This document shows, piece after piece, positions 1 through 38,411 of a stretch of 38,411 nt of DNA. Made by a program: the position numbers and the translations under genes. A model generated the notes under the pieces. The model saw only the letters and a program-made list of their open reading frames with translations, was not told where the DNA came from and made no database searches. Source of the DNA: Deltaproteobacteria bacterium (GTDB lineage Bacteria > UBA10199 > JADFYH01). The DNA is taken from the NCBI GenBank assembly GCA_015233135.1, contig JADFYH010000025.1, forward strand, positions 1 to 38,411. The letters are read 5' to 3'. Position 1 is the stretch's first letter; every line of letters starts with the position of its first letter.

Positions 1-30
1 GATCCGTCGCTATTTTTTAGAGGAAAAAGT

Positions 31-116
31 GGGTCCCTATCCTTGCGAACCACCGGGTCCCTATCATGCGTACAGGTGGGGCCCTATCATGCGAACTCCA
101 GGCTCCCTGTCATGCG
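31..116. repeat. Four iterated 23-24 bp spaced repeats
   Basis: Four copies of a motif close to GGGTCCCTATCATGCG start at 31, 55, 78 and 101, separated by about 7 nt of unlike sequence. The period of 23-24 bp is about two helical turns. Only the motif is conserved, so this is an iterated protein-binding array rather than a simple tandem repeat. IS21-family elements are known to carry multiple repeated sites at their ends. The end of such an element just outside the window is my best guess, but no transposase is visible. The array ends about 60 bp before purC. Confidence 0.6.
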
Positions 117-177
117 CGCTGACATATTTACAAAAAACATTTTACTGCTTCGCTAAGATGTGAAACAAGCAGGCAAG

Positions 178-1062
178 ATGTCAGATCAAGCCGTAATCCA
201 AACCCAACTTCAAAAGTATAAAAAAACCTATCAGGGCAAGGTGCGGGATCTTTATGATTTGGGCAATAAGATGCTTTTGGTTGCCACAGATCGCCTGTCG
301 GCCTTTGATTATATCCTCAAAAATCCTATCCCTACAAAAGGGAAGATTCTTACCCAGCTTTCCGTTTTCTGGTTCAAACAAACGCAAAATTTAATTTCCA
401 ATCATCTTTTATCCACCGATATTTCTCCTTATGTTGCAAATGAGAATGAAAAAAACATGCTCGAAGGTCGAACCATGGTGGTCAAGAAGTTAAAACGTCT
501 GGATGTGGAAGCCATTGTGCGAGGCTATCTGACCGGCTCTGCCTGGGTGGCTTATCAAGAGACAGGCAAAGTGAATGGGATTAAGCTTCCAGCAGCTCTG
601 CGAGATGGGGATCCTTTGCCAGAGCCTCTTTTCACGCCTTCCACCAAAGCGGAAGTAGGGACCCACGATGAACCTCTCACTTTTGACGAGACCGTAAATC
701 TTATTGGTGGGGACTGGGCGGAGAAAATGAGAGAGGCCGCTTTAAAGATCTTTAAACAGGCTTCTGGGCAAGCAGATAAAAATGGCTTACTCATTGCCGA
801 TACGAAAATGGAATTTGGAATCAGTGATTTTGGGCAACTCACTTTAATTGACGAACTCCTTACTCCCGATTCATCCCGTTTCTGGCTCAAAGAAGAATAC
901 GTTCCAGGAAGATCTCCCAATCCCTGGGACAAACAACTGGTTCGAAATTATTTGCTGAGCACGACTTGGGATAGAAATTCTCCTCCACCCGAATTGCCTG
1001 GGGAGATTATAAATGAGACTTTGTTTCGCTATCAGAGTATTGCAGAAAGGTTGATGAAATGA
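178..1062 (+). CDS. purC: Phosphoribosylaminoimidazole-succinocarboxamide synthase (SAICAR synthetase)
   Basis: This enzyme joins CAIR and aspartate with ATP to make SAICAR, a middle step of IMP synthesis in the cytoplasm. The protein is about 294 aa, near the family norm. It opens with the conserved GKVRDLYDL nucleotide-binding segment and DRLSAFD, and later has the family motif IADTKMEFG. A GTG at 160 would add six residues. I prefer the ATG at 178 because AGG lies just upstream and the conserved domain starts soon after. It is the first gene of the pur operon, and its stop overlaps the purB start by 4 bp (ATGA), suggesting translational coupling. No clear promoter was found in the short leader after the repeat array. 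Confidence 0.95.
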   Translation: MSDQAVIQTQLQKYKKTYQGKVRDLYDLGNKMLLVATDRLSAFDYILKNPIPTKGKILTQLSVFWFKQTQNLISNHLLSTDISPYVANENEKNMLEGRTMVVKKLKRLDVEAIVRGYLTGSAWVAYQETGKVNGIKLPAALRDGDPLPEPLFTPSTKAEVGTHDEPLTFDETVNLIGGDWAEKMREAALKIFKQASGQADKNGLLIADTKMEFGISDFGQLTLIDELLTPDSSRFWLKEEYVPGRSPNPWDKQLVRNYLLSTTWDRNSPPPELPGEIINETLFRYQSIAERLMK

Positions 1063-2357
1063 TCCCCCGTTATTCCCGTCCCGAAATGGCCAGCTTGTGG
1101 ACCGATGAAGCCAAGTTTAATAAGTGGTTGACGATCGAAGTAGCCTCTGCAGAAGCCTGGGCCAAGCTGGGAAAAGTGCCTCTCGAAGCAATTCCTGTCA
1201 TCCAACAAAAAGCAAAATTTGAGGTGGCTCGTGTTTTGGAAATTGAAAAAGAAACCAAACACGATGTGATTGCCTTTGTGCAGAATCTTCAAGACAACAT
1301 TGGACCCGAAGGTCGATTTTTACATCTGGGTCTCACTTCATCGGATGTCGTGGATACGGGTTTTGCGGCTCAACTGAATGATTCAGGGAAATTGATACGT
1401 CAGGGAATTCTGGGGCTGCTGGAAATCCTGAAAGAAAAAGCCTTTCAATACAAAGAGGTCCCGCAAATGGGCCGTACGCATGGTATTCATGCCGAACCCA
1501 TTACCTTTGGGTTAAAATTTGCCCTTTGGTATTCGGAGTTTCAGCGTCACCTCATCCGCTTTGATGCGGCGCATGAACAGATTGCCTACGGAAAAATTTC
1601 GGGTGCGGTGGGAACCTATGCCAATATTGATCCTGCGGTCGAAAAACACATTTGTGACAAGCTGGGAATAAAAACGGAAATCATTGCCACCCAGATTATT
1701 CAACGCGATCGGCATGCCCATTATTTTACTACGCTGGCTTTAATCGCCGCCTCCATCGAAAAAATTGCACTCGAAATCCGCCATCTGCAACGCAGTGAAG
1801 TTTTGGAGGCCGAAGAATATTTTAGTCCGGGCCAAAAAGGCTCTTCGGCCATGCCGCACAAACGCAATCCGATTTTATCCGAAAATCTTTGTGGCCTGTC
1901 TCGTGTGGTCCGATCGAATGCCCTCACCGCTATGGAAAATGTGGCCTTGTGGCATGAGCGAGATATTTCACATTCCTCTGCCGAAAGAATTATTGGCCCC
2001 GATACCAATATCCTGGTCGATTTTATGCTCGCGCGCGTGACGGGGTTACTGAAAAATCTTCTCGTCTATCCGCAAACCATGCTGGAGAACATCAACAAGC
2101 TGAAGGGTCTGGTCTGCGCGCAACCGATGATGTTGGCCCTGGTGCAAAAAGGGATGCAACGCGATGCGGCTTATCGTCTGGTGCAAACGCATGCGATGCT
2201 GACCTGGCAGGACAGAAAAGATTACCAGGAACGCTTGTGGGCTGATCCGGAAATTCAAAAGTATTTTACAAAAGAAGAATTGGCAAAATTGTTTGATCCA
2301 AAACATTCGCTGAAAAATATCGACATGATGTTTGAGAGGGTGTTTGGGGGAAAGTGA
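1059..2357 (+). CDS. purB: Adenylosuccinate lyase
   Basis: This 432-aa fumarase/aspartase-superfamily lyase removes fumarate twice in purine synthesis, from SAICAR and from adenylosuccinate. The superfamily signature GSSAMPHKRNP is at residues 261-271 and contains the catalytic serine (Ser263). The conserved GLTSSDVVDT is at 91-100, and GRTHGIHAEP near 138-147 holds the active-site His141. The length matches the short bacterial PurB class. It overlaps purC by 4 bp and is followed after 4 bp by purS, so it is translated from the same message. Nothing is missing. Confidence 0.96.
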   Translation: MIPRYSRPEMASLWTDEAKFNKWLTIEVASAEAWAKLGKVPLEAIPVIQQKAKFEVARVLEIEKETKHDVIAFVQNLQDNIGPEGRFLHLGLTSSDVVDTGFAAQLNDSGKLIRQGILGLLEILKEKAFQYKEVPQMGRTHGIHAEPITFGLKFALWYSEFQRHLIRFDAAHEQIAYGKISGAVGTYANIDPAVEKHICDKLGIKTEIIATQIIQRDRHAHYFTTLALIAASIEKIALEIRHLQRSEVLEAEEYFSPGQKGSSAMPHKRNPILSENLCGLSRVVRSNALTAMENVALWHERDISHSSAERIIGPDTNILVDFMLARVTGLLKNLLVYPQTMLENINKLKGLVCAQPMMLALVQKGMQRDAAYRLVQTHAMLTWQDRKDYQERLWADPEIQKYFTKEELAKLFDPKHSLKNIDMMFERVFGGK

Positions 2358-2361
2358 ATTT

Positions 2362-2589
2362 ATGAAATCCAAAATCTATGTCACCTTAAAAAACGGTGTG
2401 CTTGATCCTCAAGGCAAGGCGATTCATCACGCACTGGAAAGCATGGGCTTTAAAGGGGTTAAGGAAGTAAGAGTAGGAAAGTATTTTGAAATTGAATCGG
2501 ACTCTGATCTGAATAAAACAGAATTAGAAAGCATGGCGGATAAGTTGCTCGCGAATACCGTGATTGAGAATTATAAGGTGGAGGTTTAA
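2362..2589 (+). CDS. purS: Phosphoribosylformylglycinamidine synthase, PurS subunit
   Basis: PurS is the small dimeric subunit that links the PurQ glutaminase to the small PurL synthetase in the three-protein FGAM synthase. The 75-aa product has the typical opening [15 protein letters not shown], the central [12 protein letters not shown] and the closing [13 protein letters not shown] chose the ATG at 2362, preceded by GGGGGAAAG, rather than an upstream in-frame start at 2332 that would run into purB. It lies between purB and purQ, as is common in organisms with split FGAM synthase. Confidence 0.95.
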
Positions 2590-2594
2590 TACCC

Positions 2595-3272
2595 ATGCAT
2601 TTTTCCATAATCGTTTTTCCCGGCTCCAACTGCGACCGAGATTGTTATCATGTCGTCAAAAATGTTCTTCATCAAGAAGCCGATTTTATCTGGCATAAAG
2701 ATTTTGTCTTGCCCAAGACGGATTGCGTGATTCTTCCGGGCGGCTTTTCCTATGGTGATTACCTGCGTTGCGGGGCTATTGCCAATTTTTCTCCCATAAT
2801 GAAAGAGGTTGTAGCTTTTGCCAACAAGGGTGGAAAAGTTTTGGGGATTTGCAACGGCTTTCAAATTCTCACCGAATCGCGTTTGCTGCCCGGTGTTTTA
2901 CTTCGAAATAAAAATCTTCATTTCATCTGCAAAACAGTGAATTTAAAAGTAGTGAATGCTCAAACTTCTTTTACTGATAACTATAAACTGGCAACTGTAG
3001 TTCAAATGCCCATTGCCCATGCAGAAGGTAATTATTTTGCAGATCCAGATACTCTAAAATCATTGCAGGACAATCAGCAAATTGCGTTTCAATATTGTGA
3101 TGAAAGCGGAGAAGTAAACGAAGCGGCTAATCCCAATGGGGCCCTTCGAAATATTGCAGGTATTTTTAATAAAGAAAAAAATGTACTGGGTTTAATGCCT
3201 CATCCGGAAAGGCTTTCAGAATCTATATTAGGAGGAGAGGATGGGAGAAAAATATTTGAGGGATTGCTATGA
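2595..3272 (+). CDS. purQ: Phosphoribosylformylglycinamidine synthase, glutaminase subunit PurQ
   Basis: This class I glutamine amidotransferase subunit releases ammonia from glutamine for FGAM synthase. The nucleophile elbow VLGICNGFQ places catalytic Cys86. The LMPHPER motif near the C-terminus gives His203 and Glu205 of the triad. The glycine-rich [11 protein letters not shown] near residues 48-58 is typical of PurQ. At 225 aa it is of normal size. The gene starts 5 bp after purS. Its TGA overlaps by 4 bp the start of the small gene at 3269, so the following non-purine pair is tightly coupled to it. Confidence 0.95.
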
Positions 3273-3508
3273 AAGAATGGGAAAAACCACGTTCTGAAAG
3301 AAAATGGGTAGAGAAAATCTCTCATTCTTATGAGGAAGCTAGGGAGTTTGATGTACATTTTTGGGATCAAGCTAGTCCGGGGGCTCGATTTTACGCGACT
3401 GTGCTAATGGTTCTGGAAGGTTTGAAAATGAAAGGAATGAGCGATGCAGAACTTAGTCAGTGCAGACTTCGAAGAGATATTCAAAATATTAAACGAGTTC
3501 GGGATTAA
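3269..3508 (+). CDS. Small partner protein of the following nucleotidyltransferase (putative antitoxin-like)
   Basis: This 79-aa charged protein has no signal peptide or membrane segment. It has the pattern FDxxFW-(x)n-RFxAxxxMVxE followed by a C-terminal Arg-rich stretch ([13 protein letters not shown]). As I recall, this pattern occurs in short proteins encoded just ahead of DUF6036-type nucleotidyltransferases. The start overlaps purQ by 4 bp, and the end overlaps the nucleotidyltransferase gene by 65 bp in another frame. The pairing suggests a regulatory or antitoxin partner, but that role is inferred from context only. Nothing links it to purine metabolism apart from position. Confidence 0.6.
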
Positions 3509-3920
3509 ATATTTGGTAGTTGGCGCATTTGCAGTAATCAATTATACCGAACCTCGTTATACCAAAGATCTCGATATTTTAATTTTGCCTGACATTAACG
3601 ATCATCAGCGAGTCTACCAAGCGTTGAAGAAATTTGGGGCGCCTTTGCAGGGAATTAACCCAGAAGATTTTAAAAATCCAGAGCTGGTGTATCAAATTGG
3701 AGTAGAGCCTTTCCGAATAGATATTTTGACGCAAATTGACGGGGTCAAACTTCCTGAAGTTTGGGATAGAAAAAGTGAAGCTCTTTACGGTGACACTTTA
3801 ATCCATGTGCTCAGTTTTGAGGATATTGTCAGTGCGAAAAGGGCCTCTGCTCGTCCCAAAGATTTATTAGACATTGATACTCTTTATTATCATCAAAAAA
3901 TACGATCTAAAAAAAAATGA
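3444..3920 (+). CDS. Nucleotidyltransferase-fold protein (DUF6036/AbiEii-like), putative toxin
   Basis: This 158-aa protein has the minimal nucleotidyltransferase signature. A GAFAVINY helix is followed by [10 protein letters not shown], with the paired acidic residues of the DxD metal site (Asp-Leu-Asp). A third acidic position is plausible in FRIDIL further on. The C-terminal [22 protein letters not shown] is typical of DUF6036 and MNT-like families. Such proteins are often toxins or their modifiers, but the substrate is not deducible here. It overlaps the upstream partner gene by 65 bp, and its TGA overlaps the purL start by 4 bp. It therefore sits inside the purine operon without breaking coupling. 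An alternative is a house-keeping transferase of unknown target. Confidence 0.72.
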
Positions 3921-6130
3921 ATATCACCCCCGAAATTATCCAAAAACATGGTCTGAATTTAGAAGAATACCAACGCATTTTGACTATCATCGGTCGGGAA
4001 CCTAATCTCGTCGAACTCGGCATCTTTGGTGCCATGTGGTCTGAGCACTGCTCTTATAAATCCTCAAAAGTTCATCTCAGAAAATTTCCCACCACGGGGA
4101 AGCGTATCCTCCAAGGTCCTGGGGAAAATGCAGGGGTCATCGATATCGGCGAGGGCAAGGCCCTTGTTTTCAAAATGGAATCTCACAATCATCCTTCTTT
4201 CATCGAGCCTTATCAGGGTGCAGCAACGGGAGTGGGGGGGATTTTGCGCGATGTCTTTACCATGGGAGCGCGTCCTATTGCCTTGCTGGATTCCCTTCGA
4301 TTTGGGGAAGTCACCCATTCAAAAACCAAATTTTTAGTGAATGGAGTTGTGAGCGGCATTGCCGGCTATGGCAATTGTATGGGGGTTCCCACGGTAGGTG
4401 GCGAAACTTCTTTTGAGCCCTGTTACAACCAAAATAATTTGGTGAATGCGATGTGCGTGGGCTTAGTAGATAAAAATAAAATTTTTAAAGGGATTGCCTC
4501 TGGAGTGGGAAATCCTCTTCTCTATGTGGGCTCCAAAACCGGTCGGGATGGCATCCACGGGGCGGTGATGGCCTCGGCAGAGTTTGATGAGAAGAGCGAA
4601 GAAAAACGACCCACGGTGCAAGTGGGAGATCCCTTTACCGAAAAGCTGCTTTTGGAGGCCTGCCAAGAGCTTTTCCAGAAAGATTTTTTGATCGGCATTC
4701 AAGATATGGGTGCTGCCGGCCTTACTTCTTCTTCTTTTGAGATGGCTTCACGTTCTGGAACAGGATTGAAAATGAATCTGGATGCCGTGCCTGCCCGAGA
4801 AGAAAATATGACGGCCTATGAATTCATGCTCTCTGAATCGCAGGAACGCATGCTTTGTGTGGTTAAGAAAGGCTTTGAAGAAGAGACGATAACTATCTTT
4901 AAAAAATGGGATTTAGATGCAGCGGTTATTGGCGAAGTAACGGCTGATGGACAGATGCAGATTTTTTATCAAGGTGAAAAAGTAGTGGATTTGCCGATTG
5001 AACCTTTGGTGTCGCAGGCGCCGGTTTATGAGAGGGAGATGAGGGCACCGAGTGGTCATAACGCCCCCCAACCCCCTCTTAGCTTAAGAGGGGGAGTAGC
5101 GGATTCTGATAATAATCAGATTTTATTAAAGCTCCTTTCCTCCCCCAACCTCTGCTCCAAACGCTGGATTTACGAGCAATATGATCACATGGTGCAATTA
5201 GGCACAGTGGTGCTTCCGGGTTCAGATGCCGCTGTGCTGCGTATTCCCGGAACCCAAAAAGGAGTAGCTTTATCGGTAGATTGCAATTCTATCTATTGCT
5301 TTCTCAATCCCCGAGAAGGGGGAAAGATCGCGGTCGCGGAAGCGGCGCGAAATGTCGTCTGTTCGGGGGCCGAGCCTTTGGCGATCACCGATTGTCTTAA
5401 TTTTGGAAATCCTGAAAAACCCGAAGTGATGTGGCAATTCAAAGAGGCCGTAGAAGGGATTGCGGAAGCCTGTCTAGCCTTGGATACCCCCGTCACCGGT
5501 GGAAATGTGAGTTTGTACAATGAGACAAAAGGAGAGGCGATTTATCCCACTCCTACCATTGGCATGGTGGGTGTTTTGGAAAACATTACGCATCACACCT
5601 CGAGTTTCTTTAAGGCCGAAGGGGATCTCATCTTTTTAGTGGGCGAGACCCTGGATGAATTGGGAGGGAGTGAATATCAAAAACAAATCGAAGGAAAAGT
5701 AGAGGGGCCTATTCCGATTTTGGATTTAGAAAAAGAAAAAAGAGTTCAAGCTTTTGTTCTCGAGGCTATCCGCACGGGCTTAGTCCAAAGCGCCCACGAT
5801 TTGTCCGAAGGCGGACTGGCCATTGCTTTGGCGGAATCTTGTATTTCAGGTCCAAAAACTTTCGGGGTCCAAATGGATTTGACTCCCGTAGGGGCAATTC
5901 ATGAATTGCCCTTACTGTTCGGCGAATCTCAAAGTCGGGTATTGCTTTCAGCCTCGAGCAATCATAAAGAGAAGTTGCTAAATTTAGCAAAGAAACACGC
6001 TGTTCCATTTGCACAAATTGGCAAAGTAGTCGGCAATCAATTTGAATTGGGAAATTTAATTTCTCTTCCGATTTCTGAAGTAAAAGAGAAGTGGGAGAAT
6101 GGGTTTAGAGAGACGGTTTTAAATAGTTAG
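3917..6130 (+). CDS. purL: Phosphoribosylformylglycinamidine synthase subunit PurL, carrying an in-frame repeat insertion
   Basis: This is the ATP-dependent synthetase subunit of the PurSQL complex, converting FGAR to FGAM with ammonia from PurQ. The product is 737 aa. It begins with the small-PurL N-domain and the conserved [15 protein letters not shown], whose His44 is the likely catalytic residue. It shows [35 protein letters not shown] and, in the second half, [29 protein letters not shown] and [17 protein letters not shown]. Residues 381-393 ([13 protein letters not shown]) are encoded by a dispersed palindromic repeat at 5057-5094. They lie in the linker between the two halves, so activity is probably kept. 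The start overlaps the upstream nucleotidyltransferase gene by 4 bp. Confidence 0.95.
5057..5094 (-). repeat. 38-nt palindromic unit inserted in frame in purL
   Basis: CATAACGCCCCCCAA (tail, reversed) is followed by a perfect 10-bp stem with 3-nt loop at 5072-5094 (CCCCCTCTTA, GCT, TAAGAGGGGG). It has the same geometry as the units at 6193, 10214 and 13863. It adds 13 codons to purL without a stop or frameshift. Confidence 0.88.
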
Positions 6131-6135
6131 TTATT

Positions 6136-6230
6136 CCTTCCCTTAAGCTAAGGGGAGGTTAGGAGGGGTTATGTCCAATTGGATCCAATTGCCATAACGC
6201 CCCCTGACCCCCTCTTAGCTTAAGAGGGGG
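6136..6230. mobile_element. Inverted pair of palindromic units enclosing an 8-codon mini-ORF
   Basis: The left unit is 6136-6173 (stem-loop 6136-6158, tail TTAGGAGGGGTTATG). The right unit is inverted at 6193-6230 (CATAACGCCCCCTGA, then a perfect 10-bp stem). The 19 nt between them read, from the tail ATG at 6171, as MSNWIQLP followed by TAA at 6195-6197 inside CATAAC. The DUF559 gene element at 9794-10251 has the same layout and the same Leu-Pro-stop ending, so this looks like an internally deleted copy. The 3' stem ends in GGGGG close to the purF start and may supply its ribosome-binding site. Confidence 0.8.
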
Positions 6231-6244
6231 AAGGGTAAGTTCAC

Positions 6245-7621
6245 ATGTGTGGAATTGTCGGCATCTACAATCATCCTGAAGCGGCAAAGCTGGCCTACCT
6301 GGGTTTGTACGCCCTTCAACATCGCGGTCAGGAGTCTGGCGGTATTGTGACCAGCGATGGCCTTCGTCTTCATTCTCATCGTCAGATGGGATTAGTGGCC
6401 GATATTTTTTCCGAGGAATCCTTCAAAAAATTACCCGGTAATTCAGCCATTGGTCATGTCCGTTACTCGACGGCGGGATCATCCGAACTCAAGAACTGCC
6501 AGCCTTTTGTCGTCGATTATTCCCGAGGTGGCATCGCCGTTGCGCACAATGGAAATCTGGTGAATGCGATGGCCGTCCGCGCCGAGTTTGAGGCCCATGG
6601 CTCCATCTTTCAATCCACCATGGATACGGAAGTCATTATTCATCTGATTGCTTCTTCCAAACAAAATTCTTTGGTGGAACGTGTACAATTTGCCCTGAAT
6701 CGCATCAAGGGGGCCTACTCGCTGGTGTTTCTTACCGAGACCCGCATGATTGTCGCGCGTGATCCAGGAGGCTTTCGTCCTCTTGTTTTGGGCGACTTGC
6801 ATGGATCTCCTGTCGTCGTGTCCGAAAGTTGTGCCCTGGATTTGATTGAAGCCAAGTATGTTCGTGATATCGAGCCTGGCGAGATAGTGGTTTTTGATAA
6901 AGACGGCGCTCATTCTTTCAAACTTCCTGAAACAAAAAAACACCATTGTATTTTTGAGTATGTCTACTTTGCTCGTCCGGATTCTAAAATTGATGGAGAT
7001 AATGTCTACGACATCCGCAAAGGCTTTGGTCACCAGCTGGCAAAGGAACATCCCGTTGAAGCGGATATCGTCGTGCCTGTTCCAGATTCGGGCGTGCCGG
7101 CGGCCTTGGGTTATGCCGAAGCATCGGGGATTCCTTTTCAAATGGGGCTCATTCGAAATCATTATGTGGGACGAACTTTTATTGAACCCGAAGACAGCAT
7201 TCGCCACTTTGGTGTAAAAATTAAGCTCAATCCCATTCGCGATCTGATTCAGGGTAAACGCATAGTGCTCGTGGATGATTCCATCGTGCGCGGCACCACC
7301 TCGCGTAAAATTATCAAGATGGTGCGTGATGCGGGGGCGAAAGAAGTACACTTCAGGATTTCATCCCCCCCCACAAAATGGCCCTGTTTTTATGGAATAG
7401 ACACCCCGGACCGCAAACAACTCATCGCGGCCACCCATGAAATTGACGAGATTCGCCGCTATATTACGGCGGATAGCCTGGCCTACCTTTCTACGGAATC
7501 TCTCTATTGGTTCCAAAAAGGGGACTCCAAAGGCTTTTGTGATGCTTGCTTTACAGGTCGCTTTCCAGTACCTTTGACAGATCATCCCGAGATGACGCAG
7601 TTTAGTTTGTGGGAGGATTAG
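6245..7621 (+). CDS. purF: Amidophosphoribosyltransferase (glutamine PRPP amidotransferase)
   Basis: This is the committing enzyme of purine synthesis, making phosphoribosylamine from PRPP and glutamine. The ORF opens with MCGIVGIYN, so Cys2 becomes the N-terminal nucleophile after Met removal and there is no long propeptide. The glutaminase half shows LQHRGQES and HVRYSTAG. The transferase half carries the PRPP loop VLVDDSIVRGTT at about 342-353. Cys235, Cys381, Cys432 and Cys435 sit where the B. subtilis-type enzyme binds a 4Fe-4S cluster, so this is probably an oxygen-sensitive FeS form. At 458 aa it is of normal size. The ribosome-binding region comes from the GGGGGAAGGG at the end of the upstream palindrome pair. 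Confidence 0.95.
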   Translation: MCGIVGIYNHPEAAKLAYLGLYALQHRGQESGGIVTSDGLRLHSHRQMGLVADIFSEESFKKLPGNSAIGHVRYSTAGSSELKNCQPFVVDYSRGGIAVAHNGNLVNAMAVRAEFEAHGSIFQSTMDTEVIIHLIASSKQNSLVERVQFALNRIKGAYSLVFLTETRMIVARDPGGFRPLVLGDLHGSPVVVSESCALDLIEAKYVRDIEPGEIVVFDKDGAHSFKLPETKKHHCIFEYVYFARPDSKIDGDNVYDIRKGFGHQLAKEHPVEADIVVPVPDSGVPAALGYAEASGIPFQMGLIRNHYVGRTFIEPEDSIRHFGVKIKLNPIRDLIQGKRIVLVDDSIVRGTTSRKIIKMVRDAGAKEVHFRISSPPTKWPCFYGIDTPDRKQLIAATHEIDEIRRYITADSLAYLSTESLYWFQKGDSKGFCDACFTGRFPVPLTDHPEMTQFSLWED

Positions 7622-7627
7622 ATTGTC

Positions 7628-7939
7628 GTGCAGAATATTGCCCATTCAAAGAATAATATTCCAGTTCGTTTAACAGATGAACGATGGGCCCATATTACAG
7701 AGGAGCATTCGGAGCTGGCGGGTAGGCGATATGAAGTTTTGGAAACTATTTCAAATCCCGATAAAATTTTGGAAGGTAATTTAGGTGCCTTGATTGCAGT
7801 TCGAAGATTAGAAGTTTATAAAAAACTGTTGCTTGTTGTATATAAAGAATTAGGGGGGGATGGATTTGTGATTACAGCATTTCTTACTTCCCGTGAGAGA
7901 AATTTGGAAAGGAGAAAGATAATATGGCCTTCCCATTGA
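7628..7939 (+). CDS. PBECR-like nuclease-fold small protein, putative toxin
   Basis: This 103-aa protein has the pattern VRLTDERWAHITEEHSEL, then a central ALIAVRRLEV beta segment and a closing DGFVITAFLTSRE. I associate this layout with small BECR-fold nuclease-like proteins (PBECR/DUF4258 type) of toxin-antitoxin loci. The start is GTG, 7 bp after the purF stop. The gene overlaps the next one by 16 bp. Pairing with a DUF2283 protein supports a toxin-antitoxin reading, but catalytic residues cannot be confirmed by eye and the family assignment is from memory. Confidence 0.62.
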   Translation: MQNIAHSKNNIPVRLTDERWAHITEEHSELAGRRYEVLETISNPDKILEGNLGALIAVRRLEVYKKLLLVVYKELGGDGFVITAFLTSRERNLERRKIIWPSH

Positions 7940-8151
7940 AAGATTATTTAGCACTATTGCCTACACTTAAGGCTACTCCTCAAGGTTATCTTTGGTCTTC
8001 CTATGATGAGGAGGCAGATGTCCTCTATGTTAATTTTAAAAAACCATCTTTTGCCACAGACAGCGAAATTACAGATGAAGATATAATCATTCGCTACGAT
8101 GAGAATGAAGATGTGGTTGGTCTTACAATTTTGAATGCTAGTAAAAGATAG
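7924..8151 (+). CDS. DUF2283 domain protein, putative antitoxin
   Basis: This 75-aa protein contains the DUF2283 hallmark YDEEADVLYVNF near residues 28-39, followed by DEDIIIRYDENEDVVGLTILNAS. Members of this family usually sit next to small nuclease-like genes and are considered antitoxin-like. A good Shine-Dalgarno (GGAAAGGAG) lies before the ATG at 7924. The start overlaps the upstream gene by 16 bp, consistent with coupled expression. The antitoxin role is inferred from pairing only. An alcohol dehydrogenase gene follows after 9 bp. Confidence 0.78.
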   Translation: MAFPLKDYLALLPTLKATPQGYLWSSYDEEADVLYVNFKKPSFATDSEITDEDIIIRYDENEDVVGLTILNASKR

Positions 8152-8160
8152 AAGGTCTAA

Positions 8161-9318
8161 ATGATACCTAACTTTTTTCAATTTCACCTTCCCACCAAAA
8201 TCCTTTTTCAAGCAGGGCTTGCAAAAGATTTTTCGAATGAGCTGGCCCAGCTGGGGGTAAATAAAATTTTATTTTTGACAGATTCTTATTGGGCCAAGCA
8301 GCCTGTCACCCAGGAAATTATTGAAGGACTTAAAACTGCGGGGATCGAAGCGGTTGAAGTTTTTTCCGACATCCCTCCCAACTCCGAATTGAAGGTGGTT
8401 CATCAGGCGACTGAATTGGGTAAAAAAATAGAGGCCGATGGAATCATCGCTTTAGGCGGTGGGTCGGTGATGGATACGGCCAAGGCAGCAAATATCTTGC
8501 TTAGCCTGGGCGGGGATCTGGTAAATGATTATTCGGGCACCCAAACGATTACTTCCGATCTCAAACCTCTCATTGTGATTCCCACTACTTCTGGAACAGG
8601 CAGTGAGGTGACCAAAGTGGCCGTGATTTACGACGCAGAACACGAAGTAAAACTCGCTTTTGTCGACACGCATTTGTATCCGACCTTGGCCATCCTCGAT
8701 CCTGAGCTCACCCTCACCATGCCCCCTCAACTGACGGCCATGACAGGGATGGATGCTCTCACTCATGCGATTGAATCTTATACCTCCCAAGAACAAAATT
8801 CTTTTTCGCATGCCCTCGCGAAACACGCGATTCAACTTGTTGTTGAAAATTTACCCTTGGCGACCAAAGAGGGAAGTAATCTAGAAGCCAGATCTGCTCT
8901 TTTGGTGGCGTCTAACTTGGCCGGAGTTGCCTTTGATCATGCGATGGTTGGCATTGTGCATTCGATGAGTCACTCCGTGGGTGCGGTCAGTCATGTGCCT
9001 CATGGTTTGGCCAACAGCATTTTGCTGCCTTATGGAATGGAATATAATTTTGAGCTTTGTGAAAGTCAGTATGCCGATCTGGCTTTTTCTTTAGGCGCCC
9101 TGGAACAAAGTGGGAAAGCGGCCCTGAAATCGGTCTATGCCCTGCGAGCCCAGCTGAAAGAGATTTGCGGGCTGCCGGATAGTCTGAAAGAAGCCGGAGT
9201 AAAAGAAGAAGATCTCCCCCGCGTTGCACAACTTGCCGTGGAAGATGGATCAAGTTTTTATAACCCGAAGGAAGTGGTGGAAACTGAAGTGTTGGAGACT
9301 TTAAAAAAAGCTTATTGA
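8161..9318 (+). CDS. Iron-containing alcohol dehydrogenase
   Basis: This 385-aa group III (Fe-ADH, PF00465-type) dehydrogenase would oxidise or form an alcohol/aldehyde pair with NAD(P). The cofactor-binding GGGSVMDTAKA is at 99-109, and PTTSGTGSEV is at 141-150. Predicted metal ligands are Asp198 and His202 in GMDALTHAIE, His267 in VGIVHSMSH and His281 in VPHGLAN. All four are present. The substrate is not deducible; butanol, ethanol and diol dehydrogenases share these motifs. It follows the DUF2283 gene by 9 bp with AGAAGGT upstream, so it is probably co-transcribed with the purine operon tail. Confidence 0.92.
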   Translation: MIPNFFQFHLPTKILFQAGLAKDFSNELAQLGVNKILFLTDSYWAKQPVTQEIIEGLKTAGIEAVEVFSDIPPNSELKVVHQATELGKKIEADGIIALGGGSVMDTAKAANILLSLGGDLVNDYSGTQTITSDLKPLIVIPTTSGTGSEVTKVAVIYDAEHEVKLAFVDTHLYPTLAILDPELTLTMPPQLTAMTGMDALTHAIESYTSQEQNSFSHALAKHAIQLVVENLPLATKEGSNLEARSALLVASNLAGVAFDHAMVGIVHSMSHSVGAVSHVPHGLANSILLPYGMEYNFELCESQYADLAFSLGALEQSGKAALKSVYALRAQLKEICGLPDSLKEAGVKEEDLPRVAQLAVEDGSSFYNPKEVVETEVLETLKKAY

Positions 9319-9331
9319 AAACTTCTCTTTT

Positions 9332-9369
9332 CCCTCTTCTTTAGTAAGGAGAGGGTTAGGGTGAGGTAG
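9332..9369 (+). repeat. Solo palindromic unit, subtype with GGGTGAGGT tail
   Basis: The arms at 9332-9341 and 9346-9355 pair with one mismatch around a 4-nt loop, followed by the tail TTAGGGTGAGGTAG. It is a relative of the units at 13818 and 27677. It lies between the alcohol dehydrogenase and SCP2-like genes and may also act as an RNA hairpin. Confidence 0.7.
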
Positions 9370-9383
9370 AAAGTCAAAATAAC

Positions 9384-9791
9384 ATGTCCTATTTTGCTAG
9401 CTCAGAAAAACTTCAAGATATCCTCGGCAATTTCTTTCGCTTACTCGCGAATGATTCCAACATTGGCCCCAAACTCAAGGCCTCCAATCTCATCGTCAAA
9501 TTCAATTACACCGAGCCGGCCCTTTCCATCACCATTAATTGCACCAAAGATCCGGTTGAAATTTTATTCAACGACACCACACTCAAGCCCGAAGTTGAAA
9601 TGACCATGAAGGCCGATACGGCACACAAATTCTGGTTTGGAAAGGTGAACTTGGTCATCGCGCTGACTCGCAGAGAAATTACGGCGAAGGGATCCATCCC
9701 CAAAGTTTTAAAATTGTTACCGGTCATCAAACCCGCTTACGCCTTGTATCCCAAGTTTATTCAGGAGAAGGATGCTGGGTTGATGTTGTAG
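9384..9791 (+). CDS. SCP2 sterol-binding-domain-like protein
   Basis: This 135-aa soluble protein has the SCP2-like alternation of beta strands, with the recognisable SITINCTKDPVEILFND and then EVEMTMKADTAHKFWFGKVNLVIALTRREITAKG. The block resembles the lipid-binding core in which a short G-K-x-N loop precedes a helix and a hydrophobic strand. Such proteins bind acyl-CoA or other lipids. An acyl-CoA dehydrogenase gene lies downstream, beyond the DUF559 element, which fits a lipid role. Without the inserted element these two genes would be about 60-70 bp apart. The ligand is unknown. Confidence 0.75.
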   Translation: MSYFASSEKLQDILGNFFRLLANDSNIGPKLKASNLIVKFNYTEPALSITINCTKDPVEILFNDTTLKPEVEMTMKADTAHKFWFGKVNLVIALTRREITAKGSIPKVLKLLPVIKPAYALYPKFIQEKDAGLML

Positions 9792-9793
9792 TC

Positions 9794-10251
9794 CCCCCTC
9801 TTAAGCTAAGAGGGGGATAGGGGGAGTTATGGAAACTCTGGAAGTTCAACTTTGGAAAAGACAAAACCGTTTTCAAAATAATCCAAGATTGAAAAACTTT
9901 CGTAGAGAATTAAGAAGTAATCAAACTGAAGCTGAAAAACTATTGTGGCAAAAAATAAGAGCGAAACAAATAAAGGGGTATAAATTTATACGTCAGTTTA
10001 GTATTTCTCATTACATCTTAGATTTTTATTGTGCCGAAACAAAACTTGGAATTGAACTGGACGGTGGAGGGCATGCCTCTCCTGAAACTACTCTTAAAGA
10101 TTTGGAAAAAGAAAATTATTTGAAGGCTTTTGGAATCAAAGTTCTTCGTTTTTGGAATACCGATATTTATACAAATTTAGATTCAGTACTAAATGAAATT
10201 GCTCAAAATTTGCCATAACCCCTCCTAACCTCCCCTTAGCTTAAGGGGAGG
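9794..10251 (+). mobile_element. DUF559-carrying element bounded by inverted palindromic units
   Basis: The left unit is 9794-9831 (perfect 10-bp stem, 3-nt loop, tail ATAGGGGGAGTTATG). The right unit is 10214-10251 in inverted orientation (CATAACCCCTCCTAA then a perfect 10-bp stem). The DUF559 gene fills the interior exactly: its ATG is the last three bases of the left tail and its TAA lies inside CATAAC of the right unit. The same units occur alone or as short inverted pairs elsewhere in the window. I infer a mobile cassette; target-site duplications could not be identified by eye. Confidence 0.75.
9829..10218 (+). CDS. DUF559 (Vsr/PD-(D/E)XK-like) endonuclease-domain protein
   Basis: This 129-aa protein has the typical DUF559 layout. 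An N-terminal basic helix region (FRRELRSNQTEAEKLLWQKIR) is followed by KGYKFIRQFSISHYILDFYC, the acidic strand LGIELDGGGH and the end GIKVLRFWNTDI. Asp65, Glu77 and Asp79 are the likely nuclease-core acidic residues. Family members resemble very-short-patch-repair and restriction-type nucleases; the target is unknown. The start codon and its GGGGG ribosome-binding site lie in the left palindromic unit, and the stop lies in the right one. The codons are more A-rich than in neighbouring genes, consistent with a passenger. It separates two lipid-related genes. Confidence 0.88.
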   Translation: METLEVQLWKRQNRFQNNPRLKNFRRELRSNQTEAEKLLWQKIRAKQIKGYKFIRQFSISHYILDFYCAETKLGIELDGGGHASPETTLKDLEKENYLKAFGIKVLRFWNTDIYTNLDSVLNEIAQNLP

Positions 10252-10278
10252 GACTTGGAATATAGAAGGTTGATTATT

Positions 10279-11439
10279 ATGTCCCTATCTTATGACCTCA
10301 GCCCCGAACAAGAACTGCTGCGCAAAACCATTCGTGATTTTGCGGAGAAAGAAATTCTTCCTCTGCGCCAGAAGCTGGATGAAAAAGAAGAATTCTCCGT
10401 CGAGCTTACTTTAAAGATGGGAGAATTGTGTTTGTTTGGAATGACGGCCGATCCTACCTTTGGAGGGCATGGGATGGATTATCTCAGCTATGTGATTGCC
10501 GTGGAAGAACTGGCTCGCGTGGATGGCTGCCAGGCTGCCACTGTCGCCGCGGAAAACACCTTGGGCATTGGGCCCATCAATTGGTGGGGAACTAAGGAGC
10601 AAAAAGAAAAATATCTTCCTGCCCTGTGTGAAGGGAAAAAACTGTGGGGCTTTGGTTTAACCGAACCCGATGCCGGATCCGATGCTCAAAATTCCAAGAC
10701 GAAGGCCGAACTCAAAAATGGCCAGTGGCTGATCAACGGCGCCAAAATTTTTATTACCAATGCCGCAAATCCGCTAACTGCGGGGGTTACCGTCCAAGCG
10801 GTGAGTGGTGAGAAAAATGGAAAAAAAGAAATCAGCTGCGTAATTGTGCCTCAGGGAACCCCCGGATTTAGTGCACGGGAGATGCATCATAAAATGACCT
10901 GGCGCTCTTCCAACACCGCGGAACTTTATTTTGAAGAGGTGAAAGTCCCTGAAGAAAATTTATTAGGCAAACGCGGAGAGGGTTTCAAGATGATGCTTCA
11001 AACCCTCGATCATGGCCGTTTAGGCATTGCCGCCATGGGACTAGGTGGCGCTCAAGGGGCTTGTGAAGCCGCTTTAAAATACAGCCAAGAACGCAAGGCC
11101 TTTGGCCGTCGTTTATCGGATTTCCAGGCCTCCGCCTTCAAACTGGCCGATTGTGCTATGCACATCGAGGCCGCAAGAAATCTGCTTTACAAAGCCGCCT
11201 GGCTCAAAGACCAGGGCCGCCCTTTTGCCAAGGAAGCCGCCATGGCCAAATTGTATTGTTCCGAAGTGATGCACGAAGTAGCCAACCATGCCGTCCAGCT
11301 CCACGGAGGTTATGGTTTGATGGAAGAATATCCCGTTGCCAAGTTCTATCGAGATCAAAAGCTCCTCGAAATAGGAGAGGGCACCAGCGAAGTGCAACGC
11401 ATTGTCATCTCGCGTCATCTGGGCTGCAACCCTGCGTAG
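10279..11439 (+). CDS. Acyl-CoA dehydrogenase
   Basis: This 386-aa FAD enzyme introduces the alpha-beta double bond in acyl-CoA in the cytoplasm. The FAD/substrate segment GFGLTEPDAGSDAQNSKTKA and the ITNAANP motif are present. ERKAFGRRLSDFQASAFKLAD and VQLHGGYGLMEEYPVAKFYRD are classical C-terminal signatures. The catalytic base is probably Glu367 in EIGEGTSEVQR. The ATG at 10279 follows GAAGG at a fitting distance; an in-frame upstream TTG at 10255 would start inside the repeat border and is less likely. Chain-length preference cannot be told. The final bases of the palindromic unit at 10251 lie 28 bp upstream. Confidence 0.94.
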   Translation: MSLSYDLSPEQELLRKTIRDFAEKEILPLRQKLDEKEEFSVELTLKMGELCLFGMTADPTFGGHGMDYLSYVIAVEELARVDGCQAATVAAENTLGIGPINWWGTKEQKEKYLPALCEGKKLWGFGLTEPDAGSDAQNSKTKAELKNGQWLINGAKIFITNAANPLTAGVTVQAVSGEKNGKKEISCVIVPQGTPGFSAREMHHKMTWRSSNTAELYFEEVKVPEENLLGKRGEGFKMMLQTLDHGRLGIAAMGLGGAQGACEAALKYSQERKAFGRRLSDFQASAFKLADCAMHIEAARNLLYKAAWLKDQGRPFAKEAAMAKLYCSEVMHEVANHAVQLHGGYGLMEEYPVAKFYRDQKLLEIGEGTSEVQRIVISRHLGCNPA

Positions 11440-11545
11440 TTCTTTAACGCGCTGCACTACTACTTTCTTAAATAACTAGCAACTTCTTGAAAAAATTGCC
11501 GATAATAAAACTGAGCGGGTTTATAATAGGGGGAGGAGACCACCC

Positions 11546-12496
11546 ATGAAATTATTATCGAAAATTTTGCTGAGTCTTTTTATCGTTTCACTTGCTGCCT
11601 GCGGCGGAAGTGGAGGCGGCTCCGACCAGCAGATAAGCGGTGTGATTGCAGAGGCCGATTTTTCAACTGCGGTCTGCCAACCGGCAACAAAAATCGTGAA
11701 TATTCGAAATGAAGATTTGAATGAACCTCAACGCGTTCAAAGTTTAGGCTTTGAGTTGGGAACCAACCCCACCGGTTTTTTTACAATTTCTAAGGCGATG
11801 GTAGGAAGTACAGAATTTACGGGTGCTGATTTAACAAACATCGTGATTCCCGCGGGAGGAATGCTTTCGATTTACGCTAATTATAATCCCAGACCCGATG
11901 CCAGCGGTCACATTATCCCAAGTGCGACCTCCTATATCAGCTTGTTCCTCAACGGTCCTCGCTTGGGTATTCCTCAAATTAAACTGAATGGGAGCACAGA
12001 CCCGAATTCGGATTTGAGTGTGTGTGGGCAAATTTTGAAGTTTAATATTACCAGCGTTAAGTTGACAGCGAATACGCCTGCTACGCCTACTGGCACTGCT
12101 CAGGATGTTCCTGTGTCCGGCTCTACTTTACAAATTTCAGTTAGGGATAATGTCGCTTCAATTTCAAAAAATGATCTTTCCACAATCAATATGCTAGGTT
12201 TTCCTGCAAACCTGGATGATGGAACTTTTGAAGGGCAGTTTGACGGTTCCAAAATTAATTTTGATAGAGTAAGCTTTAACATCGCCAATGCGATTCATTT
12301 CATTGGGAAACTAACTACCGACACAGCAACTGCTACTAATGGTAGCATTAATATTTCTAAAACGGGTACGGCTTTAGCCTCAGGTCATGCAAAAGTTGTA
12401 TTCGCAGCATCTATACCTAATGAAACAGTAGTTCCTGCCCAATATCAGGGTGGAGTTGTTGCTGTTGAAATTGAACTCCAACAATTTGGAAATTAA
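11546..12496 (+). CDS. Predicted lipoprotein of unknown function
   Basis: The 316-aa product starts with a lipoprotein signal peptide: basic MKLLSK, hydrophobic core and lipobox SLAAC with Cys19. A Gly/Ser-rich linker follows. The first half (LGFELGTNPTGFFTISKA, then VIPAGGMLSIYANYNP) resembles an Ig-like ASH-type beta sandwich, but this is weak. The second half is Thr/Asn/Ser rich and beta-prone. It is probably anchored on the periplasmic or surface face of the outer membrane. GGGGGAGGAG forms a strong ribosome-binding site. It stands alone, convergent with folC. I recognise no specific family. Confidence 0.75.
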   Translation: MKLLSKILLSLFIVSLAACGGSGGGSDQQISGVIAEADFSTAVCQPATKIVNIRNEDLNEPQRVQSLGFELGTNPTGFFTISKAMVGSTEFTGADLTNIVIPAGGMLSIYANYNPRPDASGHIIPSATSYISLFLNGPRLGIPQIKLNGSTDPNSDLSVCGQILKFNITSVKLTANTPATPTGTAQDVPVSGSTLQISVRDNVASISKNDLSTINMLGFPANLDDGTFEGQFDGSKINFDRVSFNIANAIHFIGKLTTDTATATNGSINISKTGTALASGHAKVVFAASIPNETVVPAQYQGGVVAVEIELQQFGN

Positions 12497-12555
12497 TTAG
12501 CGGGAAGCAACTACCCAGACATAATAGAAGGCTTAGGTGGTTTTTTCAATTTCAA

Positions 12556-13806
12556 CTAAGAATGGGATTGACCCTTCTTAATCTCTCCTACCAAATACAG
12601 AGAACCAGTTACCAGCAAGGCCTCGTGTTCTTTTAGAGAATTCGAAAGATGAAGGTAGGCGTCTTTACATCCTCCCAAGCCTCCTTCCGGATCAATTGAT
12701 CTCGGATTTTCCATTTTACACAAATAAATATTACCCGAAAGTTTGGAGAGTTCCCTCAGCATTTCTTCTACATTTTTATCTGAGGCAGCGCAGAAGAGGA
12801 TTTTCCAATTGTACCCCTCTCCCGCAAGAGGCGAAGGAGTTTGGGATAAGAAATCCACCACGGCTTTAATCCCCGCCACATTGTGTGCGCCGTCTAAAAT
12901 TATGAGTGGTTTTTTTTGAACGACTTCCAGGCGGCCAGGCCATTGGGTTTTTTGAAGGCCTACGAGAATATTTTCATTTTTAATTCCCCCTCTTGAGCTA
13001 AGAGGGGAATTTGTGAGAGCAAATTCGGGGGCCTCATACTTTTGGAGTATTTCAATTGTCTTTAAAACGATTGCCGCATTTTTTTGCTGGTGAATTCCGA
13101 GAAGGGGTAGAGTGATTTGCCCCTCTCCCGTCCTTCGGACACCCTCCCCCTCAAGGGGGGAGGGAAAAAAGAGAGGAGCCTTGTTTGCTTGCGCAATTTT
13201 TTGAATTACTTCTATGACTGCGGGATCTGTAGCCCCGCAAACAACGGGAACTCCTGGTTTTATAATTCCTGCTTTTTCTTTCGCAATGCTCGCGAGGTCT
13301 GGCCCTAAAAATTCAGTGTGATCCAAACTGATTTCAGTGATCACAGAAATCAGGGGTGTGATGATATTGGTGGAATCCAATTTTCCACCCAAGCCTACTT
13401 CGAGGATGGCAAACTCCACTTTTTCTTGCGTGAAGTAGAGGAAGGTGAGGAGGCTGCAGAGTTCGAAGAAGGAGAGGGGGAGGAGGGAAGAGGGAAGAGG
13501 GAAGAGGGAAGAGAGTAATTCTTCCAGTCTTTTATCCGAAATATCCTCATACCCTATCCGAAAACGTTCATTGATTTTCACCAGATGTGGAGAGGTAAAA
13601 AGTCCCACTTTATATCCAGCTTGAGTAAGAATCGACTGCAACATCGCAGCAGTTGAACCTTTGCCGTTGGTGCCGGCAATGTGAATGGAGGGGAATTTTT
13701 TTTGCGGATTTCCAAATTCTTCACAAACCGCCTGAATGCGTTCCAGGCCTGGCTTCATGTGTTGCCATTCAGTTTTGGAGGATTGGAGGAGTTGAGTGAG
13801 GAGCAA
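12556..13806 (-). CDS. folC: Folylpolyglutamate/dihydrofolate synthase with repeat-derived insertions
   Basis: FolC joins dihydropteroate or folates with glutamate using ATP. The Mur-ligase P-loop HIAGTNGKGSTAAM is at 42-55, with LFTSPHLVKINERF, EVGLGGKLDSTN, SLDHTEFLG and ILDGAHNVAG further on. The protein is 416 aa. At least three stretches look like translated repeats: residues 214-229 (PSPLEGEGVRRTGEGQ), 266-277 (NSPLSSRGGIKN) and 323-331 (PSPLAGEGY). A fourth low-complexity stretch at about 100-112 comes from a 7-bp tandem repeat. All keep the frame. The start is TTG at 13806, just downstream of a palindromic unit whose GGAGAGG may serve as ribosome-binding site. It is the last gene of the minus-strand cluster. 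Confidence 0.9.
   Translation of the reverse strand: MLLTQLLQSSKTEWQHMKPGLERIQAVCEEFGNPQKKFPSIHIAGTNGKGSTAAMLQSILTQAGYKVGLFTSPHLVKINERFRIGYEDISDKRLEELLSSLFPLPSSLLPLSFFELCSLLTFLYFTQEKVEFAILEVGLGGKLDSTNIITPLISVITEISLDHTEFLGPDLASIAKEKAGIIKPGVPVVCGATDPAVIEVIQKIAQANKAPLFFPSPLEGEGVRRTGEGQITLPLLGIHQQKNAAIVLKTIEILQKYEAPEFALTNSPLSSRGGIKNENILVGLQKTQWPGRLEVVQKKPLIILDGAHNVAGIKAVVDFLSQTPSPLAGEGYNWKILFCAASDKNVEEMLRELSKLSGNIYLCKMENPRSIDPEGGLGGCKDAYLHLSNSLKEHEALLVTGSLYLVGEIKKGQSHS
12814..12840 (-). repeat. Truncated palindromic relic in folC
   Basis: Read on the minus strand, this encodes SPLAGEG (residues about 324-331 of FolC). The stem is degenerate and no tail is seen. It resembles the CCCTCTCCC-type units at 13127 and 14270. 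Confidence 0.55.
12986..13008 (-). repeat. Palindromic stem relic in folC
   Basis: CCCCCTCTTG, AGC and TAAGAGGGGA form an imperfect version of the 10-3-10 stem-loop seen at 5072 and 9794. On the minus strand it encodes part of NSPLSSRGGIKN. No CATAAC tail is present. Confidence 0.65.
13127..13164 (-). repeat. Palindromic unit inserted in frame in folC
   Basis: The arms 13142-13151 and 13155-13164 (CCCTCCCCCT / GGGGGGAGGG) flank loop CAA with one mismatch. The adjoining tail reads TGTCCGAAGGACGGG on the minus strand. The unit encodes most of PSPLEGEGVRRTGEGQ. Confidence 0.65.
13484..13511. repeat. 7-bp tandem repeat, four units, inside folC
   Basis: Four exact copies of AGGGAAG lie at 13484-13511. 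The unit length is not a multiple of three, so gain or loss of one unit would shift the folC frame near codon 100. Confidence 0.85.
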
Positions 13807-13817
13807 AGGTAGTTCCC

Positions 13818-13900
13818 CCCTCTCCTAAGGTAGGAGAGGGTCAGGGTGAGGTATGAAATTGCCATAACGCCCCCTAACCCCCTCTCAGCTTAAGAGGGGG
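13818..13900. mobile_element. Inverted pair of palindromic units enclosing a 4-codon mini-ORF
   Basis: The left unit 13818-13855 has a perfect 10-bp stem (CCCTCTCCTA, AGG, TAGGAGAGGG) and tail TCAGGGTGAGGTATG. The right unit 13863-13900 begins CATAACGCCCCCTAA followed by a near-perfect stem. From the tail ATG at 13853 the interior reads Met-Lys-Leu-Pro, then TAA at 13865-13867 inside CATAAC. This is the smallest version of the layout seen around the DUF559 gene. It lies between manC and folC. Confidence 0.75.
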
Positions 13901-13902
13901 AA

Positions 13903-14976
13903 TTAAAGAAAAACATCCATCTTTTTCTTCTTCATTTCTTCCAGTAATATTTTTACTTCTTCCGATCTCTCTTTGGGTAAAACCAGCACAGAATCTTTAT
14001 TGCGAATCACAATCAGATTTTCGACGCCCAAGCAAGCCACAACGCCTTCATCAGAGATGAATAAATTGTTGTTGGCATCTTTTGAAATCGTTTGTCCTGT
14101 ACGGCTATTTTCAAACTCATCCCTTGGAAAATATTTTGCCAAAGAAGCCAGGCTGCCCACATCGTCCCAATCAAATCTGGCGGGAAGTACCACGACATTT
14201 TTGGATTTTTCTAAAATAGCATAGTCGACTGAGATAGAGGTGAGTTGAGAATAAAGGGCAGAGAGATTGGACCCCTCACCCTGGCCCTCTCCCCCAAGGG
14301 GAGAGGGGAAGTGCCTCTCAAACAAAGAAGCATCGTGGGGGAGATGCTGCTGATACTCATGGATGTAATTTGAAGTTTTCCAGACAAACATTCCACTATT
14401 CCAAAAATACTCTTCGCTTTTAATATATTTTTCGGCGGTTTCTAAATCAGGTTTTTCCTTGAATTGTTTTACCCGAAAGGCCTTTCCGATGCTTTCCCCT
14501 TTTTGAATATAACCATAACCCGTAGCGGCAAAGTGGGGAAGAACGCCCAAGGTGACTAATGCCTCCTGGGCCTGGGCCAGCGAACTTGCCTCCTGAAGTA
14601 CTTGCTGAAATTTTTCTTTCTGTAAAATTTTGTGGTCTGCCGGCAGCACTACCATAATTCCTTCGGGATCTACTTTATTGAGATGATAAGCCGCCAGGGC
14701 GATGGCCGCCGCGGTGTTTTTTCCTTCGGGTTCCAGCAGAAATTGTTCATCGTTTAATTCAGGGAAATCATTTTTCATTAGAGCAGACTGATCTTGGGTA
14801 CACACCACAAAGGTGTTTTTAAAATCAATCAGGGGCTGACATCTTATTGCAGTTTCGCGTACCAAAGAGTGTTCAGATCCTACTTTTAAAAATTGTTTGG
14901 GGGAGTTTTTTCGTGAAAGAGGCCAGAGACGGGTGCCTGAGCCTCCTGCCAGGAGGATGAGATAGAGATTGGTCAT
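13903..14976 (-). CDS. manC: Mannose-1-phosphate guanylyltransferase (ManC-type)
   Basis: This enzyme makes GDP-mannose from mannose-1-phosphate and GTP for polysaccharide or glycan synthesis. The nucleotidyltransferase signature GGSGTRLWPLSR is at 11-22, with EPEGKNTAAAIALAA at 82-96 and FWNSGMF at 191-197. At 357 aa it corresponds to the single-domain form without the C-terminal mannose-6-phosphate isomerase cupin. Residues about 224-236 (PSPLGGEGQGEGS) are encoded by a palindromic repeat at 14270-14307. They sit in a loop before the SVDYAILEK motif. The gene starts 5 bp after the sigma-54 activator gene, so it may belong to its operon. Confidence 0.9.
   Translation of the reverse strand: MTNLYLILLAGGSGTRLWPLSRKNSPKQFLKVGSEHSLVRETAIRCQPLIDFKNTFVVCTQDQSALMKNDFPELNDEQFLLEPEGKNTAAAIALAAYHLNKVDPEGIMVVLPADHKILQKEKFQQVLQEASSLAQAQEALVTLGVLPHFAATGYGYIQKGESIGKAFRVKQFKEKPDLETAEKYIKSEEYFWNSGMFVWKTSNYIHEYQQHLPHDASLFERHFPSPLGGEGQGEGSNLSALYSQLTSISVDYAILEKSKNVVVLPARFDWDDVGSLASLAKYFPRDEFENSRTGQTISKDANNNLFISDEGVVACLGVENLIVIRNKDSVLVLPKERSEEVKILLEEMKKKKMDVFL
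14270..14307 (-). repeat. 38-nt palindromic unit inserted in frame in manC
   Basis: A perfect 10-bp stem at 14285-14307 (CCCTCTCCCC, CAA, GGGGAGAGGG) is joined to a 15-nt tail reading CCAGGGTGAGGGGTC on the minus strand. It has the same 10-3-10 plus 15 geometry as the other units. It encodes PSPLGGEGQGEGS. Confidence 0.82.
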
Positions 14977-14981
14977 AAGTA

Positions 14982-15980
14982 TTAACTTCTTAAATATTTT
15001 TTTAATATCTTTTTAAAATTACTTCTATCCAGGCCCGCCAGCGAGCTTGCCAGGCTTATATTGTTTTCCGTTTTCTGAAGCAAATGATAAAGATAATGTT
15101 CGTTGAACTGATCTAAGGCGAACTGTTTGGCCTCTTTGTAGGGGTAGGAAACCCATTCGCTTTTGAAATGGGGTTGGGTGAAATTCAGTTTATGCCCACT
15201 AATCTTGTAAGGTAAATCTTTCAGCAAGATCTCCTTGGTTTCGCAAAGCACTACGCTGCGCTCGATAATATTCTCGAGCTCGCGGATATTTCCAGGCCAG
15301 TTATAGTTTTTGAGGGCCTGCAGTGCTTCTGCATGAACAGACAGAATCTTTTTTCGTGTTTTTTCAGAAAACTTTTTCAGAAAATATTCAATCAACTGTT
15401 CAATGTCTTCACTTCTGTTTCGCAGGGGAGGGAGTTGCAGGGTGATGACATTTAATCGATAGAAAAGATCTTCACGAAATTTTTTCTGGGCAATCATCTC
15501 CTGCAAATCCCGATGAGTTGCAGCAATCACGCGAATATCCACCTTGGTCGAATTGATGGAACCCACTTTTTGAATTTCTTTTTCCTGTAAAACCCGCAGA
15601 AGTTTGACCTGAATGCTCAGAGGAACTTCTCCAATTTCGTCCAGAAAAACGGTGCCCCCCTGGGCTTGTTCAAAGAGTCCTTTTTTTTCCTGAAAGGCTC
15701 CTGTGAAAGCCCCTTTGAGGTGTCCAAACAATTCAGATTCCATCAAGTTTTCAGGGATGGCACTGCAGTTAATGACGACGAAAGGTTTGTCTTTATGCTT
15801 TGAATTTTGATGGATCAGTTGAGCCAAGACTTCTTTGCCACTCCCCGATTCGCCCAAAATCAGTACGGCTGCCTGGGCAGAGGCCACTTCGGGCAGGGTC
15901 TTAAATAGCCTTTTCATGAGGGGAGAGCGGCTGTTGATGAATTCTTTTTCGCGTGCAACAAGTGTGAGAGGGATTGTCAT
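14982..15980 (-). CDS. Sigma-54-dependent transcriptional activator lacking a receiver domain
   Basis: This 332-aa bacterial enhancer-binding protein has an AAA+ domain nearly at its N-terminus. Walker A GESGSGKE is at 43-50, the sigma-54 contact loop GAFTGA at 90-95, and Walker B VFLDEIGE near 111-118. The C-terminus (NNISLASSLAGLDRSNFKKILKKYL) is a Fis-type helix-turn-helix. There is no receiver, GAF or PAS input domain, so activity may be set by its level or by a partner protein. It lies 16 bp downstream of the NtrC-type gene and just ahead of manC, suggesting a cascade or control of polysaccharide genes. No target promoter was identified. Confidence 0.9.
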   Translation of the reverse strand: MTIPLTLVAREKEFINSRSPLMKRLFKTLPEVASAQAAVLILGESGSGKEVLAQLIHQNSKHKDKPFVVINCSAIPENLMESELFGHLKGAFTGAFQEKKGLFEQAQGGTVFLDEIGEVPLSIQVKLLRVLQEKEIQKVGSINSTKVDIRVIAATHRDLQEMIAQKKFREDLFYRLNVITLQLPPLRNRSEDIEQLIEYFLKKFSEKTRKKILSVHAEALQALKNYNWPGNIRELENIIERSVVLCETKEILLKDLPYKISGHKLNFTQPHFKSEWVSYPYKEAKQFALDQFNEHYLYHLLQKTENNISLASSLAGLDRSNFKKILKKYLRS

Positions 15981-15996
15981 AATTGATTTTTAAACG

Positions 15997-17361
15997 TTAA
16001 TTATTTATCTTTCGAATTTTTTCCAGCAGGGTGGTTCGGTTGAGTTTTAAAAGTTTTGCGGCCTTGTTTTTATTTCCTGCTGAGTGCGCTAGGGCTTTGG
16101 TAATTATCGAATTTTCGAATTCCCCCACCACTTTTTTTAAATCAATTCCCTCTTTGGGGATGACGGTTTCGAAGGAGCTGGGTGTTTTGTGTTGAGTAAT
16201 TTTTTCTGGTAAATCTTCTTTTTCGATCACCCCTTCTTTTTTTAAGATCACGAGACGCTCAATGACATTTTCCAATTCTCGCACATTTCCCTTCCAGGAA
16301 TACTGAGTCAAGGCATCCAATGCTTCTGGAGAGAGCGTGAATTTCTTCCGCTGATTTTCCTGGGCAAAGCGATCGAAAAAATATTTTGCCAGTAGGGGAA
16401 CATCGCTTTTTCTTTCGCGGAGAGGCGGTAAATAAATGGGGATGACGTTGAGTCGGTAATACAGGTCTTCCCGAAAACTGTGGTCTTGAACGGCCTGCTC
16501 CAGGTTTTTGTTGGTAGCTGCGATGATGCGTACATCCACTTCCACCGTACGCGTAGAGCCGACCGGTTCGAATTTTCTTTCCTGAATGACACGCAGCAAC
16601 TTTACCTGCAGCTTCAGCGACATGTCTCCAATTTCATCCAAAAAAACACTGCCATTTTGAGCCATTTCAAATCGTCCCGAACGACTGGCCACCGCGCCGG
16701 TGAAGGCCCCCTTGATATGGCCAAATAGTTCTGATTCCAACAGGTCTTCGGGAATGGCCCCGCAATTGACAGCCACCATGGGGTGTCCCGCTCGCCTGCT
16801 TTGATAGTGAATTGCACGGGCCACCAGTTCTTTTCCAGTGCCCGATTCTCCCAAAATTAAAATATTGGAATCGGTGTCGGCTACTTTTTCGATGAGCGAA
16901 TAAACCTCCTGCATTTTATCGGAGACCCCCACCAGATTTTTAATCCCAAAACGCAATTTTACCTGTTGCTTCAAAATTCGATTTTCTTCTTTGATATGGT
17001 GGGTTTCCAGGGCCTGATTCAAGAGATGCAAGACGTCTTCTAGGAGAAAGGGTTTGGTCAGATAATGATAGGCGCCTTCTTTGAGGGCTTCCACCGCGCT
17101 TTCGATGGTTCCGTATCCTGTAATTAAAAAGCAGAGGGTGTCGACTTGCTCTTTTTTAATTTTCTTTAAGAGGTCGATGCCGTTTGCATCCCCCAGCTTC
17201 AAATCGATCAAGGCCAGATCAAAGCGCTGCTTGGAGAGCTGCAAGACCGCCGTTTCATAGTTGTGGGCCGTGCAAACCTGGAATCCTTTTTCACTTAAAA
17301 AACGATTCAGGGCCTTTACAATTGCCGCTTCATCATCCGCAATCAAGATACTCGGTTGCAT
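15997..17361 (-). CDS. NtrC-family response regulator
   Basis: The 454-aa protein has three domains. The receiver (1-115) has the acidic pocket ADDE and phospho-acceptor Asp53. The sigma-54-interacting AAA+ domain has Walker A GESGTGKE at 171-178, GAFTGA at 218-223 and Walker B VFLDEIGD near 239-246. The C-terminal Fis-type helix-turn-helix is NKNKAAKLLKLNRTTLLEKI. It should activate sigma-54 promoters when phosphorylated by the kinase encoded 15 bp upstream. The regulon cannot be read from sequence. The length is typical for NtrC/AtoC/ZraR-like regulators. Confidence 0.94.
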   Translation of the reverse strand: MQPSILIADDEAAIVKALNRFLSEKGFQVCTAHNYETAVLQLSKQRFDLALIDLKLGDANGIDLLKKIKKEQVDTLCFLITGYGTIESAVEALKEGAYHYLTKPFLLEDVLHLLNQALETHHIKEENRILKQQVKLRFGIKNLVGVSDKMQEVYSLIEKVADTDSNILILGESGTGKELVARAIHYQSRRAGHPMVAVNCGAIPEDLLESELFGHIKGAFTGAVASRSGRFEMAQNGSVFLDEIGDMSLKLQVKLLRVIQERKFEPVGSTRTVEVDVRIIAATNKNLEQAVQDHSFREDLYYRLNVIPIYLPPLRERKSDVPLLAKYFFDRFAQENQRKKFTLSPEALDALTQYSWKGNVRELENVIERLVILKKEGVIEKEDLPEKITQHKTPSSFETVIPKEGIDLKKVVGEFENSIITKALAHSAGNKNKAAKLLKLNRTTLLEKIRKINN

Positions 17362-17376
17362 AAAAGCTCCCTCGTA

Positions 17377-18495
17377 TTAAGGTGTGTGCAGAGGCAAATA
17401 AAGGCTAAAGGTGCTGCCTTCATTTTCTTTACTTTCCACTTCAATTTTTCCGCCATGATCCTGAATGATGCTATAGCTGATGGAAAGCCCCAGTCCGGTT
17501 CCTAGCCCCACCTTTTTTGTGGTAAAGAACGGGTCAAAGATTCTATTTAAAAATTCTTTTTTAATGCCGCTACCCTGGTCGATGACTTGAATAAGCAGTG
17601 TGTTGTCGTTGAAGGGCTTGGCTTTTATGGTGATTGCAGAGCCTCGTGGGGAGGCGTGACAGGCGTTGCTGACCAGATTGAGAAATACCTGTTCGAGTTG
17701 GTTTTCGAGTAATGAGACGGGGGGAAGTTTTTTTGCGAAATCGGTTTTTAAGGTGATACCATGCTCTTTGCATTGCAAAGAGATGAGGGGAAGCACTTTT
17801 TCAAACACCCTTTGGAGGGACCTTTCACGCTTGTATTCGTCTGAAGATTGACGAGAGAAAGCGAGCAGGTTCTCCACGATTTTTTTACAACGGAGTGCAG
17901 AAGATTCAATTTCCTTCAGATCCTCAAAAATCTGAGTCCCGGCCTTGCTTTGCTGAAGTGCCAATTGGCAGAAGGCAAGGATGCCTCCCAGCGGATTGTT
18001 GATCTCGTGCGCGACGCCTCCTGCAAGCAAGCCAATGGCGGCCATTTTTTCACTTTGTAACAATTTCGCTTGCAGCTGTTTTTCTTCCCGAATGTCCCGA
18101 TATTGTAAAATAAAAAGATCCAAATCTTTTTTGTTTCCCTTTAAGGGAAAACTCACGGCCTGATATTCACGGCCGTCCTTAAATTTCCTGAGTTGTGAAA
18201 TGGCAGAGGCCTTCGTTTTGCGTGTTTCTTCTAGGGGACAGGAAGGGCAGGGAGAATTACGCCCTGCAAAGCTATTGTAGCATTTATTTCCAATGAGTTT
18301 TTGAACGCCTTGCCCTGCCGATTTAGCCAGGGCCACATTGGCCCGTTCTATTTTGTACTGCTTATCAATAACCATTACCGGATTCACGATGGCATCAAAG
18401 GTGGACTCCCAAAAGTATTTGGCTCTCTCCACAATTTCGAAAAGGTCCGAATTGGATTTGCCCTGTTTTTTGACAGGTGTCATAAAAGTATTCAT
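17377..18495 (-). CDS. Sensor histidine kinase with cysteine-motif PAS domain
   Basis: This 372-aa kinase lacks clear membrane segments, so it is probably cytoplasmic. A PAS-like sensor (about 25-130) contains Cys72 and the pair Cys83/Cys86 in SPCPSCPLEE, a pattern suited to a metal, FeS or redox sensor. The dimerisation box GGVAHEINNPLGG carries phospho-acceptor His163. The ATPase domain shows the N box (NLVSNACHAS) and the G boxes DQGSGI and GLGTGLGLS. It is the first gene of the minus-strand cluster and precedes its probable response regulator by 15 bp. The ligand is unknown. Confidence 0.93.
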   Translation of the reverse strand: MNTFMTPVKKQGKSNSDLFEIVERAKYFWESTFDAIVNPVMVIDKQYKIERANVALAKSAGQGVQKLIGNKCYNSFAGRNSPCPSCPLEETRKTKASAISQLRKFKDGREYQAVSFPLKGNKKDLDLFILQYRDIREEKQLQAKLLQSEKMAAIGLLAGGVAHEINNPLGGILAFCQLALQQSKAGTQIFEDLKEIESSALRCKKIVENLLAFSRQSSDEYKRERSLQRVFEKVLPLISLQCKEHGITLKTDFAKKLPPVSLLENQLEQVFLNLVSNACHASPRGSAITIKAKPFNDNTLLIQVIDQGSGIKKEFLNRIFDPFFTTKKVGLGTGLGLSISYSIIQDHGGKIEVESKENEGSTFSLYLPLHTP

Positions 18496-18651
18496 CGGTG
18501 GGTAGATTTTAACTTTTTGTCGGGTTTCTGCCAGCTAATTCTTTAAATATTTTTTTAAGTCTAAATACGCCTTCATCTAGGGTGGCTGGCGAAAAGATTT
18601 GACTTCTGATTATTTAACAGAAATTTGTGCAGTCGTGAGGTTAAAGACCAT

Positions 18652-19410
18652 ATGATAGAACTAATCGATGTCCACAAAAATTTCGGCTCCCAAAAAGTCC
18701 TTCGAGGCGTAAACCTCAAGGTTCCCGAAGGCTCCATTACTGTCATTTTAGGACGCTCCGGGGAGGGGAAAACAGTTTTATTGAAACACATGATCGGTCT
18801 CATCAAGGCGGACTCCGGCAAAGTGCTGGTGGATGGGGAAGACTTGAGTCTATTGAATGAGGAACAGTTGTTGTCGGTTCGTAAAAAATTCGGAATGCTT
18901 TTTCAGCATGCAGCCTTATTTGATTCGCTGAATGTGGAAGAAAATGTGGCTTTTCCTTTGAGAGAGCACAGCAAAAAGTCTGAAAAAGAAATCAAGGAAC
19001 TGGTAAGAGAAAAGTTGAACCTGGTAGGCCTGAAGGAGGTAGAAAAAAAAATGCCTTCGGAGCTTTCGGGGGGAATGCGCAAGCGAGTAGGCTTGGCGCG
19101 AGCCTTGGCTTTGTCGCCAAAAATTATTTTGTATGACGAACCTACTACAGGTTTGGATCCTCTCATGACGGATTCTGTGAATGAACTCATTTATCAAACA
19201 CAAAAAAAGTTGCATGTGACTTCAATCATTATTAGTCACGACATCGAATCTACTTTTCGAATTGCACATCAAGTGGCCATGCTGCATGAAGGGCAAATCG
19301 TGGCGTGTGGAAATCCTGAAGAATTTCAAAAAAGTAAAAATGTTTTTGTTCAACAATTCATTCAACCCAAAAAAAAGTTGAATGAGGCAAAAAATGAGGA
19401 TCCTTTGTGA
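18652..19410 (+). CDS. MlaF-type ABC transporter ATP-binding protein
   Basis: This 252-aa ATPase belongs to MCE-type lipid transport between inner and outer membranes. Walker A GRSGEGKT is at 34-41, the Q-loop is MLFQHAALFDSLNV, signature LSGGMRKRVGLARAL is at 138-152 and Walker B IILYDEPTTGLDP at 158-170. The wording GRSGxGKS/T and LFQxxALFDS is characteristic of the MlaF/Mkl subgroup. I chose the ATG at 18652; an upstream GTG at 18625 adds nine unlikely residues. Its stop overlaps the MCE gene by 4 bp (GTGA). No MlaE permease gene is adjacent. Confidence 0.9.
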   Translation: MIELIDVHKNFGSQKVLRGVNLKVPEGSITVILGRSGEGKTVLLKHMIGLIKADSGKVLVDGEDLSLLNEEQLLSVRKKFGMLFQHAALFDSLNVEENVAFPLREHSKKSEKEIKELVREKLNLVGLKEVEKKMPSELSGGMRKRVGLARALALSPKIILYDEPTTGLDPLMTDSVNELIYQTQKKLHVTSIIISHDIESTFRIAHQVAMLHEGQIVACGNPEEFQKSKNVFVQQFIQPKKKLNEAKNEDPL

Positions 19411-20759
19411 ATAAAGCCAGTGCGCTTAAAGTGGGTTTGTTTGCGCTAGTCTGTTTAGCTCTCATTGTTTTTTTAAGCTTGCGAGTGAGTGATTTAAAGT
19501 TTTCAGGCGCTGGACATTATCCGCTGTATATTGACATGAAATCTGCAGAAGGCGTCGACCATAAAACGCCTGTATTGGTAGCGGGGATTCAGGTCGGTAT
19601 TGTTGAAAAAATTGAACTGACTGAAGCTCATCACGCCCGATTGACTTTGAGAATTAATAAAGAGGTGCAACTTCCCCAGGATGTCACGGTAGAAATTCGT
19701 CGAAGAGGAGTGTTGAGCGATGTTTATCTGGAATTGGTTCCAGGCTTTTCTCATGAGACGATTCAGGAAGGTCAAACCATTGTTAATGCCTCTCCAGGCG
19801 TTGATTTTAATGATCTTGCCAAAAACTTAAATGAGGTGGCGATCAATCTTAAAGAGGTTTCTAGCTCCATTAAAGGTTACGTGTCGAGTGATGATTCTGC
19901 CCTCGCAAAAATCATGAAAAACATGGAGCATCTCACCGCAGATCTTGCCGCTTTTTCAGGGAACAATCGTCAAAACCTGGATGTTGTGGTGGCTAACCTG
20001 AAAGATTTAACCGGCGGACTCAAAGGGATGGTGAATCAAAATGCGGGGGAGGTAAATAGTGCCATCGCAAAAATTGAGAGCATCACGCGAAAGATAGATA
20101 GCGGAAAAGGGAGTCTTGGAAAATTAATTAATGATTCGAGCACGGTTGAAAAAGTAAATGAGGCCCTCGATAGCGTGAATGATTTGGTAAGTCCTGTCAC
20201 AAAAATGCAAACCGAACTTGGCTATCACCTGGAATATTTGGGGCATTCCAACAGCTATAAAAATTATGTGAGCTTGGCCTTGAGACCTCGGCCTGATAAG
20301 GCTTTCCTGCTGGAGTTTGTAAGCGATTCAAATCCACGGCCCAATCTTAGTACTACCACCACTACAGTCACTAGTGGAGGGGTCAGTAATACGGTGGTTG
20401 CGGACCAGCAAAGTGTGAGCCATAACAGTTTTCGAATTTCAGCAGAATTGGCCAAGCGTTTTTACGATTTTACTCTTCGTGCAGGAATTATCGAATCGTC
20501 CGGAGGTGTTGGGCTGGATTACGACAAAGGGCCTTTTGGAGTTCAACTTTCCGCTTTTGGATTTAATGGAGGCAGTTTTGATAGGCCTCATCTCAAAGCC
20601 TCCGCCTCGGTGAATGTGACAAAAAATATCTATTTGCTTGGGGGAGCAGACGATTTTATTTCCAAACACAAAGAGGCCGATTGGTTTGTGGGGGCAGGAG
20701 TAAGATTTTTGGATGATGATATTAAATCGTTGTTGGGAGCTTTTTCATTAAAACGTTGA
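19407..20759 (+). CDS. MCE-domain (MlaD-like) protein with C-terminal beta-rich domain
   Basis: The 450-aa protein has an N-terminal membrane anchor (about residues 6-24) and one MCE domain (about 36-112, with GVDHKTPVLVAGIQVGIVEKI and LELVPG). A helical region follows to about 265, including GSLGKLINDSSTVEKVNEALDSVN. The last 180 residues consist of repeated amphipathic strands (NYVSLALRPRPDKAFLLEF, FRISAELAKRFYDFTLRAG, FGVQLSAFGF, WFVGAGVRF), which suggest an outer-membrane-barrel-like domain. One chain could therefore span from inner to outer membrane. The start is GTG, overlapping the ATPase gene by 4 bp. The barrel is my inference from strand pattern. Confidence 0.85.
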   Translation: MNKASALKVGLFALVCLALIVFLSLRVSDLKFSGAGHYPLYIDMKSAEGVDHKTPVLVAGIQVGIVEKIELTEAHHARLTLRINKEVQLPQDVTVEIRRRGVLSDVYLELVPGFSHETIQEGQTIVNASPGVDFNDLAKNLNEVAINLKEVSSSIKGYVSSDDSALAKIMKNMEHLTADLAAFSGNNRQNLDVVVANLKDLTGGLKGMVNQNAGEVNSAIAKIESITRKIDSGKGSLGKLINDSSTVEKVNEALDSVNDLVSPVTKMQTELGYHLEYLGHSNSYKNYVSLALRPRPDKAFLLEFVSDSNPRPNLSTTTTTVTSGGVSNTVVADQQSVSHNSFRISAELAKRFYDFTLRAGIIESSGGVGLDYDKGPFGVQLSAFGFNGGSFDRPHLKASASVNVTKNIYLLGGADDFISKHKEADWFVGAGVRFLDDDIKSLLGAFSLKR

Positions 20760-20777
20760 GATTCAGGAGAATTCAAA

Positions 20778-22361
20778 ATGTCCGATATTAAAATCAAACG
20801 TGCCTTAATTAGTGTCTCTAAAAAAGATAAAATTTTGCAACTCGCTTCGGCTCTGATAAACCATGGGGTGGAGATCCTCTCCACGGGCAATACCGCTGAA
20901 CTCCTCAAAAAAGAAGGGATTCCCGTCGTCAAAGTTTCCGACTATACGGGCTATCCTGAAATTCTGGAAGGTCGGGTCAAAACCTTGAATCCAAAAATAC
21001 ACGGAGGTATTTTAGGCCGGCGAAACGTCGCAAAACATGTGCAAGAAATGGAAAAACAGGGAATCCCTCCCATCGATTTGGTGGTGGTGAATTTGTATCC
21101 TTTTGAGAGGAGTATTGCCCAAGAAAATTGTACTTTGCAAAATGCCATTGAGAATGTCGATATTGGTGGCCCAACCCTGATACGCGCGGCAGCAAAGAAT
21201 TTCGAGTCGGTTGCGGTGGTGGTGGATCCTGCAGACTACAGTGAGGTGATAGAACTTTTGGAAATCAAAGAGGGCAGATTGTCTCTGGATTTCCGTTTTC
21301 AATTGTCCAAGAAAGCCTTTTCCCACACCGCGGCCTATGACGATGCGATCAGTAATTACCTCACGCGTATTACTTCTCCTGCAGAACAGCAAACCCCATC
21401 GCTAGAAACTTTTCCCAATGTGTTTAATATCCAGGCCAAGAAGACACTCAACTTGCGCTATGGTGAAAACCCCCATCAAAAAGCAGCCTTTTATCAGACA
21501 GGAAAAAGCAAAGAGCCTTGCGTGGCCCAATCGACGGTGCTGCACGGGAAAGAATTGTCGTTTAATAACCTGCTCGATTTAGAAGCAGCTTTGGAAACGG
21601 TTAAGGAATTTCAAGTGCCAGCTTGTGTGATCGTGAAGCATAACAACCCCTGTGGAGCGGCCATAGGAAACAGTTTGAAAGAGGCCTATCAAAAGGCCTT
21701 TGCCTGTGATCCTAGCTCGGCGTTTGGTGGAATCGTTGCCGTCAATCGTGTGGTCGATCTGGAACTTGCGGAAGAAATTGTAAAAATATTTTACGAATGT
21801 ATCATCGCTCCGGATTATGACTCGCGTGCCTTGGATTTGCTGCGTGCCTCAAAAAAAAATCTACGTATCTTAAAAACTCCCTCGGTGTCGCAGTGGAATG
21901 CGGATCGTCTTGATATCCGTAAAATTGCGGGGGGGCTTTTGGTGCAAGAGAGAGATTTAGGTCAAATCAACCTGGACAATTGTCGCGTGGTTACAGAACG
22001 TTCTCCCACGCCCGCTGAACTTTCTGCTCTCGATTTGGCCTGGAAAGTAGCAAAACACGTGAAGTCGAATGCCATCATCTTTGCAACCAACGATCGTACG
22101 GTGGGCATTGGAGCAGGACAGATGAGCCGCATTGATTCTGTGCGAATCGGAGTATTAAAATCTTTTCAGGGAGTGGCAGGAACGGCGATGGCCTCGGACG
22201 CCTTTTTTCCTTTTCGAGACAATGTGGACGAAGCCGCAAAAGCAGGTGTGAAAGCTATTATACAGCCGGGGGGCTCCATTAAAGATGAAGAAGTAATTCG
22301 TGCCGCCAACGAGCATCAGTTAACCATGCTGTTTACAGGCATGCGACATTTCAGACATTAG
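20778..22361 (+). CDS. purH: Bifunctional AICAR formyltransferase/IMP cyclohydrolase
   Basis: This enzyme carries out the last two steps of IMP synthesis, formylating AICAR and closing the ring. The N-terminal MGS-like cyclohydrolase domain opens with [12 protein letters not shown] and has [28 protein letters not shown] and NLYPF. The transformylase domain has [15 protein letters not shown], the catalytic-region motif [12 protein letters not shown] and [12 protein letters not shown]. At 527 aa it is of full length. AGGAGA precedes the ATG. It is apart from the main pur operon and lies 18 bp after the MCE gene, probably on the same transcript. Confidence 0.96.
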
Positions 22362-22433
22362 GCGTAATTCACTAATCTGGTTGAGATTCATTGGAAGTCC
22401 CCTCCTCCCTTGAGAGGGTGATCTTTGATTCAA

Positions 22434-23141
22434 TCAGTAGGGATGAGGGGCGAGATTTGTAATCAACTTTGCCACCCCGAAAGCCACACCAGACGCTATT
22501 CCTCCCACAATTACCGTCTGAAATGCAGAACGAATTTTGTTTACTCCTGTGAACTTTGCCTTTACCCATCCAAACAAGCCGAGAGCCATTAAAGTGATAA
22601 TCATTGAAATTAAAAGCGCTTGGTGTGTTGAAATTTGATTTGAAAAATAGGGGAGCAAGGGGAAAATTCCTCCTGCGATGTAGGCCCCACCTATGGTTAA
22701 GCCTGAGGGCAAGGCCCGCTTGGGGTCTACATATTCCAAGCCCAGCTCTTCTCTCATCATAAATTTTACCCAGGCTTCTTTATTGGAAATAATCGCGTGC
22801 ACAGCAGATTCCAAGGTTTCTCCATTCAAACCATAATTCGAAAACACTTCTCTCACTTCCTCTTCTTCATGATGAGGCAGTTCTTCGGTTTCCCGGTATT
22901 CACGCTCCAGCTCTGTGCTGTAAGTGTCCGCTTCACTTTTAGTAGCCAAATACCCACCCAGCCCCATGGCGATGGAGCCGGCGGCAATTTCAGCCAGGGC
23001 AGCAATAATAATAGTCCAATGATTGAGCTCTGCCCCGGCCAAGCCCGCTGCCAAGGCAAAAGGCACGGTGAGTCCATCCGAAACACCTAATACTAAATCC
23101 CGTATGATTTTTGAGCCGGTAAAATGCTGTTCGATATGCAT
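22434..23141 (-). CDS. VIT1/CCC1-family iron/manganese transporter
   Basis: This 235-aa membrane protein has the VIT fold. Membrane segment 1 contains LVLGVSDGLTVPFALAAGLAGA, segment 2 contains AEIAAGSIAMGLGGYLATKSE, an acidic helical stretch (REYRETEELPHHEEEEVREVF) is a possible metal-binding domain, and three more segments lie toward the C-terminus. The family exports or sequesters Fe2+ or Mn2+. The start is placed at 23141 (MHIEQHFTGSK); a longer in-frame reading would overlap dnaK. It starts 4 bp after the dnaK stop, so it could be co-induced with the chaperone. The metal is not deducible. Confidence 0.88.
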   Translation of the reverse strand: MHIEQHFTGSKIIRDLVLGVSDGLTVPFALAAGLAGAELNHWTIIIAALAEIAAGSIAMGLGGYLATKSEADTYSTELEREYRETEELPHHEEEEVREVFSNYGLNGETLESAVHAIISNKEAWVKFMMREELGLEYVDPKRALPSGLTIGGAYIAGGIFPLLPYFSNQISTHQALLISMIITLMALGLFGWVKAKFTGVNKIRSAFQTVIVGGIASGVAFGVAKLITNLAPHPY

Positions 23142-23145
23142 AAAC

Positions 23146-25071
23146 CTACTCTTTTGACTCCGTAAACTCTGCATCCACCACATTTTCATCTTTCTTGGCT
23201 TCTGTATTTGCACCAGCATCCGAAGGGTTTGCCCCTCCTGCAGCTCCTGCTTTTTCGGCTTCAGCGGCACTGGCCTTGTACATGGCTTCTGCCATTTTGT
23301 GGGAGGCCTGGGTTACTTTTTCAACGCCCGATTTCATGGCCTCAGCGTTGTTGTCTTCAATGGCTTTTTTCAATTCAGCGACCGCATCTTCAATGGCTTT
23401 TTTGTCGTCTGCAGAAATTTTATCGCTATTTTCTTTCAAGGTTTTTTCGGTGGCGTGCACCAGTGATTCGGCCTGGTTTTTAGCCTCTACTTCTTCGCGT
23501 TTCTTTTTATCATCGGCCTCATTGTCTTTGGCTTCACGTACCATTCGATCGACTTCTTCTTTCGACAAACCACTGGAAGCAGTGATGGTGATTTTCTGTT
23601 CTTTGCCTGTGGCCTTGTCTTTGGCAGAAACGCTCACGATACCGTTGGCATCAATATCAAAAGTGACTTCTACCTGAGGAACGCCGCGAGGGGCTGGAGG
23701 CAGTCCATCCAAAATAAAGCGCCCCAGGGTGCGATTGTCTTTGGCCATTTCGCGCTCGCCCTGCAAGACGTGAACTTCAACACTGGGCTGACTGTCTGCC
23801 GCAGTGGAAAACACCTGAGATTTACGAGTGGGAATGGTCGTGTTTCGATCAATAATTTTCGTGAGCACGCCTCCCAGGGTTTCAATTCCCAATGAGAGGG
23901 GAGTGACATCCAAGAGCAACATGTCTTTGACATCGCCTGTCAGCACGCCCCCTTGTACGGCGGCTCCGGCGGCGACCACTTCATCGGGATTCACCCCCAT
24001 GTGCGGTTCTTTGCCAAAAAACTTTTTCACTTCCTCCCTGATTTTAGGCATGCGGGTTTGTCCACCCACCAAGACCACTTCTTTGATGTCCGAAGGTTTT
24101 TTGTTTGCATCCGCCAGGGCCTTTTTAACGGGCACGAAAGAGCGCGTGATCAGGTCATCCACCAGAGATTCCAGCTTTGCACGGCTCATCTTCACGTTCA
24201 TGTGCTTGGGGCCAGAGGCATCGGCGGTGAGGAAGGGGAGATTCACTTCGGTTTCCATCGCGCTCGAAAGCTCGATTTTCGCTTTTTCTCCTGCCTCTTT
24301 CAGACGCTGCAAGACCATACGGTCTTTGCTGACATCAATGCCCTGGTCTTTTTTGAATTCGGCAATGAGGAAATCGATGATTTTTTGATCGAGGTCGTCT
24401 CCACCCAGATGCGTGTCGCCATTGGTCGATACGACTTCCACCACATTTTCACCCACTTCCAAAATAGAGATATCAAAGGTACCGCCCCCAAAGTCGTAAA
24501 CGGCAATGAGTTCGTCCTTCTTTTTATCGAAACCATAAGCCAAGGCGGCCGCGGTAGGTTCGTTGATAATACGTTTCACATCCAGACCGGCAATTTTGCC
24601 TGCATCTTTGGTGGCCTGACGTTGAGAATCGTTAAAATAGGCAGGCACCGTGATGACGGCCTCAGTGATCTTTTCTCCCAAATAATCTTCGGCCGATTGT
24701 TTCAACTTCATCAGAACTTTTGCAGAAATTTCGGGAGGAGAGAATTTTTTGCCTTGCACCTCAATCATTGCATCACCATTAGAGCCCTTGCTCACTTTAT
24801 AAGGCACCAAATGGATTTCGTGATCTACTTCATCTTGCTTGCGGCCCATAAAACGTTTGACTGAAAAAATGGTATTTTCAGGATTGGTGACCGCTTGGCG
24901 CTTGGCCACCTGACCTACCAGGATTTCCCCATCTTTTGTGAAAGCAACTACAGAAGGTGTGGTGCGGGCCCCTTCCTGGTTGGGGATGATCTTGATCTCG
25001 CTGCCGTCCATAATGGCTACGCAAGAGTTGGTGGTTCCCAGATCGATGCCGATAATTTTTGACTTCGCCAT
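23146..25071 (-). CDS. dnaK: Chaperone DnaK (Hsp70)
   Basis: This ATP-dependent chaperone acts with DnaJ and GrpE. The product is 641 aa with the start [47 protein letters not shown] and [12 protein letters not shown] in the ATPase domain. The substrate domain has [17 protein letters not shown]. The C-terminal tail is Ala/Gly/Asn rich and ends [10 protein letters not shown], close to the family's EEVD-like end. The ATG at 25071 follows AGGAAA; a longer reading to 25128 would add a non-conserved leader. It is divergent from dnaJ with a 192-bp gap. grpE and hrcA are not in the window. Confidence 0.97.
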
Positions 25072-25109
25072 AAATAAATTTCCTTTCAATAAAAAAATTG
25101 GGGTAAGGA

Positions 25110-25129
25110 CTTGATTTCCATGAATCAAG
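25110..25129. promoter_or_regulatory. Palindrome in the dnaK leader, possible operator
   Basis: A perfect inverted repeat CTTGATT-6 nt-AATCAAG lies 39 bp upstream of the dnaK ATG. It does not match the CIRCE consensus (TTAGCACTC-N9-GAGTGCTAA). It could be a repressor site or an mRNA hairpin controlling heat-shock expression. The evidence is symmetry and position only. Confidence 0.35.
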
Positions 25130-25150
25130 CCCTAGTTCTTTTGTAGAGAT

Positions 25151-25178
25151 AAGTTCCGGCTTTTTAAAGTCAAGGTGG
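25151..25178 (-). promoter_or_regulatory. Possible dnaK promoter
   Basis: On the minus strand TTGACT is followed after 16 nt by TATCTC, ahead of dnaK and upstream of the palindrome at 25110. The -10 match is moderate. No convincing sigma-32-type pair was found. Confidence 0.3.
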
Positions 25179-25263
25179 GGCAGTTCTTTTTTTTAGATTG
25201 TTTCTAGTGCGAGGATTTGATTAAAGGGCTGCTCTGAAAAAACACTTACTCAAGCGAGATCCA

Positions 25264-26397
25264 ATGAAAAAAACAGATTATTACGAATTTCTGAGTGTGA
25301 GCCGGACGGCCTCCTCCGAAGAGATCAAAAAGGCCTATCGTCAAGCGGCCATGAAATTTCATCCCGATCGTAATCCAGGGGATAAAAAGGCCGAAGAAAA
25401 TTTCAAGTTTGCCTCGGAGGCCTACGAAGTGCTTTCCGACGATCAGAAAAAACAGATTTATGATCGCTATGGTCACCAAGGTCTGGATGGAGGGGGATTT
25501 CATCATGGCTTTGGCAATGTGGAAGATATTTTTGAATCGTTTGGAGACGTGTTTGAAGATTTTTTTGGCATGGGCGGAGGACGTCGCGGAGGCGGGCGCA
25601 AGCGGGGAAGGCGTGGCCAGGATCTGAGCGTTCAAGTGACGGTGAGTTTTAAAGAGGCCTATCATGGCACGGAACAGGAAATTCAAATTCGAAAACCCAC
25701 CTTGTGTGAGGACTGCGGGGGCAAAGGATATCCAGCCTCCTCCAAACCTACTCATTGTCAAAATTGCCAAGGCAGCGGACAGGTGTTTCATTCCCAGGGC
25801 TTTTTTACCGTTTCCAGTACTTGCCCGGTTTGTCGAGGCCAGGGACAGCTTATCAAAGTGTTGTGTCGTTCCTGCCAGGGCCAGGGTTTGGTAGAAAAAG
25901 AAAAGAAGCTGAAAATAAAAATTCCTGCAGGGATTGATCAAGGCAATCGTCTGGTTTTAAAAGGAGAGGGCTCTGCTGGGACAGAAGGTGCCCCTGCGGG
26001 GGATTTGTATGTGGTGGTTCGTATTGAAGAAGATGAAACTTTTGAAAGAGATGGTTTGGATATTTGGGTGGATCTTCCCTTGTCCTTTCCCCAGGCCGCT
26101 CTGGGCGCTAGCCTGAAGGTGAAGACCGTCGAGGGTGAAATGGAGGTGGAAGTTCCCAAAGGTATTAACGCCGGTGAGACGATAGTCCTTCAGGGCAAAG
26201 GTTTTCCCGAACTGCGTGGAGGGCATCGAGGCAATCAGATTTTGCAAGTGCAGTTGCGCACCCCCAAAAAGTTGAGTGCGCGGCAAAAAGAATTGTTTGA
26301 AGAATTGGCCAGAGAATTGGGGCAAGAAGAAGCGCCTGAAGAAGCGTCTAGAGAAGAGAAAGCCTCGAAGAAAAAGAAGAAGAGGTTTTGGGAATAA
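25264..26397 (+). CDS. dnaJ: Chaperone DnaJ (Hsp40)
   Basis: This 377-aa type I co-chaperone stimulates DnaK ATPase. The J domain has [16 protein letters not shown] with HPD at 33-35. A Gly/Phe-rich region ([18 protein letters not shown] and [12 protein letters not shown]) follows. Four CxxCxGxG zinc motifs are present ([32 protein letters not shown]). The C-terminal substrate domains contain [14 protein letters not shown] and [17 protein letters not shown]. It is divergent from dnaK, an uncommon arrangement because dnaJ usually follows dnaK. The coding region ends in a Lys/Glu-rich tail. Confidence 0.96.
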
Positions 26398-26426
26398 GGT
26401 TTAAATTTATTGTATAAGTCCTCTCT

Positions 26427-26646
26427 CCCTTGAGGCATAGGTATCTACACAAGTCAGCAAGATACTAATTTTGTTACTCTTGCTGATCCCTCCCCTTAAG
26501 CTAAGGGGAGGTTAGGAGGGGTTATGAAAGATTTTGCAAATTAGAGAAGCCCTGAATTTTGCAAGGTTTTCCATAACTCCCCCAACCCCCTCTTAGCTTA
26601 AGAGGGGGAAATATCAAAAGATGTGTAGATACCTATGCCTCAAGGG
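26427..26646. mobile_element. MITE-like element with 25-bp perfect terminal inverted repeats, holding a nested palindrome pair
   Basis: 26427-26451 (starting CCCTTGAGGCATAGG) and 26622-26646 are exact reverse complements over 25 bp. Similarity continues outward with mismatches. Inside lie two inverted palindromic units, 26489-26526 and 26572-26608, spaced by 45 nt. No protein is encoded. It fills the gap between dnaJ and moxR and would form a large hairpin in RNA, so it may also terminate dnaJ transcription. Confidence 0.8.
26489..26608. mobile_element. Inverted pair of palindromic units (no intact ORF)
   Basis: The left unit 26489-26526 (perfect CCTCCCCTTA stem, tail TTAGGAGGGGTTATG) is identical, apart from orientation, to the right unit of the DUF559 element at 10214. 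The right unit 26572-26608 has a perfect 10-bp stem and a 14-nt tail. The tail ATG at 26524 opens MKDFAN and then a stop. The 45-nt interior is out of the frame that would reach the TAA of CATAAC, so this copy looks decayed. Confidence 0.78.
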
Positions 26647-26685
26647 GGAGGGGAATTGCAGAATGAAAGAGAAAGGATTTTTTAC

Positions 26686-27672
26686 ATGCAATTTACCATC
26701 CCCGAAATTACCGAAAAGGTAAACAAACTCCAACCCATCATGACCAGTGTCTTGGACGAAGTAAACAAGGTCATTATTGGTCAGCGTTACCTCATTGAAC
26801 GTCTGGTGATGGGGCTCATGCTCGAAGGACATATTCTGGTGGAAGGGGTGCCCGGACTGGCTAAAACGACGGCCGTCAAGGCCTTGGCCACCGTGATGAA
26901 TGTGCATTTCAAGCGCATTCAATTTACTCCCGATCTGTTGCCGGCCGATCTCATCGGCACTCAAATCTACAATCCTAAGACTCAAGAATTTGGGGTGAAA
27001 AAAGGTCCTATCTTTGCCAATATTATTTTGGCCGATGAAATCAACCGGGCGCCAGCCAAGGTGCAATCGGCCTTACTAGAAGCTATGCAGGAGAAACAGG
27101 TGACTATTGGGGAGAGTACCTTTGAGTTGGAACGGCCTTTCGTGGTGTTGGCAACCCAAAATCCCATCGAGCAGGAAGGTACTTATCCCTTGCCCGAAGC
27201 TCAGGTCGATCGTTTCATGCTGAAATTGAACATTACTTATCCGACGCCGGCCGAAGAAGCCGCCATTATTGACAGGGTGGCGGGGCAAAATCAGCCGCAA
27301 CTGAGTGCGAAATTCAGTGCTCAATCCCTTCGGGCAGTGCGCGAAGTGGTCGATCTTATCTATGTAGATCCAAAGGTAAAAGAATACATTGTGAAAATTG
27401 TTTTTGCGACGCGCAATCCCGCCGAACTCAAGATTGGAATTGAACGCTACATCCAATTTGGCGCCTCGCCTCGTGCTTCCATCAATCTTTTTCAGGCGGC
27501 CAAGGCCTATGCCTTTTTACAAGGTAGGGCTTATGTGACGCCGCAGGATGTAAAGACGATGGGCTTCGATGTGTTGCGTCATCGAGTGATGAGAACCTAT
27601 GAGGCCGAGGCAGAAAATTTGAGTAGCGATCAGATCTTGCAGAAAATTTTTGATCATGTGGAAGTCCCATAA
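26686..27672 (+). CDS. MoxR-family AAA+ ATPase
   Basis: This 328-aa chaperone-like ATPase is of the MoxR type. Walker A GVPGLAKT is at 54-61, Walker B IILADEIN at 113-120, sensor-type ATQNPIEQEGTYPLPEAQ follows, and the arginine-finger region is GASPRASINLFQAAKA. Such ATPases help mature or activate vWA-domain protein complexes. It heads an operon with DUF58, DUF4381 and vWA genes, exactly the usual MoxR partners. The ATG at 26686 follows AGAGAAAGGA; an upstream in-frame start at 26635 would lie in the repeat element and is rejected. Confidence 0.93.
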   Translation: MQFTIPEITEKVNKLQPIMTSVLDEVNKVIIGQRYLIERLVMGLMLEGHILVEGVPGLAKTTAVKALATVMNVHFKRIQFTPDLLPADLIGTQIYNPKTQEFGVKKGPIFANIILADEINRAPAKVQSALLEAMQEKQVTIGESTFELERPFVVLATQNPIEQEGTYPLPEAQVDRFMLKLNITYPTPAEEAAIIDRVAGQNQPQLSAKFSAQSLRAVREVVDLIYVDPKVKEYIVKIVFATRNPAELKIGIERYIQFGASPRASINLFQAAKAYAFLQGRAYVTPQDVKTMGFDVLRHRVMRTYEAEAENLSSDQILQKIFDHVEVP

Positions 27673-27676
27673 TATC

Positions 27677-27713
27677 CCCTCTCCTAGCGTAGGAGAGGGC
27701 AGGGTGAGGTAGG
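27677..27713 (+). repeat. Solo palindromic unit with GGGTGAGGT tail
   Basis: A perfect 10-bp stem with 3-nt loop (CCCTCTCCTA, GCG, TAGGAGAGGG) is followed by tail CAGGGTGAGGTAGG. It lies between moxR and the DUF58 gene, and its tail supplies GGTGAGG just ahead of the GTG start at 27718. Confidence 0.82.
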
Positions 27714-27717
27714 CATA

Positions 27718-28605
27718 GTGCTCTCAAAAGAAGTCCTTCAAAAAATTCGACTGATTGATATTCAGAGTAAATACCTCGCCAATGAGGTGTTTGCGGGCGA
27801 ATACGAAAGCGCTTTTCGGGGCAGGGGGATGGAGTTTGAAGAAGTGCGTGAGTATCAGATTGGGGATGATATTCGCAGTATCGACTGGAATGTCACGGCC
27901 CGCATGGAAAAGCCCTTTGTGAAGGTGTTTCGCGAGGAGCGCGAGCTGTCGGTATTTTTTATGGTGGATGCCTCGGCCTCGCAAAGTTTTGGCTCGGGTG
28001 GAAAGCAGAAGAGGGAAGTGTGCGCGGAGATTGCGGCCCTGCTGGCTTACGCGGCTTTGCGCAGCAACGATAAAATTGGTCTGATGATTTTCACCGAAGA
28101 AGTTGAAAAATACATTCCCCCCAAAAAAGGCTCAGGGCATGTTTGGCAGGTGATCAAAGAAATTTTGAGTTTCGAGGCCAAAGGTAAGAAGACAAACTTG
28201 AAAGGCGCTTTGGAGTTTGCCGCCAAGGTGGTGAGCCGGCGCTCCGTTTGTTTTTTGCTTTCTGATTTTTTGGCTGATTTTCTGGCGCAAAATTATGAGC
28301 AAGCCTTGGGCATTGCCTCCCGAAAGCACGATTTGATTGCTTTGGCGATGAGTGATGCCCTGGAAGAAAAAATTCCTCCTTTGGGTTGGATGCAATTTAA
28401 AGATTTGGAAACGGATGAAAGCTGCTGGTTGGATAGTCGAGGGCAACGATTTCAAGAATATTTATTCCAGCAAAAAATAAAAAGGCAGTTGGCGCTAAAA
28501 GAATTGTTTCGCTCCCAAAAAGTGGATGCCTGTTTTTTGGAAAGTGGAAAGGACTATGCCACTCCATTACTCGAACTGTTTAGGAAGCGCGAAAAACGAT
28601 TATGA
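27718..28605 (+). CDS. DUF58 (vWA-like) domain protein
   Basis: This 295-aa soluble protein is typical of MoxR operons. It has the DUF58 core FRGRGMEFEEVREYQIGDDIRSIDWNVTAR and then a vWA-like metal site FMVDASASQSF (DxSxS). The function is probably assembly or regulation of the neighbouring vWA membrane protein with MoxR; the exact role is unknown for the family. The start is GTG at 27718, and GGTGAGG from the palindromic unit could serve as ribosome-binding site. Its TGA overlaps the next gene by 4 bp. Confidence 0.9.
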   Translation: MLSKEVLQKIRLIDIQSKYLANEVFAGEYESAFRGRGMEFEEVREYQIGDDIRSIDWNVTARMEKPFVKVFREERELSVFFMVDASASQSFGSGGKQKREVCAEIAALLAYAALRSNDKIGLMIFTEEVEKYIPPKKGSGHVWQVIKEILSFEAKGKKTNLKGALEFAAKVVSRRSVCFLLSDFLADFLAQNYEQALGIASRKHDLIALAMSDALEEKIPPLGWMQFKDLETDESCWLDSRGQRFQEYLFQQKIKRQLALKELFRSQKVDACFLESGKDYATPLLELFRKREKRL

Positions 28606-29108
28606 CCGTCGACCAAATGACCGACATTCTGGATATCAAGCCCCTCATTCCACCCAATGTATGGCCCCTGCTTTTCGTGTTTTTGGCGATGCTTATTCTG
28701 ATTGCCCTCCTGGTCTTTTATTTTCTCAGGCGTAAAAAAAATATCGAAAATCCTCCTCCCCTTAAAGTGACGCAGACAGAAAGTCCGCGAGAAAAGGCCC
28801 TGAGAAAAATAGAAGAATTAAATACCTCGGGTTTACTCGAACGCCATCAGTATCGAAAATATTATTTTGGCATGAGCGAAATCTTGAGGACTTTTTTACA
28901 GGAAGAATATGCCATTGAGGCCGTAGATGCCACGACCGAGGAATTAACTCCGAAGATTAAGCAATCTGAATCTTTCTCTGAAGAGCAAAAATTCAATTTA
29001 CTTTTCTTGTTGCGCGAAATGGATTTGGTGAAGTTTGCCAAGTCCAACCCGACTTCAGAAAGTTTGGAAAAATTAAAAAAGGTTCTCAAGGAGTTTATTG
29101 AGAAATAG
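28602..29108 (+). CDS. DUF4381-like membrane protein
   Basis: The 168-aa protein has one membrane segment (about 21-42, WPLLFVFLAMLILIALLVFYF) followed by a basic stretch and a cytoplasmic-looking helical domain with QYRKYYFGMSEILRTFLQEEYAIEAVDATTEEL. This matches the layout of small DUF4381 proteins placed between DUF58 and BatA-type vWA genes. It overlaps the DUF58 gene by 4 bp. The last base of its stop codon is the first base of the inverted repeat at 29108. The role is unknown. Confidence 0.75.
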   Translation: MTVDQMTDILDIKPLIPPNVWPLLFVFLAMLILIALLVFYFLRRKKNIENPPPLKVTQTESPREKALRKIEELNTSGLLERHQYRKYYFGMSEILRTFLQEEYAIEAVDATTEELTPKIKQSESFSEEQKFNLLFLLREMDLVKFAKSNPTSESLEKLKKVLKEFIEK

Positions 29109-29270
29109 TCACTGTTCAGGTAGCTCTGGAAATTGCGAGGACTGCCGAGCAATCCTTGAGAAAAAATACAAATGGGCCCCCGATTTCTCGGGGGTGACGC
29201 AATTTTTGTTTTCCTCACTTCCAATAGTTGCGAGTTCCGCAGCAATTGGAAGAGCTACCTGAACAGTGAC
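29108..29270. mobile_element. 163-bp MITE-like element with 20-bp perfect inverted ends
   Basis: The ends 29108-29127 (starting GTCACTGTTC) and 29251-29270 are exact reverse complements over 20 bp, and partial complementarity continues inward. In the middle is a second hairpin, CCCCCGA-TTTC-TCGGGGG (29177-29194), followed by a T-rich run. It encodes nothing evident and splits the moxR operon between the DUF4381 and vWA genes. It could be a miniature transposon, an RNA hairpin reducing downstream expression, or both. Confidence 0.75.
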
Positions 29271-29282
29271 GAAAAATAATCT

Positions 29283-30275
29283 ATGCTACGTTTTCAACAT
29301 CCTCTATTTTTTTTACTCTTGCTCCTCTTGCCCCTACTTTTTTATTTCGAAAAAAAGAGAAGGCACTCTTTTGTTTTATTTTCTTCCAACGATTTACTTC
29401 CCCATGATGCTTCAGCTTCTTCTGCCCCATTTATCTGGATTCCCTGGTTCATTCGCATGCTTGCTCTTGTCTTGATCATCACTGCCTTGGCGCGACCCCA
29501 ACTCGCCAACGTAAAAACGGAAATCAGCAGCGAAGGGGTGGATATCATGCTTACCCTGGATACCTCCGGGAGTATGCAGGCCCTGGATTTCAAAATTCAG
29601 GATGAAGAAGTAGACCGGCTCACGGCCGTCAAAGGGGTGGTGGTGGATTTTATCAAACAGAGAATCAGCGATCGCATTGGCATGGTGGTGTTTGGGGAAA
29701 TGGCCTACACTCAATGTCCGCTGACACTCGATTATGACGTGCTACTCTCCTTTTTGGATGAGGTGGAAGTGGGTGCAGCCGGCGATGCCACGGCGATTGG
29801 GGATGCCCTGGCCTTGTCGGTGAAACGACTCAAAGATCTGAAATCCAAATCCAAGATTATTATTTTGCTGACGGATGGAAAAAGTAATGCCGGAAAAATC
29901 ACGCCCGAAAAAGGGGCCGAACTTGCTGCCACGTTTGGCATCAAAGTTTATACGATAGGGATTGGGACAAAAGGCCTGGTTCCCTATCCTCAAAAAACAA
30001 TGTTCGGTATGCGACGCATGATGGTTCAAGTGGACATCGACGAAGAAACCCTGGAAAAAATTGCCAACACCACCGGTGGAAAATATTTTCATGCGAGCAA
30101 TGTGGAGGGATTAAAAGAAATTTACAGCACGATCGATCAGATGGAAAAAAGCGAGGCCAAAGTGAAGCATTATCAAGAGTATCAGGAACTCTATTTGGGT
30201 TTTTTGATTGGTGCGCTGGTTTTGTTGTTGCTGGAGTTGGTTTTAAGGGAGACGAAGTATAAGGTGTTCCCCTAG
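29283..30275 (+). CDS. BatA-like vWA-domain membrane protein
   Basis: The 330-aa protein has two N-terminal membrane segments (about 8-22 and 52-70). A periplasm-facing or cytoplasmic vWA domain follows, with the MIDAS motif LDTSGSM (Asp93, Ser95, Ser97), DATAIGDALALS and LLTDGKSNAGKI. A last membrane segment lies near 305-322. This is the layout of BatA in aerotolerance-type operons with MoxR. The usual BatB and BatD partners are not found directly downstream, where the strand switches. It starts 12 bp after the inverted-repeat element, and the ribosome-binding site is weak. Confidence 0.9.
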   Translation: MLRFQHPLFFLLLLLLPLLFYFEKKRRHSFVLFSSNDLLPHDASASSAPFIWIPWFIRMLALVLIITALARPQLANVKTEISSEGVDIMLTLDTSGSMQALDFKIQDEEVDRLTAVKGVVVDFIKQRISDRIGMVVFGEMAYTQCPLTLDYDVLLSFLDEVEVGAAGDATAIGDALALSVKRLKDLKSKSKIIILLTDGKSNAGKITPEKGAELAATFGIKVYTIGIGTKGLVPYPQKTMFGMRRMMVQVDIDEETLEKIANTTGGKYFHASNVEGLKEIYSTIDQMEKSEAKVKHYQEYQELYLGFLIGALVLLLLELVLRETKYKVFP

Positions 30276-30337
30276 GAGCCTGTCGGAATAATCATCTTCT
30301 TGTTTCTTGTTCGTGTTTTTTACTGTATTCTTTTTTT

Positions 30338-30697
30338 TTACAAACCTCGGATTAAGATAGACGCCGAGGCCAGGTTGGTGGCCAGAGGGATGTTGTGGAC
30401 ATCTGCCAAGCGAAGCAGCATGAAGATATCCGGTTCATGGGGATGCAGGCCCAAAGGGTCTCGCAAGAAAATGACTCCGTCTACTTTTCCCTCAACAATC
30501 TTGGCCGCAATTTGCGCATCGCCTCCCTGAGGGCCACTTTTGACTCTTGTGACCTTCAAGCCGGATTGTTGTATGTGTTTGCCGGTGGTGCCTGTGGCAA
30601 TCAGCTTAAATTTCCGAATCAGCTGAATATTGTCTTTGACGAAGGCCACCATTTCGGCTTTTTTTCCATCGTGGGCGATGAGGGCTAGGGTTTTCAT
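30338..30697 (-). CDS. mgsA: Methylglyoxal synthase
   Basis: This enzyme converts dihydroxyacetone phosphate to methylglyoxal and phosphate, a glycolytic bypass. The 119-aa product has ALIAHDGKK with His9-Asp10, the phosphate-binding TGTTGK at 35-40, SGPQGGDAQI with the catalytic Asp60, and FLRDPLGLHPHEPD with His87 and Asp90. These match the E. coli active site. It is shorter than the 152-aa E. coli enzyme, mainly at the N-terminus. The start overlaps the DUF4340 gene by 4 bp. It is the last gene of the minus-strand operon and its link with the ABC system is unclear. Confidence 0.93.
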   Translation of the reverse strand: MKTLALIAHDGKKAEMVAFVKDNIQLIRKFKLIATGTTGKHIQQSGLKVTRVKSGPQGGDAQIAAKIVEGKVDGVIFLRDPLGLHPHEPDIFMLLRLADVHNIPLATNLASASILIRGL

Positions 30698-31473
30698 ATT
30701 TTGCTTTTTAGTTTTTCGGCACTGTCTTCACTAATGAGTACAACTTCTCCTTCCCAGTCTTTTAATCCGAAGAGTTGTAAATAATAAAGATCATTTTTGG
30801 TTTTATTTCCAAGTCGCAATTCTGCAGGTTTTTCTTGGTTGGGAATTGGTACTAAAATTTTGGCTTTGGGAGGATTTAATCCCGTGTCTAGCGAAGGCAG
30901 CTGCTGAGTGTCGACGAAATCGATGGCGCTTAAATCCGGAGTAAAAATTTGTTTTTTTCTCCAAAAATTAAAAGGTGAGAGGAGGTGTTCGTCCAAACGA
31001 TGTTTGAGAGCGTATACCCTTGGGGTTTTCTCTTGAAGAATTCTTGCATATTGAGAGCTAAAGTCAGCGCTACGCTTTCCAAAAAGAAAATTGAGTTTTT
31101 GAGTGGAACTTTTCAGCTGAAGTTTGATTCCACTTTCGTCGACGCGAAAGAGTTTATATTTTTCTGGATTTTCAGAAATAACAGCCTCTATTTTTATATT
31201 TTTTAATTCTTCTAAAAAGGATCTGACTTTTTCTTCATCCGCTGGGTAGTTTTTCCCTTTACCCATTAGTCTCCATTCCGCATTTTGTTGTTGGAGAATA
31301 ATCTGTTCGGGGCCTTTTATAATTTCGATTTCTGTGCTGGAAGCAAAAGGAAAAGAGAAAAATGAATTTTGGTTTGAATCGGATTTTTTAGAATGTGGAT
31401 GGGGGATAAAATAATACAAGATTAAGCTAATCAGTAAAAGGCAAAGAATAATAATAGAGCGATTTTTTGGCAT
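30694..31473 (-). CDS. DUF4340-type membrane-anchored protein
   Basis: The 259-aa protein has an N-terminal anchor (about residues 6-22) and a large beta-rich periplasmic part with EWRLMGKGKNYPADEEKVRSFLEELKNIKIEAVIS, KLNFLFGKRSADFSSQYAR and LSPFNFWRKKQIF. This arrangement matches DUF4340, which is regularly found next to GldG-type ABC auxiliary proteins. It follows the fused permease gene by 18 bp and overlaps mgsA by 4 bp. The function is unknown. Confidence 0.82.
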   Translation of the reverse strand: MPKNRSIIILCLLLISLILYYFIPHPHSKKSDSNQNSFFSFPFASSTEIEIIKGPEQIILQQQNAEWRLMGKGKNYPADEEKVRSFLEELKNIKIEAVISENPEKYKLFRVDESGIKLQLKSSTQKLNFLFGKRSADFSSQYARILQEKTPRVYALKHRLDEHLLSPFNFWRKKQIFTPDLSAIDFVDTQQLPSLDTGLNPPKAKILVPIPNQEKPAELRLGNKTKNDLYYLQLFGLKDWEGEVVLISEDSAEKLKSKI

Positions 31474-31491
31474 TGTTTTAAACGGTGGATC

Positions 31492-33645
31492 TCAAATTTG
31501 CTGAGATAAGTTTTGCAGCGATTTATTCCTTCGATAATTATAAAACAATCCCAAAACAATCACGACGAAAGCCATTCCATAGGTATTCAAAACCTTAATC
31601 CAATTTTTTTCATTTTCTGACAGCAGCTTGAGAGGCCTGTCTACCAAGGTTTTGGCGCGAATATGAATCAGATCCTCTCCCAGGCTCATCCAATCCACGG
31701 CATTGAGAAAGAAGTTCAAATTGTCTTCGAACATCCTTAAAAAATCGTCTTCCATAAAACGGCTGGAGCCCACCACGAGCAGCGAGGCATTTTCCTTTTG
31801 TAGCAAGGCGATCAGGGTATTGTTGTTTTGGGCCTGTAAGGGGATTTGGGCAACGGCTTGAGGCTGAAGAATAAAGGGCGATTTTTGAAGGCTGCTTTCT
31901 AGCGAAGATTTCGCCAAGACTTGAGAGCCCCCTTGAAGGGAAGAAGTCCAGGGCAATACCAGCGACTGCAGGTTAGCGGTGATGGGATTTTTTTTGTCCA
32001 AGTTCTCGGGAGTGACTTTTACCCAAAAGGGATAGGCGATTTGATATTGCATGTTGCCAGAAGCGAATGCTGCGGGGGCATTGCTTGCATCCAAGACCAG
32101 ATCTTCGTTGATCTGAATCCCCAGTTTTGAAAGCAGCTCGAATAAATTGCTCGGAGTTTTTCTGGTCTCGAGCTCAGTATTCACCTCGACTCGATTCACC
32201 AAGGCGATCAGGTGTCCGCCTTGATGATAATATTCTTCGAGCGAAGAGATATTTTTCTCATTCAAGCCTTGGGGTGAGAGTAAAAGAAGAGAACTAAAAT
32301 TTTTGAGATCCCAATCCTGGTTTGAAATTAAAAGTTGAAGTTCATAAGTTTTTTCCAGACTTTCTTTGAGGATGGCGTATTGTTTGGCAAATAGATCTTT
32401 ATCATCGACCACAATTCCAATTTTTTTCAATTTTTTGCTGGTCAGTTTCAGAAGAGCAGAGCTCAGCTGATATTCCAGATTGCTGGCTTCGCTGAGTACC
32501 GGAAACATTTCTTTTTTATCTTCGTAGAAAATTCCCAGGCCTAAATAAATTTTCTTTAAGGCTCGTGTGTCTTTCTCAATCACAGAGAGTTGGACGGGCG
32601 GGATGCCCAGTTGATTGATCTTTTTTTCTTCTTCAGGATCTGTAGCCGGATCCATTTCCTGGATGGAAATTTTATGTCCGGAGAGATTTTGATATTCCGA
32701 CAAGGTGTTCCAAATGTCTTCCCGCACCTGGGTGAGGGCTGGCGGGAGTTCTTTGGAGAGATAGAGTTTGAGGACGACCTTGTCGTTTAAATTTTTTAAA
32801 ATTTTTTCGGTGGAGCTCGACAAGCTATAGCGCTTCTCTTGGGTGAAATCGAAGCGAAGACTGCTTTTGGAGGCAATGAGATTGAAGGTCACGACAATGG
32901 CCAGGATCAAAACAGTGAGGACCAGAGAAGATTTTTTTTTCAGATTTCCCACCACAAAACGATTCAAGAGCAAGGCGCTAAAAATAAAACTCAGAAAATA
33001 AATCAAACTTTTCAGGCTCAGCACTCCGCGGGCCAGATTGGCGTAATGGGTCTGCAGACTGATACTGCTGAGTGTGGAAATCAGCATTGGAGGCGCCGAA
33101 CTTAAGATGAACGGGTCTCCCAGGATGTAAAAAAAGAAAGCTGCCATTGCGCACAAAATGAAAGAGACCATGGAATTTTTTGAAAGGGCAGAGCAGAGCA
33201 GGCCCCAGGACAAAAACGAAAGCGAAAGCAGATAGAGCCCCAAATACATCGCCAGACTTTGCCCCCAGTCGAGCTTTCCTAAAAAAGAACAAGTGAAAAG
33301 CAGGGGAAGGCTGAGTATCAGACTTAAGAGTAGAAACAAGGCCCCGGATAAAAATTTGGCCAGGATCAAGCTGTTTTCTGAGAGGGGAAGCGTGAGTAAA
33401 ATTTCGTGAGTGCCTTGGCGCTTTTCGTCCGACCATTTTCCCATCGAAATGGCCGCAATAAAAAAGAGCAGGGCCCAAGGGGCAAACTGAAAGTAGCTTC
33501 TCAAGCTGGCTTGGCCATTGATAAAAAAAGTTCTAAAAAATACCCAGTGCGTGAGGATGAGAAAAGAAGCGAGAAAGACATAGGCTGCGGCCGAGCGAAA
33601 GCTGCTTTTGAGTTCTTTTTGGGTGAGGGTGAGTATGGGATTCAT
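31492..33645 (-). CDS. Fused ABC-2 permease (GldF-like) and GldG-like auxiliary protein
   Basis: The 717-aa product joins two proteins. Residues 1-240 form an ABC-2 permease with about six membrane segments, beginning with TLTQKELKSSFRSAAAYVF and including EKRQGTHEILLTLPLS. From about 243 a further segment (SSLVLTVLILAIVVTFNLIAS) leads to the GldG/ABC_transp_aux domain with DFTQEKRYSLSSSTEKILKNL and VVLKLYLSKELPP. A final segment near 690-707 closes it. In gliding Bacteroidetes GldA-GldF-GldG form an ABC complex; outside them the substrate is unknown. It overlaps the ATPase gene by 4 bp. Confidence 0.88.
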   Translation of the reverse strand: MNPILTLTQKELKSSFRSAAAYVFLASFLILTHWVFFRTFFINGQASLRSYFQFAPWALLFFIAAISMGKWSDEKRQGTHEILLTLPLSENSLILAKFLSGALFLLLSLILSLPLLFTCSFLGKLDWGQSLAMYLGLYLLSLSFLSWGLLCSALSKNSMVSFILCAMAAFFFYILGDPFILSSAPPMLISTLSSISLQTHYANLARGVLSLKSLIYFLSFIFSALLLNRFVVGNLKKKSSLVLTVLILAIVVTFNLIASKSSLRFDFTQEKRYSLSSSTEKILKNLNDKVVLKLYLSKELPPALTQVREDIWNTLSEYQNLSGHKISIQEMDPATDPEEEKKINQLGIPPVQLSVIEKDTRALKKIYLGLGIFYEDKKEMFPVLSEASNLEYQLSSALLKLTSKKLKKIGIVVDDKDLFAKQYAILKESLEKTYELQLLISNQDWDLKNFSSLLLLSPQGLNEKNISSLEEYYHQGGHLIALVNRVEVNTELETRKTPSNLFELLSKLGIQINEDLVLDASNAPAAFASGNMQYQIAYPFWVKVTPENLDKKNPITANLQSLVLPWTSSLQGGSQVLAKSSLESSLQKSPFILQPQAVAQIPLQAQNNNTLIALLQKENASLLVVGSSRFMEDDFLRMFEDNLNFFLNAVDWMSLGEDLIHIRAKTLVDRPLKLLSENEKNWIKVLNTYGMAFVVIVLGLFYNYRRNKSLQNLSQQI

Positions 33646-34592
33646 AGGTGATTTAAGGGGAGAGGGGAAGCGGTTAAACTCAGAAAAATGTCCTCCAGAG
33701 AATTTTCTTCAAAGCCCAGTTCTGAAAGTTTCCAGCCTTTTTCCAAAACGAGATTAAATATATTTTCCCCCAAGTTTTCAAAGGGGCTCACACTCATTTC
33801 ATAGCGATGCCAGTTTTCTTCGGAAGAGAGATGTTTCAATTCTTTTACAGGAAATTTTTGCAATAAACTGTGCTCAATGTCTGCCTTATTTCCTTCAATT
33901 TTGAGTTTTAGTTTCAGAACGCCCTGTGCCTTATGAGCAAGCTCTTCCGGGCTTCCCGAGGCGACGATGCTGCCCTGATGCAGTACTAACACCCGAGAGC
34001 AGAGGGCTTGTACCTCGGGAAGAATATGACTGGAAAGTAGAACGGTTTTTTCTTTTCCCAGCTCCTTGATGAGAGAGCGAATTTCAATGATCTGATGAGG
34101 ATCCAAGCCCGTACTGGGTTCATCCAGAATAAGGACCTTGGGATCGTGGATCAGTGCCAGGGCCAGCCCCAGGCGTTGTCTATAGCCTTTGGAGAGTTCC
34201 TGTACTTTTTTGCCCAGCACATTGCCGAGTGCACAACGCTCAATGAGATTTTTCTTTTGAGAAGTAATTCTTGCAGGACTCAATTGATGCAAGTTCCCCA
34301 GAAGTTCCAAGGATTCAGCGACTTCAAGATCTTCCCAAAGGGGATTGTTTTCGGGAAGGTAACCGATGTTTTTTTTTACTTCGAGAGTTTGTCCTTCCAG
34401 ATTGTAACCTTCAATTTCCACTTTTCCAGAATCCGGCAGATAAAACCCCGTTAAAATGCGCATGGTGGTGGTTTTGCCGGCACCGTTGGGCCCCAGGAAG
34501 CCCACAATTTCATGGGGATTGATGGTGAACGAAAGATCCTTTAAGACGGGCTTGGAGCCTAGCGTTTTGTGAACGGAAGTGACTTGAATCAA
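33642..34592 (-). CDS. GldA-like ABC transporter ATP-binding protein
   Basis: The 316-aa ATPase has Walker A GPNGAGKT at 34-41, signature ELSKGYRQRLGLALAL and Walker B VLILDEPSTGLDP, with the H-loop LLSSHIL. The roughly 100-residue C-terminal extension (KLKLKIEGNKADIEHSLLQKFPVKEL) is a DUF4162-like domain of ABC-2 type exporters. It pairs with the fused GldF-GldG permease gene, which it overlaps by 4 bp. The transported substrate is unknown. A Pro/Leu-rich end (ASPLPLNHL) may be affected by a small repeat relic (GGGGAGAGGGG) in the DNA. Confidence 0.9.
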   Translation of the reverse strand: MIQVTSVHKTLGSKPVLKDLSFTINPHEIVGFLGPNGAGKTTTMRILTGFYLPDSGKVEIEGYNLEGQTLEVKKNIGYLPENNPLWEDLEVAESLELLGNLHQLSPARITSQKKNLIERCALGNVLGKKVQELSKGYRQRLGLALALIHDPKVLILDEPSTGLDPHQIIEIRSLIKELGKEKTVLLSSHILPEVQALCSRVLVLHQGSIVASGSPEELAHKAQGVLKLKLKIEGNKADIEHSLLQKFPVKELKHLSSEENWHRYEMSVSPFENLGENIFNLVLEKGWKLSELGFEENSLEDIFLSLTASPLPLNHL

Positions 34593-34598
34593 GGGGAC

Positions 34599-34635
34599 AC
34601 CCTCTCCCTAGCCCCCTCCCGTGGAGGGAGAGGGG
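34599..34635 (-). repeat. Palindromic repeat relic of the CCCTCTCCC type
   Basis: The GC-rich stem around GTG (CCCTCCC / GGAGGG) adjoins GGGGCTAGGGAGAGGGT on the minus strand. It resembles the unit in manC but is imperfect. It lies between the TPR and GldA-like genes. Confidence 0.55.
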
Positions 34636-34647
34636 ATTATACAAAAA

Positions 34648-35373
34648 CTACTTTGTTTTTGCTTTGGTCGATTGCGGTTCATCCGCCAATTTCAAATACA
34701 TCTTTGCCGATTCATCGTTGGGATGCGCCTTGAGTACAGCCTTCCAGGCATCAATTGCCTTTTTCTTTTCGCCTTGTGCGAAGTAGGTGACGCCCAATTG
34801 GACACGCGCCTGATGAAAGCGGGGGTTGGATTTTAGAATTTGGCTTAAAATCTGGATGGCCTGGGTATGCTTCCGTTCCTCACGCAAGCTGAGTGCCCAC
34901 TTGAGTTTGATGTCCAAAAACTGGGGCCTTAACTTCAAGGCTGTTTCGTATTGTACAATAGATTCGGGATGTAATCCGATGCCCGCGTAGATATCGCCCA
35001 GCTCTGCATGTTTATTGGCAATCTTATTTTTGATAAAGGGATCCATCTTCTCTTTTTTGCGCTTGGAAGTGGCTGGAAACACCCTTTTATAAAGGGCAGA
35101 GGCCTTCTTGTATTGGCCCAAATCGTTGTAGAGTACGGTCAAATTCAGCAAGGCTTCGGTGTAATTGGGATTGATCTTGATGGCCTTTTCAAAGGCTTCA
35201 ATGGCCGGAGTGAATTCTCCCCGGGAATGGTAAATGACTCCCATACGGTTATAAACGTCTGCATAATTTTTATTTTTTTTCAGGAGAGCCACAAAGCATT
35301 TTTCAGCTCGCACGTAGTCCTTTTTCTCAAATGCCTGGACCCCTTCTTTGAAAAGTTCCGTACTATTATCCAT
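34648..35373 (-). CDS. Tetratricopeptide repeat protein
   Basis: This 241-aa protein is built of TPR helix pairs for most of its length. Examples are ADVYNRMGVIYHSRGEFTPA, EALLNLTVLYNDLGQYKKA, AELGDIYAGIGLHPESIVQY, and a last one around ARVQLGVTYFAQGEKKKA. No signal peptide or membrane segment is seen, so it is probably cytoplasmic, acting as a scaffold. It lies 11 bp after the BamD-like gene and before the ABC genes. The partner is unknown. The C-terminal tail is basic and rich in Lys/Thr. Confidence 0.85.
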   Translation of the reverse strand: MDNSTELFKEGVQAFEKKDYVRAEKCFVALLKKNKNYADVYNRMGVIYHSRGEFTPAIEAFEKAIKINPNYTEALLNLTVLYNDLGQYKKASALYKRVFPATSKRKKEKMDPFIKNKIANKHAELGDIYAGIGLHPESIVQYETALKLRPQFLDIKLKWALSLREERKHTQAIQILSQILKSNPRFHQARVQLGVTYFAQGEKKKAIDAWKAVLKAHPNDESAKMYLKLADEPQSTKAKTK

Positions 35374-35384
35374 AATTCCTCTCC

Positions 35385-36140
35385 TTAGGATTTCTTCAAC
35401 CTATTCGTTATTTTTTTAGTTCTTTTCGAGTCTGGAAATTCTTCCTTCATTAGCTCTGCCACTACTTTCGCTTCTTCTATTTTGCCTAGATTGTTGTAAG
35501 AGATGGCCATAAAGTAAAGCGCTTCTTCATCCAATCCCAAATGAGAATAATGATCGATGATTTCTTTAAAGCGGGGAATGGCTGCCAGATATTCCCCCCA
35601 CCTATAGTAAAGTTTACCGATATAATAGTGCCGATTGGCGATTCTTCGGCGGGCCTCGTCGTATTTTACCTTTGCCATTTTGGCGTAAGGGGAGGTGGAA
35701 TACTGAGAGACCACCGTTCTAAAATTGTCTACGGCCTCCGGCAGGTTTTCCTGATTTCTATCCACGGATTTTGGGGCCGCATGCCAGTAACAGAGGCCGG
35801 CGCGGTAGAAGGTATAATCCAGTTTTTCGCTGGTGGGATGTAGTTTTGCAAACAATAAGTAGGTCTCGGCGGAAAGGAGATACTCCTTTTTGGCAAAATA
35901 GGTGTCGGCAATTCTCAGTTCCGCCTCACCGGAATATTTGGAGTCGGGATAGCGGCTTTTGAAGATCTCTAGGCAATCCACCGCTTCTTGAAACTGTTTT
36001 TTAGAAGAAAGCCTTACGCATTTATTGAAGGCCTGCTCTTCGTTTTCTTTTCCGGTAAACCCAAAGGGCCGTTTTTTGCCGCAGGCGGGAAAGGAAAAAA
36101 GGAGATAAAAAATGGAAAATAATGTGAAAAGTTTTTTCAT
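35385..36140 (-). CDS. bamD: BamD-like outer-membrane assembly lipoprotein
   Basis: The 251-aa protein has a lipoprotein signal (MKKLFTLFSIFYLLFSFPAC, Cys20) followed by TPR-like helices. YPDSKYSGEAELRIADTYFAKKEYLLSAETYLLFAKLHPTSEKLDYTFYRAGLCYW is typical of BamD/YfiO, which helps BamA fold outer-membrane proteins. The segment YYIGKLYYRWGEYLAAIPRFKEIIDHY near the C-terminus also fits. It heads the minus-strand operon, with a promoter-like pair just upstream. An alternative is a generic TPR lipoprotein, but length and pattern favour BamD. Confidence 0.85.
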   Translation of the reverse strand: MKKLFTLFSIFYLLFSFPACGKKRPFGFTGKENEEQAFNKCVRLSSKKQFQEAVDCLEIFKSRYPDSKYSGEAELRIADTYFAKKEYLLSAETYLLFAKLHPTSEKLDYTFYRAGLCYWHAAPKSVDRNQENLPEAVDNFRTVVSQYSTSPYAKMAKVKYDEARRRIANRHYYIGKLYYRWGEYLAAIPRFKEIIDHYSHLGLDEEALYFMAISYNNLGKIEEAKVVAELMKEEFPDSKRTKKITNRLKKS

Positions 36141-36151
36141 GGAATTCGCAT

Positions 36152-36179
36152 CCTATATTTAATGTAAAGAAATGTTCAA
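36152..36179 (-). promoter_or_regulatory. Possible promoter of the bamD operon
   Basis: On the minus strand TTGAAC (36179-36174) is followed after 16 nt by TATAGG (36157-36152), about 12 bp before the bamD start. The spacing is acceptable. The leader would be very short. Confidence 0.3.
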
Positions 36180-36188
36180 GCCTTAAGG

Positions 36189-36217
36189 TTGACAACGCCA
36201 AAAGGCATCATTAATTT
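36189..36217 (+). promoter_or_regulatory. Possible promoter of the DUF1844-htrA operon
   Basis: A perfect -35 TTGACA at 36189 is followed after 17 nt by a weak -10, TAATTT. It is in the right place in the divergent gap, about 40 bp before the DUF1844 start. Confidence 0.4.
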
Positions 36218-36255
36218 CAAAACCAAAAAAAAAAAACCGCGTTGGGGGCAAAAAT

Positions 36256-36663
36256 ATGAACCAAAATGAAAAAGATTCTATAAAAGTAAATGACCATCGA
36301 AGCTTTAACCCTGATGGCACCGAGCGTTTCGACCCCTCTGATATCCAAACAGAAGCTAGAAATCAATGGGGTAGTACTCAGGAAGAGATTCCTTCTTCCA
36401 AAGGGTCCTCTGCTTTTCCTCCTGTCAATTTTGCAAACTTTGTTCTTTCTCTGGCCAGTTCGGTGCAGATGTGTCTGGGGCTTTCCCCAAACCCTTTTAC
36501 GGGGAAAGTTGAAAAAGATCTCCCTCAGGCCAAGCATAGTCTTGATCTAATGGGAATGATCCAAGAAAAAACTAAAGGAAATTTAACTCAAGAAGAAGAT
36601 CAGCTTTTGCAGGTGATCCTCACCGACTTGAGACTTCGATACATAGGAGAGAAAAAAACATGA
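36256..36663 (+). CDS. DUF1844 domain protein
   Basis: The 135-aa protein has a disordered polar N-terminus, then the DUF1844 core. VNFANFVLSLASSVQMCLGL is followed by PNPFTGKVEKDLPQAKHSLDLMGMIQEKTKGNLTQEEDQLLQVILTDLRLRYI, in which the Leu-Gly and EKTKGNLT parts are the family hallmark. The function is unknown; the family is common in deltaproteobacteria and acidobacteria. Its TGA overlaps the htrA start by 4 bp, so they are coupled. The coding sequence begins at ATG 36256 after GTTGGGGGC. Confidence 0.82.
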   Translation: MNQNEKDSIKVNDHRSFNPDGTERFDPSDIQTEARNQWGSTQEEIPSSKGSSAFPPVNFANFVLSLASSVQMCLGLSPNPFTGKVEKDLPQAKHSLDLMGMIQEKTKGNLTQEEDQLLQVILTDLRLRYIGEKKT

Positions 36664-38120
36664 GAAAACAATATTCAAAAAGTACTTTAATTGTCACAGC
36701 CTTTTTTTCGGCTTTACTTGCGCTTTTGTTTGCTTGCAGTTTTGATTTTACAAAAAAAACGAAGGCGGAAGACCAAAAAGCGCTTAATGCGACTCCTGCT
36801 CCAAATTCTTTTTCCCAAAAAAACTCTTCAAATAATTTTCCCTCTTTTACAGAGATGGTGAAACGCATAAAACCCGCGGTAGTCAATATCTCTAGCACGC
36901 ATATTGTTCGCCAACGCATTCCCAGAAATTATCGGAATCCTGCCTTTGATGATTTTTTTAACAAATTCTTTGGTGCCCCTCAAGAACAGAGCCAAAGTAG
37001 TTTGGGGAGCGGTTTCATCATTGATGCAGAAGGAACCATTCTGACCAACAATCACGTAGTTCAGGATGCCGATGAAATTCAGGTAAAGTTGGATGATGGT
37101 AGAAAATTTCAGGCGAAAATTTTAGGAACGGATCCTAAAACAGACATTGCCGTGATTAAAATGCAGGGCGCTTCTCACTTTCCTTTTGTTCCGCTTGGAA
37201 ACTCCGATCCGCTGGAAGTTGGGGAGTGGGTGGTGGCGGTGGGAAACCCTTTTGGTTTGGGACAAACAGTGACCGCGGGGATTGTTTCTGCCAAAGGCCG
37301 TGTCATTGGGGCTGGTCCTTATGACAATTTCATTCAAACAGATGCCTCGATTAATCCAGGCAATTCAGGTGGCCCTCTTTTTAATTTGAATGGGGAGGTG
37401 ATAGGAATTAATACCGCTATTATTGCCAGCGGCCAAGGAATTGGTTTTGCCATTCCCATCAATGTAGCCAAAAATCTGGCCCCGCAACTCGAAAAAAAAG
37501 GCAAGGTGAGTCGGGGATTTTTAGGCGTTGGAATTCAGGAGATGGATGAAAATTTGGTGAAGTCATTTGGTCTATCCAACGATAAGGGCGCGTTGGTGGT
37601 GGGTGTGAACCCTGGGGGGCCCGCAGAAAAAGTAGGTATTGAGGTGGGAGATGTGATTGTCTCCTTCAACGGAAAAACCATTGAGGGGGCCCACGATTTA
37701 CCCATTCAGGTTTCTCAAGCTTCTGTGGGATCAAAAGTTCCTGTGGAAATTATCCGTAAAGGGCAAAAGAAAAATTTTATGGTAGAAATTACGGAGCTTG
37801 AACCTGCAGAAAAACAAATGGCTCAATCCGAAAAAGCCTCAGGGACACTGGGTTTGCAGGTTCGAGAACCCAAAATAGATGAACTGGAAGAATTGGGTTT
37901 GAGATCTAAAAAAGGGGTGCTGGTGGCCCGTGTAGGCCAAGATTCAGCTGCACAATGGGTGGGTTTACAAGGGGGGGACGTGATTTTGGAAATCAATAGC
38001 AATCCTATTAATAGTCTGGAGGATTATAATCAGACGGTTTCAAAAATTAAGAATGGGGATATTGTACGCATGCTGGTGAAACGCGGGCAGAGGAGTAGTT
38101 ACTTGGCTTTTCGGAAGTGA
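36660..38120 (+). CDS. HtrA/DegP-family serine protease, probably a lipoprotein
   Basis: This is an envelope quality-control protease/chaperone of 486 aa. The N-terminal signal ends in a lipobox-like LFAC (Cys26), which suggests membrane anchoring, unlike soluble E. coli DegP. The trypsin-like domain has His132 (TNNHVV), Asp162 (TDIAVIKM) and Ser236 (NPGNSGGPL). Two PDZ domains follow, starting near 285 (RGFLGVGIQEM) and near 395 (LGLQVREP). It is coupled to DUF1844 by a 4-bp overlap. A terminator-like hairpin follows. It may act together with the BamD pathway next door. Confidence 0.94.
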   Translation: MRKQYSKSTLIVTAFFSALLALLFACSFDFTKKTKAEDQKALNATPAPNSFSQKNSSNNFPSFTEMVKRIKPAVVNISSTHIVRQRIPRNYRNPAFDDFFNKFFGAPQEQSQSSLGSGFIIDAEGTILTNNHVVQDADEIQVKLDDGRKFQAKILGTDPKTDIAVIKMQGASHFPFVPLGNSDPLEVGEWVVAVGNPFGLGQTVTAGIVSAKGRVIGAGPYDNFIQTDASINPGNSGGPLFNLNGEVIGINTAIIASGQGIGFAIPINVAKNLAPQLEKKGKVSRGFLGVGIQEMDENLVKSFGLSNDKGALVVGVNPGGPAEKVGIEVGDVIVSFNGKTIEGAHDLPIQVSQASVGSKVPVEIIRKGQKKNFMVEITELEPAEKQMAQSEKASGTLGLQVREPKIDELEELGLRSKKGVLVARVGQDSAAQWVGLQGGDVILEINSNPINSLEDYNQTVSKIKNGDIVRMLVKRGQRSSYLAFRK

Positions 38121-38136
38121 AATTGTGGGAGCTAAT

Positions 38137-38162
38137 CTAAATTCGTCCGCAGACGAATTTAG
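38137..38162 (+). terminator. Terminator-like hairpin after htrA
   Basis: A perfect 11-bp inverted repeat, CTAAATTCGTC-CGCA-GACGAATTTAG, begins 16 bp after the htrA stop and is followed by CAGTCTTTTG, a short U-run. It is probably an intrinsic terminator with a modest tail. Confidence 0.6.
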
Positions 38163-38341
38163 CAGTCTTTTGCAATTGTCTCGGGTAAGAGTAGGGCTTC
38201 AAAAAAGGTCCTCTATTTTTTTCTGGTCAAAGTAGTTTCCTGTTTATATAGGCACCCCCTCCATTTATATTTTTTAATACCACCTCCCTATTATTTAGGA
38301 TGGGCAGGTTAGGGCAAGAATCATCACGCGGGGGGAAAATA
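38163..38341 (+). other. Leader region upstream of gcvT
   Basis: This is about 180 bp between the htrA hairpin and gcvT. It is T-rich in the middle and ends in GCGGGGGGAAAATA, a strong ribosome-binding site. I looked for the paired-aptamer glycine riboswitch that often precedes gcvT and did not recognise one. No gene is seen. Confidence 0.4.
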
Positions 38342-38411
38342 ATGAAACATACTCCTTTATATGAAATTCACAAACAACTGGGTGCAAAGCTCGTAGAATT
38401 TGGTGGATGGA
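38342..38411 (+). CDS. gcvT: Glycine cleavage system aminomethyltransferase (partial, 5' end)
   Basis: The ORF begins at ATG 38342 and runs off the window after 23 codons. The visible start KHTPLYEIHKQLGAKLVEFG, then GW, matches the conserved opening of GcvT, where TPLY-(x)n-GA-K-(x)2-F-x-GW is typical. GcvT moves the methylene group of glycine to tetrahydrofolate. GGGGGG precedes the ATG. The rest of the gene and any gcvH/gcvP neighbours lie outside. The call rests on a short stretch but the pattern is distinctive. Confidence 0.8.
   Translation, partial: MKHTPLYEIHKQLGAKLVEFGGW

Follow-up and report, generated by a model that had tools for sequence, protein, structure and literature searches.

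A DUF559 nuclease gene bordered by inverted intrastrand-triplex units: a probable minimal mobile element in bacteria

The window, which is the whole stretch of DNA analysed here, comprises 38,411 nucleotides of contig JADFYH010000025.1 from a Deltaproteobacteria bacterium (assembly GCA_015233135.1). An open reading frame of 129 aa at 9829-10218 matches the Pfam family DUF559 (PF04480, E=1.8e-34), with a profile score of 118.3 bits against a curated cut-off of 20.6, and is enclosed by two inverted units at 9794-9828 and 10217-10251. The left unit is built as CCCCCTCTT-5nt-AAGAGGGGG-3nt-GGGGGAGTT, and the right unit, on the minus strand, as CCTCCCCTT-5nt-AAGGGGAGG-3nt-GGAGGGGTT. The ATG at 9829 follows the left unit with no nucleotide in between, and the TAA stop (10216-10218) shares 2 nt with the right unit. 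These coordinates confirm to the base an earlier note on this DNA, which had claimed that the gene fits between two inverted units at the codon level. The unit length of 38 nt given there holds only when ATG/CAT is counted, the core being 35 nt; the ribosome-binding site that the note placed in the left tail stands as a plausible one, this G-rich tail being a candidate Shine-Dalgarno sequence. DUF559 is the sole gene in the interior of the element, where no DDE, HUH or other known transposase was found. The features of the window are as follows.

9794..10251, plus strand: complete element of 458 bp, consisting of left triplex unit, DUF559 gene and inverted right triplex unit; in four relatives the two flanking genes have no such element between them
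9794..9828, plus strand: left inward triplex unit of family A (CCCCCTCTT/AAGAGGGGG/GGGGGAGTT), abutting the ATG, its tail a plausible ribosome-binding site
9829..10218, plus strand: DUF559 (PF04480) PD-(D/E)XK nuclease gene, 129 aa, by profile match, AlphaFold2 model (pLDDT 91.9) and Foldseek matches to 3hrl and I-Bth0305I
10217..10251, minus strand: right inward triplex unit of family A (CCTCCCCTT/AAGGGGAGG/GGAGGGGTT), overlapping the stop codon
5060..5094, minus strand: solo family-A unit
6136..6230, unstranded: pair of inward family-A units with no gene between them, directly behind one ORF and ahead of the following one; putative non-autonomous derivative
9332..9368, plus strand: solo family-C-like unit, between alcohol-dehydrogenase-like and SCP2-like genes
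12978..13010, plus strand: hairpin remnant of a family-A unit
13818..13900, unstranded: hybrid gene-less inward pair, left unit of family C and right unit of family A
14272..14307, minus strand: family-B unit, BoxC-type (CCCTCTCCCC/GGGGAGAGGG/GGGTGAGGGG)
26431..26642, unstranded: composite MITE of ~205 bp (TIR GGCATAGGTATCTACAC) with a family-A inward pair at 26489-26608, inserted into a broken triplex hairpin at the loop
27677..27710, plus strand: solo family-C unit
34600..34634, minus strand: solo family-B-like unit

The window contains 14 triplex units, and none of 20 shuffles contained any, in agreement with the earlier claim that the units occur many times. In the own genome about 170 units were detected (~78 of family A and ~95 of family B), and a reversed-pattern control gave 0. 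Because of these counts, the arrangement of the element in the window is far beyond chance. An Rfam search of the window gave no match. The own genome contains 11 DUF559 matches, nearly all with units at those flanks that are present on the contig. They form three families, each paired with its own unit family, and several copies (L004, L006-L009) are internally deleted, frameshifted or fragmentary.

Other repeats can be observed beside the units. The MITE with TIR GGCATAGGTATCTACAC has at least 14 copies in the own genome (L208-L235) and represents an IS/MITE family that targets the loops of triplex units; its copies are inserted in the loops of other triplex hairpins, where a CTTGA-like target duplication seems to accompany them. 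In a parallel manner, IS1397 goes into the loops of REP elements. Family-B elements often adjoin TTTAAAAGTGGAC repeats (flanks of L002, L004, L007, L009-L011 and L013), which may be a preferred target or part of a composite element and which we take to resemble IS21-type ends. A TTACCCACTCGnnnnCGCGAAGACC-like sequence recurs just outside the element at L001, L006-L008 and L214 and in the right flanks of L027/L028, in the own and another genome. An inverted repeat at 29108-29270 of the window (arms of 29 nt, 90% complementary, 105 nt apart) is unrelated to the triplex units.

Described previously as plain palindromes, the units are instead triplex motifs and belong with the known BoxC/PIT repeats; BoxC, PIT and TM are names for repeats that form an intrastrand triplex (Holder et al. 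2015, PMC4666352). Each unit consists of a pyrimidine arm, a loop, a purine arm, about 3 nt, and a third strand that repeats the purine arm in mirror order, G lying over G and either A or T over A. BoxC/PIT/TM repeats are defined by a stem of no fewer than 7-8 bp that includes a polypurine arm, and by a mirror third strand; both units of the window element have these, and their triads fit at 9/9 and 9/9 positions. In units that had passed a pre-filter requiring 7 or more matches, the third strand is A/T at 271 of 274 stem A positions and G at 957 of 971 stem G positions. When hairpins in DUF559 flanks were found by the stem alone, the third strand fitted 8-9 of 9 positions in 136/234, and the spacer was 3 in 116 hairpins of these flanks. 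The mean third-strand match was 6.84 of 9, compared with at most 6.16 in 1000 tail permutations, and 64 distinct purine arms were represented. The two ends of an element may be unlike each other and yet each self-consistent, as in the window and in L238 and L246, where the left end is GGGGGAAGG/GGATGGGGG and the right end GGGGGAGGA/AGGTGGGGG. Family B coincides with the BoxC consensus, and the triplex rule also holds for family A (AAGAGGGGG/GGGGGAGTT), whose sequence is different. The natural reading is that selection would act on the triplex, not on the hairpin alone.

The association is general for DUF559. Among 80 named loci from many phyla, 56 had inverted repeats flanking the gene; of 151 control positions shifted along the same contigs, one did. 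With a strict triplex scan, inward units were located on both sides of 63/117 DUF559 loci and of 0/222 shifted control positions, and 16 of 18 further loci, which came from a domain-wide search and were collected after the criteria were fixed, also carried them on both sides. The earlier note had suggested examining other DUF559 genes, and most of them are indeed bordered by inverted units: 79/135 in total, with about 40% having no detectable pair, a rate that is based on best profile matches and covers the canonical short DUF559 proteins rather than weak relatives. The loci with no detectable pair may be old or domesticated, which also seems to hold for E. coli ycjD. The DUF559 frame ends inside or beyond the right unit in 62/79 loci, and in 45/78 a start codon is found between -6 and +12 nt relative to the left unit; therefore, a codon-level fit like that of the window element is general, although it is seldom so close. 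DUF559 proteins and their units are correlated in sequence (Mantel r=0.39, null maximum 0.22 of 2000, uncorrected for phylogeny), a pattern to be expected of nucleases that each act on their own ends.

Of 385 genomes, 49 had both DUF559 and the BoxC-type motif, 41 DUF559 only, 37 the motif only, and 258 neither. This co-occurrence has an odds ratio of 8.3 (p=4e-15, Fisher) and of 6.6 outside the own class, both uncorrected for phylogeny. Of 18 genomes that carried 20 or more BoxC-type motifs, six had no DUF559 at E<=1e-15. The related MTES_1575, considered as an alternative engine, gave no match above cut-off in the motif-rich, DUF559-less genomes that were re-searched. Inverted units with their tails outward were observed in Synechocystis B12, Pseudanabaena galeata and G376; loci with this orientation include L141, L142 and L146 on cyanobacterial plasmids and L290-L294 in the 6.2-Mb unit-rich genome G376, in which no DUF559 was detected. 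Because such tail-out pairs occur in some lineages, either two arrangements exist or the mobile unit is differently bounded there.

The unit-DUF559-unit package is a discrete insertion. In the window it is flanked by SCP2-like and acyl-CoA dehydrogenase genes, which are adjacent and lack DUF559 between them in four relatives (G010, G015, G027, G042); the earlier note had held that the insertion would be in doubt if all syntenic genomes carried the gene, and these do not. In G010, G027 and G042 a short spacer alone separates the two genes. In G015 (L042) the same gene pair has its own long palindromic insertion in the spacer upstream of the acyl-CoA dehydrogenase, which suggests that this spacer is a tolerant insertion spot. 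Terminal inverted repeats and an empty site in relatives are two features that the element has in common with IS elements and MITEs.

Insertions within genes can also be observed. Since DNA searches with the Azospirillum and Synechocystis plasmids gave no close empty relatives, cyanobacterial methyltransferase sites were compared at the protein level as diverged homologues. One site in an Eco57I/PglX-type methyltransferase gene is uninterrupted in Planktothrix and Oscillatoria, contains an in-frame gene-less unit pair in Pseudanabaena galeata, and contains a full unit-DUF559-unit in Synechocystis B12. A DUF1156 methylase gene has DUF559 in frame, with unit-encoded linkers, at one position in two genomes (L239/L245), and the site is empty in L260/L261 (Planktothrix, Thermus). 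MmeI-like and HsdR genes also contain in-frame insertions. The 385-genome search gave DUF559 within open frames of 800-1485 aa (G365, G143, G367, G284, G119, G359, G380), and the in-frame insertions inspected, L262-L268, are all in restriction-modification genes (DUF1156, MmeI, HsdR, other methyltransferases). In E. coli, a tail-in inverted BoxC pair lies between hrpB and mrcB (MG1655 164547-164631); other strains lack the pair, and in E. coli O111 it has collapsed to one hairpin. No target-site duplication was visible at this pair, the junctions having drifted between strains.

Gene-less pairs and full elements are connected by intermediates. In sampled loci of the own genome, 57 unit pairs were inward, 19 outward and 9 tandem; this sample was partly chosen for DUF559 content, so the proportion bearing DUF559 is biased. 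Inner lengths of 404, 388, 342, 340 and 339 in inward pairs correspond to full or near-full elements, and those of 266, 258 and 134 to deleted DUF559. Inward pairs separated by no more than 30 nt numbered 33 in the sampled loci, against 5 full or near-full elements, so that gene-less pairs outnumber the enzyme gene as in a REPtron. Four other inward pairs, 539-832 nt apart, lack DUF559. The size series looks like that of an autonomous element and its deletion derivatives.

The AlphaFold2 model of the DUF559 protein in the window is confident (pLDDT 91.9). In Foldseek it comes closest, among solved folds, to 3hrl, a gonococcal protein of the DUF559 family, and to the homing endonuclease I-Bth0305I, the latter related to DUF559 at E=4e-4 in hmmsearch and E=7e-4 in Foldseek. 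DUF559 is thus a nuclease related to a homing endonuclease, as in homing systems. It also occupies the usual place of the endonuclease domain inside inteins of two methyltransferase genes (L262/L265), with intein_Cterm above cut-off; a Thermosynechococcus intein bearing DUF559 was noted earlier (PMC9403480). The intein with DUF559 is situated in the DPxxGSGTT motif of the DNA methyltransferase in both L262 (G143:C34) and L265 (G284:C1), and L262 contains a second, triplex-flanked DUF559 within the same open frame. In Caulobacter, the DUF559 protein VsrA has a cellular phenotype tied to cytosine methylation and is required for the in vivo DNA damage response when the cytosine methyltransferase is missing (PMC12907096); therefore, the DUF559 family can act on DNA.

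We consider it probable that the DUF559 gene and two inverted triplex units constitute one minimal mobile element of ~0.45 kb that spreads in a homing-like way, with gene-less pairs and solo units as its derivatives. Filled and empty alleles exist, and the evidence on mobility is wholly comparative. Comparison supports such an element through discrete insertion, phylum-wide association, triplex covariation, the deletion series and protein-unit co-variation. The earlier suggestion that the gene is cargo or engine of the repeat family is supported by the inverted units at most DUF559 genes, and of these two roles that of engine is well supported by inference. We infer that the triplex would be the recognition target of DUF559 and that a repair step would follow. 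In this scheme DUF559, as a Vsr/I-Bth0305I-like PD-(D/E)XK nuclease acting with triplex ends, most likely recognises the ends of the element when they are folded in single-stranded DNA as a hairpin with third strand, and may cut at the folded ends and/or at the target. Since the PD-(D/E)XK fold has no covalent transposase intermediate, break repair by the host would then copy, move or join the element in a homing-like way. Gene-less pairs and solo units, including BoxC/PIT/TM repeats, would be non-autonomous or decayed derivatives mobilised in trans.

A less probable route for the same element is movement as single-stranded DNA, in which DUF559 would nick triplex hairpins on the lagging strand, the excised strand would enter a replication fork, and host ligase would seal it; the logic would resemble that of IS200/IS605, with a different nuclease. 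Formation of the triplex in single strands only speaks for this possibility: in vitro, single-stranded oligonucleotides of TM, the E. coli motif, fold into stable triplexes, and duplexes do not (PMC4666352). The missing target duplication at the drifted E. coli junctions is also in its favour. PD-(D/E)XK nucleases, however, have no covalent DNA intermediate, so that rejoining needs host enzymes, and the nearest folds are homing and repair nucleases. We therefore lean towards homing-like repair of double-strand breaks over single-strand nicking at the fork.

It is rather unlikely that DUF559 is a passenger, a Vsr-like repair or defence nuclease that was caught between a pair of units and retained for its own benefit while the units were spread by another enzyme or by replication slippage or template switching. 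The methylation-linked phenotype of VsrA agrees with such a role, as do the unit-rich genomes that lack DUF559 and E. coli ycjD, which is found at the single locus sapF-fabI in 3366/5426 genomes (cf. PMC12817139). BoxC-type units lie downstream of ycjD, beside fabI, and upstream there is no matching unit; the gene looks fixed in phylogroups A/B1/C and is probably no longer a mobile copy. As a clean empty site ycjD was ruled out: in other lineages an RND efflux operon fills sapF-fabI, a difference interpreted in PMC12817139 as operon loss. Against the passenger explanation, the same single gene would have to be captured between inward units in many phyla, unit and protein sequences co-vary, three unit families in one genome each have a matching DUF559, and gene-less pairs grade into full elements.

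Two further explanations are very improbable. In the first, a Y1 tyrosine transposase drives the units as in REP/RAYT systems and DUF559 is incidental; one Y1_Tnp gene does occur in the own genome and some in many unit-rich genomes, but among 21 Y1 loci, mostly from the same unit-rich genomes as the DUF559 loci, inward units bordered 0/21 and any unit was nearby in 1/21, and the unit-rich G376, G182, G337 and G140 have no Y1_Tnp match at all. Y1/RAYT was rejected as the engine of the triplex units on this basis. In the second, the gene is an ordinary one whose hairpins act as terminators or control its translation, as the G+C-rich stems near start and stop and the possible ribosome-binding tail might indicate, but the same inverted unit stands upstream and downstream, the third strand covaries, units occur inside coding genes and are present or absent as one block, and PIT elements had no promoter or terminator activity in published tests (reported in PMC4666352).

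Each of the two parts of the element was known on its own, DUF559 being an established nuclease domain and the triplex repeats having no engine. Knowledge of the repeats goes back to the 1990s, and they were reported from more than 260 genomes and tied to genome instability; they were not linked to mobile elements there, and no enzyme was named (PMC4666352). In the open PMC literature, nothing was found that links DUF559 with inverted repeats, REP elements or triplex repeats, subscription papers and preprints being outside the scope of the search. An element made of a nuclease and triplex ends, with the biochemistry proposed above, would fall outside the definitions of IS, RAYT and intron/intein homing, since for each of them a key feature is either lacking here or lies beyond sequence comparison. 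With somewhat more reserve, we favour the wider view of a new class of transposable element across phyla, in which DUF559 would recognise its own intrastrand triplex ends and mobilise both itself and gene-less BoxC/PIT pairs, including by in-frame insertion into restriction-modification genes.

DUF559 bordered by BoxC/PIT units provides a concrete and testable candidate engine for repeats that have had no known spreader. If this is true, a function would be given to the large uncharacterised family DUF559 and a biological role to DNA triplexes, and the life style of REPIN/RAYT would have been invented a second, independent time. The comparison also suggests that low-complexity tails of bacterial proteins, such as PSPxGRG or TPTLSxRER, may be translated units.

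Among known systems, BoxC/PIT/TM repeats have the same anatomy as the units of the window, from the pyrimidine arm and loop to the purine arm, short spacer and mirror third strand, and in E. coli they too form tail-in inverted pairs. Unlike the repeats as published, the units here border a nuclease gene, their pairs are shown as insertions, and families A and C obey the same triplex rule with other stems. E. coli ycjD belongs to the same DUF559 family and differs by its missing upstream unit. The likeness to REP/REPIN-RAYT lies in short palindromic units in inverted pairs, with many gene-less pairs and few copies of a bordered small enzyme gene. The enzyme there is a Y1 HUH protein, whereas here it is a PD-(D/E)XK nuclease (PF04480), the units are triplex motifs, and full elements also stand in frame within genes; the earlier description of a REP/RAYT-like plan with a different enzyme accords with the absence of bordering triplex units at Y1/RAYT genes. 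Vsr-like/EDxHD homing endonucleases such as I-Bth0305I have a nuclease fold in common with DUF559, and in inteins DUF559 itself occupies the position of the endonuclease domain. In contrast to intron and intein homing, the DUF559 element lies outside any self-splicing intron or intein and possesses its own inverted triplex ends, gene-less derivatives and many unrelated sites.
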